In this document: positions 1 to 54,129 of the stretch, piece after piece
Position numbering within the stretch: position 1 is the stretch's first letter
Layout: every line of letters begins with the position of its first letter
Assembly (NCBI GenBank): GCA_903915955.1
Contig: CAIWUU010000079.1
Coordinates: 1 to 54,129, forward strand
Reading direction: 5' to 3'
From: an uncultured Chlorobiaceae bacterium
GTDB taxonomy: Bacteria > Bacteroidota > Chlorobiia > Chlorobiales > Chlorobiaceae
DNA: 54,129 nucleotides
The notes under the pieces: model-generated
What the model saw: only the letters and a program-made list of their open reading frames with translations
Told to the model about the DNA's origin: nothing
Databases searched by the model: none
Made by a program: the position numbers and the translations under genes

Positions 1-222
1 ATGGCCAAGCTCGCCGCAACCAGCGAAACGGTTGTCGCGCTCATTGTGATGGTTATGAACCTGCAGAAACTGCTGGGGGTTCATTTTTTACGCTGTTTTA
101 TAGGTATCGTGTCGTTTTTGATGGCGATAAATGGGCGACAAAGCCTCTTGAAGCAAAAATTACAGCGATTAGGGGATTTGTGTATAGAGGCCAGATTTGC
201 CCTGCCGTCGAGGTGTTTTTAA
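1..222 (+). pseudogene. Possible transposase C-terminal remnant (window edge)
   Basis: The frame from base 1 encodes 73 residues with a segment TSETVVALIVMVMNLQKLL, which resembles the C-terminal end of IS5/IS1182-like transposases (a hydrophobic stretch followed by MNLxKLL). The ATG at base 1 is probably internal, because the window cuts the gene. After that motif the frame turns arginine/leucine-rich and stops at 222 without a recognisable domain. Frame 3 is also open from base 3 to the stop at 309-311 and reads as plausible protein (containing FYRYRVVFDGDKW), so the true frame is uncertain and a frameshift is possible. An imperfect hairpin follows at 226-248. Family resemblance is from memory only. 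Confidence 0.3.
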
Positions 223-424
223 AACGAGGCTTTGTTCAGAAAGCCCTCATTATTAAAGAATACGTAAAAGGCACAGGTTTTGCGTTTCAAAGAATACGAA
301 AAAGACAGTAAAAAATACCCTTTGTCAAAGAATAAAAAAACTGATACACCAATTACTCAGCACATTTCACTATTACCCCGATGATTGACACTGCATAACA
401 GCATCATTCAGTATCTCATCATCA

Positions 425-721
425 TCAGCTTGATGACGCATATTGAATTAATGGGTCCTCAACTGCAATTGATTTTTCATAAAGCACTCCCGGATCCAAA
501 TCCAGACATTCATAAGGATCAAAATTACCCTTGACATCCCATGCCAATGTATTGTTCAGAACAGTACAGGTATCTGCAAATATTTTCTTGTCCTTTAATA
601 CCCTGAAAACGCCATGCTCAAGAATTTCCGTGGCATCATATAATCTGATTTCACCATGAGCAAAGTACAGATAGATCTTATAATCATCGGTTGGGAGTAC
701 CTGAATAATGGTATGCATCAT
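425..721 (-). CDS. DUF2442 domain protein
   Basis: This small protein of about 98 residues matches the DUF2442 pattern: an N-terminal beta-rich part (HTIIQVLPTDDYKIYLYF), a central GEIRLYDATEIL segment and the late motif WDVKGNFDPYECLDLDP. The ATG at 721 was chosen because GAGGTG lies four bases upstream; the adjacent ATG at 718 is equally usable. A longer open frame upstream runs into the DUF4160 gene and is unlikely to be translated. It lies eight bases downstream of that gene on the same strand. DUF4160 and DUF2442 genes commonly occur as a pair, sometimes proposed to be toxin-antitoxin-like. The molecular function is unknown. Confidence 0.8.
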   Translation of the reverse strand: MMHTIIQVLPTDDYKIYLYFAHGEIRLYDATEILEHGVFRVLKDKKIFADTCTVLNNTLAWDVKGNFDPYECLDLDPGVLYEKSIAVEDPLIQYASSS

Positions 722-729
722 AGTACACC

Positions 730-990
730 TCATTGTAATGGATTTATTTTTACCAACTTTCCATGAGTTTCTGCAAGATGCCAATTATTTATCAACTCAT
801 CTTTATGCAATTCACACCAGGCGAGCACAAGCTTTAATTGTTTAAAAGGTAATGCACCCTTCAATATCGCCGAGTTATTGATATCTACTTCTGCGCGTAA
901 TCCATTGTATTCAGCATGAAAATGTGGAGGATTGTGCTCCTGCCAATACATGTATATTTTTATTCCAAAAAACTCACTTATTAACGGCAT
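730..990 (-). CDS. DUF4160 domain protein
   Basis: The 86-residue product carries the DUF4160 signature near its start: MPLISEFFGIKIYMYW followed by HNPPHFHAEYNG, a histidine-rich segment typical of the family. The ATG at 990 has AGAGAGG six bases upstream, so it is preferred over the longer open frame to 1029. It is the first gene of a two-gene unit with the DUF2442 gene. The pair sits beside a possible transposase remnant, which fits an accessory cassette. Biochemical role is unknown; a toxin-antitoxin role is only an inference from the usual pairing. Confidence 0.82.
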   Translation of the reverse strand: MPLISEFFGIKIYMYWQEHNPPHFHAEYNGLRAEVDINNSAILKGALPFKQLKLVLAWCELHKDELINNWHLAETHGKLVKINPLQ

Positions 991-1236
991 AAGTACCTCT
1001 CTTTGTATTTTCCAAGCCACGCGGTACATGCTCCGGAAACTAAGGAAATATCCACGCCGTTAAAAATAATGATGGGGAAAGCAAGACTTACAGAAAAGGT
1101 ACGGATAATTCCACCAATAATAAGAAAAATGAGAACTGAAACGGGGAAATGGAGACAACATCAAGCAAGACCGCCCAGAAAAACTTGGAAATAGATCGAA
1201 CTTATAATAAAATCAGGAAATAAGCCCATTACCAAT

Positions 1237-1839
1237 ATGACAACCAACAAAACCCGCATCGCTCTCTTCTGCTCCGGCAGCGGCAGCAATTTTAAGGCGC
1301 TTTTTGAGGCAATCAGGAACAAACAACTCCCGGCAGAAATTGTCCTCTGCCTGTCGAACCGCGCCCGGAGCGGAGCAATGGAGTTTGCAGAGCAGAACGG
1401 TATTGCAACGGAACATATCACCGAAAAACAGTTCGGATCTTTCGATGAGTTTGCCGAAAAAATGGTGGACCGGCTGAAAGAGCATAAGATTGATATCATT
1501 CTCCTGGCGGGCTATATGCGCAAGGTACCGGATGCGGTTGTCGCGGCATTTCCGGAGCGGATGCTCAACATTCATCCTGCTCTTCTGCCAAAATTCGGTG
1601 GTGAGGGGATGTATGGCATTCATGTCCATACCGCTGTGCTTGAAGCGGGTGAAACCGAAACGGGAGCGACAGTGCACTTTGTCAATGAGGAGTATGACAA
1701 GGGAGAGATTCTGCTTCAGCGAACCGTGCCGGTTTTGCCGGATGATACACCGGAGACTCTTGCCGCACGGGTGCTTGCATGCGAACATGCGCTTTATCCT
1801 GATGCCCTGGAAAAGCTGCTTACTTTACAGAGATCATGA
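1237..1839 (+). CDS. purN: Phosphoribosylglycinamide formyltransferase
   Basis: PurN transfers a formyl group from 10-formyl-tetrahydrofolate to GAR in step three of purine synthesis. The 200-residue length is normal. The phosphate-binding loop GSGSN is at residues 14-18, and the catalytic triad of the family is visible as N111 and H113 (NIHPALLP) and D154 (EEYDKGE). The ATG at 1237 gives the usual short lead before the first beta strand. The stop overlaps the queE start by four bases (ATGA), so the two are translationally coupled. It probably heads a purN-queE-glycosyltransferase-nfo transcription unit. Confidence 0.95.
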   Translation: MTTNKTRIALFCSGSGSNFKALFEAIRNKQLPAEIVLCLSNRARSGAMEFAEQNGIATEHITEKQFGSFDEFAEKMVDRLKEHKIDIILLAGYMRKVPDAVVAAFPERMLNIHPALLPKFGGEGMYGIHVHTAVLEAGETETGATVHFVNEEYDKGEILLQRTVPVLPDDTPETLAARVLACEHALYPDALEKLLTLQRS

Positions 1840-2507
1840 GCGCCAACACTCTCACAATCAGCGAAATTTTTCACTCCATTCAGGGAGAGGGCTCCTTTGC
1901 TGGCTGGCCCTGCACCTTTATACGGCTTGCGGGCTGCGGCCACGGCTGTGCGGGTTGCGACACCGGCTATGCCGAAAAGAAGGGAGTCGAGCTTGAGAGA
2001 GAGGAGATTATGCAGAGAGCACTCACTTTTCAGGCACCCTTTATCGAAATCACCGGAGGGGAACCTCTGCTTCAGCCAGCAGTTTACCCGCTGATGAAGC
2101 TGCTCTGTGATCTTGATCAAAAGGTACTGCTTGAAACAGGAGGATTTATCTCTGTCGAAAAGGTTGACAAACGGGTCCATAAAATAATTGATATCAAACC
2201 TCCCTCCTCCGGAGTGGCACAACACAACAATCCCGATAACATCCGCCTTGCGCTTGAAGCGGAACCTCCCCACCGCCACACCTTTGAATTCAAAATCGTT
2301 ATTGCAGGAAAAGAGGATTATGAGTGGGCGACATCGCTTCTGCGTGAACATCGCTTGACTGAATCGTTCACCATCATGATGGGAGTCTCATTCGGTAAAC
2401 TTGATCCCGCAGAACTCGCTGAATGGATACTCCGCGACCGCCTCCGGGCAAGACTCCAGCTCCAGCTCCACAAATACCTCTGGGATCCCTCCAGAAGAGG
2501 AGTATAG
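1836..2507 (+). CDS. queE: 7-carboxy-7-deazaguanine synthase (radical SAM)
   Basis: QueE converts 6-carboxy-tetrahydropterin to 7-carboxy-7-deazaguanine in the queuosine/preQ0 pathway. The protein starts with the family motif EIFHSIQGEGSFAGWPCTFIRL, then the radical SAM cysteines C34, C38 and C41 (C-X3-C-X2-C). The SAM-binding ITGGEPLLQ segment is at about 72-80. DIKPPSSG in the middle is also characteristic. The ATG overlaps the purN stop by four bases. No other queuosine gene is in the window. Confidence 0.93.
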   Translation: MSANTLTISEIFHSIQGEGSFAGWPCTFIRLAGCGHGCAGCDTGYAEKKGVELEREEIMQRALTFQAPFIEITGGEPLLQPAVYPLMKLLCDLDQKVLLETGGFISVEKVDKRVHKIIDIKPPSSGVAQHNNPDNIRLALEAEPPHRHTFEFKIVIAGKEDYEWATSLLREHRLTESFTIMMGVSFGKLDPAELAEWILRDRLRARLQLQLHKYLWDPSRRGV

Positions 2508-2555
2508 TTTGGCTTTACCCCCTCTACTCCTTACCTTTCCTCTCTCAGTTTCCTT

Positions 2556-3581
2556 TTGCTCATTATCTCTTGTCCATTGTCAACGATCAACTGTCAACTC
2601 TCAATCGTCGTTCCGCTCTTCAATGAACGGGAATCGCTTCCTGAGCTGCTCGTGCAACTCTATACCTCCATGGGCGAAAAGGAGTTGCACGCCCTCTTTC
2701 AGGAACCGTTTGCGTTTGAAATTATCATGGTTGACGATGGCTCCACCGACGATTCGTCTACCCTGATCGGCAGCATGATTCCCTCAAGACCAGAGCTTCG
2801 CCTCATCTCCTTTCAGAGAAACTTCGGAAAAACCGCCGCGCTCTCTGCAGGGTTCATGGCAGCCACGGGCGACTATGTCTGCACCATTGATGCCGACATG
2901 CAGGATGACCCCTATGCAATAAAAGAGATGATCAAAAAGCTGCAAGAAGGGTATGATCTGGTCAGCGGATGGAAACAGCATCGGAAGGATCCTCTCTCCA
3001 AAACCATTCCTTCAAAGCTCTTCAATGGCATAACCCGTCTTTTTAGCGGCATCACCATTCACGATTTCAACTGTGGCCTGAAGGTGTACCGCAAAGAGGT
3101 GACCCGTCGGCTGGAGCTGCATGGCGACATGCACCGATACATTCCAGTACTCGCCCAGTGGATGGGGTTCAGGATTACCGAGCTGCCGGTGAAGCACCAC
3201 GCCAGAAAATTCGGCACAACCAAATATGGCGCTTCAAGGTTTTTTTCAGGACTGCTCGATTTCCTCTCAGTGCTCTTCATCACGCGATATCTTCGCCGAC
3301 CGATGCACTTTTTTGGTATGGCTGGCCTCACAAGCTTTCTCTTCGGCTTTCTCATCAGCCTCTATGTCACTCTCGATAAAATTCTGCTCCATAAACCGGT
3401 GAGCAACCGCCCGATTCTTTTTCTCGGCATTCTGCTGCTCATTCTTGGTGTCCAGCTTTTTTCGACCGGCCTGCTTGGAGAGATGCTCTCTACATCATCC
3501 ACAAAAGGCAGCCCTTTTACCGTTCGCGAAACGATGAACCTCACCGACGGACAGGCCCGAAATTTCAATACAACCGATTAA
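2556..3581 (+). CDS. Family 2 glycosyltransferase (DPM1/GtrB-like)
   Basis: The catalytic domain begins with [18 protein letters not shown] and continues with VDDGSTDD and the metal-binding DADMQDDP (D112/D114). The middle [12 protein letters not shown] and the two membrane segments at about 235-258 and 275-305 are typical of polyprenyl-phosphate glycosyltransferases of the GtrB/ArnC/DPM1 type, which load a sugar on a lipid carrier at the inner membrane. Sugar and acceptor cannot be told. The start is uncertain: no ATG precedes the conserved core, TTG codons exist at 2556 and 2577, neither has a clear ribosome-binding site, and the heptamer repeat encodes residues just before the core. Confidence 0.88.
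2571..2605 (+). repeat. Five degenerate 7-bp tandem repeats
   Basis: Consecutive heptamers TGTCCAT, TGTCAAC, GATCAAC, TGTCAAC and TCTCAAT run without spacers. They lie in the gap after queE and extend directly into the first codons of the glycosyltransferase gene. Short heptameric tandem repeats of this type are known in cyanobacteria and are also common between genes in Chlorobiaceae. Here the unit length is not a multiple of three, so copy-number change would shift the frame of any start codon placed upstream of it. Confidence 0.7.
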
Positions 3582-3582
3582 C

Positions 3583-3588
3583 TATAAT
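3583..3588 (+). promoter_or_regulatory. Possible -10 element placing nfo on a leaderless transcript
   Basis: A perfect TATAAT lies between the glycosyltransferase stop and the nfo start. Its last base is six bases before the ATG, so a transcript from it would begin at or next to the start codon. There is no ribosome-binding site between it and the ATG. The -35 region (AATTTC/TTTCAA at about 3561-3568) is weak, so this may be chance. Confidence 0.3.
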
Positions 3589-3594
3589 TCTCTT

Positions 3595-4437
3595 ATGAAA
3601 CGGGTTGGAGCACATGTCAGTACCGCCGGAGGAGTTGAGAATGCCCCGCTTCATGCCACAGCCATCGGAGCCAGAGCATTTGCCCTCTTTACCAAAAATC
3701 AACGGCAATGGAGAGCCCCGAAACTCACAACGGCCTCAATTGACGCATTTCATAAAAATTGCAGCGATGGCTGTTTCAAGCCTGCACACATACTGCCTCA
3801 CGACAGCTATCTCATCAACCTCGGCAGTCCTGACCCTGAAAAGCTGCAACGTGCACGTGAAGCCTTTATTGAGGAGATGCAGCGAGTTGAGGAGCTTGGA
3901 CTGCTCATGCTGAACTTTCATCCGGGCAGCCACCTCAAAGAGATTGCTGAAGAAAAATGCCTGCAACTGATTGCTGAGTCAATCAATATCTCGCTCAATA
4001 CCACAACGGGGGTGACTGCCGTCATTGAAAACACCGCCGGACAGGGCAGCAATCTTGGCAACCAGTTTGAACAACTGGCCTTTCTGATTGAGCGGATTGA
4101 AGATAAAACAAGAGTCGGAATCTGTCTCGACACCTGCCACCTCTTCGCCAGTGGTTATGACTTACAAACCACCAAAGCGGCAGAGTTCACCTTCAGTGAA
4201 TTCAACCGGATTGTAGGACTCCAATACCTGCGAGGAATGCACCTCAACGATGCCATACAACCGCTCGGCAGCCGGGTTGACCGCCATGCAAGCATTGGAA
4301 AAGGAAAAATCGGGATGGAGGTCTTCTCATACATCATGCACAACCCAGCCTGTGAAGAGATTCCGCTGATCCTTGAAACTCCCGACTCCGATGCCTGGAG
4401 TTCAGAGATCAGCCTGCTCTACTCACTTGAAGGGTAA
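3595..4437 (+). CDS. nfo: Endonuclease IV (AP endonuclease)
   Basis: Nfo cleaves DNA 5' to abasic sites in base-excision repair, using three zinc ions. The 280-residue protein has the family order of motifs: [11 protein letters not shown] at the start, [49 protein letters not shown] and LILETPD at the end. These hold the His, Glu and Asp metal ligands. It is the last gene of the forward run; the stop is seven bases from the convergent ftsX stop. No Shine-Dalgarno is visible before the ATG. Confidence 0.96.
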
Positions 4438-4444
4438 CTGCGGA

Positions 4445-5326
4445 TTACCGTTTCGAAGCAGCCCTGAGATATTTGCTCACTGAAAGTGCGCTGCCAAAAA
4501 TGCCGAGGCAGAGACCAAGCACAACCGTTGCTGGATAGACAAGCAAGGCGGAAGATTGTACCACCTGATAAAGAGTTGGCTCATAAGTAAAAAGCAGTTG
4601 ATCAAACAGCAGATAAACTGCTCCGGCTGCGAGCGCTCCAGCCAGCAATCCCTGAATCGCCCCCTCGATAATATAAGGAGCACCTATAAACCAGGCCGTG
4701 GCTCCAACCAGACGCATGGTTCTGATCTTCTCCTTCCGCGAATACATGGCAAGCCTTATGGTGTAGCCAATCAGCACAATAGTGGCAACTGAAATCAAAA
4801 TGCCAATCCCTCCGGTTACCAACGTAAACAACCGTGCGTTCTGCTCAACCTGGCCAAGAAATGACTGATTATACCGAATGTCTACATCTGGAGTGATGGC
4901 ACGTATCTCCGGAACAATTCGCTCAAGACGTTCTGGACTCGCATAGTCAGGAAGAAACTTCAGCTTGATCGACCTCGGCAGCGGGTTTGAGCCTAAAATC
5001 CTGACAATATCCTCTCCAAAGTCATGCGTAAAGGTTCGCGCAGCCTCATCTCTGGTAACATAAACCGCCTCCCGCACCCCCTCAAAACTTTTGAGGTGCG
5101 CTGTCATATTCATCGCCTGAGGGTCAGAAATCGATTCGCCGAGAAAAACCTCAAGCTCAACCCTGCTCCGAATCTCCTGGATCACATCCATAAAACTGAG
5201 AGATACCGTACTGAAGAGAGCAAGGAGTACAAGAGCAAAAAAACTTATTGTAACAGTAATAGCGGCCGGTAATTTTGCCCGTCCAATACTTGAAAAACCT
5301 TCCTTGATAACAAAAGACAAAGACAT
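4445..5326 (-). CDS. ftsX: Cell division protein FtsX
   Basis: FtsX is the membrane subunit of the FtsEX ABC-type complex that controls peptidoglycan hydrolases at the septum. The 293-residue protein shows the FtsX layout: one N-terminal membrane segment (about 20-45), an extracytoplasmic domain (VELEVFLGES to VDIRYNQSFL), then three C-terminal segments in the FtsX permease fold (about 170-195, 215-240, 260-285). The motif RLVGATAWFIGAPYIIEG is characteristic. No ftsE lies next to it on the upstream side; a tRNA gene on the other strand is there instead. Confidence 0.92.
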   Translation of the reverse strand: MSLSFVIKEGFSSIGRAKLPAAITVTISFFALVLLALFSTVSLSFMDVIQEIRSRVELEVFLGESISDPQAMNMTAHLKSFEGVREAVYVTRDEAARTFTHDFGEDIVRILGSNPLPRSIKLKFLPDYASPERLERIVPEIRAITPDVDIRYNQSFLGQVEQNARLFTLVTGGIGILISVATIVLIGYTIRLAMYSRKEKIRTMRLVGATAWFIGAPYIIEGAIQGLLAGALAAGAVYLLFDQLLFTYEPTLYQVVQSSALLVYPATVVLGLCLGIFGSALSVSKYLRAASKR

Positions 5327-5425
5327 AACAGCTTATTTTGCATTAATAACAGCTTCCATCCCAAAGAAACGACAAAACCAGTTGGAAAAACAACTTTTTT
5401 TTCTTTTAATTAGTCTTCCGGGAAC

Positions 5426-5498
5426 GGGGCTATAGCTCAGTTGGTAGAGCATTTGCATGGCATGCAAAGGGTCAGGAGTTCGAGTCTCCTTAGCTCCA
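5426..5498 (+). tRNA. tRNA-Ala (anticodon GGC)
   Basis: A complete 73-nt cloverleaf can be drawn. The acceptor stem GGGGCTA pairs with TAGCTCC with one G-U pair. The D arm is GCTC/GAGC. The anticodon stem is TTTGC/GCAAA around the loop ATGGCAT, giving anticodon GGC (alanine). The T arm is AGGAG/CTCCT with loop TTCGAGT. The discriminator base is A, and a full CCA end is not encoded. A terminator follows a few bases downstream. Confidence 0.97.
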
Positions 5499-5503
5499 CA
5501 GAT

Positions 5504-5534
5504 AAAAAAGCACATTGAGGTGATGTGCTTTTTT
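5504..5534 (+). terminator. Rho-independent terminator after tRNA-Ala
   Basis: A perfect 12-bp stem, AAAAAAGCACAT with ATGTGCTTTTTT, encloses the seven-base loop TGAGGTG and ends in a T run. It lies six bases after the tRNA. The A run on the left arm lets it also work on the reverse strand, toward ftsX from the membrane-protein gene. Confidence 0.9.
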
Positions 5535-5567
5535 TATTTCCAGTCTCTGTGCTGCACACCATACTCT

Positions 5568-6080
5568 TCAAGAACGCTTTCTGCCCACCTTTGCAATCAA
5601 AAAAATAAAGCCTACAATAACTGATGCTGCTATACCGGCTGCAACATTGAAAAGGGCGGCAAGCAACACGACCGGCAGGGTAAAAGTCACAACGAGTCCA
5701 AGAAAGTTCGAGCTGCCAACAAAGGTCAACGCCGTAAGTGCGGTAAAGAAAAAACTGGTTGCAAGACTTCCTGCAAACGAGATAAAGATCTTCTCCCCCT
5801 TACCTTCCGAAATATTCTGCCACCTCTGGATCTGTTTTGTGTTTCCAGGGTCAATCGCTCCCCTGACGGCCATGGCAACAAGCGCAAAGAGAATCAGCAC
5901 CACAACCTGAATGCCATACACACTCCACAGCTCACTCTCTGAAGGGTGAAAACTACCCTCTCCCAGCCTGACCGAGGAGAGTTGCAACATAAAAATTGAT
6001 GTCCAGTAAAAAACCGTTCCCCAAAGAAGCGTTACCAATACCCATATCGCCACACCAGGCGGTTTCGGAGTTTTTGCCAT
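5568..6080 (-). CDS. Hypothetical four-pass membrane protein
   Basis: The product is about 170 residues with four hydrophobic segments: near the start (AIWVLVTLLWGTVFYW), around 65-85 (VYGIQVVVLILFALVAMAV), around 105-135 (FAGSLATSFFFTALTALTF) and at the end (a long stretch to FIFLIAKVG). I do not recognise the family. The ATG at 6080 (MAKTPKPPG) has AGAGAG six bases upstream and was preferred to the longer frame starting at 6158, whose first 26 residues look like untranslated leader. It reads toward the tRNA terminator, and hisF diverges from it. Confidence 0.75.
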   Translation of the reverse strand: MAKTPKPPGVAIWVLVTLLWGTVFYWTSIFMLQLSSVRLGEGSFHPSESELWSVYGIQVVVLILFALVAMAVRGAIDPGNTKQIQRWQNISEGKGEKIFISFAGSLATSFFFTALTALTFVGSSNFLGLVVTFTLPVVLLAALFNVAAGIAASVIVGFIFLIAKVGRKRS

Positions 6081-6208
6081 GTTGTACTCTCTGACATTAA
6101 TATTTTTTAAATGCTTACATTGGCAATATAAAAAAATAGCAGTCAGAGCAGAATGCACCCGAGCACTGGCACCAGGAAGAGCAGTAACAAAACATTTTTA
6201 CACACGTC

Positions 6209-6964
6209 ATGTTAGCAAAGCGAATCATCCCCTGTCTCGATGTACGAGACGGAAGAGTTGTAAAAGGAATAAACTTTGAGGGGTTGAGGGATGCTGGTTC
6301 CATCCTCGAACAGGCGAGATTTTATAATAATGAACTGGCTGACGAACTTGTTTTTCTCGATATTTCAGCTTCACTTGAATCCCGCAAAACAACGCTTGAG
6401 GAGGTGCTGAAGGTCTCTGGCGAAGTCTTTATCCCCCTCACGGTGGGGGGCGGCATCAGCTCTGTGGAACGTGCAAAAGAGGTTTTTTTGCACGGCGCTG
6501 ACAAGGTTTCTGTAAATACTGCCGCCGTCAATGACCCCTCTCTGATTACCCGCATTGCCGAAAAATATGGTTCACAGGCTGTTGTGGTTGCCATTGACAT
6601 CAAGAAAATAGGAAACGACTACATGGTACATACCCATTCCGGAAAAAAAGCAACCCCCTATGAAGCACTTGAATGGGCCCAGAAAGTGCAGGAACTTGGC
6701 GCTGGAGAAATTCTTCTGACCAGTATGGATCGTGACGGCACAAAAGAGGGATACGATAACGAGATTCTGCGCCGAGTCTCAACATCTGTACATATTCCTG
6801 TGATTGCATCCGGCGGCGCAGGTAGTCTGGAACACCTCTATGAAGGTTTTACCAAAGGTTGCGCTGACGCTGCACTCGCAGCCTCAATCTTTCACTTCCG
6901 GCAACACTCAATCCTGGAAGCAAAAGAGTACCTCAGAGAAAGAGATATCCCTGTACGATTTTGA
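6209..6964 (+). CDS. hisF: Imidazole glycerol phosphate synthase, cyclase subunit
   Basis: HisF condenses PRFAR with ammonia delivered by HisH to give IGP (histidine) and AICAR (purines). The 251-residue beta/alpha barrel has both catalytic aspartates: D11 in [14 protein letters not shown] and D130 in VVAIDIK. Phosphate-binding loops are visible as TVGGGI and ASGGAGS. The length is standard and the ATG at 6209 gives the conserved [11 protein letters not shown] start. No other his gene is adjacent. It converges with the PPK2-type gene. Confidence 0.97.
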
Positions 6965-6991
6965 GTGCCCCTCACCAACCATAGCGCACCA

Positions 6992-7870
6992 TCACTCCTG
7001 CTCCTTCATCAGGGAATAACGAATATCCGCCAGCTCTTTGAGCCGTTCTTCACTCGCCGCAGGATAGGACAAGCCAAGCTCGCTCAACGAGTGAACAATA
7101 ATCTGTGACACAATTAATCTGGCATTCTGTTTGTCATCTGCCGGAACGATATACCACGGCGCATGTTTGGTACTTGTAGCAATGAAACAGGCCTCATAAG
7201 CCTGCATATAGTGCTTCCAGTATTGCCTCTCCTCAATATCACTGGCACTGAATTTCCAATTTTTCTCCGGTGCATCAATGCGAGCCAGAAATCGTTTCCG
7301 TTGTTCTTCTCTTGAGAGATGAAGAAAAAATTTAATAATCCTGGTTCCATTACGGTGAAGGTGGCTTTCCATATTAACAATCGACTGATAACGCTCTTCC
7401 CATACTTTTTTCCCGTTAATCAATCGATCCGGCACACCCTGCATTGCAAGTATTTCCGGATGTACGCGAACAATAAGCACCTCCTCGTAATAGGAGCGGT
7501 TAAAGATACCGATACGGCCACGCTCCGGAAGACAACGGTTGCTCCTCCAGAGAAAATCGTGATCAAGCTCTTCCGCAGATGGATGCTTGAAACTGAAGAC
7601 CTGACACCCCTGAGGATTGATGCCGGACATCACATGCCGGATAATGCCATCCTTGCCAGCAGCATCCATTGCCTGAAAAATCAGCAAGAGAGAATAACGG
7701 TTATCAGCATAGTGAACCTGCTGCAATTTACTTAACTGCTCCACATGGTCAGAGAGCATCTCCTTGTACTCTTGTTTGGAGCTGTACACCGGATCAACAA
7801 GTGTCGGACATTCGTCAAGATTTACCGACTCTCCTTCACGAATCCGCAGAGCATCATGGTCAAAGCGCAT
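6992..7870 (-). CDS. Polyphosphate kinase 2 family protein
   Basis: PPK2 enzymes move phosphate between polyphosphate and nucleotides. The 292-residue single-domain protein has a Walker A loop DAAGKDG (GKDG at 72-75), followed by [12 protein letters not shown], and the Walker B-like [13 protein letters not shown] around 120-132. Other family motifs are [24 protein letters not shown] and WYIVPADDK. These fit the group that phosphorylates AMP and/or ADP at the expense of polyphosphate, but the exact class cannot be set by eye. It is probably monocistronic. The start at 7870 is an ATG ([10 protein letters not shown]). Confidence 0.9.
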
Positions 7871-7909
7871 TGGTCATCATGTTGCATAAGTGAGGTTAAT
7901 CACTCATTA

Positions 7910-7949
7910 TTTTAAGTAAATTTTAAGCTTCATCTCAGGCTGCTTTAAG
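7910..7949 (+). promoter_or_regulatory. Phased 11-bp direct repeats, probable OmpR-family operator
   Basis: TTTTAAG occurs at 7910-7916 and 7921-7927, and CTTTAAG at 7943-7949. The start-to-start distances are 11 and 22 bp. The skipped position at 7932-7938 holds a weaker copy, ATCTCAG. OmpR/PhoB-type regulators bind direct repeats spaced one helical turn apart. A TTTAAG-N5-TTTAAG arrangement closely resembles PmrA-type boxes. A possible -10, TATAAA, is at 7975-7980, so the repeats sit just upstream of the -35 position. The site precedes the DUF4405/response-regulator/kinase genes, suggesting autoregulation. Confidence 0.55.
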
Positions 7950-8029
7950 AATCTCCATGCTACATTGGAAGCAGTATAAAACGAATAACGACACCGAAAA
8001 ATACTTAAATTCGAAAATATCGAGATATT

Positions 8030-8560
8030 ATGAGCACTTCAATCAAATCGTGGGCAACCCCTCTTGCGGTAGGGGCATTTACTATTTCCGCAGTCACCGG
8101 CCTCCTGATTTTTTTTGATATTGAAATCGGCCTGGTTGAACCAACACATAAATGGCTGAGCTGGTTTCTTGTCTGCGGTGTCGCTCTCCACGTCATCTCT
8201 AACTGGAAACAATTTACCTCCTATTTTTCAAAAAAGCCTGCTATCGGAATTATCGGAGCAGCGCTCATCGTCACTATTGCTGCCGTACTGCCAATATTCG
8301 GTGAAGAAGAGGAAAAAGAGAATCCGGCAAAGATGGCGGCATACGCTCTTGCATCATCCTCAATTGAGACTGTTGCCCTGGTTGTGAAAACCACACCGAT
8401 GGCTCTGGTTGAACAACTCGGAAAAAAGGGAATTGTTGTCAATGATCCAGCAGCAACTGTTGAACAGATCGCAAAAAGCAATGGAAAAGAGGCAAAAGAG
8501 GTTCTTGGTGACATTTTGGCCAGCACCAAGGGTACAGCAAAAAATGATGATAAAGATTAA
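8030..8560 (+). CDS. DUF4405 membrane protein
   Basis: The 176-residue protein has three predicted membrane segments (about 10-28, 41-58 and 70-90) and a charged C-terminal part of about 85 residues. The first two segments, with H40 (PTHKW) and H54 (ALHVISNWK), are the DUF4405 pattern, related to cytochrome b-type membrane helices, so haem binding by these histidines is possible but unproven. The soluble tail (AATVEQIAKSNGKEAKEVLGDIL) looks helical. The response-regulator gene starts 18 bases downstream, so it is likely cotranscribed and may be a target or accessory sensor of that system. Confidence 0.8.
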   Translation: MSTSIKSWATPLAVGAFTISAVTGLLIFFDIEIGLVEPTHKWLSWFLVCGVALHVISNWKQFTSYFSKKPAIGIIGAALIVTIAAVLPIFGEEEEKENPAKMAAYALASSSIETVALVVKTTPMALVEQLGKKGIVVNDPAATVEQIAKSNGKEAKEVLGDILASTKGTAKNDDKD

Positions 8561-8578
8561 CGTTTAACACGCAAGCGT

Positions 8579-9256
8579 ATGAGACTTCTCATTATTGAAG
8601 ATGAGCCAGGAATAGCCGGATTTCTGAAGGATGGACTTGAAGAAGAGTACTTTGCTGTGGACCTCGCTTATGACGGCAAAAGCGGACTGGATATGGCTCT
8701 GACCAACGACTATGATCTGCTTATCGTTGACTGGATGATTCCCGCCTTGAGCGGTATTGAGGTTTGCCGGCAGGTGCGCAAAGCCGGCAGCCTGGTACCA
8801 ATTCTCTTTCTCACGGCAAAAGATACCCTTGAAGATGTCGTCTTCGGCCTGGATGCCGGAGCGAATGATTACATAAAAAAGCCCTTTGAGTTTGAAGAGT
8901 TGCTGGCACGGATCAGAGTACAGCTCAGAGCGAAAAACAAGGCTGATGATTCATTAAGCGCCGGAAGCCTCAACATCAATCCGGCCACCCATCAGGTGTT
9001 CGCCGGTTCATGCGAAATAACCCTGACTCCAAAAGAGTTTGCCCTGCTGGAGTACCTGATTCGGAACAAAGACAGGGTATGTACCAGAAGCCGCATCATT
9101 GAACATGTCTGGGACATCCATTTTGACTCAGACACCTCGGTGATTGATGTCTATATCACCTTCTTGCGCAGGAAACTTGAAGCTGCCGGTTGCGGAAACC
9201 TTATCCAGACAATCCGGGGTGTTGGCTATATTGTCCGTGAACCCGGAATGTTATGA
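8579..9256 (+). CDS. OmpR/PhoB-family response regulator
   Basis: The 225-residue protein has an N-terminal receiver domain with the acidic pair in IIEDEP, the phosphoacceptor D51 (LLIVDWMIPALSG), T in LFLTAKD and the lysine in YIKKPFEF. A C-terminal winged helix follows (LTPKEFALLEYLIRN, then TSVIDVYITFLRRKLE and TIRGVGYIVRE). It overlaps the kinase gene by four bases (ATGA), which makes the two a cognate pair. The phased repeats upstream of the operon are a plausible binding site. Confidence 0.95.
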   Translation: MRLLIIEDEPGIAGFLKDGLEEEYFAVDLAYDGKSGLDMALTNDYDLLIVDWMIPALSGIEVCRQVRKAGSLVPILFLTAKDTLEDVVFGLDAGANDYIKKPFEFEELLARIRVQLRAKNKADDSLSAGSLNINPATHQVFAGSCEITLTPKEFALLEYLIRNKDRVCTRSRIIEHVWDIHFDSDTSVIDVYITFLRRKLEAAGCGNLIQTIRGVGYIVREPGML

Positions 9257-10719
9257 AAAAATCTCCTTTTAAAGGGCCGTCGGTGATGAGTTTGCGAAAC
9301 CGGATAGCATTCTACTACACCATAGCCACAGCCTTTTTAATTGCCATAGTCTTTACAACCATCTTCTTTATGGTTGAGAAAATCGTCTACAAACAATTCG
9401 ACGATCAATTAAAAAAAGAGATTTCAGAAATTTTTGCCGACTCAAATATATCCCCGAATAATTTTCAGGGATTTGATGACTTCAAGAATAATATTGATGC
9501 TGAGGAAGGAGGTAATGATAACGACCATGAAAGAAAACACAAGAATAACAAGCTGAAGGTTGATACCGAGTTTATCCAGCTTGTTAACACTAGCGGCGAG
9601 GTTATCAATAAATCTGCCAGCCTCTCATGGTGTATACTTGCATTTAATCCAAACCAGTCGGGAGCTTCCTACTTCAACAGCAACTTTGGAGGTTCAATGG
9701 TGCGGCAGGCTCAGGTGCCTCTTACCAATCAACAGGGTGTAACAGAGGGATATCTCATTATTGCCGTTCCCCTGAAAAATGCACTCATCGTTCTGCATGA
9801 CCTGCGCGACATTTTTCTCTTTTCATTTCCCGTTATACTTCTTCCGCTTTTTCTCCTCACACGCTCAATTGCCATCAAAAGTATCAGACCGATAGAAAAG
9901 GTTATTGCTACGGCTGAAAAAATGTCGCAAAGCAATCTTGACCAACGCATTCCCCTCCCTTTTCATCACGATGAATTATATCGATTGGCGGCAACCATCA
10001 ATGCCCTTTTTGACCGTATGCAGGATGCGTTTCAACGTGAAAAACACTTTACCGCAGATGCTTCGCACGAGTTGAAAACTCCACTTGCGGTGGTCAAGGG
10101 GACTCTGGAAGTGCTGATCCGCAAACCACGGGAACGAGAACATTACGAAACAAGAATTCAGTTCTGCCTCAAAGAGCTGAACCGGATGGCCGGTCTGATT
10201 GATCAGTTGCTGATGCTTGCCCGATACGAGAGTAACAAGATGACACCACACATTATGGTAACAGCTCTCTCTCCTCTTGTTGAAAATGTGGTAGAGCGCA
10301 TGATTCCGACAGCAAGGACAAAAGGCATTGCAATCACCGTCGATCGGGCAGACAACGCACACATTGCTGCCGACCCAGGAATGCTTGACATGATCCTCGA
10401 AAATATTATATCGAACGCCATCAAATACTCTTCATCCGGCTCCTCAATAGCAATAGAGGTTAAACAAAACGCAGACAACGTTATCTGCAGCATCAGCGAT
10501 CAGGGAATCGGCATCCCTGAAGAGATGCTGAATGCCATTTTTGAACGGTTTTATCGAGTCGATGAGTCAAGAAGCTCGAGTACCGGAGGGCTTGGGCTCG
10601 GGCTCTCTATTGTAAAAAAACTTGCCGATCTGCAGCAGATAAAAGTAACAGTAACAAGCGCGACAAACAGGGGAACAACATTTACCCTCACCTGCCCAGC
10701 AGCTCATAACATCTGCTAA
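9253..10719 (+). CDS. Membrane sensor histidine kinase
   Basis: This 488-residue kinase has membrane segments at about 20-41 and 186-205 flanking a periplasmic sensor of about 145 residues. A HAMP linker follows (about 203-255), then a HisKA domain with H272 in FTADASHELKTPL, and an ATPase domain with N, G1 (DQGIGIPEE), F (FERFYRVD) and G2 (GGLGLGLSIV) boxes. The sensor has an acidic, charged patch at about 81-97 (IDAEEGGNDNDHERKH) that could bind a cation; this is inference. It overlaps the regulator gene by four bases. An internal ATG at M12 is an alternative start. Confidence 0.94.
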   Translation: MKKSPFKGPSVMSLRNRIAFYYTIATAFLIAIVFTTIFFMVEKIVYKQFDDQLKKEISEIFADSNISPNNFQGFDDFKNNIDAEEGGNDNDHERKHKNNKLKVDTEFIQLVNTSGEVINKSASLSWCILAFNPNQSGASYFNSNFGGSMVRQAQVPLTNQQGVTEGYLIIAVPLKNALIVLHDLRDIFLFSFPVILLPLFLLTRSIAIKSIRPIEKVIATAEKMSQSNLDQRIPLPFHHDELYRLAATINALFDRMQDAFQREKHFTADASHELKTPLAVVKGTLEVLIRKPREREHYETRIQFCLKELNRMAGLIDQLLMLARYESNKMTPHIMVTALSPLVENVVERMIPTARTKGIAITVDRADNAHIAADPGMLDMILENIISNAIKYSSSGSSIAIEVKQNADNVICSISDQGIGIPEEMLNAIFERFYRVDESRSSSTGGLGLGLSIVKKLADLQQIKVTVTSATNRGTTFTLTCPAAHNIC

Positions 10720-10734
10720 GTCACCCTCTTCGCA

Positions 10735-11667
10735 CTACAACATCACCCAGTAGTGCTCACCATTATGCTCAACACGACTGAAGCGACCAGTTGCGAACAA
10801 TGTCTGCATGATATCATCCACCGTCGTGCTCTCTGCGGCAAAACGGTCAGCAATAGCCTTCTGCAACTCTCGCTGCTGCACAGGATGGCGGGAGACAATG
10901 GCGGTAATAGCCTCAAGCAGGTCGGGAGCACTGCGAAGATCCATATTGCCTTTAAGCGGGTTGACAACCATTGCAACCTCCGACAGGATAGCTATAGCCT
11001 GTTCAAGACGCTCATCTGATGGAAGCCTGATCTCCTGTTCCGGAGCGGGCCTGGTTGGCAGTACAAGATGCACCATATCTGGATTGATCTGCCGAAGCAC
11101 TCTTGCGAGATCATGAAGAGCTTCGTCAGTATCATTAATACCGCCAAGCAACATCACCTCAATCCAGAGCCTCCCTTGATACTCATGGCGAAAAGCCACA
11201 AGCCCGTCAACATGCTGCTGAAACGTCAATCCCGAGGCTGGCCGATCAATCTTGTTATGGAGCGCCTCCGACCCGGCATTAAGCGACGGGAGCACGGCAT
11301 CTGCCTGAAGCAGCTCCTCACGAACTTCAGGAAGATAAAGCAGCGACCCGTTGGTAATAACGGCAACTGGAACAGTGGTGATCTTTTTCACTTCAGCGAT
11401 AAGCCAGCCAATTCCCTTGTAAAGCATGGTTTCACCGGAACCGACAAAGGTGATCCAGTCGAGATTCCTGTTGACCTTCAATGCCTGACGAATCTCCTCC
11501 AGAATATCTTCACGGGGGAAAAACTCCTGCCGCTCGGTAACAAAGCTCCTTGTCTTGCCCAACTGGCAGTAGAGACAGTTCCATGTGCAACTTTTGGCAG
11601 GAAGCAGGTCGACTCCGAGCGATTGGCCGAGCCGTTTTGAGGATATCGGACCAAAAACATATTTCAT
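10735..11667 (-). CDS. Radical SAM protein (COG0731-like)
   Basis: With the ATG at 11667 the product has about 310 residues and begins KYVFGPISSKRLGQSLG, the usual start of this radical SAM subgroup. The iron-sulfur cysteines are C27, C31 and C34 (CTWNCLYC), and VGSGETMLYKG and TNGSLL are SAM-binding segments. The C-terminal 80 residues look like a winged-helix extension. The substrate is unknown. It starts four bases after the PucC-family stop; an in-frame ATG at 11679 would overlap that stop by eight bases. Tight coupling suggests one transcription unit with the carrier gene. Confidence 0.85.
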   Translation of the reverse strand: MKYVFGPISSKRLGQSLGVDLLPAKSCTWNCLYCQLGKTRSFVTERQEFFPREDILEEIRQALKVNRNLDWITFVGSGETMLYKGIGWLIAEVKKITTVPVAVITNGSLLYLPEVREELLQADAVLPSLNAGSEALHNKIDRPASGLTFQQHVDGLVAFRHEYQGRLWIEVMLLGGINDTDEALHDLARVLRQINPDMVHLVLPTRPAPEQEIRLPSDERLEQAIAILSEVAMVVNPLKGNMDLRSAPDLLEAITAIVSRHPVQQRELQKAIADRFAAESTTVDDIMQTLFATGRFSRVEHNGEHYWVML

Positions 11668-11671
11668 AACA

Positions 11672-13018
11672 TCACTCATTATGGGCAAGAGCAAGCTCCG
11701 CCATTTTTGCCTCACTTTCAGCCTCAAAGGCTTCCTTTGAAATGTGCGAAATCATGAGGCTTGCAATGGTAAATGCCAAAATTTCCATCACAAAAATTGC
11801 CACATAAGCCCAGACGTACTCTCCTGTAAAGTAATAGACCAGATCAATAATAACACCTGCACCAAGATGGCCAATAAAAATGGCAAGGCTCTGCGCCGTA
11901 CCCCAGAGGCCAATATAAACACCACTGCGCCCCGCCGTCATCGACATCATCATGGAGATATTGGCCACACTTGATGCGCCAAGGCCGATTCCTGTCACCA
12001 CCAGAGCAATGCGCAGGAACTCAACATCACGGATAAAAGCAGCCACAATCAACAAAGCAAAACCGAGGATGCAGAAAATATTCCCAATGAGCGCGCCACG
12101 TTTCTGGCCTATCCGGCTGAGCAAAAAACCGGTAATGAGCATGAAAATAAGCTGGGTGCCACCCATGGTCGGCCTGAACAGTTTTGTAGTTGTGCCAACC
12201 GACATACCAAAAACATGGGCACCAAAAGGATCCATCACAATTTCATTGGCAAAGAGCGCAAAAATCGAAATGAAAATATATGAAGCAAACAACAGGGTTT
12301 TCGGCGATGAAGAGAGAAGCTGGATTGATTGCGAAAATGAGAGGGAGTGCTTGCTCTTCCCCTCTTTAACTTCAGCATTGCGCTGCTCAACGCCAACCAC
12401 GGAAACAAGGCCGATACCAAGCGCCGCAAGACCTCCGATTTCAGCCACCGTTATCAGGCGCTCAGGGGTAAAGACATCAAGAAAAGAGCCAACAATACGG
12501 GTGGAGACAATGGTGGTGAGCACCATCAGCGTCCAGCTCGCACCGGTCACCTTGCCAATATTTTCCTCTCCAACCGTATCGGCCAGCAAGGCATAATAGG
12601 CGGTTGTGGCAACCTGAAGACCAAAGCCGAAAACAAGAAAAATAATCGAAAGCTTCAGAAGCCCGATATCCCTCATCATGGCAGGAAGCATCTCGGAAAA
12701 GGTAATACCTCCAACCCTCACCTCATAAGCTGCGCCCGGAGCCAGCATGAAAGAGAAGACACAGCAGAGAAGACCAAGCAGAATGTAAGGAGTGCGCTTC
12801 AGACCGAAAATCTGCGACCGATCCGAAAGGTTGCCCACCCAGACCTTGACACCGAAAATAGCCAGCAACTCTTTGAGACTGATCAAACCAAAAACAATGG
12901 TCGCAGAGATGCGAAGCTCGGTGGTCATGACCCGGTTGAGGGTATCGAGCAGAAAGCCGAGCATGATACCGAAACCCGTCTGGAAAAGGGAGAGGCGGAT
13001 CAGGTTGATTCTCTTCAT
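11672..13018 (-). CDS. PucC/LhaA-family membrane carrier
   Basis: The 448-residue protein is polytopic (about 12 segments) and has PucC-family features: RLSLFQTGFGIMLGFLLDTLNRVM at the start, the loop VWVGNLSDRS, and RTPYILLG. PucC/LhaA proteins of the major facilitator superfamily take part in assembly of light-harvesting complexes and bacteriochlorophyll delivery in phototrophs. That is consistent with a green sulfur bacterium, where a chlorosome or pigment-handling role would be expected. The exact ligand is unknown. It is read together with the downstream radical SAM gene; RecD2 is the upstream neighbour. Confidence 0.85.
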   Translation of the reverse strand: MKRINLIRLSLFQTGFGIMLGFLLDTLNRVMTTELRISATIVFGLISLKELLAIFGVKVWVGNLSDRSQIFGLKRTPYILLGLLCCVFSFMLAPGAAYEVRVGGITFSEMLPAMMRDIGLLKLSIIFLVFGFGLQVATTAYYALLADTVGEENIGKVTGASWTLMVLTTIVSTRIVGSFLDVFTPERLITVAEIGGLAALGIGLVSVVGVEQRNAEVKEGKSKHSLSFSQSIQLLSSSPKTLLFASYIFISIFALFANEIVMDPFGAHVFGMSVGTTTKLFRPTMGGTQLIFMLITGFLLSRIGQKRGALIGNIFCILGFALLIVAAFIRDVEFLRIALVVTGIGLGASSVANISMMMSMTAGRSGVYIGLWGTAQSLAIFIGHLGAGVIIDLVYYFTGEYVWAYVAIFVMEILAFTIASLMISHISKEAFEAESEAKMAELALAHNE

Positions 13019-13099
13019 AACAGCAATAATATGGTTAGTCCCGGTCTACATCTTTGTATGCTACACAACGTGGCGGGAAATATAACAAAAAAGCAATGA

Positions 13100-15316
13100 T
13101 CAATCCCGGAGGTTATCCTCCCCTCCACCTGAAATCATTGCCGCCAGACCTGTCATTCTCTGCGAAGAGCGCTTGTTGCCGACAGCGGTAGAGAGTGCTT
13201 TTGGGTCGCCGATAATCATCACCAGTTTTTTTGCCCTTGTCACCGCAGTGTAAACGAGGTTCCGCTCAAGCATTGAAAAGTGCTGCATGGAGAGCGGTAT
13301 CACCACTGCCGGATACTCCGACCCCTGACTTTTATGAATGGTAATGGCATAGGCCAGCGCAATCTCTTCCAGCTCGCCGAACTCATAGAGCACCTCTCGG
13401 CCATCATAAAGCACACTGATGGTATTCTCCTCCTCGTCAACAACGGCAATACGCCCGATATCTCCGTTGAAGACCTCCTTGTCGTAATTATTGACCATTT
13501 GAATCACCTTGTCCCCTTCAGCATAGGTGGTTTCATAACGGACAATTTTACGACTGGGATGCGGGTTCAGCCGCTCCTGCAGGAGGGTGTTCAGGGCCCT
13601 GGTTCCAAGCGGCCCTTTGTTCATAGGAGTAAGCACCTGAATATCGCGGTGAGGATCCATATTGAAGCGATCAGGAATACGTTCAGCGACCACCAGCAGA
13701 AGCCTCCGCTGAATATCTGCCGTGCTTTCGGATGGAACCACGTAAAAGTCGGAGAGTTCCGCACCTTCACCCGAAGGATAAGAGGGAAGAGAGAACTCAC
13801 CCCGGTTGATACGGTGCGCATTGACAATAATCATTGAACTTTCAGCCTGCCGGAAAATTTCGGTCAGGCGAACCACCGCAAGAACTCCGGAATTGATCAT
13901 GTCGGCCAGCACAAAACCCGGGCCAACCGGAGGAAGCTGATCAACATCTCCAGCAAAGATAAGCACTGCGCGGCTGGAGATCGCTGCCAGCAGACGATTC
14001 ATCAGCACCACATCAATCATGGAGGCCTCATCAACAATAACAAGATCAGCTTCAAGCGGGCAGGAGCTGCCGCGCCTGAAGTCGCGGAGAAAGGGGTCAA
14101 ACTCAAGCAGACGGTGGATGGTTTTCGCCTCCATGCCGGTCGCCTCCGAAAGCCTCTTGGCCGCCCTCCCGGTGGGGGCACAAAGAAGCACTTTCAGCTC
14201 CTCCCTCTCAAGAATGTTCAGAATGGTGTTGATAATGGTCGTCTTACCCACGCCAGGCCCGCCGGTAATAACCATAAACTTGCTCGACAGCGCAAGCGCC
14301 ACTGCGCTGCGCTGCGACTCCGACAACTCAATGGCGGATTGCTTTTCCGCCTCAGGAATTACCTTTGCCGGATCAAGATTTTTCCATGGAAGTACCCCCT
14401 GCATGATACGGCGGATACTCGTCGCAACCCCCGTCTCGGCACGAAAGAGCGAGACAAGATAGTAGCTTTTTTCGCCCTCAACCTCAACCGCAATAACAGT
14501 ACCAATGGAGAGTTCCTGCAGGAGCGCCTCTACAAGAACCCTCTCGGGAATAGTCAACAGCCTCCTGCAGGCAGCAAGCAAGATCGGCTCAGGAACACGG
14601 CAATGCCCCTCAAGTGAAAGCTCTTGAAGCGTATACCCGATACCCGCACGAGCCCGCAATGGCGAATCCATGGGTATGCCGATATTTCGGGCAATCTGGT
14701 CGGCACTCTTGAAGCCGATGCCCGGTATATCGTGAATAAGCCGATAGGGATTGGCGCTCACCACCGCCACAGCCTCATCACCATAAGCACGATAAATCCG
14801 CACCATCCGCGCCGTACTCACCCCATGCGACTGCAGAAAAAGCATGATTTTTTTGACCGCCTTCTGCTCCGCCCACCCTGCAATAATTTGCTGCAACCGT
14901 TTTTTGCCAATACCGGGAAGCTCCCGCAGCTTTTCAGGATAATCCTCAATAACCGTAAAAACCTCCATCCCGTAAGCCAGCACAAGCACTTTTGCCAGAT
15001 GAGGACCAACACCCTTTACCATGCCGGAGGAGAGATATCTCGCGATTCCCTCAAGCGTATCGGGCGGAATAACCCCGATATGGCGCGCCTTGAACTGAAT
15101 ACCCCAGTTCTTGTCGTTATGCCAGCAGCCAACCGCTTCAATATGCTGACCAATGGTGACGGCGGCAACACACCCTACAACCGTCAACGAATCCCGCTCC
15201 CCTTTTCTGAGTAGACGGAGCACTGAAAAGCCCGAAGATTCGCTGAAAAAGCTCACCTTATCAACGACACCGGTAATGCGTTCCTCTCCGGGAGCAACAG
15301 ATATGCTCTGATCCAT
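13100..15316 (-). CDS. recD2: RecD2-type 5'-3' DNA helicase
   Basis: RecD2 is a superfamily 1B helicase found in bacteria independent of RecBC. The 738-residue protein has the long N-terminal region with helix-hairpin-helix repeats (RELPGIGKKRLQ and HDIPGIGFKSADQIA) that separates RecD2 from RecD. The helicase core follows: Walker A GGPGVGKTT at about 352-360, VIVDEASMID, GDVDQLPPVGPG, LTEIFRQ and the C-terminal AYAITIHKSQGSEYPAVVIPL and VYTAVTRAKK. The ATG at 15316 is preferred to a longer open frame to 15385 because the preceding residues resemble no family start, although no strong ribosome-binding site is seen. Confidence 0.93.
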   Translation of the reverse strand: MDQSISVAPGEERITGVVDKVSFFSESSGFSVLRLLRKGERDSLTVVGCVAAVTIGQHIEAVGCWHNDKNWGIQFKARHIGVIPPDTLEGIARYLSSGMVKGVGPHLAKVLVLAYGMEVFTVIEDYPEKLRELPGIGKKRLQQIIAGWAEQKAVKKIMLFLQSHGVSTARMVRIYRAYGDEAVAVVSANPYRLIHDIPGIGFKSADQIARNIGIPMDSPLRARAGIGYTLQELSLEGHCRVPEPILLAACRRLLTIPERVLVEALLQELSIGTVIAVEVEGEKSYYLVSLFRAETGVATSIRRIMQGVLPWKNLDPAKVIPEAEKQSAIELSESQRSAVALALSSKFMVITGGPGVGKTTIINTILNILEREELKVLLCAPTGRAAKRLSEATGMEAKTIHRLLEFDPFLRDFRRGSSCPLEADLVIVDEASMIDVVLMNRLLAAISSRAVLIFAGDVDQLPPVGPGFVLADMINSGVLAVVRLTEIFRQAESSMIIVNAHRINRGEFSLPSYPSGEGAELSDFYVVPSESTADIQRRLLLVVAERIPDRFNMDPHRDIQVLTPMNKGPLGTRALNTLLQERLNPHPSRKIVRYETTYAEGDKVIQMVNNYDKEVFNGDIGRIAVVDEEENTISVLYDGREVLYEFGELEEIALAYAITIHKSQGSEYPAVVIPLSMQHFSMLERNLVYTAVTRAKKLVMIIGDPKALSTAVGNKRSSQRMTGLAAMISGGGEDNLRD

Positions 15317-15655
15317 GAAATGCGCGGGGTTACATGATAATTTCCAGGCTCTATGGTGAGAGGTTACCAAGTTAATCAGAGACAAACAAGCCTCTGTTCC
15401 TGATAATCATCCTATGAACCATGTATTAGCTCAAATGGTGTTCAATCTGTACAAATCAAGCAATGAAAAGATAAGGTTATATACTTCTCCACTGGCGAGA
15501 AAAGGAATTTCGACATACGTTTGTATATTACCTATTGAATTGGTAGTACGTGATGGATAAGCTGTTTTCACTACTTGAAACAAAGCAATAGCGCACCTTT
15601 CCTGAGAGTAAAAACTAAAAATATAGGGCTGATAAATCAAATAATTTAAAGAGCA
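15317..15655. other. Non-coding gap between recD2 and the DUF3365 gene
   Basis: This 339-bp AT-rich gap holds the divergent promoters of recD2 and the DUF3365 gene. Two short open frames overlap in it: a 48-codon frame on the forward strand (ATG at 15414) and a 69-codon frame on the reverse strand (15431-15640). Neither has a recognisable motif or a clear ribosome-binding site, so neither is called. No insertion-sequence end or strong hairpin was noticed. Confidence 0.6.
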
Positions 15656-16243
15656 ATGAAAGCAGTATTAGTTATCGCATTAACTCTTTTTCCTTTAACA
15701 ACATACGCAAATGTTGACAATAAAGGAACAGACCAACAGCTCTCAGAATTAATGAAAAGCACAAAAGAGGTCGTTGACCCTATGCCAGTAAAACTTAAGG
15801 CCCTTCTTACGGATGAAATAACAAATAATGGGCCGGTAAAAGCTATAGAGATGTGCCGTGTCAAAGCTCCGACAATGGCAAAGGCTCTCAGTGAAAAAAC
15901 AGGTTGGAGTATCAAAAGAGTCAGCATAAAGAACAGAAACCCAGAGGGAAAAACGGACAAATGGGAAGAAAAAACAATGACCGGCTTTGAGCGACAGTTG
16001 GCAGGTAACATCGATGCCGTAATGGAACAAGGTGAGATTGTTACTATAAAAAACAAGCAATATTTCAGGTATGCCAAAGGTTTAAAAACAACCAAAGAGT
16101 GCTCAATGTGTCATGGCAAAGATGAAAACATTACAACAGAACTCAAAGAGAAGCTGAAAGAGATATACCCTGATGACTTGGCAAAAGGGTATGACGTAAA
16201 CCAAGTCAGGGGAATTATCTCAGTGATAAGACCAATCAATTAA
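15656..16243 (+). CDS. Secreted DUF3365 (Tll0287-like) haem protein
   Basis: The 195-residue product begins with a signal peptide (MKAVLVIALTLFPLTTYA) and carries one c-type haem motif, CSMCHG, with C149, C152 and H153. The surrounding pattern (a helical N-terminal half, GPVKAIEMCRVKAP, SIKRVSIKNRNPEGKTD, then YFRYAKGLKTTKECSMCHG and GYDVNQVRGIISV) fits DUF3365, a PAS-like haem-binding fold first described in the cyanobacterial Tll0287 protein. A periplasmic redox sensing or electron-transfer role is likely; the partner is unknown. The gene stands alone. Confidence 0.85.
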   Translation: MKAVLVIALTLFPLTTYANVDNKGTDQQLSELMKSTKEVVDPMPVKLKALLTDEITNNGPVKAIEMCRVKAPTMAKALSEKTGWSIKRVSIKNRNPEGKTDKWEEKTMTGFERQLAGNIDAVMEQGEIVTIKNKQYFRYAKGLKTTKECSMCHGKDENITTELKEKLKEIYPDDLAKGYDVNQVRGIISVIRPIN

Positions 16244-16265
16244 ATTGACCAATAATCCTCTTCGT

Positions 16266-16318
16266 TTCCCCTTACACTCGCAATATGCCTAAATGATGCG
16301 AACTATTGGTGAGGGGAA
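16266..16318. other. Two-tier hairpin in convergent gap
   Basis: A 10-bp outer stem pairs TTCCCCTTAC (16266-16275) with GTGAGGGGAA (16309-16318) with one G-U pair. An inner 5-bp stem pairs TCGCA (16278-16282) with TGCGA (16297-16301). There is no T run on either side, so it is not a standard terminator. It lies between the ends of the DUF3365 gene and the Gdx/SugE-type gene. It may be a factor-dependent terminator, an RNA end or a repeat element. Confidence 0.5.
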
Positions 16319-16385
16319 CAACACTTGCTTTTCCAGCGAACTTTAGAACATCTTCACATTTCACACGGCGGAGGAATAACCGTGC

Positions 16386-16727
16386 TTACGGCTGACTCCC
16401 GCCAGAAAACAGCTTGAGACCAATAACCCCCGCCAGAATCAGCAAAAGGCAGAGAATCCGCGCAAGATCACGTGGTTCATCAAACAAAATCATACCAAAG
16501 ATGGCTACCCCGGTAGCGCCAATACCTGTCCAGACAGCATAAGCTGTACCGACCGGAATGGTTTTCATCGCCAGTGAGAGAAGCCAGAAGCTGGAAACCA
16601 TAGCAACAGCAGTCAACATTGAAGGTACCGGCCGTGTAAAGCCTTCGGTGTATTTTATGCCTACCGCCCAACCGCACTCCAGACAACCGGCAATAATCAG
16701 ATAAATCCATGAGATGGACATCGCCAT
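16386..16727 (-). CDS. sugE: Small multidrug resistance protein, SugE/Gdx type
   Basis: The 113-residue protein has four membrane segments and the key membrane glutamate of SMR transporters at E17 (CLECGW). The sequence [12 protein letters not shown] and the block [17 protein letters not shown] are the SugE/Gdx subtype signature; Gdx proteins export guanidinium. Its ATG overlaps the stop of the upstream oxidoreductase by one base (TAATG), so translation is coupled. No guanidine riboswitch was recognised upstream, which is expected because the upstream DNA is the coupled gene. Confidence 0.9.
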
Positions 16728-17860
16728 TAAATTTTAACCCAGCGGTGAAGTTTGTGGGATTTTCTGCCCGCCTGCAGGACTTTCTGAATCATAAGCCCGT
16801 CGGAAAAACCTGCGGCATCATGCAGGGTTCTCTCCTTGTTTTTGAGAGCTTTGACAATCCGGAGGGCCAGAAAGGCAAAACCAACAGCAAAAATACCATG
16901 CACGGCAAGTGATGACTGTCTGATTTTTTCCTGTAAAACCAGTTCATCCCATGCAAGCATCGGTTCAACCAGCTTCCAGCGGGGTGCATCAATGAGGCTG
17001 CGCCCTCCTTTAGCGTTGTCGTTGTCAATTTCCCAAAGCCTTCCTGCGCCATCCAGCCTGATGGTTTTGAGGCTGCCGACCACCTCATAGGAAAACCAGG
17101 TGTAGGCACCAACGGTGGTCACATGCATCAAAGAGGAGCTGCCAAGGGCAACGGATGAGGGCCCAAACTTCATCATCATGGCAAAATGGTCATCGGAGGT
17201 AACGGCCCGAGGCTGCCCGGATGCATCTGGGCGCAGGGGAATACTGATTCCGAGGTTACACGAAACCTCCGAAATTTCACCAACCAGGAACCGGTTCATA
17301 TCAACAAGATGGGAGCCAATTGCTCCAAGGGCCCCACCACCTTTTTCAGCATCGCACCACCATGACCAGGGCATATCAGGCCGGTTTCGGCTGGCAAGAT
17401 TGACCACCGCACGCACTTCATACACTTTGCCTATCTCACCACCATCTATCATCTGTTTCATGCAGCGTACTCCAGGATGAAACCGAAGCTGATGGTCAAT
17501 AAGGGCAAAACCCGGAGCCGTGGAGGCAACATCAACCATAGAGGTGGCATCTGCAACATTGAGCGCAAAGGGTTTTTCACAAAGCACACTTTTACCGCTT
17601 TCAAGAACGGCATTCACCATCTCCGTGTGCAAATAGGTCGGTGTGGTGACACAAACAAGGTCGAGGTCGCACTGCAAGAGGTCACGCCAGTCGGCAAAAC
17701 CCTGGCTGATATCAAACATCTTCATGAACTTCTGACGATGTTGCTCAGTGGGACTTGCCACGGCTGAAAGCTCAACATGTTCCATCAGTGAAAAGGCTGG
17801 TGCCTGTGCAACCTTTGCCCAGCCACTGCCGATAAAGCCTATTTTTATCTTTTTTGTCAT
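16727..17860 (-). CDS. Gfo/Idh/MocA-family oxidoreductase
   Basis: The product of about 377 residues has an N-terminal Rossmann fold ([16 protein letters not shown]), the family motif CEKPFALN holding the catalytic-site lysine, and a C-terminal alpha/beta domain with [19 protein letters not shown]. The enzymes are NAD(P)-dependent and act on sugars, inositols or related compounds; the substrate is not evident. The ATG at 17860 (MTKKIKIGF) was chosen over a longer frame to 17896, which adds residues unlike the family start. It is coupled by TAATG to the Gdx/SugE-type gene. Confidence 0.88.
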
Positions 17861-17920
17861 AGAGTGAACATAAAAAAAGGGCGACCAACAGATCACCCTT
17901 TATACGTTGAAAAGTCCCTG

Positions 17921-19339
17921 TCAGATGCTCGATTGCGCCTTTGCGAGGCGGGCTTTTTCAATATAGGTCTTCTGAATATCACGCGACACATTGTAGGCCT
18001 TTGAGAGGCTGTCGGAGCTCCAGAGCCTTGCATCAAAGGCCATACAGATATTTCTGAGAAACGGAATGCCGACCTCGGTAACGCGAACACTTTTGTTGCC
18101 CAGAACAACCAGTCCATCATTCTCCATATCTTCCAGACGGTAGAGTGCGATATCAAGCTCTTCAGTATAGAGCTTGGGATCTGCCCATGAGGTCTCCTGT
18201 TTGCACATCAGGTTAAGAATGTGACGACGAAGCACAAGATCTTCGTCAGTAAGGAGATGGCCGCGATGCAGCGGGAAGCGACCCTCGTTAACAACCTTGA
18301 TATAGTCAATATCGTCGCGTTCGTTCTGGGCAAAAGCATACCAGGTATCACTGATAGAGGATGAGCCGAGAGCAAGCATCATCTGGGTAGTGTTTTCCGT
18401 ATAGCCCATAAAGTTACGATGCAGTGTACCGTTTTTCGCTGCAATATAGAGAGCATCGCCTTCGATGGCAAAATGATCCATACCAATCTCATGGTAACCG
18501 ATGGATTCAAGCATCGCGCTGCCTTTATCATATAGCTCCTGTTTGACATCGCCAACCGGCAGGTCCTCTTCCTTGAACTTTCTTTGTCCTTCGTACATGT
18601 GCGGGTTGTGGCCGTAGGCATAAAAAGCGAGGCGATCAGGCTTCAGCTCCATAACCTTCTGAATGGTATCGGTAATGGTGGCCATCGTCTGCTTTGGCAA
18701 ACCATAGACAAGGTCAAAATTGATTGAGGTAAAGCCGATTTCACGGGCCAAGTCGATCTTCTCCTTGACCAGTTCGAATGACTGGAGACGATTGATCTCC
18801 TGCTGTACAACCGGATCAAAATCCTGTATACCAAAACTCATCCGGCGGAAGCCGACGCTGTAGAGCGCCTCAAGGTGCTCCTTTGATGTTGACTTTGGAT
18901 TGGTCTCAAAGCTGAACATGTAGTTGTCCATCTTATTGACATTCTTGCAGATACCGTCAATAAGCCTGATAAGGTTTTCAGGGCTGAAAAAGGTTGGTGT
19001 ACCACCGCCGATATGCAGCTCCTTCACATTGAGCCTGCCGGGAAAAACATCGGTGTACATCTGCCACTCTTTGAGCAATGCCTCAAGATAGGGAGTTTCG
19101 TAGGAGTGATCCTGAGTACGATGAGCGTTACAACCGCAGAAATAACAGTGGTTCTCACAGTAGGGAATATGAATGTACAGGCTGATTCCGGTGGTCTCGT
19201 TACTGTCGTTGAAACCTTTGACCATTGCCTCTTTCCACTGCTCCTGGGTAACACCATCGGTGCTCCATGAAGGAATAGTCGGATAACTGGTATAACGGGG
19301 GCCGGGATTGCTGTACTTTACTGCGAGATTGGTTGCCAT
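17921..19339 (-). CDS. hemN: Oxygen-independent coproporphyrinogen III oxidase
   Basis: HemN oxidatively decarboxylates coproporphyrinogen III without oxygen, feeding haem and bacteriochlorophyll synthesis in an anaerobe. The 472-residue length is standard. The N-terminus [13 protein letters not shown] is diagnostic, and the radical SAM cysteines are C61, C65, C68 and C70 ([10 protein letters not shown], the fourth Cys being typical of HemN). [11 protein letters not shown] and the C-terminal HemN domain follow. GAGGAAAG precedes the ATG. It appears to be a single gene with its own leader. Confidence 0.96.
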
Positions 19340-19651
19340 TGTTATCTTTCCTCAACAAGGATTATTTTTTTAAATTGGTTCTCGTGAAAATACATAAAAC
19401 TCGGCAATTTCATAAATCATTAGCCAACACCCTGCGTTAACTCATTGTTTCCAGAGTGTCACGCCCTGTGCTGACAATATCTCGCCCCGGTGGGGCTTGT
19501 CAAGAAGCACAATTCACAACAAATTGACCTCCATGCAGGATTTATCAAACACCATAATCGAGAGTGGTGACAATCGCCACCGAAATTTTGCAACCTGAAG
19601 ACAATTAATTTTCAAGCTGTTCACAAACAATTAATCAGAAAGTGCCCTTAT
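19340..19651. other. Divergent hemN/purE intergenic region
   Basis: This 312-bp gap separates the divergent hemN and purE starts and must contain both promoters, although no strong -35/-10 pair stands out. It includes a GC-rich hairpin: GCCCC (19484-19488) and GGGGC (19492-19496) around a three-base loop, flanked by the inverted TGACAA (19472-19477) and TTGTCA (19497-19502). A second short inverted repeat, GGTG/CACC, lies near 19565-19581. No riboswitch pattern was recognised. Confidence 0.5.
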
Positions 19652-20176
19652 ATGAAGCAGAAAAAAGATAATAACAGACCAGTAGTCGGCATCCTGATGG
19701 GTTCTGACTCTGATTTTGACATCATGAAAGAGGCATCAGAACTCCTTGATGAATTTAACCTCGTCTCTGAAATATCAGTTATTTCAGCACACCGCACTCC
19801 GCAAGACCTTGAACAGTATGCCTCTTCAGCCATTGAACGCGGCCTGAAGGTAATTATTGCCGGAGCAGGCGGAGCAGCGCATCTTCCCGGTGTTACCGCT
19901 GCCATGACCGTGCTACCGGTTATCGGGGTGCCAATTTTCAGCAAAAAACTGAACGGACAGGACTCGCTCTACTCTATCGTACAGATGCCAGCAGGTATTC
20001 CGGTAGCCACCGTCGGAATCGACAATGCCCGCAACGCAGCGCTGCTTGCTGTGCAGATTCTTGCCCTTTCGGATGAAGCGCTCATGGCAGCCCTGCTTGA
20101 ATTCCGCCTAAAACTTGCCGAAGCGTCCCGCCAGAAAACCGGAAAAATCCGTGAAAAGCTCCATGCAAAAAGCTGA
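19652..20176 (+). CDS. purE: N5-carboxyaminoimidazole ribonucleotide mutase
   Basis: Class I PurE converts N5-CAIR to CAIR in purine synthesis. The 174-residue protein shows the phosphate-binding GSDSDFDIM, the substrate loop SAHRTPQ and AGGAAHLPG, and the segment [21 protein letters not shown]. These match the small hydrolase-like fold that forms octamers. The C-terminal tail (about 20 residues, lysine-rich) is slightly long. Its last 14 bases overlap the downstream cupin gene start in another frame. No purK is adjacent. Confidence 0.96.
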
Positions 20177-20663
20177 ATTCTGGATAGAGAGTCTCCGCCT
20201 TGTGCCGCATCCTGAAGGCGGCTTCTACCGTGAAATTTGGCGGAGTGTCGGGTCGTACCCCTTTGATGAGAACAGCAATTTCAAAGGGGCTCGCTCCTGG
20301 GCAACCTCAATCTACTACCTGCTCAGAGGCAACGACTGCTCAAAACTGCACAGGATTCATTCAGATGAACTCTGGTTTTACCATGCTGGCACACCCCTGA
20401 CGGTGCATATTTTTCCTGAAACTGGCGAACCCACCAATTTTACCCTTGGACTGGAGCCCGACAAGGGGCAGGTGCTACAGGAAACCGCCCCTGCTGAAAG
20501 CTGGTTCGGCGCCTGTTGCGAAGAACCGAAGCCTGAGAGCTATACCCTCGTGAGCTGTGTTGTCGCACCAGGTTTTGACTTCAGAGACTTCACTTTTGCC
20601 AACAAAAATAAATTATTGAACAAGTTTCCAAAACATGCAAAAATTATCGAACACCTCACCTGA
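20163..20663 (+). CDS. Cupin protein of the DUF985 family
   Basis: The protein of about 166 residues has the DUF985 signature: [16 protein letters not shown] near the start, [28 protein letters not shown] in the middle and [15 protein letters not shown] at the end. Histidines in the cupin barrel (HRIHSDE) could bind a metal. The family has a known structure but no well-fixed activity; sugar epimerase-like folds are related. The ATG at 20163 gives the conserved [19 protein letters not shown] start and lies inside the end of purE, so coupling is likely. Confidence 0.88.
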
Positions 20664-20784
20664 TGCACACACTAAATCATGGAGAAGTTCGGATAATTCC
20701 CTCTTTTTTATACTTTAGTCCACATACTGCCGAAATCGGCGTAAAAATAATTCAAGTAGTATAAAATAAAAGGTAGCACTGGAG

Positions 20785-22056
20785 ATGAAAAAGAGGATTG
20801 TAATTGTTGGCGGTGGATTCGCAGGACTTAATGCCGCCAGAATTCTCGGCAATAAACCTGATATTGAGATTATTCTCATTGACAGGAAAAACTACCACCT
20901 CTTTCAGCCATTGCTCTATCAGGTTGCGATGGCTGCGCTTGGTGAAGGTGATATTGCGGCTCCACTGCGGAATATGCTGGCAAACTATAGCAATATTACG
21001 GTCTTCAAGGGGATGGCTGATCGAGTTGATGTTGAGAATAAAACAGTTATCACTGATTTCGACAACATCCCCTACGACTACCTTATTCTGGCTTGCGGCG
21101 TTCAGCATCACTATTTTGGTCACAATGAATGGGAGGAGTTTGCTCCCGGCCTGAAAACTCTTGCCCAGGCAAAAGAGATTCGCCGAAGAGTCATGGAGGC
21201 TTATGAGCGCGCTGAACGGACAACAGATTTTGTTGAGCGGAAAAAGCTGCTCACCTTTGTCATTGTCGGTGGCGGCCCGACCGGCGTGGAATTGGCCGGA
21301 TCAATCGGAGAAATGAGTCGCTATACACTCTCAAAATTTTATCGACACATTGACCCGAAGCTGACCCGCATCTTTATCGTTGAAGCAGCTCCACGCATCC
21401 TCGGCTCTTTTTGTCCAGATCTTGCGAGCAAAGCGACACGATCACTTGAGAAGCTTGGGGTACAGGTCTGGACAAGCAGCATGGTCAGCGACGTGGATGC
21501 TGACGGGGTACAAATCGGCAATGAGCGCATTGAGGCCGCAACAGTGCTGTGGGCTGCCGGGATTACGGCCGTCGGGATTGGTAAAACCATGGCTGGAGTC
21601 GAAACTGACCAGATCGGACGAATCATTGTCAGCGAAGATCTCAGCATTCCTGGCCATCCCGAAATATTTATAGGCGGCGACCTTGCTCACTTTCTTTCGG
21701 ACAACGGCAAACCTTTGCCCGGGCTTGCTCCCGTAGCTTTGCAGCAAGGAAGAGCCATTGGAAAAAATATTCTGCTTGATCTCAAATCGAAAGCAAGAAA
21801 AGTGTTCAAGTATCGGGATAAAGGCCAGATGGCCACCATCGGCAAAAACAAGGCAATCGTTGAGTTTGGCAACATAAAATTTGACGGTATTTTTGCCTGG
21901 TTTACCTGGTTGCTGGTACATATCTATTTTCTGACAAGCTTCCGTCATCGGGTTTTTGTGCTGATGCAATGGGGATGGTCATATTTCACCTTCAGTTATG
22001 GGGCGAGACTGATTGTCAACCGGGAGTGGAGATTCTATTCCGATAAAAAATGTTAA
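20785..22056 (+). CDS. ndh: Type II NADH dehydrogenase (NDH-2)
   Basis: The 423-residue flavoprotein has an FAD-binding loop at the start (IVIVGGGFAGLNAA), NYHLFQPLLYQVA, and a second dinucleotide-binding loop at about 163-175 (FVIVGGGPTGVELAG). ATVLWAAGI and the FAD-contacting IFIGGDLAHF follow, then the quinone-site segment GLAPVALQQGRAIGKN. The C-terminal part (FAWFTWLLVHIYFL) is the amphipathic membrane anchor. NDH-2 passes electrons from NADH to quinone without pumping protons. CTGGAG precedes the ATG by a very short gap. A short palindrome (GCCGAAATCGGC, 20729-20740) lies upstream. Confidence 0.9.
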   Translation: MKKRIVIVGGGFAGLNAARILGNKPDIEIILIDRKNYHLFQPLLYQVAMAALGEGDIAAPLRNMLANYSNITVFKGMADRVDVENKTVITDFDNIPYDYLILACGVQHHYFGHNEWEEFAPGLKTLAQAKEIRRRVMEAYERAERTTDFVERKKLLTFVIVGGGPTGVELAGSIGEMSRYTLSKFYRHIDPKLTRIFIVEAAPRILGSFCPDLASKATRSLEKLGVQVWTSSMVSDVDADGVQIGNERIEAATVLWAAGITAVGIGKTMAGVETDQIGRIIVSEDLSIPGHPEIFIGGDLAHFLSDNGKPLPGLAPVALQQGRAIGKNILLDLKSKARKVFKYRDKGQMATIGKNKAIVEFGNIKFDGIFAWFTWLLVHIYFLTSFRHRVFVLMQWGWSYFTFSYGARLIVNREWRFYSDKKC

Positions 22057-22259
22057 AAAAAAGCTCCGCATCACTGCTTACCGGCTTGTTACCCGGCCTG
22101 ATGTTTGTCGGCATAGCGCTGTATCTTCTTTTTTCCCCTAATACAGCCCCGGCCGCAGCAAGGGATGATCTCAGGCAGTATGCCATGCTGACTGGTGCTT
22201 ATGGGATATGGCGGGTTGTTCGCTTCTCAATGGCGCTGCGAGAGTCACAATCATTATAA
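22050..22259 (+). CDS. Small membrane protein downstream of ndh
   Basis: The 69-residue product has a clear N-terminal membrane segment (LLTGLLPGLMFVGIALYLLF) and a second, more polar segment around YAMLTGAYGIWRVVRF. It starts with an ATG inside the last codons of ndh (overlap of seven bases), which supports real translation by coupling. I do not recognise a family. An accessory or assembly role for NDH-2 is only suggested by position. Confidence 0.6.
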   Translation: MLKKSSASLLTGLLPGLMFVGIALYLLFSPNTAPAAARDDLRQYAMLTGAYGIWRVVRFSMALRESQSL

Positions 22260-22289
22260 CTCAATAATATTTAACGATTAGAGCATACC

Positions 22290-23501
22290 ATGACACCACT
22301 ACCCGTCACCATGGAGAGTGAACAGCAACTTTTTTTTCATAACTACGCACGGCTTCCTCTTGCCATCACGCATGGCGAAGGGGTCTGGCTCGTCAGTGAT
22401 GACGGCACCCGTTATCTCGACATGATTGCGGGCATTGGCGTCAATGCGCTCGGCTATGGCGACAAGCGGCTTGTCGATGCCATAAGCGCACAGGCGACAA
22501 AACTGATCCACGCATCCAACCTCTTCATGATGCAGCCACAGTTTGAGCTGGCTGAAAAGCTGCTTGAGCTCTCCGGGCTCTCCAAAGTATTCTTTGCCAA
22601 CAGCGGAACAGAAGCCATAGAAGCCGCCATCAAAATGGCAAGAAAATGGGCTGCACAGTTTGGCAATCCCGATAAAAAAGAGGTGGTTTCACTGAGCAAT
22701 TGCTTTCATGGCAGAACCTATGGCGCCATGTCGCTAACGGCAAAACCGCAATATGTTAACGGCTTTGAGCCGCTCCTGGCGGGAACCGGCATGATAAACT
22801 TCAATGATATCAACGATCTTGAAGAGAAGGTCTCTAACAACACTGCCGCTGTGTTTATTGAAGTGGTACAGGGCGAGGGTGGCATTCACCGGATTTCACA
22901 ACCGTTTATTGACCGGTTAAAAGAGCTTCGTGAACAATATAATTTTTTGATCGTTGCTGATGACATTCAGGCTGGTTGCGGAAGAACCGGAACATTTTTC
23001 AGCTATTCGCAGGTAAATGCCGATCCCGATCTGGTCTGCCTTGCCAAACCGCTTGGAGGGGGGCTCCCCTTGTCAGCCGTTATCGGCAGTGACAAAGTTG
23101 CTGATGTTCTGAGCTATGGCAACCACGGCACCACCTTTGGCGGCAACCCTGTGGCGTGTGCGGCAGGGCTTGCCATGATTGATGCCATCCACAAAGACAA
23201 CCTGATGGAAAATGCAGAAACAGTTGGCAACTACATCAATGACGAGATGCAGAAACTGGCAGCAAAACATCCGCAAATTATCGACATCCGTCAGTATGGG
23301 CTGATGATTGGCATTACGGTCAACAAAGAGGCCAAGTATTATGCAGGCAAAGCGCTGCAGAGGCATGTTCTTATCAATGCCACCAGTATTAACGTTATCC
23401 GGCTTCTTCCTCCACTGACCATCAGCCGGGAAGAGGCTCAACACTGTATCACAACACTTGATGAAATCCTTACCGAAGAAACAGCCGAAAAAAACTGCTG
23501 A
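22290..23501 (+). CDS. argD: Acetylornithine aminotransferase (class III)
   Basis: This 403-residue class III PLP-dependent enzyme has the ArgD layout: [69 protein letters not shown], then the PLP-binding Asp in [13 protein letters not shown] and the Schiff-base lysine in [33 protein letters not shown] also matches. Two motif positions differ from the commonest forms (DDIQAGCG for DEVQTGIG, and AKPLGGGLP for AKGLGGGVP), so another omega-aminotransferase specificity is possible. No other arg gene is nearby. Confidence 0.82.
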
Positions 23502-23514
23502 AAAAACAAAAGCA

Positions 23515-23718
23515 ATGCCCCTCGAACCAGTCAATTATATCATGATTGCTCTTGGGGTGCTCGTTATAGTGATAAGCTACTGGGGAATGTACCTCGAACG
23601 AGCGGTTGACGGAGTTTTTGCTCTTTTTGTCAGTCCAGTAACGTTGATTGGCTCATACCTCTGGATTATCTTCGCCATACTTTACCGGCCAAAGAGACTG
23701 AAAAAAGAGCAAGCTTAA
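23515..23718 (+). CDS. Small two-helix membrane protein (DUF3098-like)
   Basis: The product of about 67 residues begins MPLEPVNYIMIALGVLVIVISYWGMYLE and ends with a second segment, VSPVTLIGSYLWIIFAILYRPKR. The pattern (NY, a glycine-rich first helix, then an SPVxLxxxY second helix) resembles DUF3098, a small membrane protein common in Bacteroidota. The ATG at 23515 was preferred to an in-frame start at 23458 that overlaps argD. Its stop codon overlaps the convergent tonB stop within TTAA. Function unknown. Confidence 0.65.
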   Translation: MPLEPVNYIMIALGVLVIVISYWGMYLERAVDGVFALFVSPVTLIGSYLWIIFAILYRPKRLKKEQA

Positions 23719-24566
23719 TCTATCTGGAAGCGAATCGGGACGGTAAACCACACTTTGATGGGGCTGCCGTTCTGAATCCCCGGGTAATATCGTGACTCCA
23801 TCACCGACTTTAGCGCAACAGCATCAAACACTTCACAATCAGCGGGAATCCGTTTCATCACCTTAGCCTTGATTGGTCGGCCATTTTCTCCTATCAGCAC
23901 GCTTACAAATACTTTGCCTGTAATTCCGGCAATTCTTGCCATCTCAGGGTAAACCGGTTTTTTCTGCTCCAGAAAGCCCGGCATTTTTTCACAGGCAACA
24001 AACATTGGTACCTCTTCACCGGAACCAGCAACTCCACCTCCTGAATTTGCCACCGGAGTCTGGGTAACCTGAGTCTGTGTTGCCTCCCTCAGCTCTTTCT
24101 GCGTTGCAATCGTCTGTTGGGCTGGCGCCTCCTCCTGGGTGACCTGTTTGACCTTGCCAACACTTGGCGGAACAGGCGCGGATGATACGACAGGAGCTGA
24201 AGAAGATAACGGTGCTGATGGTTTGACTGGAACTGGCTCTGGTAAATCAAGCGGAGGCGGTGGTGGAAGCTGCGTCACGTTGGTCACAACTTCATAACAG
24301 ACAACATTCGGTTCATCCTTCCTGAACAAACCGGTCAAGAGCGTTATCGTGTTCCAGTTTGCTGCAACCAGCCAGAAAAGCCCAAGAAAAACAATGGCAG
24401 TAATAACACCGTGAGTCAGAAAAAGATGCGCCTGTCGGCGGAGGACAAGATTACCATAAGGCAATTGCCGTAAACGATCAGTATCCAGAAACTCATCACC
24501 CAAAGGCCATAATATGGCTTTATTCTTGACTACTTTCTTATGTAGTTCTTCCAGTTTTGACGACAC
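23715..24566 (-). CDS. tonB: TonB-family energy transducer
   Basis: The 283-residue protein has a cytoplasmic N-terminus, one membrane segment at about 49-69, a proline-rich periplasmic linker (QLPPPPPLDLPEPVPVKP), a Gln/Thr-rich stretch, and a C-terminal TonB domain (KPVYPEMARIAGITGKVFVSVLIGENG to WFTVPIRFQID). It passes proton-motive energy from ExbB/ExbD to outer-membrane receptors. The start is GTG at 24566 with AAGGAG nine bases upstream. It is the last gene of the exbB-exbD-exbD-tonB run, 29 bases after the second exbD. Its N-terminal tail of about 48 residues is longer than in classical TonB. Confidence 0.92.
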   Translation of the reverse strand: MSSKLEELHKKVVKNKAILWPLGDEFLDTDRLRQLPYGNLVLRRQAHLFLTHGVITAIVFLGLFWLVAANWNTITLLTGLFRKDEPNVVCYEVVTNVTQLPPPPPLDLPEPVPVKPSAPLSSSAPVVSSAPVPPSVGKVKQVTQEEAPAQQTIATQKELREATQTQVTQTPVANSGGGVAGSGEEVPMFVACEKMPGFLEQKKPVYPEMARIAGITGKVFVSVLIGENGRPIKAKVMKRIPADCEVFDAVALKSVMESRYYPGIQNGSPIKVWFTVPIRFQID

Positions 24567-24595
24567 CTGAAAAGACTCCTTCGCTGATTCCAGCC

Positions 24596-25120
24596 TTAAA
24601 TAGCTCTTTTAATTTCGAGTGCATCCTGCTCAGTATAATCATCAAGAGTGAACCGTTCAATCTTCATAAGGTTCAGCTCATCAATAATATCAACGAGATG
24701 ACGATACCTGGCTTTGTCACTGATTTTAACAACAATCACCAATTTCTTGTTCGAAGCATCCTGCTGCTTCAGGAGCTGACGAAGCTCACCGCTCAACGCA
24801 AACTGATGGGTATCTCCAGAGTCGTAGAGGGGAACTCTTCTTGGCGCTGCACCTCCAAGAGAGCAATAGGCCATAGAGTCATCCGCAATCCTCAAGGTCA
24901 GAACATTGCTCTCCACAACCTTCACCTCCATTTTTTCCGGAGGAGTATTGATCTCCATGGTATTGGATTTTGAAAAGGTGGTGGTCAGCATAAAAAAGGT
25001 CAGCAAAAGAAACGCCACATCGACCATTGGCGTCATGTCGAGATGAAAGCCGATCCGTTTCGAGCGCTTTCTGCCCTTTTTTTTACCACCTTGTCTGCTT
25101 GGCGAATCAACAATCCCCAT
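24596..25120 (-). CDS. exbD: ExbD/TolR-family protein (second copy)
   Basis: The 174-residue product has a lysine/arginine-rich start, then the single ExbD membrane helix with the proton-carrying aspartate ([17 protein letters not shown]) at about 29-45, and a periplasmic domain of about 125 residues. It differs clearly from the other ExbD in the periplasmic part, so the two are paralogues rather than a recent duplicate. The ATG overlaps the upstream stop by one base (TGATG). Two ExbD proteins beside one ExbB and one TonB are common in Bacteroidota/Chlorobiota. Confidence 0.9.
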
Positions 25121-25653
25121 CAGCGAACCTCCTTCTCGAGAACCGTAACGAGATTGAACGTAAGCAGGTTTGCTTTTTTATAGACTTTGATAACCTTGTT
25201 CACTGCCTCAAAGCTGGCGTTGGCATCCGCCTTGATCACTGGTCGCAACTTCTGGTTTGCAAAACGGGCCATCACCACAAACTTGTCGAGCTCATCCTGA
25301 TCAACACGAAAATTATCGGCAAGTTTGAAATGCTTCAGGGAGTCAGCAACTGTAGTTGAGGAGAGCCCTGCTGACTGAAGTTTAACCTTTACCACACTGT
25401 TGAAAATTTTTTCCCGTGACTGCTGAGAAGAGACTCCCATCATAAAGGTGTTGTCGCCACCAACCGTCACGGTCAAAACATCCGATTCAGGAAGTTTGAG
25501 CTGCGAATGAGATGATGGTAAATCAATCCTTACCATTTCAGGAGGACGAAACTTTGTCGTAAGCATGAAAAATGTCAAGAGAAGAAATGCCACATCGACC
25601 ATTGGGGTCATATCTATCCTGAAGCCAACCCGCTTAGCCTTTATTCTCGACAT
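25120..25653 (-). CDS. exbD: ExbD/TolR-family protein (first copy)
   Basis: The product of about 177 residues carries [20 protein letters not shown], the conserved helix with the essential aspartate, followed by a periplasmic domain (ending [15 protein letters not shown]). The ATG at 25653 overlaps the exbB stop by one base (TGATG); a slightly longer frame exists upstream but the coupled ATG is the natural start. Together with ExbB it forms the proton-driven motor of the TonB system. Confidence 0.92.
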
Positions 25654-26402
25654 CAGCAATCAGATTTACCGGTTCCAAGAGTGTGAATGATATAGAAGGC
25701 TGCTTCATCAATCATGTAGCTGAACCGGTCAACTCTGCTGGTAAAAACGTTATAGGCAACAATACCGGTAATACCCCCAAAAATACCGAGGGCTGTATTG
25801 AAAAGCGCTTCCGAAATACCAAGCGAGAGTTGCACTGCATCCGGGGCACCACTTGTCGCCATTGCAGCAAATGCACGAATCATGCCGAGGGTTGTTCCAA
25901 GAAGTCCAACCATGGTGGAAATTGAGGCAATAGTAGATATAGCCACCAGATTATTCTCAAGCAGTGGCATCTCCATGATGGTAGCCTCCTCAACAGCCTT
26001 CTCCATCTCACTGATCTTCTTCTCACGATCGGTCACATTAAACTCGGAAAGTTTTTTGTAACGATCAAGCACGGCACGAAGCACGGCGGCAAGCGAACTT
26101 TGATGGGCATCACACTGCGCAATAGCCTTGTCTATAGCACCGTTTTCAATAACCTGCTTGAGGTTTTTCACAAACTCCGGAATATTTCCCTTGCCTGCGG
26201 CCTTTTTCAGCGCAATAATCCGCTCTACAGTATAGGCAATGAGCATCAGAATAAGCGCCATCAGAACAGATACCACCGGTCCACCTTTCCACACGGCATG
26301 AAAGATCGACTCCGGGGCGGTCGTACCCATCCACACATAAAAGCCAAGAGAAACTGCGTAGGTAACGACAATAAGAAGAGCAGTAAAATAACTCTGTTTC
26401 AT
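25653..26402 (-). CDS. exbB: ExbB/TolQ/MotA-family proton channel
   Basis: The 249-residue protein has three membrane segments: one near the start (FTALLIVVTYAVSLGFYVW), a helix after a short loop (VVSVLMALILMLIAYTVERIIAL), and the paired helices of the MotA/TolQ/ExbB domain (STMVGLLGTTLGMIRAFAAM and EALFNTALGIFGGITGIVAYNVF). The domain signatures GLLGTTLGMI and the alanine/glycine-rich last helix are diagnostic. It heads the reverse-strand operon; dnaG diverges from it. Confidence 0.92.
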   Translation of the reverse strand: MKQSYFTALLIVVTYAVSLGFYVWMGTTAPESIFHAVWKGGPVVSVLMALILMLIAYTVERIIALKKAAGKGNIPEFVKNLKQVIENGAIDKAIAQCDAHQSSLAAVLRAVLDRYKKLSEFNVTDREKKISEMEKAVEEATIMEMPLLENNLVAISTIASISTMVGLLGTTLGMIRAFAAMATSGAPDAVQLSLGISEALFNTALGIFGGITGIVAYNVFTSRVDRFSYMIDEAAFYIIHTLGTGKSDC

Positions 26403-26425
26403 AGACTTCTCGATGATTTAGATTA

Positions 26426-26439
26426 TCGCTGAACAGCGA
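26426..26439. promoter_or_regulatory. Perfect inverted repeat upstream of exbB
   Basis: TCGCTG and CAGCGA form a 6-bp perfect inverted repeat with a two-base centre, about 24 bp upstream of the exbB start in the divergent exbB/dnaG region. It is a plausible operator for the Ton operon. It does not match a Fur box. No further copy was noticed in this window. Confidence 0.35.
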
Positions 26440-26677
26440 AGCGTTATGAACCACACTGTAATTTGCTATACTGTGCCTGCAATCATTGAAAATCACCGCG
26501 ATCCTCTGCCTGTAAACAAAATGAAGCGAATACAGGCAAGCTCTCAACACCTCAAAAAAGAGGGTAACGCATGACAAAGCAATAACAGCGATACTATCAG
26601 CTTATTAATTTAGTAAATAGGGTTGTTATTTTTCAACAGTAATTGCTCCAATCGTTGTAACGAAAGAAAAAAGAGTC

Positions 26678-28612
26678 ATGTTTGGTGCCAGCAATATCAC
26701 AACAAAGGGAAGGCAGATAATCCCTCCTGCAACCATTGATGAAATCCGGCAAGCCGCAGACATTGTCGATATTATCTCGGATTATGTTGCCCTCCAGCCA
26801 TCTGGTCGCAACTATAAGGCGCTCTCCCCCTTTACTGCGGAGAAGACTCCTTCATTTATCGTATCGCCCGACAAGCAACTCTACAAGTGTTTCTCAACCG
26901 GGAAAGGTGGAAATGTTTTTTCATTTGTCATGGAGATGGAAAAGCTTCCCTTTCTCGAAGCGCTTGAGCTGGTTGCAAAGCGAACAGGTATTGATATCAG
27001 CCAGTTTACCAAAAAAAAAGCTCCTCAATCGGCGCATGAAGAGAGCCTGACCGAGATACTCCGCTGGGCAGCCAGACTTTATCACGACACTCTGGAACGC
27101 GAAGCGGGTAAAAGAGGGCTAACCTATCTCGCCTCCGAACGAGCTCTTTCTGAAAAAATCATCCAGACATTTGGCCTTGGCTATGCGCCAGAAGCGTGGG
27201 ATTATCTCTTTACTGAGGCAAAACGGGCAGGGATTGCACAGGAGCGTCTGGTTGACCTCGGACTGATAACCGCCAATAAACAAAAAAACTCCTGCTACGA
27301 TACCTTCCGCAACAGGGTAATCTTCCCCATTTTTTCCGTTGGCGGCCAGGTGGTGGGCTTTGGAGGTCGAACATTACAAACCGATGCTCAAACACCGAAA
27401 TACCTGAATTCATCAGAGAGCAAGATTTTTGAAAAATCAAAACTGCTTTATGGACTTCACGCTGCCAAAAATGAGATCAGACGGCTTGAAACAGCCATCC
27501 TTGTTGAAGGGTATATGGATGTTCTTGCTCTTCACCAGGCAGGTATGACCAATGCTGTAGCATCATGCGGCACATCACTGACACGCTATCAGGCAAAGGT
27601 GCTTCACCATTACACCAAACGGGTATTGTTCATGTATGACGCTGATCGTGCTGGCCAGAAATCAATGATGAGCGGTATTGATACACTTCTTTCTGAAAAT
27701 GTCACGCCCTATGTACTCATTCTGCCTGAGGGAGACGATCCAGACAGCTTTGTTCGCCGTGAAGGAAGAGAGAATTTTTTCGAATTTGCCGAAAAAAACA
27801 TGCTCTCGTTTCAGGACTTTCAACTCCGCCTTTTCATGGAATCAGGAGATTTTGCACAACCTGATCTGAAATCAAGGGCGATAAGGGCGATGGCGCACAC
27901 CATTGCGCTGATCCCTGACCGAATCCGACGCGAACTCTATATTCAGGAGTTATCAAAAAAACTCTCTATCACTCTGCAAGCTCTTCAGGAGTTACTCGAA
28001 AAAGAGGAGGATGCAACCGAAAAAAAAAGGGTGTCGTTCGAAAGTCGTCAGGAGCTCCACTCTCCACGCAAGCCTGCGCCAAATCTCTCTGTACTGGAAA
28101 AAACCTTTCTGAAAGCACTGCTGGAAAGTACCAGCTATGGCAATGCCGTGCTGGAATTTGCGGCATCACACGAAGAGATGCTTGAACTGCCACACCCGGA
28201 AGCACAGGCCATATTCACTCACCTGATCAATCGCTACCGCAATATTGCAGACCAACCTGAAGAACGAATCGACATTGCATCCGAAATAAGTTCATTCAGT
28301 AATCCTGAATCGCGGGATCTTGCATCTGGCCTGTTAATTGACCCGCCTGTCAGTCATAAGTGGCTTGAGCAGTCCGATGTCCACGCCGATAATGCCAAGC
28401 GCTGCCTTGCCATGTTCCTTGATGCGTTCAAAAACCTTATTCTGGAACCATTACTCATCCAGAAAAAGATACTGACCGAAAAGATAAGAGTAGAGAACGA
28501 TACGGAGCGGGAAATTGAGCTTTCGCGGGAAAAAATCATCCTTGATAAAAAAATCAGGACAACCACCGTTGAGCTTAAAAAGATGATCGTGGCCATTCTG
28601 GAGAAGAGTTAG
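26678..28612 (+). CDS. dnaG: DNA primase
   Basis: DnaG makes RNA primers at the replication fork. The 644-residue protein has the N-terminal zinc-binding fold region (about 20-100), the catalytic core with the TOPRIM motifs VEGYMDVLALHQAG and MYDADRAGQKSM, and a C-terminal helicase-binding domain. In the zinc region the usual CPFH and HCFGCG are SPFT and KCFSTG: S50, T53 and T74 replace ligands and only C71 remains, so zinc is probably not bound. This is shared by Bacteroidota-type DnaG. The start ATG at 26678 leaves a tail of about 20 residues before the conserved ATIDEIRQAADIVD. Confidence 0.95.
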   Translation: MFGASNITTKGRQIIPPATIDEIRQAADIVDIISDYVALQPSGRNYKALSPFTAEKTPSFIVSPDKQLYKCFSTGKGGNVFSFVMEMEKLPFLEALELVAKRTGIDISQFTKKKAPQSAHEESLTEILRWAARLYHDTLEREAGKRGLTYLASERALSEKIIQTFGLGYAPEAWDYLFTEAKRAGIAQERLVDLGLITANKQKNSCYDTFRNRVIFPIFSVGGQVVGFGGRTLQTDAQTPKYLNSSESKIFEKSKLLYGLHAAKNEIRRLETAILVEGYMDVLALHQAGMTNAVASCGTSLTRYQAKVLHHYTKRVLFMYDADRAGQKSMMSGIDTLLSENVTPYVLILPEGDDPDSFVRREGRENFFEFAEKNMLSFQDFQLRLFMESGDFAQPDLKSRAIRAMAHTIALIPDRIRRELYIQELSKKLSITLQALQELLEKEEDATEKKRVSFESRQELHSPRKPAPNLSVLEKTFLKALLESTSYGNAVLEFAASHEEMLELPHPEAQAIFTHLINRYRNIADQPEERIDIASEISSFSNPESRDLASGLLIDPPVSHKWLEQSDVHADNAKRCLAMFLDAFKNLILEPLLIQKKILTEKIRVENDTEREIELSREKIILDKKIRTTTVELKKMIVAILEKS

Positions 28613-28619
28613 CTCTCTC

Positions 28620-28639
28620 CCTGCCCAAAACAGGGCAGG
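28620..28639. terminator. Hairpin between convergent dnaG and glyA
   Basis: CCTGCCC (28620-28626) and GGGCAGG (28633-28639) form a perfect 7-bp GC-rich stem with a six-base loop, eight bases after the dnaG stop. It has no T run, so it is a weak or bidirectional terminator candidate. Confidence 0.5.
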
Positions 28640-28667
28640 AAGATGAGTAAACAACCAGATATCTCGG

Positions 28668-29984
28668 TTACACACTGTATCCTTCAATAGGATTATTCAT
28701 GCAGAGCACCCGTATCTCCTCCCTTACTGCCTGACAGATGTTGCCACTATCCGGCTTTTCCGCAGAAGAGATCACCCTGTCAATCAACTCTGCAATCGTT
28801 TTACACTCACTCTCTTTCATGCCTCTTGTGGTCATGGCTGGAGTCCCGATACGAATACCGCTGGTGACAAAAGGAGACTTGTCGTCAAAAGGCACCATGT
28901 TCTTGTTCACCGTAATCCCCGCATCGTGCAGAAGATTTTCGCCCACCTTGCCTGTAACATTTTTGTTACGCAAATCAAGAAGCATAAGATGGTTTTTCGT
29001 TCCACCACTGACAATATTATAACCAAGCTCTATAAATCTCTCAGCCATAACCGCTGCATTTTTAATAACCTGAGCAGCGTACTCCTTGAACGAAGGTTGC
29101 AAAGCCTCCCCAAACGCCACAGCCTTTCCAGCAATGATGTGCATCAGCGGGCCTCCCTGAATGCCTGGCATAACCTCGGCATCCATCACCTCCGACATCA
29201 ATTTAAGGCGGGAACCGCTCTTGGTTTTGATGGTAATACCCATAGGGTTCTCAAAATCGGAGCCCATCATAATCATCCCACCCCTTGGCCCACGAAGAGT
29301 CTTGTGGGTTGTGGTGGTAACAAAATGACAGTGAGGAATGGGATTACCCAGAAACCCGGCAGCAATCAAGCCCGCAGGATGAGCGATATCAGCCATCAGA
29401 AACGCACCGACCTTGTCAGCAATCGCTCTGAAGGCCTTTATGTCAAAACCCTGTGAATAGGCACTTGCACCGCAGATAATGAGTTTCGGGTGAACTTGCA
29501 GGGCAAGCTCCTCAACCTTGTTCATGTCAATACAGCCGCTCCTGGGATCAACACCGTAAGAGTGCGCGTCAAACATCTGACCGGAAAAATTAACGGAGCT
29601 GCCATGGGTCAGATGCCCTCCGTGGGAGAGATCAAGGCCCATGATGGTGTCTCCAGGCTTTAAAACCGCAAAAAGCACTGCCATATTGGCGCTTGAGCCG
29701 GAGTGGGGCTGTACATTCACATAATCACAACCGAAGAGTTTTTTTGCCCTGTCACGAGCAAGGTTTTCAGCCACATCAACACATTCACAACCGCCATAAT
29801 AACGCTTGCCGGGATAACCCTCAGCATATTTGTTGGTCATCACCGACCCGCAGGCCTGCATGACTGCTCGGCTGGTAAAATTTTCCGAAGCAATAAGCTC
29901 AAGTGTTTCGGTCTGACGCCTCGTCTCATTGGCTATTGCCTCAAAGACCTCTTTATCCTGCCTCTGAAGGATGTCGGTATCCAT
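28668..29984 (-). CDS. glyA: Serine hydroxymethyltransferase
   Basis: GlyA converts serine and tetrahydrofolate to glycine and 5,10-methylene-THF. The 438-residue protein is normal in length. It has [51 protein letters not shown], the PLP lysine in [14 protein letters not shown], and MPGIQGGP. The ATG at 29984 has no close competitor. It follows ribBA on the same strand with a gap of only 28 bases, so the two are probably cotranscribed, with no room for a glycine riboswitch. Confidence 0.97.
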
Positions 29985-30012
29985 CGTCTTTCAGCCCTTT
30001 TCCTGACGGAAG

Positions 30013-31272
30013 TTACAAGTTTGAAATAGTATGTTCAATAGGGTGGCTTGCTGCGCCACAAGTGCAGCCAATCATATGGCCAAGCTTGTCACGTTTTGTA
30101 TCGAGATAACTCTTGTTCATGGGATTGGGAGCAATTTCGAGCGACAGCCTCTCAACAATTTCGAGGCCATACCCCTCCAGCCCAACCACTTTCTTCGGAT
30201 TATTGGTCAAGAGCCTCATTTTTTTGACTCCAAGATCTTTGAGAATCTGGGCACCAATGCCATAGTCTCGAAGATCAGCCTTGAAACCGAGCTTTTCATT
30301 GGCTTCGACCGTATCGAACCCCTCATCCTGCAAATTATAGGCTTTCAGCTTGTTGATCAGACCAATGCCACGCCCCTCCTGCATGAGATAGATTAACACC
30401 CCGCGCCCCTCCTTTTCTATCATGGCAAGGGCTGAGGCAAGCTGGTTACCACAATCGCAACGCAAAGATGCAAAAGTATCGCCGGTAGCACACTGTGAAT
30501 GAACCCTCACAAGCACCGGTTCATCCGTGGTAACATCCCCTTTCACAAACGCAATATGGTTATGCTGGTCAGTGAACGATTCGTAGGCTATGAGCCGAAA
30601 CTCTCCATAAGCCGTAGGAAGTCTTGATTCGACCGCCCGTTGCACAAGCTTGTTGCGTTTCATCTGGTAAGCGACAAGCGACTTGATAGTAATAAGCTTC
30701 AACCCATATTTCGCCTTGAGCTTGATCAGTTCCGGCAGTCGGGCCATACTTCCGTCATCATTGAGTATTTCGCAGAGCAGTCCAACCGGGGTACACCCGG
30801 CAAGTCGTGCAAGATCAACGGCAGCTTCAGTGTGTCCCACACGCCTGAGAACACCGCCATCCATGGCCCGGAGAGGGAAAATATGGCCAGGACGTGAGAA
30901 ATCATCCGCCTTCGTTGAGAGATCACCAAGCATCTTGATCGTCATGGTACGGTCATAGACAGAGATCCCTGTGGTAACACCCTCGGCAATCGCATCAACC
31001 GATACCGTAAAATTGGTCTCATGCTGGGAGGTATTCCTCTGCACCATCGGATCAAGCTGCAGCTCTTTGGCCCTCGCCATCGTTACCGCAACACAAAGAA
31101 GACCTCTCGCCTCCCTGGTGATAAAGTTAATCATCTCTGTTGTGACCCGGTCTGCAGCTCCAATAAAATCACCCTCATCTTCACGATCCTCGTCATCAAT
31201 CACAATAACAAGCTTCCCTTGACGGATATCTTCAAGAGCTTCGTCAATAGAGTCAAAAATCTTTTTATGCAT
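30013..31272 (-). CDS. ribBA: Bifunctional DHBP synthase / GTP cyclohydrolase II
   Basis: RibBA catalyses both entry steps of riboflavin synthesis. Residues 1 to about 205 are the RibB domain ([36 protein letters not shown]-like [24 protein letters not shown]). Residues from about 210 are the RibA domain with the zinc cysteines in [18 protein letters not shown] and the catalytic segment [11 protein letters not shown]. It precedes glyA in the same direction. No FMN riboswitch pattern was recognised in the long upstream gap. Confidence 0.96.
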
Positions 31273-31833
31273 ACATGTTGATTACACCTTTTTGCAAACC
31301 AGATTGTACCAAGAATAGAGAGGGTAATGTAAAAAAATCCTTACCCATTTTCGAGAGCGCAAAAAAAGAAGAGTGGCAACTTCAAATATTGTGTTTTATG
31401 ATATATGAGTAACGGATATGCAGGTGCTACCTTGACAAAAAATGAAGCAAATAACATGAAAAAAGAGCCATCTATCCTGCATAGCCAATGACCCCAAAAC
31501 TGTCGAAACCCAGAGAAAGGACGAACTCTCAACGTTACTGATCAACTGATCATTCATACCCGTTTATCTATTCACCTCGACAATACTTAGCTACTCAGGT
31601 GTCACACTTTTTTTTCAGAACACTCGACTTCACAGCTCTTGAATGCCCCGTCTCTTATCTCGTCGATTGAGGCGCTATGACATAGGAGGGTGATATACCC
31701 TTTTTCTCACCGTGTTCTGCATCGCCGTTGCTTAAGTTGCAATACCCGAAATCGGTACTGACTATGAGAATTGTTAATTACCGATAACAGCAATTTACAG
31801 CGATCACCAAACGACTACGCATTTTTAAAAACT
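31273..31833. other. Long poorly coding gap upstream of ribBA
   Basis: This 561-bp stretch contains no gene I can support. GGGTAA (31322-31327) and TTACCC (31341-31346) form a short hairpin around an A-rich loop. On the reverse strand, 31602-31706 stays open and reads as plausible protein (SIDEIRDGAFKSCEVECSEKK) but lacks a start codon, which may mean a decayed gene. A 63-codon reverse frame (31341-31532) has no recognisable motif. The region looks like eroded accessory DNA and must also include the ribBA promoter. Confidence 0.5.
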
Positions 31834-31873
31834 GGATTTGCAGGGATTTGTAAGGATTTGTAAGGATTTACAG
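31834..31873 (+). repeat. Four 10-bp tandem repeats (GGATTTGTAA type)
   Basis: Four contiguous units GGATTTGCAG, GGATTTGTAA, GGATTTGTAA and GGATTTACAG run from 31834. Repeats of this GGATTT(G/A) type are scattered in Chlorobiaceae and Bacteroidota genomes, often next to small accessory genes. Here the array ends seven bases before an ATG of an unrecognised small ORF. Confidence 0.8.
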
Positions 31874-31880
31874 GTTGTAC

Positions 31881-32105
31881 ATGAATCCACTTCGACGTAT
31901 TGTTATTTCTGTGGTGGCATTAAGTCAGCAGCTCCATAAAAATAAAGGTTTCAAAAATTGCAGAGATATTTTTTTACTCCGTTTCGGATCAATGGGAGAA
32001 ATATTTTCTGAATCAATACCAGTACCAACGTTTGATCTCCTTACGTTGCAATATTCGAACAAAGTGCGGAGAGTATTATGCCATTTGATAATGCAAAAAA
32101 GGTAA
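31881..32105 (+). CDS. Unrecognised small ORF after tandem repeat
   Basis: A 74-residue frame (MNPLRRIVISVVAL...) starts seven bases after the tandem repeat. It is basic, has no predicted membrane helix beyond a weak N-terminal one, and overlaps the start of the next ORF by 28 bases. No ribosome-binding site is evident. It may be an eroded fragment rather than a gene. Confidence 0.25.
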   Translation: MNPLRRIVISVVALSQQLHKNKGFKNCRDIFLLRFGSMGEIFSESIPVPTFDLLTLQYSNKVRRVLCHLIMQKR

Positions 32106-32350
32106 TCGCTAAAAAGCTCCAATCTGACGTTGGTCTTCGTGACCGTGTAGCAGATTTCATCCTGTACCGGGGATTTCCGTCCAACTTTGAAGATCTAAAG
32201 AGCGTCTGTCAGGAGAGACCAGCACAACGGCATAATGGTAGCGAATATTGCGATAAAATTAGTGGTTTTTACTCCTATTTATCAAGCAGAAATGGGCAAG
32301 GATATCCATTTGAAGGCACACTGCAAGGATATGAGTATTGGGTCGGATAA
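32078..32350 (+). CDS. Hypothetical small protein
   Basis: The 90-residue product (MPFDNAKKVIAKKLQSDVGLRDRVADFILYRGF...) is not recognised. It has a basic, helical-looking N-terminal half and an aromatic/glycine-rich C-terminal part (SGFYSYLSSRNGQGYPFEG, ending GYEYWVG). GGAGAG sits five bases before the ATG, which supports translation. It lies between a tandem repeat and a convergent response-regulator gene in an accessory-looking region. It could be a truncated gene. Confidence 0.4.
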   Translation: MPFDNAKKVIAKKLQSDVGLRDRVADFILYRGFPSNFEDLKSVCQERPAQRHNGSEYCDKISGFYSYLSSRNGQGYPFEGTLQGYEYWVG

Positions 32351-32437
32351 TGGTGAAAACAGGAGTATATCTTTATAAAAAAGTCGATAAAGCCATAAAA
32401 CAGTAGGAACTATGTCAAAAGTAACAAAGTAGCAACA

Positions 32438-32454
32438 CACCGGACTAACCGGTG
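32438..32454. other. Short perfect inverted repeat
   Basis: CACCGG (32438-32443) and CCGGTG (32449-32454) surround the five-base centre ACTAA in the convergent gap before the response regulator end. There is no T run. It could be a weak terminator or a protein site. Confidence 0.35.
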
Positions 32455-32550
32455 GATACGCGTGAAGAACAGATGAGCGGGGTAGCCTACTCGCTGATAC
32501 GCTTTCCAGACAAGTTCTCTGGATATTTCAAACGGCTTTGTCATACTGAC

Positions 32551-33324
32551 TTACTTGACGAAAAGCTCTTCTGCAAAGCTGAACCCTACACCAAACACAG
32601 TTTTTATAGGAGACGAACCATTGATGTCTATTTTCTGGCGCAGGCGGTGAACCAATGACTCAAGTGCTCGCTTGCCGTATTCGTTATACTCATAATCGAG
32701 AATACTCATTATCTCTTTACGATTAATATTTTTATGGCTATTCGAAATAAAACAATTCATAAATTCAAACTCTTTTGAGGTGAGCTTGATCATCTTGCCA
32801 TCCGGATTATAAAGAGACCACTCGGCACAATCAAGCTTCCACAGCCTTTTATTCTTTGCCGATACAAATTTGGCTTCACTTGCCCGTAGTTGCTGCTGAG
32901 AAGTTTGCAGAACGATGTCACACCGTCTTAAAAGATTACTGATTGAAGCTGAAAGCTCCCGGAAATCGACCGGTTTCACAAGGTATATATCGGCTCCGGA
33001 GTTGTAGCCAGCAAGTTTGTCTTCAATCGTTGCATGTCCGGTTAACATGATAATCCGCAAATCCGTATTGTTTCGTAAGTATTCGCAGAGTGCAATTCCA
33101 CTCTGGTCAGGCAAGCCGATATCGAGAATTGCAACCTGATAAGAGTATATTGCAAGATGCTGATAGAACTCCAACGCTGAACCAACTCCCGTCACCTCAT
33201 ATCCAATAAACGTCAGATATTTCACTATACAGTTACGAATAGGCAAGTCATCCTCTGCAATGATCACCCTACCAGTTAGAGGCGCTTGTGGATTGCTTAT
33301 AACCATGAGTGAAAATTTAGGCAC
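32551..33324 (-). CDS. OmpR-type response regulator
   Basis: The 257-residue protein has a receiver domain with the acidic pair in IIAEDDLP, phosphoacceptor D68 (VAILDIGLPDQSG), T in IIMLTGH and K117 (IYLVKPVDF). A linker of about 35 residues follows, then a winged-helix domain (about 165-255; LTSKEFEFMNCFISN, RALESLVHRLRQKID, TVFGVGFSF). GTG at 33324 is taken as start because GGGTGG lies nine bases upstream; an ATG at 33306 is the alternative. It follows the hybrid kinase on the same strand and is its likely partner, though the kinase also carries its own receiver. Confidence 0.92.
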   Translation of the reverse strand: MPKFSLMVISNPQAPLTGRVIIAEDDLPIRNCIVKYLTFIGYEVTGVGSALEFYQHLAIYSYQVAILDIGLPDQSGIALCEYLRNNTDLRIIMLTGHATIEDKLAGYNSGADIYLVKPVDFRELSASISNLLRRCDIVLQTSQQQLRASEAKFVSAKNKRLWKLDCAEWSLYNPDGKMIKLTSKEFEFMNCFISNSHKNINRKEIMSILDYEYNEYGKRALESLVHRLRQKIDINGSSPIKTVFGVGFSFAEELFVK

Positions 33325-33380
33325 ATAAGTACACCACCCAATTCAGAGTGGATTTTATTGATAATATATAATAAAAAAAC

Positions 33381-33506
33381 TTAGTATTTCCTTCTCATCA
33401 GCGTATCTTTATCGAAATCAATCCGATACAGACGTACATCTGTTCGATCCATAAGAGTATCCGCCAAAGTCGAATCCCAGGCATGAAAGAGCAAAGAGGT
33501 GAGCAA
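33381..33506 (-). CDS. Possible small secreted peptide between kinase and regulator
   Basis: An open frame at the kinase 3' end reads a hydrophobic stretch (LVFLLTSLLFHAW) followed by a charged tail (DRTDVRLYRIDFDKDTLMRRKY), which resembles a signal peptide plus a short mature peptide. TTG at 33506 would give 41 residues; the frame is open further upstream, into the end of the kinase gene, but has no ATG there. An internal ATG (MDRTDV...) has GGCGGA seven bases upstream. No family is recognised. It could be a remnant of a larger gene. Confidence 0.3.
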   Translation of the reverse strand: MLTSLLFHAWDSTLADTLMDRTDVRLYRIDFDKDTLMRRKY

Positions 33507-33511
33507 AAAAA

Positions 33512-36382
33512 CTAAGATGCCGAATTCGATGCGGCATGGTTGCCGGGCAACAACTCATTTATAGCTACAACCATATCTGTCAGCTTCACTGGCTTTTTCA
33601 GAAATTGGCTTATGCCATAACAATGACCAAGCATCGCGGGATCAATATCCTTTCCATAACCAGTCATCAGGATAACCGGTATCTTGGCTTTGGTTTTGTG
33701 CAGTTCTTCGGCAAGCTCGATTCCGGTCATTTCAGGCATAATCAGGTCGGTAATGAGAAGGTCAAATTTTGCAGGATTCTGCCTGAACAGTTCTACTGCC
33801 TGCAGCGGAAAGTTTAGCGCCTGTACTGTAAAACCGATTTTGATAATCATTTTCGTCATCACCCGGAGCAAAGCTGGATCGTCATCAACCAAGAGTATGC
33901 GCCCATATCCCTTCCCTGAAGTCTCTTTAATCGTGGTTGTTACAATCTGATCATTAACTACCGGAAGATAAACGCGGAATGTGCTTCCTTTTCCCAACTG
34001 TGTCTCAACGCAAATCTTCCCCTTTAAATTTGAGATTATGCCATGAACAACGGAAAGTCCAAGCCCAGTCCCTTTAGTAACCGATTTTGTAGTAAAAAAA
34101 GGCTCAAATATACGTTCCATGGTAGCATCATCCATCCCTGTTCCGCTATCTGAGATATTGAGCTGTAAATAGGTTTCTCCCTGAAGATCAAGATGCTGTG
34201 TTTGGAGGTCAGTACGAGGAGTAACCTCTTTGAGCTCAATTGTCAGCAATTCCCCAAATTCTTCCATTGCCTGAAATGCATTGGTGCAAAGATTGACAAT
34301 CACCTGATGAATTTGTGATGAATCGGCGAGAATGTTCCTGCAACTCTTGTCGATATGCTGTTCAATCGTGATCGTGGCTGGTATTGACGGACGGAGAAGC
34401 TTCAGCGCTTCAGCAAGAACAGCTTGAACACTGACGATAGTCGGCATAATTTTCTGAGCCCTGCTGAAGAGAAGAATTTGTGAAACAAGGCTCTGGGCAC
34501 GCATAACTGCCTGACTGATTTCACTGAAATATTCATGTTGTGTTTCTTCTTCTGCCAGCTCTAACATCCCAAGTTCAGCATAGCCGAGAATAGGAGTCAG
34601 GATGTTGTTAATATCATGCGCAATACCGACAGCAAGGGTTCCAATAGCTTCAAGATGCTGGAATTTACGAAGATGTGATTCTAATTCCTGTTTTTTCTTT
34701 TCCGCCCTTGTTCGCTCAGTGATGTCAAGAACTATTCCTGAATAAAGAGACACCTTGCCTTCAGAATCTTTAACCGGATTCCCTTTGGACATCAACCAAC
34801 GTCCTTTTCCATCAGCATCACGAATTCGCCATATACTGTTGAATTCACCACCTGTTTTTACTGCCTCTATAACTGCTTGTTCAACCTTCGCCCTGTCTTC
34901 CGGGATAATAGTGTTTAGCCAGTTTTCCAGTGAAGGCTCACAGCTATGCGGTTCGAGTCCGTAGAGCCCCCATAATTCATCTGACCAAATATTGAGATTT
35001 GTGCTCAGTTCACACTCCCAAATACCTGTATTGGTAGCAATCATAATGAGATGCATCCGTTCATTGCCTGCAATAAGCGCCGCATGGAGCTCCTTGCTCT
35101 CAGTAATATCATTAATGATGGAGTAAAGCAGAAGTCTACCGGCGAGAGTAATAGGAGCACTGAAAACTTCGACATCGCGGACTGAACCATCAGCCAGGCA
35201 ATGGCGAAAGGTAAAAAAATTTCGTTTTTCGTGGAGGGCCAGCTCCATTTCTGATTTTACCTCTTGCTCCGTCAACATGTTGATCTGACTGATTTTCATC
35301 TGGCAAAGTTCAGCATGCTCCCTGCCATAGAATGTTTCTGCTGCTGGATTGGCGTCAATAATCATACCATCCTCCGGATCAATAATCAGCATCACAGTTT
35401 TTTTGTTCTGAAACAAACTCTGATAACGAGCCTCACTTTGACGCTGCTCATCTTCAGCAAGTTCCCGTGCATTACGATTTCGTAACATCGCAATACCATA
35501 CGCCAGATTATCAGCCAGATTCGCAAGAAGTTTTGTCTCCTCAGCATTAAAAGCGTCCAGGAAAGGAGAATAAATAGATAATACTCCAAAGACCTTGTCG
35601 TCGGCTTTCAGCGGCAAACTCTGAACGGAAGTATAACCCCGCTTTATTGCCTCCTGACGCCACAGCTCAAATTCCGGGTCTAATAAGATGTTTTTGGTAG
35701 AACATGGCTTGCCAGTACGAATTGCAGTGCCTGCTGGACTTCGCCCACGTTCAATATCTGCCCAGGAGATCATAAACGTTTCGAGATAACCATCCTCAAA
35801 ACCGGCTCGAGCAACCGGGCGGACACTTTTTTCAGTATCATTTTCAGCATAACCAACCCACGCCATACGATATCCACCGGCCTCAACAACAATCCGACAA
35901 ATATCACTCAACAATTCCAATTCATTATCAGCATGAAGAAGTGCCTGATTGCAATTGCTGATCGCCAGAAGTGCACGGTTCAACTTGAGAAGTTCATCCT
36001 CCGCCTGTTTTCGATCAGTGATATCAACAACAGTACCAACCATGCGAAGAACGTTTCCGCCTTTATCATGTTCTACAATGTTGCCTTTACTTTCTATCCA
36101 ACGAATCGTACCACTCTTCGAGATCACCCTGCAGGTGATGATCGACATCTCTTTTTTATCCTGAAAAAAATCTTGTGTCGCCAAGAAAAATTTATGATGA
36201 TCATCGGGATGAATAATCATTTTCATAAATGCGGTGTCGAATTCCGTAGTATCCGAAGAGTAACCGGTAAATTCGCAAAACCGTGGACTCAGGTAGACCC
36301 GATCTGTAGCCAGATTCCACTCCCAATACCCTTCATTTGAAGTACTTAAAATCAGGTTCAGTCTCTCCGTATCTGTATTCAT
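33512..36382 (-). CDS. Cytoplasmic PAS/GAF hybrid histidine kinase
   Basis: This protein of about 956 residues has no membrane segment. Domains in order (numbered from the ATG at 36382): PAS about 10-130, GAF about 150-305, PAS about 315-430, PAS about 440-560, a HisKA domain with H589 in LAVGIAHDINNILTPILGY, an ATPase domain (NLCTNAFQAM, DSGTGMDD, FEPFFTTK, GTGLGLSVVHG) and a C-terminal receiver with D879 (LLITDLIMPEMTG). HDINN is the HisKA variant of NtrB-like hybrid kinases. The GTG at 36394 is an alternative start. It lies upstream of a response regulator in the same direction; the signal is unknown but must be cytoplasmic. Confidence 0.93.
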   Translation of the reverse strand: MNTDTERLNLILSTSNEGYWEWNLATDRVYLSPRFCEFTGYSSDTTEFDTAFMKMIIHPDDHHKFFLATQDFFQDKKEMSIITCRVISKSGTIRWIESKGNIVEHDKGGNVLRMVGTVVDITDRKQAEDELLKLNRALLAISNCNQALLHADNELELLSDICRIVVEAGGYRMAWVGYAENDTEKSVRPVARAGFEDGYLETFMISWADIERGRSPAGTAIRTGKPCSTKNILLDPEFELWRQEAIKRGYTSVQSLPLKADDKVFGVLSIYSPFLDAFNAEETKLLANLADNLAYGIAMLRNRNARELAEDEQRQSEARYQSLFQNKKTVMLIIDPEDGMIIDANPAAETFYGREHAELCQMKISQINMLTEQEVKSEMELALHEKRNFFTFRHCLADGSVRDVEVFSAPITLAGRLLLYSIINDITESKELHAALIAGNERMHLIMIATNTGIWECELSTNLNIWSDELWGLYGLEPHSCEPSLENWLNTIIPEDRAKVEQAVIEAVKTGGEFNSIWRIRDADGKGRWLMSKGNPVKDSEGKVSLYSGIVLDITERTRAEKKKQELESHLRKFQHLEAIGTLAVGIAHDINNILTPILGYAELGMLELAEEETQHEYFSEISQAVMRAQSLVSQILLFSRAQKIMPTIVSVQAVLAEALKLLRPSIPATITIEQHIDKSCRNILADSSQIHQVIVNLCTNAFQAMEEFGELLTIELKEVTPRTDLQTQHLDLQGETYLQLNISDSGTGMDDATMERIFEPFFTTKSVTKGTGLGLSVVHGIISNLKGKICVETQLGKGSTFRVYLPVVNDQIVTTTIKETSGKGYGRILLVDDDPALLRVMTKMIIKIGFTVQALNFPLQAVELFRQNPAKFDLLITDLIMPEMTGIELAEELHKTKAKIPVILMTGYGKDIDPAMLGHCYGISQFLKKPVKLTDMVVAINELLPGNHAASNSAS

Positions 36383-36432
36383 ATTTACTATCACTATATC
36401 GCGTTATTATTTCGATATCACGCAGCAATGGC

Positions 36433-36648
36433 TCAGATCAAAAAAATATCCCTTCCAAAGGAATCAGTTGCTCCTGACATAAAACTGGTATAGACTTGAC
36501 CAATATGGTTATATAGATACTCAATCTGCTTGAGTTTGATCGACTCACGCTCAGCCTCCACAGCGCTATTTTCGCGCTCGTTGGATATCTGAATTTTTCG
36601 GTCAGTTAAGCCAACCATACCGAAATAATCTTGCGATGCTTCTTGCAA
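36433..36648 (-). CDS. Unrecognised small ORF upstream of hybrid kinase
   Basis: The frame encodes up to 71 residues from a TTG at 36648, or 61 from the ATG at 36618 ([14 protein letters not shown]...). The middle ([20 protein letters not shown]) looks like an amphipathic helix or coiled coil. No membrane segment and no known motif are seen, and no clear ribosome-binding site. It is in the same direction as the kinase, 50 bases before it. Confidence 0.3.
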
Positions 36649-36659
36649 AAGCTTTCATA

Positions 36660-36815
36660 TTAAAAGAACAGACGATGAACAATCATATCGGGATAACGCT
36701 TGATCAGGTATAGTAATGTAATAATGCTCAAAAACATGACCGTAATAGCCTGCATCGCCTCCATTTTTGACTTTTGAGCCCCGATAATAATGAAAAAAAG
36801 TCTACAAATATTCAT
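36660..36815 (-). CDS. Possible 51-residue single-pass membrane peptide
   Basis: A 51-codon frame starts with an ATG at 36815 (MNICRLFFIIIGAQKSKME...) and contains a convincing membrane segment (AITVMFLSIITLLYLI) followed by a basic tail (KRYPDMIVHRLFF). GGAGG occurs inside it just before a second ATG (MQAITVM). It precedes the 71-residue ORF and the kinase on the same strand. No family is recognised; it may be a remnant. Confidence 0.3.
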   Translation of the reverse strand: MNICRLFFIIIGAQKSKMEAMQAITVMFLSIITLLYLIKRYPDMIVHRLFF

Positions 36816-36956
36816 TTAATTATAACTTAAAACTTTAGTAAATGATGAAAAACAATTTTGCGACACAGCCAATAAACTCCATGCCGCTCCCCTATACCTG
36901 CTGCAAAAGCTGACGAAGCACCTGTAATGAAAACAATGGGCCCTCTTTGCTCCAAT

Positions 36957-37118
36957 TCAGCTTGGGGTCAAACCAAGCCTCTTGACAAAATTGGCAAAGA
37001 GTAGTCCCTTCAATATCTCCTCAAAATCCTCGTAGGTAAAACCGCATTTTATGGGAATAACTGTTTTATGAAAGAAGAGTATTAACAAACAAACCGCAAC
37101 TTTGAGAAGCATGGGCAT
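36957..37118 (-). CDS. Possible 53-residue ORF or transposase tail
   Basis: The frame opens with an ATG at 37118 and reads MPMLLKVAVCLLILFF, a hydrophobic start, then CGFTYEDFEEILKGLLFANF and a stop at 36957-36959. The second half looks like genuine protein, perhaps the C-terminal tail of a decayed gene. No ribosome-binding site is clear. The region 36816-37221 otherwise holds only the carB leader hairpin and no gene I can support. Confidence 0.22.
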   Translation of the reverse strand: MPMLLKVAVCLLILFFHKTVIPIKCGFTYEDFEEILKGLLFANFVKRLGLTPS

Positions 37119-37143
37119 TTTTGTATAATGCACCAATTTTTAT

Positions 37144-37169
37144 ATCAAGGGGTGAATCGTTACCTTGAT
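37144..37169 (+). promoter_or_regulatory. Leader hairpin upstream of carB
   Basis: ATCAAGG (37144-37150) and CCTTGAT (37163-37169) form a perfect 7-bp stem with a 12-base loop, extendable by one U-G pair. It ends about 50 bases before the carB start. It has no T run, so it could be an operator or RNA leader element for pyrimidine/arginine control rather than a terminator. Function is inferred only from position. Confidence 0.4.
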
Positions 37170-37221
37170 GCACAGCTCTATATGCTCCATCCTGAAGCTT
37201 TTTAAATTCTAGTGAGATTGC

Positions 37222-39081
37222 ATGACCATTCAAGCTTCCGACCTGACGCAGGAGGTTATTGACCTTACCCGTAAATTTCCTGCAGACCGACTGCTACAAG
37301 CCAAGCAAAACGGTTTTTCCGATTTTCAGCTTGCCAATATTTTCAATACCACAGAGCCCTCCATACGAGCGCTCAGAAAACATTACGGCATTGAGTCAGT
37401 CTTCAAAACCGTCGATACCTGCGCAGCAGAGTTTGATGCCAAAACACCCTACCACTACTCGACGTATGAGGAAGAGAACGAATCAGTCTCATCTGACCGA
37501 AAAAAGGTGATTATTCTTGGCGGTGGCCCTAACCGTATCGGCCAGGGCATTGAGTTTGACTACTGTTGTGTCCAGGCTGTCTTCGCACTGAAGGAGGCTG
37601 GCTATGAGACCATCATGGTCAACTGTAACCCCGAAACCGTTTCGACCGACTACGATATTGCCGACAAGCTCTACTTTGAACCACTCACCTTTGAAGACAC
37701 CATTCGCATCATAGAGCACGAAAAGCCTCTTGGTGTTATTGTCAGTTTTGGAGGTCAGACACCCCTCAAGCTCTCGGCCAAACTGCACGAGGCCGGTGTC
37801 ACCATCCTCGGCACCTCATCAAAGGGAATTGATCTGGCTGAAGACCGGAAAAAATTCGGAGCCTTGCTTGAGCAGCTTGCCATTCCCCACCCCGAATACG
37901 GAACTGCCATAAGCTTTGAAGAGGCGAAAGAGATTACGCGCAGAATTGGCTACCCTGCGCTGGTCAGACCAAGTTACGTCCTTGGTGGACGTGCCATGAA
38001 AATTGTCTACAGCGACGACTCGCTCAAAGAGTATATTGATCAGGCACTCTTCATTACTGAAAAATATCCTCTGCTGATTGACCGTTTTCTTGAAACTGCT
38101 GTAGAATTTGACATTGACGCCATTGCCGACACCTCTGATTGCGTCATCAGCGGCATTATGCAGCATGTGGAAGCCGCAGGCATACACAGCGGTGACTCAA
38201 CCTCTATTCTTCCCTATCATAATATCAGCCAGAACGTGATTGCCACGATGAAGGCTTATACCCGAATCCTTGCAGAAAATCTGAAGGTGGTGGGCCTGAT
38301 GAATGTTCAATACGCCGTACAGAATGAGAGCGTCTACGTCATAGAGGTCAATCCAAGAGCGAGCAGAACGGTACCTTTTGTAGGCAAGGCAACCGCCATC
38401 CCGGTCGTTAAAATAGCTACACGAGTGATGCTTGGCGAAAAACTCAGCGACCTGCGCAAGGAGTATGATCTGAAAGATTGCGACGAACTGGGCATGAAAC
38501 ACCTTGCCATCAAAGAGCCAGTCTTCCCCTTCTCCAAATTTGTCAAATCAGGCGTCTATCTTGGTCCGGAAATGCGCTCTACCGGAGAGGCAATGAGTCT
38601 TGCCGACGAGTTTCCTGAAGCATTTGCCAAGGCATATCAGGCCGCAAATATGCAACTCCCCCTCTCAGGCTCAGTCTTTATCAGCGTCAACGACCAGGAC
38701 AAAAACCAGCGTATTCTTGCCATAGCAAAAGCACTCTTCCGCATGGACTTTGATCTTGTCGCAACAGCAGGCACTCATGAGTTCCTGACAGAAAACGGTA
38801 TAGAGTGCAAAAAAGTCTATAAAGTTGGAGAAGAGGGACATCCCAACATCTTTGATATTATAAAGCACGGCAAAATCAACTTTGTCATCAACACACCAAG
38901 AGGCGAAAAAGCGCTGCACGACGAAGAAGCTATTGGTGCAGCATCAGTATTGAGTAATGTTCCGTTTGTGACCACCATCGAAGCAGCAGAGGCATCGGTG
39001 CAGGCTATTGACTGTATACGGCATCAGGAGTTTGGTGTCAAAAGTCTTCAGGAGTACGCCTCATATCGCAACAAAAACTGA
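37222..39081 (+). CDS. carB: Carbamoyl-phosphate synthase large subunit, C-terminal half
   Basis: The 619-residue protein corresponds to the second half of CarB. Residues 1-90 are the end of the oligomerisation domain (VDTCAAEFDAKTPYHYSTYEEE). The second ATP-grasp domain follows (GGGPNRIGQGIEFDYCCVQA, VNCNPETVSTDYD, SFGGQTPLKLS, RPSYVLGGRAM, VIEVNPRASRTVPFVGK). The C-terminal MGS-like allosteric domain starts at about 480 (ATAGTHEFLTENG, NFVINTPRG). E. coli CarB is about 1073 residues in one chain, so the N-terminal half must be encoded elsewhere. The ATG at 37222 is a genuine start with an untruncated non-coding leader, so this is a split gene, not a fragment. Confidence 0.93.
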   Translation: MTIQASDLTQEVIDLTRKFPADRLLQAKQNGFSDFQLANIFNTTEPSIRALRKHYGIESVFKTVDTCAAEFDAKTPYHYSTYEEENESVSSDRKKVIILGGGPNRIGQGIEFDYCCVQAVFALKEAGYETIMVNCNPETVSTDYDIADKLYFEPLTFEDTIRIIEHEKPLGVIVSFGGQTPLKLSAKLHEAGVTILGTSSKGIDLAEDRKKFGALLEQLAIPHPEYGTAISFEEAKEITRRIGYPALVRPSYVLGGRAMKIVYSDDSLKEYIDQALFITEKYPLLIDRFLETAVEFDIDAIADTSDCVISGIMQHVEAAGIHSGDSTSILPYHNISQNVIATMKAYTRILAENLKVVGLMNVQYAVQNESVYVIEVNPRASRTVPFVGKATAIPVVKIATRVMLGEKLSDLRKEYDLKDCDELGMKHLAIKEPVFPFSKFVKSGVYLGPEMRSTGEAMSLADEFPEAFAKAYQAANMQLPLSGSVFISVNDQDKNQRILAIAKALFRMDFDLVATAGTHEFLTENGIECKKVYKVGEEGHPNIFDIIKHGKINFVINTPRGEKALHDEEAIGAASVLSNVPFVTTIEAAEASVQAIDCIRHQEFGVKSLQEYASYRNKN

Positions 39082-39145
39082 GAGAAAAGCCTCTTGCTCC
39101 TTGAATAACGGACAGAAGCAACAGCACATTCAACCTTATTTGACC

Positions 39146-39616
39146 ATGCCCGACAAACACCAGAAACATCTTGACGAGTCAATACTCCTGGAATTGAACC
39201 TTGCCAGGCTCTATACGCTCTTTAATGACTTTTTTGCTGAAGATGAGGATTTCTGGTGGGATCTGGCAATGGAGGAGCAGGGGCACGCATCCTTATTTCA
39301 GCAAGAGAAACAGCAGCCTCAACAGAAGGAGTTCTTTCCGGATAATCTGCTTGCCAAAGATTTGCAATCCCTTATCGATACCAATGCGAAAATTTCCGCG
39401 CTGATCGCTACCTATACCACCACGCCGCCATCAAGAGCTGAAGCATTCAAAACCGCGCATGCTCTGGAAATGGCTGCTGGCGAGTCTCATTTCCAGCAAT
39501 TCCTCGACAGTCCCACAAGCTCCTATTCTGCAAATATTTTCAAACAACTAAATCAGGAAGACCGCGATCATGCCAGACGAATCCAGCAATACATGCAGAA
39601 AAACCACATCGAGTAA
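39146..39616 (+). CDS. Ferritin-like (rubrerythrin-type) domain protein
   Basis: The product of about 156 residues has a four-helix pattern with metal-ligand style motifs: ESILLELNLARLYTLFNDFF, then WDLAMEEQGHASLFQ, and late ALEMAAGESHFQQF and REDH-like QEDRDHARRIQQYM. The ExxH in EEQGH, the glutamates in helices one and three and the late His fit a di-iron ferritin-like fold. The ATG at 39146 (MPDKHQKHLDES) was preferred; a longer frame from 39008 overlaps carB. Substrate unknown; iron handling or peroxide reduction is possible. Confidence 0.7.
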   Translation: MPDKHQKHLDESILLELNLARLYTLFNDFFAEDEDFWWDLAMEEQGHASLFQQEKQQPQQKEFFPDNLLAKDLQSLIDTNAKISALIATYTTTPPSRAEAFKTAHALEMAAGESHFQQFLDSPTSSYSANIFKQLNQEDRDHARRIQQYMQKNHIE

Positions 39617-39625
39617 ATGAAGTGC

Positions 39626-40492
39626 TCAGGGAAGCGTTATAAACTTTTGTTCAAAGTCACCCTCCCTTCCAATAAGTAATTCACTGTACCGCTGCGGAGA
39701 GTAACGAAAACTCCCGCCATTGATAAAGGTTATTCCATCCACGGAATAAGACTGAAAACGGTGAAAATGGCCGTGCAGCACCAGTTTTGCCTTAATAACT
39801 TTCATCGCCACCAGAAACTCTTCCCGGTTTTTCAACTCCATGGTCCAGTCGAATGCCTGGTCAATCAGGGAATCTGTGCCGTAGACCCTGTAGGCATGAT
39901 GGCAGAGCCCGATAACGAAACATTCTCGCAGCGAAGCAAGAACATGTTCAAGGCTCAATGCACGTAACTGTCCTGAAGTAATCAGTCCCCTGGCGCCAAG
40001 AGGATTTTCGGCTGGATACCATGGATAAACAGAATTCAGTGCTGTAATAGCAATCCTCACTGAGGGGAAATTGATAATTTTTACAAAAGGAAATGCTTTA
40101 CTGCCTCCCTCTTCACCGGTTATCAACTCCTGAAAAAAAAGAGAAAAATCTGTCAACTTACGATCAAAAGCTCTCTTTCTGAGCAAAGGCAACGGGTTCA
40201 GTGCATTATAAAAACGCATCTCCTCCTCAAGATTGATAACATCATGATTTCCTGCAATAACAGTGCTCTTTTCCCAGTGATAAAGTCCATGCGCCGCCAA
40301 TTTTTCTTTTACGATACGCCAGTCACCCTGATCGGCATTACTGCTAAGATCTCCAGAAATAACAAGATGATCAACCCCTGCAGCATTAAAATGATCAAAG
40401 AGACGATCAAGAGCCTCAAGCTGATGCCGATCCTGCATACCGGAAAAATGAAGATCCGATATGTGCGCTATTTTTATTCTTTCTGTAATCAA
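39626..40492 (-). CDS. Metallophosphoesterase (calcineurin-like)
   Basis: The 288-residue protein has all the calcineurin-like metal motifs: IAHISDLHFSG at the start, VISGDLSSNADQGDW, VIAGNHDVIN, a histidine in LCHHAYR and LVLHGHFHRFQ near the end. These bind two metal ions. The group includes cyclic nucleotide and nucleic acid phosphoesterases; the substrate is unknown. The start is a TTG at 40492, because no ATG precedes the core. It diverges from glgP. Confidence 0.85.
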   Translation of the reverse strand: MITERIKIAHISDLHFSGMQDRHQLEALDRLFDHFNAAGVDHLVISGDLSSNADQGDWRIVKEKLAAHGLYHWEKSTVIAGNHDVINLEEEMRFYNALNPLPLLRKRAFDRKLTDFSLFFQELITGEEGGSKAFPFVKIINFPSVRIAITALNSVYPWYPAENPLGARGLITSGQLRALSLEHVLASLRECFVIGLCHHAYRVYGTDSLIDQAFDWTMELKNREEFLVAMKVIKAKLVLHGHFHRFQSYSVDGITFINGGSFRYSPQRYSELLIGREGDFEQKFITLP

Positions 40493-40653
40493 TTTTAATA
40501 AGACTTGCGGTTTTCAATTCTAAAACAGATACATTAGGCACTATTTATTGTTAACAGGCATTTAACTAACGCCGCCAAAGCCCTTGATACTTCTAAGATA
40601 GGACCTGTCATTCTGACTGCGCGGCACCAATGCAATCATTATACTGATCAACT

Positions 40654-42765
40654 ATGCAAAAAAAAATACTTGCGCTTAAAGAACTGACAAGAAATCTCTG
40701 GTGGTCCTGGGATACAGAGGCAAAACAGATTTTTGAAGAGCTCTCTCCCCTCCTCTGGCAAAGAAATAATCACAATCCGGTCGCGCTCCTGCAGCACATA
40801 TCTGATAAAGAGCTGGTAGCACGATGTCGGTGCGAATATGGTGAAAAAATAGACAGGGTCTATGAGCGTTTCACGGCCTACCTCAACAACAAAGATACCT
40901 GGGCGGCAAAACATGCGCCTGAACTTGTAGAAAATCCCGTTGCCTATTTCAGCGCAGAGTTTGGCATTCATGAAAGCGTGAGAATATATTCTGGCGGACT
41001 CGGTGTTCTTGCCGGAGACCACCTGAAATCAGCCAGTGATCTTGGCATCAACTTTACAGGCATAACCCTTTTTTATAAAGAGGGCTACTTCCGCCAGTAC
41101 CTTAATCACGACGGATGGCAGATGGAGGACTACCCTCTGCAGGATCCCGAAACTCTTCCCATAGAAAAGGTGACCGATTCGGATGGCAATGACCTTATCG
41201 TCACGGTCAATATAGCACAAAGCGAAGTCCATGCGCAAGTTTGGCTGCTGAAGGTCGGACGGGCAAAGCTTTACCTGCTCGACACCAATATTGCGGTCAA
41301 CGAACCTCACTATCGCGATATCTGCTGCCGAGTCTACGGCGGCGACCAGAATATGCGCATCAACCAGGAGATTTTTCTTGGTATAGGCGGCGCAAAACTA
41401 CTCGACCAGCTTGGTGTGAAGCCCGCAGTCTACCACATGAATGAAGGCCATTCTGCATTTCTGACCCTTGAGCTGCTTGCCTCGGAGCTGGCCAAAGGGC
41501 TCTCGCAAAAAGAAGCAATGGACAACGTCCGGGCGCGCTGTGTCTTCACCACGCACACACCTGTGCCTGCCGGGCACGACCGCTTCTCCAGAGAGATGAT
41601 GCACTACACCTTTCACAAGTATCTTACAACAATAGGTATGGAGTTTGATGAGCTGATGACGCTCGGATCTGAAGACCGGAACAATATCTACGGACTCTTC
41701 ACCATGACTGTTCTTGCCCTGAATCTCTCACGCTCGGCAAACGGTGTGTCAAAACTGCATGGAGAGGTCTCACGCTCCATGTGGCAACACCTCTACCCGA
41801 AAAAAACTGTTGATGAAGTTCCAATTGGCCATATCACCAACGGTGTACACGCCAGCAGTTGGACCTGTGGTTATACCGGCCGTTTCTGGCAAAAAAATGG
41901 GATAACAGTCGATGAATTATGCCTTTCACGCGAAGCCGCAGAGGCCGTTCTGGCAAAAATCACTGATGAAGACCTCTGGTCATTACGGTACAGCCTGAAA
42001 CGAAATCTTATCGATTATATTGACCGCTATCTGGGGAATCAGCTTTTCCATCAGCACATCAACTCATACTACAGCGACTATAACTCCATAAGTTCGCAAA
42101 AAAACACATTCTCACCTGATGTGCTTACCATCGGATTTGCAAGACGTTTCGCCACATACAAGCGCGCTCCTCTAATTTTCAGGGATCTTGGCCGCCTTGA
42201 CAGGATTATAAATAATCCGACAATGCCGATGCAGATTGTCTTTGCAGGAAAAGCCCATCCGCATGACGATGCAGGAAAAGATTATATTCGCCAGATCGTC
42301 CACCACTCACGCCGCCCGGAGTTCAATGGCAGGGTTATTTTCCTCGAAAACTACAACCTTGGGGTTGCAAAGCGGATGGTGTCAGGTGTTGATGTATGGC
42401 TGAACACTCCGGTAAGACCAATGGAGGCCAGTGGCACATCAGGAGAAAAAACCGTTCTGCATGGCGGACTGAATTTCAGTGTTCTTGACGGCTGGTGGCC
42501 TGAAGCCTATAACGGTGATAACGGCTTTTCAATTGCTAACGGAGAATCCTTCGAGAACCATGAAGAGCAGGACAGCTTCGATGCGGAAAAGATGTACGCA
42601 ACACTGGAAACACAGCTTATCCCGTCATATTACGAACGCAATGAGCAGGGCATTCCTGTACAATGGATCAATAAAATACGGAACGCCATTGCCACAATCG
42701 CACCAGAATACAACACTCATCGAATGGTCAGGGACTATGCAACCAAGTACTATCTGAGCAAATAA
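40654..42765 (+). CDS. glgP: Alpha-glucan (glycogen) phosphorylase
   Basis: The 703-residue GT35 enzyme phosphorolyses alpha-1,4-glucans to glucose-1-phosphate. It begins with LTRNLWWSWDTEAKQIFEEL, the start typical of the compact bacterial/archaeal phosphorylases. It carries YFSAEFGIHESVRIYSGGLGVLAGDHLKS, HMNEGHSAFLTLE, TTHTPVPAGHD, HITNGVHASSW and the PLP lysine in ASGTSGEKTVLHGG followed by LDGWWPEAYNG. Green sulfur bacteria store glycogen, which fits. A hairpin follows the gene, and a TATACT sits eight bases before the ATG. Confidence 0.94.
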   Translation: MQKKILALKELTRNLWWSWDTEAKQIFEELSPLLWQRNNHNPVALLQHISDKELVARCRCEYGEKIDRVYERFTAYLNNKDTWAAKHAPELVENPVAYFSAEFGIHESVRIYSGGLGVLAGDHLKSASDLGINFTGITLFYKEGYFRQYLNHDGWQMEDYPLQDPETLPIEKVTDSDGNDLIVTVNIAQSEVHAQVWLLKVGRAKLYLLDTNIAVNEPHYRDICCRVYGGDQNMRINQEIFLGIGGAKLLDQLGVKPAVYHMNEGHSAFLTLELLASELAKGLSQKEAMDNVRARCVFTTHTPVPAGHDRFSREMMHYTFHKYLTTIGMEFDELMTLGSEDRNNIYGLFTMTVLALNLSRSANGVSKLHGEVSRSMWQHLYPKKTVDEVPIGHITNGVHASSWTCGYTGRFWQKNGITVDELCLSREAAEAVLAKITDEDLWSLRYSLKRNLIDYIDRYLGNQLFHQHINSYYSDYNSISSQKNTFSPDVLTIGFARRFATYKRAPLIFRDLGRLDRIINNPTMPMQIVFAGKAHPHDDAGKDYIRQIVHHSRRPEFNGRVIFLENYNLGVAKRMVSGVDVWLNTPVRPMEASGTSGEKTVLHGGLNFSVLDGWWPEAYNGDNGFSIANGESFENHEEQDSFDAEKMYATLETQLIPSYYERNEQGIPVQWINKIRNAIATIAPEYNTHRMVRDYATKYYLSK

Positions 42766-42795
42766 GAGAGCTGAACATCAGAACTGTATGCCTGT

Positions 42796-42831
42796 TTTCT
42801 ACCTGTCGGGCTTATGCCAGACAGGTAGAAA
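42796..42831. other. Perfect 12-bp hairpin between glgP and pyrD
   Basis: TTTCTACCTGTC (42796-42807) pairs perfectly with GACAGGTAGAAA (42820-42831) around a 12-base loop that itself contains GGC/GCC. There is no T run after it on either strand, so it is not a classical terminator. It may be a factor-dependent terminator, an RNA stability element or one copy of a dispersed palindromic repeat. Confidence 0.6.
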
Positions 42832-42864
42832 GTTGCTTTCATCCCAGTCAAGCACAGCAACATC

Positions 42865-43809
42865 ATGAGTCAACACAGAACACCCAACCCCGCAACCGTC
42901 GCGACAGTATCTCTTGGACGCGGACTTGAACTGAAATCACCGGTACTCCTTGCTTCAGGCACCGTCTCTTACGGAGAAGAGCTCAGTAAGCTTTGCGATT
43001 TTTCCAGGATCGGTGGTCTGGTAACAAAAGCTATCTCCCTCGAACCAAGACCCGGCAATCCTCCGCAACGCATCGCTGAAACCCCCTCGGGGATGATCAA
43101 TGCCATCGGACTGGCAAATGTAGGTGTTGAACGCTTTATTGCAGAAAAAGTACCATTCCTTCTCACTCTTGATACTGCGGTCATTGTCAATATTGCAGGC
43201 CGGTCGATCGACGACTACTGCGAGGTCGTATCAAGGCTTGACAGAGTCGAAGGCCTTAACGGTTACGAAATTAATCTCTCCTGCCCGAACGTCAAGGGAG
43301 AGTGCATGATTATGGGAGTAAACAAGGAGGCTACCTTTGAAATTGTCTCTGAACTGCGCAGGATAACCAACCGGCACCTCATGATCAAGCTGACGCCTAA
43401 CGTCACCTCCATCAGTTCCATCGCCCTTGCCGCCGAAGAGGCTGGAGCCGACTCCCTCTCTCTGATCAACACGGTCGTCGGCATGGCTATCAACCATAAA
43501 ACCCGCAGGCCTCTGTTAAAAAATATTACAGGAGGACTCTCCGGGCCCGCCATCAAGCCGATTGCACTTGCAAAGGTTTGGGAGGTCTATAATGCTGTGA
43601 AAATTCCGATTATCGGTATGGGTGGCATTGCTGGATTCGACGACGCCATGGAGTTTCTCCTTGCCGGATCTCGCGCAGTACAAATCGGCACCATGAACTT
43701 CGTCTATCCTGACATCAGTGAAAAGATCGCCATCGCCATTGAAGAATATTTCGCGGCTCCAGGAGCAACGTCCTTAAAAGAGTATTGCGGCGGCTTGATC
43801 ACCGGTTAA
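42865..43809 (+). CDS. pyrD: Dihydroorotate dehydrogenase B, catalytic subunit
   Basis: PyrD of class 1B oxidises dihydroorotate in pyrimidine synthesis, using FMN and electrons passed through a PyrK partner. The 314-residue protein has PVLLASGTVSYGEEL, LEPRPGNPPQRIAETPSGMINAIGL-type active loops, and EINLSCPNVKGE, where the cysteine is the class 1 catalytic base. FMN-binding segments KLTPNV, GGLSGPAIKP and MGGIAGFDDAMEFLLAGSRAVQ-type loops follow. The stop overlaps the convergent DUF4407 stop in TTAA. No pyrK is adjacent. Confidence 0.94.
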   Translation: MSQHRTPNPATVATVSLGRGLELKSPVLLASGTVSYGEELSKLCDFSRIGGLVTKAISLEPRPGNPPQRIAETPSGMINAIGLANVGVERFIAEKVPFLLTLDTAVIVNIAGRSIDDYCEVVSRLDRVEGLNGYEINLSCPNVKGECMIMGVNKEATFEIVSELRRITNRHLMIKLTPNVTSISSIALAAEEAGADSLSLINTVVGMAINHKTRRPLLKNITGGLSGPAIKPIALAKVWEVYNAVKIPIIGMGGIAGFDDAMEFLLAGSRAVQIGTMNFVYPDISEKIAIAIEEYFAAPGATSLKEYCGGLITG

Positions 43810-44918
43810 CTTTTTCGTCCACATCCCCGTTTGTTCACCAGATATTTCCCTGCGCGCTTTCCACCAATTTTCAGACCTGGACGTCGATATTCACGAACAA
43901 TACGATTGCGCGAAAGAAAAGATGTATCGGTCAGAAACGAGAAAATCCTTGATTCCGTCTCCCTGATATCAACATCCGATGGCCCAATATCAGAAAGCAG
44001 TTTGACAATAATCGGAGCACACTCAAAGACAATAAAAAGCAGCGTGATAAAGTAAACTGCATCGGCTGAAGAGCGGCTCACATCATTGGCCGCATGAGTC
44101 AACTCACCCAACGCCCAGTTACGGTCAGCAAAACCGGCATTTAATGCTTTTTCATCAAGAGTCTGATCGGTAAGCATCATCTGATTATTAATCCCCTCAG
44201 CAGACTTCTGCCGGTTCATATACTCTTGCTGAACCGCAAGCTGGCCTGCAAGAAAATCAAGCCTTGTCTGCTTGGATGATATAACAAGCTCCTTGTTTTT
44301 GGCATACGTTCCATACCCCTCTTTGCCCGAAGTCGTTGAGGTACGAGCACCAAAAACCTCCGCTTTCAGCTCTTCACGCAAGCGGTTTACTTCGCTGCTC
44401 AGGGTATCATACTCTTTCTGATAAACAGTAATCTGGCCAAGCTCCTGCGCATATTTCTCCTTGAATGAGTGCTGTACCTTTACAATCCGTTGCTGTTGCT
44501 CCGACAAGTAGCGAGCCCGAAGCTGCTCACGAATCTCTTTGTCAAATATTTTCAGTTCCAGAGGACGAACAATCACCACGGCAATCAGTACCGCAAAAAT
44601 AAGTCGGGGGGAGGCTTGAATGAGCTGCTTCACCCCTTTGGAGCTCTTTTTAATGCTTGAAACGATATAACGATCAAGATTGAAAATCGCAACACCCCAG
44701 ATCAACCCAAAAAGAAAAGCCCACAACCACGCAAAAGTACTGCCGGAAAAGACAAAATAAAGCGCATAACCACCTGATAAACCAGCAAAAAGCGCTGTGA
44801 AAAATATTGTTGCCCCGATTCCAAAATATTTACTGTGCTCTGTCGAGTACTTTTCAATCACTGACACCGGAGTACCGGAACAAATCCAGAAAAAATGCTG
44901 AAGTGTAGAAAAAATCAT
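43806..44918 (-). CDS. DUF4407 membrane protein
   Basis: The product of about 370 residues has four membrane segments: two close together near 33-75, one at about 108-125 (PRLIFAVLIAVVIV) and one at about 285-305 (AVYFITLLFIVFECAPIIVK). A long charged coiled coil lies between (about 130-250; EKYAQELGQITVYQKEYDTL). FNLDRYIVSSI and FIVFECAPIIVKLLS are DUF4407 hallmarks. The ATG at 44918 has AGGAG six bases upstream. Function unknown; the architecture suggests a membrane-anchored structural or mechanosensory role. Confidence 0.8.
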   Translation of the reverse strand: MIFSTLQHFFWICSGTPVSVIEKYSTEHSKYFGIGATIFFTALFAGLSGGYALYFVFSGSTFAWLWAFLFGLIWGVAIFNLDRYIVSSIKKSSKGVKQLIQASPRLIFAVLIAVVIVRPLELKIFDKEIREQLRARYLSEQQQRIVKVQHSFKEKYAQELGQITVYQKEYDTLSSEVNRLREELKAEVFGARTSTTSGKEGYGTYAKNKELVISSKQTRLDFLAGQLAVQQEYMNRQKSAEGINNQMMLTDQTLDEKALNAGFADRNWALGELTHAANDVSRSSADAVYFITLLFIVFECAPIIVKLLSDIGPSDVDIRETESRIFSFLTDTSFLSRNRIVREYRRPGLKIGGKRAGKYLVNKRGCGRKS

Positions 44919-45099
44919 TGACGCTCCTGGCTCCCGGTTATTATGACTTTTGTGAGAAAACATCACAATAATCAAACTGGCTGGAAATTAGCTCTTTTTT
45001 TGATCATTCTTCATCATCAGGCGAAGTAACCTGCTCTGAATATTCACAATTTATCCTATCTTTGGTGCCTCTGCTTGCAACCATTAAACTGCGACATTC

Positions 45100-45573
45100 A
45101 TGCGTATTGGAATTGGTATTGATGTACACCCTTTTGCCGAGAATCGTAAACTTGTCATAGGTGGCGTCCACATCCCCGGACACGATGGACTCGACGGCCA
45201 CAGCGATGCCGATGTCCTGCTTCATGCAGTCAGTGACGCACTTCTTGGCGCTGCCGCACTTGGAGACATTGGTTTACACTTTCCAAATACGAGCCAGGAG
45301 TTCAAGGATATTGACAGCATGATTTTGCTCAAACAGGTGGGAAAGCTGCTTAAAAAAAATGGCTACCAGACCGTCAATATCGATGCGATGCTACTGCTTG
45401 AAGCGCCTAAAATCGCACCATACATCACAGAGATGCGCAAAAATATTGCGCGCTGTCTTGGTATTGAGACCGGGGTGGTCTCAGTCAAAGCAACCACTAA
45501 CGAAAAACTGGGCTACATCGGACGGGAAGAGGGGGCTGCCGCACATGCGGTCTGCATTATCCGGGCCATCTAA
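45100..45573 (+). CDS. ispF: 2-C-methyl-D-erythritol 2,4-cyclodiphosphate synthase
   Basis: IspF forms the cyclodiphosphate in the MEP isoprenoid pathway, which supplies the phytyl and farnesyl chains of pigments and quinones. The 157-residue trimeric enzyme has the zinc ligands D8 and H10 (GIDVHPF) and H42 ([16 protein letters not shown]). [10 protein letters not shown] and the late [22 protein letters not shown] are diagnostic. A TATCTTTG-like element lies at about 45057-45064, upstream of the ATG. The stop overlaps the convergent ABC permease stop. No ispD is adjacent. Confidence 0.96.
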
Positions 45574-46844
45574 CCACCAACTTCGCCCCTGAGAATACTG
45601 ACCGGCACATAGCGAGCTGCTTTTCTTGCCGGACTCCAGGAGGAGATGACAGCAATCAGAATACCGAAACCAATGACGATAAGATGAGTTTCAGGTATTT
45701 CAATGATGTTGATCCGATCAGTTTTGAGTACCCCTGCTGTACTGGCCTCAAAACGGATGGTATCAACAAAATGACAGATTATATGCCCCAGGGGACTACC
45801 AACAAGCACCCCGAGAATTCCGATCATCAGCCCTTCGAGCATAAAAATCCTGGTGATACTTCCTCTTTGCATACCCATTGAGCGCATAATGGCAATATCC
45901 TTGACCTTCTGGAGTATCACCGTGGTCATAACGGATGAAACACCAAGACCAGCAACAATAAAAACAAACCCCACCAGCACCAGCGTAATGAGCCCATTAC
46001 GGTTATAAAATTCTATGACGTTTCTATTGGTCTCATCCCAGCTCTCGCTTTTGTAGCCGCTGAGCGCTTGCACCCGTTCGGCAGTTTGACGCGCGCGTTC
46101 AACGTGTGCCGTTCTCAAACCAATACCGCTCACCGAGTTTGAAGCCACTCCCTCCATTCGCTGGGCAAGAGAGAGGTTAACGTAAGCTTCGCGCTCATCC
46201 TTTGCATTAAAGCCGCTGCTGAAGCGTCCAACGACAGTAACAGGAAACTCCTCACTGTTTTTGGTCACCAGCACAATTCTGCCACGATAACCAATCGCAA
46301 GTTTTTTTGCCAGAAGATCGCCCACCAGAATACCATTTGAGGTTGCCGCCAGTTCATCAAGAGCATTTGGTTCAAGAAGATTTTTTTTTAGCCCGGCAAT
46401 TTCAGCCTCAAGAGAAGGAATAATGCCGCGAACCACACAAGGCGTAAACCGGGTTTTATTTCGTCCAATCACTTTGCTGAGCACAAATGGGGAGATGCTC
46501 TGAAGCTCTTCAACTGGCTCAATGCTCTTGACAACCTCAGCATAATTCTTGATAACCTCCTGTTCATCAAGAGTGATATTTTTTGTCACCATCGCTATCC
46601 GTACCCCTGATTGCCCCTCAAGATTATCAGGCACCAGTGGAACAATCCGTTCTGCGCTGATCACCACATGAGGCGCGGTATCAATGACTTTTGCAATAAC
46701 ATTCGACGACGAACCGCGTGCGACAGAAATTGTTGTCACCAGCATGGCAGATCCAACAGCCACACCAAGTGCGGTAAGAACAGTCTGACGTTTTCTCTCC
46801 CTGAGATGCACAAAGGCAATCCTCCCCTGATCACGGTAATTCAT
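45570..46844 (-). CDS. ABC transporter permease (FtsX/LolC/MacB-like)
   Basis: The 424-residue protein has one N-terminal membrane segment ([22 protein letters not shown]), a periplasmic MacB/LolC-type core domain of about 230 residues, and three C-terminal segments (about 280-305, 335-360 and 390-410). [24 protein letters not shown] and the final [19 protein letters not shown] are typical of the FtsX-like permease domain of lipoprotein-releasing and macrolide exporters. No ATPase gene is adjacent in the window. The substrate is unknown. Confidence 0.88.
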
Positions 46845-46910
46845 AAAAAAAGGTGGGGTTCAGTCATCTCCTGACATAATTCATTGTTCATTAAATATTG
46901 AGCCGAATCG

Positions 46911-46938
46911 TTGAAAAATCAGACAAAAAACCTATCTT
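46911..46938 (+). promoter_or_regulatory. Candidate promoter upstream of the phosphofructokinase gene
   Basis: TTGAAA (46911-46916) and TATCTT (46933-46938) are 16 bp apart and lie about 90 bp before the GTG start of the phosphofructokinase gene. The agreement with a sigma70-type promoter is fair. Position and spacing are the only evidence. Confidence 0.35.
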
Positions 46939-47028
46939 GAGGGCATGAAAATGGAAAAATAATATTGTTACAAGTAAAGAAATAAAGCCATTAATTACTA
47001 ACCTGAGCATGGAGAGGAGAGCATATTT

Positions 47029-48234
47029 GTGAAAAAAATAGGTATTTTAACGAGCGGCGGAGATTGTGGAGGACTCAATGCAGTACTGAAAGGTGCAGCG
47101 TTGATGGCTTTGGCAAAAGATCTTGAACTGTACGTCATCCCTAACGGCTACGCAGGATTGTACAACCTTGTTGATCAAACAAGCATGGTGCACCTTGACC
47201 AGGCCAGGCTCGACAAGTTTGACGCAAGTTTCGCTGGCTCAGAAGCAGGTCATTCGAGAGTCAAAATCAAGGCGATAAGCAATCCTGAAAAGTACAACCG
47301 CATCAAGGCGGGTATGAAAAAATTTGGCCTTGATGCACTCATTATAAGCGGTGGCGACGATTCAGGCAGCGTCATGGTCGATTTGAACCAGCAGGGAATT
47401 CAGTGTATTCATGCGCCAAAAACCATGGATCTCGACTTGCAGACCTACTCAGTAGGCGCTGACTCAACCATCAATCGCATCGCACAGTTTGTACACGACC
47501 TGAAAACAACAGGGAAAACGCACAACAGGGTTCTGGTTACAGAGGTATTTGGTCGTTATGCTGGCCATACTGCCTTCCGTAGCGGTATTGCTGCTGAGGC
47601 AGACTGCATCCTCATGCCTGAAATTCCTGCTGACTGGGACATTGTTTACCAGCACCTGGTTGAACGCTTTACCCGCAGAATCAGGGAAAACGACGTTCAT
47701 AGCGGCACCTATACTATCGTTGTTGCTGAGGGGCTGAAAAATGCTGATGGAAGCGATATCGTTGATGAATCTGCCGGGATTGACGCATTCGGTCATAAAA
47801 AACTTGCCGGAGCCGGAAAATTTACCTGCCAGCAGATCCAGAAAAGAATGAAGGCCGATCCAGCGATGCCACTCTTCATGAAAGAGACCGGCATGTTCGT
47901 CGAGGGAATTTACGAAATTCCAGAGGTGCGTGAAGTCCATCCTGGCCACCTTGTCCGATCAGGCAGCTCTTCAGCTTATGATATAAATTTCGGCTTTGAA
48001 GCGGGTGCTGCCGCAGTACTGCTCCTGCTCGACGGAAAAACCGGCGTCACCATATCAAAGGTCAAGGGACGCAAGATTGAGTTTATTGAATCAAGCAAAG
48101 CTATTGTGCAACGCCATGTCGATCTCGACCATGTCGCCATGTACGAGTCTCTTGGTATTTGCTTTGGTCGTAAGGCCGATCTCTATGAACCGATTATGCG
48201 TGAAGTGGATGGCGTTTACGAAAGAATCTACTGA
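47029..48234 (+). CDS. Phosphofructokinase, probably PPi-dependent
   Basis: The 401-residue PFK-family protein begins KKIGILTSGGDCGGLNAVLKG. The nucleotide-discriminating loop is GGDDSG (108-113): D111 is where ATP enzymes have Gly, and PKT at 130-132 has Lys where ATP enzymes have Gly. Both changes mark PPi-dependent enzymes. The catalytic aspartates stay in TMDLD, although the usual central Asn is Leu. FGRYAGHTAFRSGIAAEAD and VRSGSSSAYD replace the commoner GRhxGxxA and QRGGxPxxxD motifs. The start is GTG with GGAGAGGAGAG upstream. A strong terminator follows. It could act reversibly in glycolysis or gluconeogenesis. Confidence 0.85.
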   Translation: MKKIGILTSGGDCGGLNAVLKGAALMALAKDLELYVIPNGYAGLYNLVDQTSMVHLDQARLDKFDASFAGSEAGHSRVKIKAISNPEKYNRIKAGMKKFGLDALIISGGDDSGSVMVDLNQQGIQCIHAPKTMDLDLQTYSVGADSTINRIAQFVHDLKTTGKTHNRVLVTEVFGRYAGHTAFRSGIAAEADCILMPEIPADWDIVYQHLVERFTRRIRENDVHSGTYTIVVAEGLKNADGSDIVDESAGIDAFGHKKLAGAGKFTCQQIQKRMKADPAMPLFMKETGMFVEGIYEIPEVREVHPGHLVRSGSSSAYDINFGFEAGAAAVLLLLDGKTGVTISKVKGRKIEFIESSKAIVQRHVDLDHVAMYESLGICFGRKADLYEPIMREVDGVYERIY

Positions 48235-48254
48235 CCTGTACAATTACTGTCGAC

Positions 48255-48286
48255 AAAAAACCCCGCGACACAACACGGGGTTTTTT
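48255..48286 (+). terminator. Rho-independent terminator after phosphofructokinase
   Basis: AAAAAACCCCG (48255-48265) pairs perfectly with CGGGGTTTTTT (48276-48286) around a 10-base loop, 20 bases after the stop codon. The GC core followed by a T run is a classical intrinsic terminator. Confidence 0.92.
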
Positions 48287-48339
48287 ATATTTTTATGTTT
48301 ACTTCTGGTAAAGTACCAATAACACCCAACGCCTGAACC

Positions 48340-49251
48340 ATGAACAAGTCTGCAAAAATCTGGATGAACGGTGAGCTGATTGACTGGATTGACGCAAAAA
48401 TTCACATTCTGTCGCATGTTGTCCACTATGGCTCATCAACCTTTGAAGGAATTCGCTGTTATGAAACCCTTAAAGGGTCCGCAGTTCTCTTTCTGGACGA
48501 ACATATCAAGCGACTCAGAGACTCGTCTAAAATATACCGTATAGAAATTCCATACTCTGAAAATGAGCTGAAAGAGGCCATCATCAGCACCATTAAGGCA
48601 AACGACTTCAAAGCCTGTTACGTCCGCCCGCTGGTTTATCGCGGACAGGGCGCCCTGGGTGTCAACCCGCACAGAGCATCAATCGAGGTTGCCATCGCCA
48701 CATGGGAGTGGGGCGCATACCTTGGCGAAGATGTGCTTGAAACTGGTGTTGACGTTCGAGTCTCTTCGTGGGCCAGACCTGCGCCGAACACACTGCCGTC
48801 ATGGGCAAAAGCAGGCGGCAACTACCTGAACTCACAGCTCATCAAAATGGAAGCGCTGATGGACGATTATGCCGAAGGACTTGCTCTCGATGTCAACGGT
48901 TACGTCTCTGAAGGAAGTGGAGAAAATATATTTGTTATCCGTGACGGGATTATCTACACACCAATGTCGGGACAGTCAATACTGCCCGGCTTTACGCGAT
49001 ACGCCATCATACACATTGCCAAAAAACTTGGCTATGAAGTTCGTGAAACATTGATTCCCCGGGAAGCGCTCTATGTTTCTGATGAGGTTTTCCTGACTGG
49101 CACAGCCGCAGAAATTACACCGGTACGCAGCATCGACAAGTACCCAATCGGCAACGAAAAACGTGGCCCGATTACCGAAATCCTGCAAAGGGAATATCTG
49201 AAAATTGTCCAGACCGGAGAGGATCCTTACAACTGGCTAACCTTTATCTGA
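48340..49251 (+). CDS. ilvE: Branched-chain amino acid aminotransferase
   Basis: IlvE performs the last step in valine, leucine and isoleucine synthesis. The 303-residue fold-type IV PLP enzyme has WMNGELIDWIDAKIHILSHV, HYGSSTFEGIRCYE, YVRPLVYRGQGALGV, the PLP lysine region KAGGNYLNSQLIKMEA, the glutamate in YVSEGSGENIFVIRDG and the late LTGTAAEITPVRSIDKYPIG. It starts 54 bases after the terminator, and holB follows in the same direction with a gap of 16 bases. Confidence 0.95.
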   Translation: MNKSAKIWMNGELIDWIDAKIHILSHVVHYGSSTFEGIRCYETLKGSAVLFLDEHIKRLRDSSKIYRIEIPYSENELKEAIISTIKANDFKACYVRPLVYRGQGALGVNPHRASIEVAIATWEWGAYLGEDVLETGVDVRVSSWARPAPNTLPSWAKAGGNYLNSQLIKMEALMDDYAEGLALDVNGYVSEGSGENIFVIRDGIIYTPMSGQSILPGFTRYAIIHIAKKLGYEVRETLIPREALYVSDEVFLTGTAAEITPVRSIDKYPIGNEKRGPITEILQREYLKIVQTGEDPYNWLTFI

Positions 49252-49267
49252 GAATAACAAGGCGGGC

Positions 49268-50437
49268 ATGAGCTGGAAAAATATTATCGGCCAACAACAG
49301 CAGATTCACGTCCTGCAAAAAGCACTTGAAACAGGACGCTTTGCTCATGCCTACCTTTTTACGGGCCCTGAAGGCTCTGGAAAAGAGTCTGTCGCTTTTG
49401 AAATCGCCTCACTCTTCAACTGCCGCAATTCGGGACAAAACAATCAGGCTGGTTCATGCGGCACATGCCCGGACTGTATGCAAATCCGCTCGTTCATGCA
49501 CCCGAACATTGAATATCTGTTTCCGGTGGAGTCGGCCCTGCTTGATCCAGGAGACTCTGCAAAAAAAGAGAACAAGCGCTTCACCGAAGCCAAAGAGCGG
49601 TACGATGCGTTGCTCGAAAAAAAACAACAAAACCCCTATTTTTCCCCTGCCATGGAGCGATCCATGGGCATTCTGACCGAACAGATCATCACCCTTCAGC
49701 ATAAAGCACTGTTTATGCCAAACGCGGGAAGCAAAAAGCTCTTCATTATTTCACAAGCCGAAAGATTGCACCCATCGGCGGCAAACAAACTCCTGAAGCT
49801 GCTCGAAGAGCCACCGGCACATGTGGTATTTATTCTTGTTTCATCGCGGCCAGAAACACTTCTGCCCACCATCCGATCACGATGCCAGGCGGTCAGATTT
49901 TCTCGGGTCACCTCTCAGGAACTGCGGCTCTGGCTGAAAGCAAACCGACCGGAAATAGTTGACCCCGAACTGAGCTTTATTATCAGCTTTTCGAGAGGGA
50001 ACCTCCGGCTGGCATGGGAGCTCATCAACAATCGTAGTGAAAATCCTTCAGAAACAGCAACCATTCTCCTCCGAAACCAGGCGCTCGACTACCTGCGTCA
50101 CCTCCTCACGCCCAGCCGCTTCCACGAAGCGATCATCTCGTGTGAACAGAACGCCAAAAATCTTTCGCGCAGCGACCTGACTCTTTTTCTCGCTGCTCTC
50201 CTGCTCTTCTTCCAGGATGCCAACCATCGCAGGATCAATCCTGATTTTCAGGAGCTGAACAACCCTGACATAAGCGATGCGGTGAACCGCTTCGCCAAAA
50301 ACTTCCCCAACACCGATTTCTTCCAGATTTCCACAATCGCTGAAGATGCAATCCGCGCTATCGAACGCAACGCCAATCCACTCCTTGTCATGGCATCTTT
50401 TACGGTTGAGGTCAGAAAGTTGCTGTTACGAGCGTGA
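49268..50437 (+). CDS. holB: DNA polymerase III delta' subunit
   Basis: HolB is a structural member of the clamp loader. The 389-residue protein starts SWKNIIGQQQQIHVLQKAL and has AHAYLFTGPEGSGKES (a Walker A-like loop), a zinc module with cysteines around 58-77 (including CGTCPDC), KLFIISQAERLHPSAANKLLKLLEEPP and the SRC motif in RPETLLPTIRSRCQAV. The C-terminal collar domain is helical. An insertion of about 40 charged residues follows the zinc module (EKKQQNPYF). It follows ilvE closely and converges with cutA. Confidence 0.92.
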   Translation: MSWKNIIGQQQQIHVLQKALETGRFAHAYLFTGPEGSGKESVAFEIASLFNCRNSGQNNQAGSCGTCPDCMQIRSFMHPNIEYLFPVESALLDPGDSAKKENKRFTEAKERYDALLEKKQQNPYFSPAMERSMGILTEQIITLQHKALFMPNAGSKKLFIISQAERLHPSAANKLLKLLEEPPAHVVFILVSSRPETLLPTIRSRCQAVRFSRVTSQELRLWLKANRPEIVDPELSFIISFSRGNLRLAWELINNRSENPSETATILLRNQALDYLRHLLTPSRFHEAIISCEQNAKNLSRSDLTLFLAALLLFFQDANHRRINPDFQELNNPDISDAVNRFAKNFPNTDFFQISTIAEDAIRAIERNANPLLVMASFTVEVRKLLLRA

Positions 50438-50453
50438 AAAGCTGATGACTCAG

Positions 50454-50789
50454 TCAGGATTTTGAACAATTTGCCCCAACCGTAGTGACATCGATCCATC
50501 CAAGGTAATCGGGAAGACCTCCGACTATCGGCAACATAATGATTTCCGGCACATCGTAGGGGTGGCACTCCAGAATATGTGCTTCAAGATCGCGATAACA
50601 AGCTTTGGTGGTTTTGATGTACAGGGCAACCTCACCCTCTTTCTGCAGCTTGCCTTCCCAGATAAAAAAGCTGCGGATATCAGCCATCTGAACACAGGCA
50701 GCCAGGCGGTTGTCGAGAATACCTTCCGCAAGATTTTCGGCGACATCCCGATTGGGTACGGTGGTGATCACCATGCAATAGTGGTTCAC
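50454..50789 (-). CDS. cutA: Divalent-cation tolerance protein CutA
   Basis: CutA1 is a small trimeric protein linked to copper tolerance. The product of about 111 residues has VPNRDVAENLAEGILDNRLAACVQM, SFFIWEGKLQKEGEVALYIKTT and HPYDVPEIIMLPIVGGLPDYLGWI, which are the three conserved blocks. The start is taken as GTG at 50789 (VNHYCMVITTV) because AGAAG lies close upstream; an ATG at 50774 is the alternative and would trim five residues. A long open frame further upstream runs inside the neighbouring peptidase gene and is a shadow. Confidence 0.9.
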   Translation of the reverse strand: MNHYCMVITTVPNRDVAENLAEGILDNRLAACVQMADIRSFFIWEGKLQKEGEVALYIKTTKACYRDLEAHILECHPYDVPEIIMLPIVGGLPDYLGWIDVTTVGANCSKS

Positions 50790-50808
50790 TCTCTTCTGGA
50801 TAGTAAAG

Positions 50809-51903
50809 TTACAGCTCAATAAGCTCTTTGGTAAACTGTTGCAGAGGAGTCGCTCCATAAGGGTCCATAACAACCGTATCCTCAATACGCACACCAAATT
50901 TACCTGAAAGATAGATACCTGGTTCAATGGTAAACACCATATTCTCCCGCAGCTCATGCTCCCCTTTTGAACTGATGCGAGGCTCTTCATGCACATTAAG
51001 CCCAACACCGTGACCAAGACCATGGCCAAACTCCTCGGCGTAGCCGTGATCGGAAATATATCGGCGAACAACAGCATCAAGATCTTTCGCAACCATGCCG
51101 CATCGCGCTGAAGCAATACCAAGCTCCTGCGCCTCTTTCACAATACGGTAGAGCTCACGAGCCTCGCCTGAAATTTTGCCAAGCCCGACCGTACGAGTCT
51201 GATCGGAAGCGTACCCTTCAACAACGCAGCCAGTATCAATCACAATCAGCTCACCTGATTTAAAGTGGGCTGATGATGGCCGTGCATGCGGCATGGCAGA
51301 GCGGACACCACCAGCCACAATGGGCTCAAAAGAATCCCTCTCCGCACCAAGCTTTTTATGCTGCCAGGTAATTTCTGCTGCAATATCAAGCTCCGTTACT
51401 GATGGTGAAATCATGGTAAGCACACGTTCAAGCACTCGCTCACTTATCTCTGCGGCAAGACGCATTTTCGTAAGCTCAATCCCGTTTTTGACCATTCTGA
51501 ACTCATCAAAAAACGAGTCAACCGGTATCACACGCTGTTTACCATGAAGCAACTCGATAAAGCGGGTTGCCTCATACCAGGTGACCTTGTCAGATTGCAA
51601 AGCAACGATTTCACCAAGAGGATACCGCCCGGAGCCAAGCTCAGCCGTAAATCCATCAGCAGCAATAACCGTTTCAGCCACGGCAACCTCATGAGCAGCC
51701 TGCTCCTGGTAGCGAAAATCGGTAAAGAGCCAACTTTTTTCTGGTGTCACCAACAGCCTTGCACTCGATCCACTGAAACCCGTCAACCAGCGAATAACGG
51801 AGAGGTCGGTAATAATACAGGCATCAAGAGCGTGACTCATCATCTTCCTCAACACCATATCCAATGACTCTGTTTGGTACAGAGCTATCTTTTCACGATC
51901 CAT
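50809..51903 (-). CDS. Xaa-Pro peptidase (M24 family)
   Basis: The product of about 364 residues has the creatinase-like N-terminal domain and the M24 pita-bread catalytic domain. Its five metal ligands are visible: the aspartates in VIDTGCVVEGYASDQTRT, the histidine in EFGHGLGHGVGLNVHE, and the glutamates in FTIEPGIY and VRIEDTVV. It would cleave the N-terminal residue before proline. ATG at 51903 is preferred over a TTG at 51915. It ends 19 bases before the cutA start on the same strand, so the two may form one unit. Confidence 0.9.
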   Translation of the reverse strand: MDREKIALYQTESLDMVLRKMMSHALDACIITDLSVIRWLTGFSGSSARLLVTPEKSWLFTDFRYQEQAAHEVAVAETVIAADGFTAELGSGRYPLGEIVALQSDKVTWYEATRFIELLHGKQRVIPVDSFFDEFRMVKNGIELTKMRLAAEISERVLERVLTMISPSVTELDIAAEITWQHKKLGAERDSFEPIVAGGVRSAMPHARPSSAHFKSGELIVIDTGCVVEGYASDQTRTVGLGKISGEARELYRIVKEAQELGIASARCGMVAKDLDAVVRRYISDHGYAEEFGHGLGHGVGLNVHEEPRISSKGEHELRENMVFTIEPGIYLSGKFGVRIEDTVVMDPYGATPLQQFTKELIEL

Positions 51904-52017
51904 AAGTCTACTCAAAGTTTATAAAAGAGGGCAAGAGAGTGCGGTTCAACACAATCAATTCTTTTTATTAATTTACATTTACGAAAATTCACAATCATTT
52001 GCCAACCGACAATATCC

Positions 52018-53073
52018 ATGCCGCAAAAAAAGTTACTTCAAAAGCTGCTTGCAGGAGAAGATTTTTCACAGGAAGAGATGAGATTCTGCATGAACAGCAT
52101 TATGGATGGTGAGTTTTCGGAAGCTGTGATTGCGGCACTTCTTGCCCTCCAGCAAAAAAAAGGGATTACACCGGACGAAACTGCAGGTGCCTACTACAGC
52201 CTTATGGAAAAAGCCAATACCATCGAGCTGGATGAAAATGCGGTTGATACCTGCGGAACAGGTGGAGACCATGCTGGCACCTACAATATTTCCACGACCG
52301 CATCCATTATTGCCAACAGCGCTGGAGTCCCCATTGCCAAACATGGAAACCGTTCGGTCACAAGCAGTTGCGGGAGCGCAGATGTCCTTGAAGCACTTGG
52401 TTTTACTATTGATTTGCCACCAGAAGCGACGAAAAAACTTTTTCAGCGAACAGGATTTGCCTTTTTGTTTGCACCACTCTACCATCCTTCGATGAAAAGA
52501 GTGGCCAATATCCGCAGAGAACTGGGCATAAGAACCATCTTTAACATTCTTGGCCCACTTATTAATCCGGCAAAAACAAAACGGCAACTTGTCGGAGTTT
52601 TCCATCAGGAGCTGATGGAACTCTACGCCGAAGTCTTTATCCAGACAGGAGCCAGCCACGCACTGATTGTTCACTCCATGACTGAAGAGGGCATCGCACT
52701 CGACGAACCAAGCCTCAACGGCCCAACCCATCTTATTGAAGTTCGGAACGGAGATGTAAAACGACAAACCATCTATCCGGAAGATTTCGGACTGACGCGA
52801 CACCCCCTGGCGGACATTCAAGGTGGCAAGAGAGAAGAGAACGCTCTCATTATCCGAAAAATTCTCAATGGAAGCGCTCCTCCCGCACACGTTGATGCCG
52901 CCCTTTTCACCTCTGCCATGGCCTGTTACGTCTCAGGAAAGGCCGCAAGCATTGAGACAGGATTTGTCATGGCAAAAAAGGCTCTGGAGAGTGGCCACTC
53001 AGAGAGAACATTTCTTGAAATCCTGCGAGTGAATGCTGAACTCACAGAGCAACAGAGTCAGACTGTCAACTAA
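52018..53073 (+). CDS. trpD: Anthranilate phosphoribosyltransferase
   Basis: TrpD adds phosphoribose to anthranilate in tryptophan synthesis. The 351-residue enzyme has the PRPP-binding DTCGTGGD, the segment [24 protein letters not shown], the anthranilate-site [16 protein letters not shown] and [14 protein letters not shown]. The two-domain architecture is complete. No other trp gene is adjacent, so tryptophan genes are dispersed here. The bchG gene follows 75 bases downstream. Confidence 0.95.
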
Positions 53074-53077
53074 ATCC

Positions 53078-53106
53078 TTATCTTTTTATCAAAAAACTTG
53101 TATACT
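53078..53106 (+). promoter_or_regulatory. Candidate promoter upstream of bchG
   Basis: TATACT (53101-53106) matches five of six -10 positions and lies 17 bp after a weak -35-like TTATCT (53078-53083), just after the trpD stop. It would give bchG its own transcript with a leader of about 35 nt. The weak -35 keeps confidence low. Confidence 0.35.
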
Positions 53107-53148
53107 GTCTGCTTTGTTTTTAAGCCGGATCGAGAACAACTATAACCT

Positions 53149-54129
53149 ATGAACGGACGAGACACTCATCATCCTGAAAAGCAGCAGAGCATAGCTGAAA
53201 AGCTTCGCCTGTCAGGAGTGAGCGATTCCCGGCAGAAAGAGATCCAGCAGGCCCTTGAGAATGTCAACAGGCCTGGATTCAGGATTGAACCCTCTGCTAT
53301 TGTTCCACTCATGAAACCAGTCACATGGTTTCCCCCAATGTGGGCTTTTGCCTGCGGTGTGGTATCAACTGGCGTCAGTGTCACCGACAATTGGTCCATT
53401 CTCCTGAGAGGCATTCTCCTGGCAGGGCCGCTTATGTGCGCCATGTCGCAGACCATGAACGACTACTTCGATCGCGAGGTTGACGCCATCAATGAGCCTG
53501 AGCGCCCAATTCCGGCAGGCAAAATATCCAAATCGGCCAGTTGGCTTATCACCTTCTGGCTGATCGTTACAGGGTTCCTTGTCGCATTCTCCATTCACCC
53601 TTACGTCGTTGCAATAGCATTTGTCGGGGTACTCATGTCGCACGCCTATTCCGGTCCTCCTCTCCGGGCTAAAAGAAACGGCTGGTTCGGGAATCTTATT
53701 GTAGGCCTTGCCTACGAAGGTGTGGCATGGCTTACAGGCAGCTTTGCAATTACGCAGGGCATTCCCTCAACAGAAACCATTGCTCTTGCCATTATTTTCT
53801 CTCTCGGAGCTCATGGCATTATGACGCTGAACGACTTCAAGTCAATTGTTGGCGACAATATCCGCAAGGTGGCCTCAATCCCTGTACAACTCGGTGAAAA
53901 GAAGGCGGCAATCCTGGCATCTATTATCATGGATGTTGCCCAGCTTGCCGCTATTGCCATTCTCGTTGCCAAAGGATCGACAACAACAACCGTCATCGCA
54001 CTCCTGCTGCTTGTCGCCCAACTACCCATGCAAAAAATCCTGATTGCACAACCAAAAGAGAGAGCAGTCTGGTACAACGCATTCGGCACGCTGCTCTACG
54101 TTGTATCGATGATGGTTTGCGCTGTCGGC
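53149..54129 (+). CDS. bchG: Bacteriochlorophyll synthase (UbiA family), cut by window edge
   Basis: The visible 327 residues are open to the right edge, so the end is missing. The prenyltransferase motif NDYFDREVDAINEP with RPIPAG, and the second aspartate motif in LNDFKSIVGD, mark the ChlG/BchG group, which esterifies chlorophyllide with phytyl or related diphosphate. Seven to nine membrane segments are present, starting with WFPPMWAFACGVVS. A polar N-terminal tail of about 55 residues precedes the domain. BchG (bacteriochlorophyll a), BchK (c/d/e) and ChlG are all found in green sulfur bacteria; this looks most like BchG, and the trpD neighbour fits my memory of that locus. Confidence 0.8.
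   Translation, partial: MNGRDTHHPEKQQSIAEKLRLSGVSDSRQKEIQQALENVNRPGFRIEPSAIVPLMKPVTWFPPMWAFACGVVSTGVSVTDNWSILLRGILLAGPLMCAMSQTMNDYFDREVDAINEPERPIPAGKISKSASWLITFWLIVTGFLVAFSIHPYVVAIAFVGVLMSHAYSGPPLRAKRNGWFGNLIVGLAYEGVAWLTGSFAITQGIPSTETIALAIIFSLGAHGIMTLNDFKSIVGDNIRKVASIPVQLGEKKAAILASIIMDVAQLAAIAILVAKGSTTTTVIALLLLVAQLPMQKILIAQPKERAVWYNAFGTLLYVVSMMVCAVG

Follow-up and report, generated by a model that had tools for sequence, protein, structure and literature searches.

Positions 7911–7966 of the 54,129-nucleotide contig analyzed here (CAIWUU010000079.1, hereafter the window), from an uncultured Chlorobiaceae bacterium, very probably hold an autoregulated operator for an OmpR-family activator, fused to the promoter that it controls and forming the core site of a regulon; binding and activation are deduced from sequence comparison. 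The site consists of four head-to-tail half-sites and a −10 element in front of an operon for a DUF4405 membrane protein, a response regulator, and a sensor kinase. The host is a member of the Chlorobium group, in line with its earlier placement among the green sulfur bacteria.

Read directly in the window, TTTAAG hexamers start at 7911, 7922, and 7944, and a degenerate TCTCAG starts at 7933. The resulting half-sites 1 to 4 (7911–7916, 7922–7927, 7933–7938, and 7944–7949, all on the plus strand) follow one another in steps of exactly 11 bp, about one helical turn, which bears out the 11- and 22-bp spacings and the degenerate copy in the gap reported in a preliminary description. Of the three TTTTAAG heptamers described there, the first two (7910–7916 and 7921–7927) are as given, but the copy at 7943–7949 reads CTTTAAG; the hexamer TTTAAG is identical in all three. 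ATT precedes half-site 1, the spacers are taaat, cttca, and gctgc, and aatctccatgc leads from half-site 4 to TACATT (7961–7966, plus strand), a probable −10 element lying 11 bp past half-site 4. Half-site 4 adjoins or overlaps the expected place of a −35 element, and the promoter has no consensus −35 of its own. Both this −10 element and the fact that the complete array recurs in the genome and the genus had been missed. The candidate operator unit is four half-sites with a fixed −10, rather than two or three half-sites.

The repeats are confirmed as a real feature. The heptamer TTTTAAG by itself is about as frequent in the window as expected (10 copies versus 9.4), and this count is uninformative; the unusual feature is the register of the hexamers. 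When the 159-bp intergenic region was shuffled 20,000 times with its dinucleotides preserved, three TTTAAG in 11-bp register never appeared, and two appeared in 7 shuffles; TTTAAG-N5-TTTAAG has a single exact occurrence in the whole window. When one mismatch was allowed in the 17-bp pair, the host's own genome gave 16 matches versus 29 for the reversed control; only exact in-register pairs and the full array are informative. An Rfam search of the window identified a tRNA gene (5426–5498, plus strand) and no RNA family near the array, and a terminator-like match at 8058 is within the chance rate.

The three operon genes lie downstream on the plus strand. The first (8030–8560) encodes the DUF4405 membrane protein (PF14358, 28.1 bits against a cut-off of 26.7), in which His40 and His54 are invariant; its structure model has a mean pLDDT of 65 and a pTM of 0.32. 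The second (8579–9256) encodes an OmpR/PhoB-family response regulator with a REC domain (PF00072, 96.4 bits), a winged-helix Trans_reg_C domain (PF00486, 92.5 bits), and the recognition helix VIDVYITFLRRKL; this cognate regulator is the proposed binder of the array, and its start lies 630 bp beyond the end of the array at 7949, the distance originally noted. The third (9253–10719) encodes a sensor histidine kinase with HAMP, HisKA, and HATPase_c domains and a predicted PAS-like extracytoplasmic domain. In the model of this sensor domain (pLDDT 69.7) an acidic loop is poorly modeled, and the best structural match, which is PAS-like and to WalK, is too weak for naming a ligand. On the other side of the array, a PPK2-family ADP-polyphosphate phosphotransferase gene (6992–7870, minus strand) is transcribed divergently. 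Elsewhere in the window, a second, divergent OmpR-type response regulator (32575–33200, minus strand; PF00486, 48.9 bits) directly follows a same-strand histidine kinase with its own C-terminal receiver domain.

Conservation was assessed at orthologous loci from Chlorobium, Chlorobaculum, and Pelodictyon records, C. ferrooxidans among them. The 61 DUF4405 loci from named genomes and the window made 62; after removal of four proteobacterial loci and one that was cut off, 57 were usable. The array lies within about 400 bp upstream, in 11-bp register, in 53 of these 57 chlorobial loci, and the comparison of orthologous operons proposed at the outset thus came out in favor of the repeats. Across the 53 loci, half-sites 1, 2, and 4 carry on average 1.56, 1.45, and 1.67 bits of information per base, and the weakly conserved half-site 3 carries 0.87; the spacers hold 0.6–0.9 bits and the 30 bp of upstream flank 0.20. 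Per-base conservation at half-site 1 is 0.87–1.00, and half-site 4 is the most conserved of all. TANNNT follows half-site 4 at exactly 11 bp in 52 of the 53, nearly always as TACATT, TACCTT, or TACTTT. Four loci (L246, L236, L248, and L252) have no array within 400 bp: L252 is a second paralogue, no array was located for L236 and L248, and L246, on the same contig as L030 (Pelodictyon luteolum CIII, G025), has its array further upstream. At this L030/L246 locus a gene for a BOF-domain (YgiW-like) protein is placed between array and DUF4405, about 630 bp upstream of the latter. YgiW/CarO-type proteins also accompany the QseBC and CarRS systems.

The same array recurs well beyond the operon. TTTAAG pairs in six genomes show sharp peaks at spacers of 5 and 16 (19/90 and 23/90), and the full pattern TTWAAG-N5-TTWAAG-N16-TTTAAG-N11-TAC, with two mismatches allowed, gave 149 matches in 38 Chlorobium genomes versus 1 for the reversed pattern. 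Positions outside the search pattern are conserved too: among 95 arrays away from the operon, the unconstrained half-site 3 has the consensus nTTaAg (T 0.82, T 0.99, A 0.52, A 0.86), the last −10 base is T in 0.99, and TANNNT stands at +11 in 87. The host's own genome carries full-pattern arrays at C79:7911, C145:325, C176:17647 and 20041, and C78:2907 and 5107.

The gene downstream of each array was picked mechanically. The families led by arrays include TlpA/AhpC-TSA-type periplasmic thiol proteins and thioredoxins (27 together), Zn-ribbon proteins (16 cases, followed in the host's own genome by Fib_succ_major, cation-efflux, and TPR genes), large secreted repeat proteins (9 cases), and ferric-reductase-like membrane proteins (7 cases, followed in the host's own genome by a multiheme cytochrome). 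Fib_succ_major proteins also recur among the downstream genes, as do DUF3570 proteins, TPR proteins, and thioredoxin reductase, and there are single cases of ApbE, a cupredoxin, and a P-type cation ATPase. Four short reading frames that cluster together (CL7) are probably the Zn-ribbon gene read in the wrong frame. The array at C145:325 precedes a second, short DUF4405, a paralogue of about 70 aa (G000:C145:325–672, L083) with a TGA stop shortly past the second predicted membrane helix; other Chlorobium genomes hold related short DUF4405 matches with a similarly placed stop and arrays of their own. The arrays of thioredoxin and Zn-ribbon genes (L141, L147, L150, L155, and others) often have TTTAAAG for half-site 4 and TATATT as the −10, possibly marking a different affinity class or regulator. 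The best reading of this distribution is that the array serves as the core site of a Chlorobium-wide regulon of thiol-redox, heme/electron-transfer, metal-transport, and envelope genes.

Attribution of the array to the operon regulator draws mainly on two genomes, G018 and G022, and on co-occurrence. In G018 (99% complete), the orthologue of the operon regulator is the only PF00486 match, yet three arrays are present; G022 (96% complete) has neither regulator orthologue nor array, and in G013 (85% complete) arrays are present and the regulator was undetected. Among 24 genomes outside the genus, no regulator orthologue exceeds 49% identity, and the array search returned 2 poor matches versus 9 for the control. 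All 47 orthologues have a near-identical recognition helix, VIDVY(I/V)(T/N)FLR(R/K)KL. We consider it very improbable that a genuine array is read by another regulator, such as a PhoB-like paralogue, with the neighboring regulator merely one of its targets. Direct-repeat binding is general among OmpR-family regulators, the host's own genome encodes three PF00486 proteins besides the operon regulator (four in all), and most genomes carry others. Against such a paralogue stand G018, with three arrays and no second PF00486 protein, the different helix of the PhoB-like paralogues, TIDTHITR[IV]REKL, and the joint absence of array and operon regulator from G022 and from outside the genus. Five genomes (G016, G005, G032, G006, and G061) have a second copy of the regulator at 63–67% identity, and in G005 and G032 an array lies directly before a second kinase gene.

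The repeats had been likened to PmrA-type boxes, CTTAAG-N5-XTTAAT (PMC3973317). The likeness holds for the head-to-tail half-sites 5 bp apart, the TTAA core, and the use of an OmpR-family regulator (PMC3973317), but the exact box is that of CiaR and the closest architecture that of BqsR. The CiaR box of streptococci is TTTAAG-N5-TTTAAG (PMC3091779), identical to the operator sequence here, and a fixed −10 distance and a modest regulon are common to both systems (PMC3091779). CiaR boxes lie 10 bp from TATAAT, whereas here 11 bp lead to TACATT; four half-sites are the rule here, the targets differ, and CiaRH is reported from streptococci only. The CiaR helix, VVEVYVSK(V/I)RKKL, compared with VIDVYITFLRRKL, has 6 of 13 positions identical and 6 conservative, with Lys replaced by Phe at position 8. 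The BqsR/CarR operator of Pseudomonas aeruginosa is TTAAG-N6-TTAAG (PMC4682146), with the same spacing and core as the array. BqsR activates the native PA14_04180 promoter, where the last of four pentamers covers the −35; the third and fourth are critical, and the first two contribute additively (PMC4682146). The array shares this cluster-of-four organization. The two systems differ in their neighboring genes and in the kinase: BqsS has an RExxE Fe(II) motif, which the window kinase lacks and 7 of 47 orthologues have.

Family models place the regulator apart from these systems. With the PmrA equivalog model NF007928 (cut-off 330), the window regulator reaches 154.5 bits, and the best NCBIfam match of both regulator and kinase is to the CzcR/SilR/CopR heavy-metal type (TIGR01387) at 224.9 and 249.1 bits, under the curated cut-offs of 279.2 and 292.6, respectively. 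By these scores and comparisons, the box would be classed as a CiaR/BqsR-type operator in an array that resembles BqsR clusters more than PmrA boxes, and the regulator, by family, as none of CiaR, BqsR, PmrA, or CzcR.

In the proposed mechanism, the phosphorylated regulator would bind as two head-to-tail dimers, with all four TTTAAG-type half-sites facing the same side of the helix. Half-sites 3 and 4 would place their dimer where a −35 usually lies, from where it would recruit RNA polymerase to the −10 element TACATT and so turn on the operon for DUF4405, regulator, and kinase in a positive autoregulatory loop; the same promoter module would drive a small genus-wide regulon. The fixed −10 spacing argues for activation. 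Repression with negative autoregulation is very improbable: a protein bound beside the −10 could also block polymerase, but there is no consensus −35, and the constant 11 bp from half-site 4 to the −10 match the layout of promoters that CiaR and BqsR activate. The signal for the activator is a guess: it would be periplasmic, possibly a divalent cation or redox stress, with the acidic-loop PAS-like domain of the kinase and the list of targets together pointing to stress of a metal or redox kind.

Where the regulator and DUF4405 genes do not stand together, the array accompanies either one. Three genomes (G017, G030, and G008) have the regulator without DUF4405 and retain the array in front of it, and in G005 and G032 only short DUF4405 remnants separate the two. 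Ten DUF4405 loci without a nearby regulator also retain the array. Its persistence with the regulator after loss of DUF4405 fits the predicted autoregulatory loop, which stands as one part of the picture only, since several other families of genes have this array in front of them as well. That the array instead serves the divergent PPK2 gene is highly improbable. It occupies the intergenic stretch between PPK2 and DUF4405, PPK2 is the neighbor at 34 loci, and the stretch contains a minus-strand promoter-like match, weak and no better than chance; however, in the 16 array-bearing DUF4405 loci from which PPK2 is absent, the spacing between array and DUF4405 start is conserved, and the half-sites and −10 point towards DUF4405. 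The PPK2 gene is best described as a neighbor. The notion of functionless chance repeats in AT-rich DNA, which the ordinary frequency of TTTTAAG would by itself allow, has a negligible probability in view of conservation, register, genus-wide recurrence, and controls.

To our knowledge, few transcriptional circuits have been defined in green sulfur bacteria, and a literature search of open-licence papers found no description of this system or of a Chlorobium two-component regulon in these organisms. A broader proposal, which we offer tentatively and regard as possible though rather unlikely, is that the system acts in Chlorobium as the main regulator of metal/redox stress at the envelope: its acidic loop would sense a divalent cation in the periplasm, for example Fe(II), it would drive the genus-wide regulon from a stereotyped four-half-site promoter without a −35 of its own, and it would have come to use the operator that CiaR uses in Bacillota and BqsR in Pseudomonadota. 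This is a third bacterial phylum for the TTTAAG-N5-TTTAAG operator, and the recognition helix is again similar. The array defines a regulon at the sequence level, for which promoter, binder, and target genes are predicted, in a genus that includes Chlorobium ferrooxidans. Its main value is the genus-wide regulon that it reveals, in which an uncharacterized sensor system appears to run a whole gene program.
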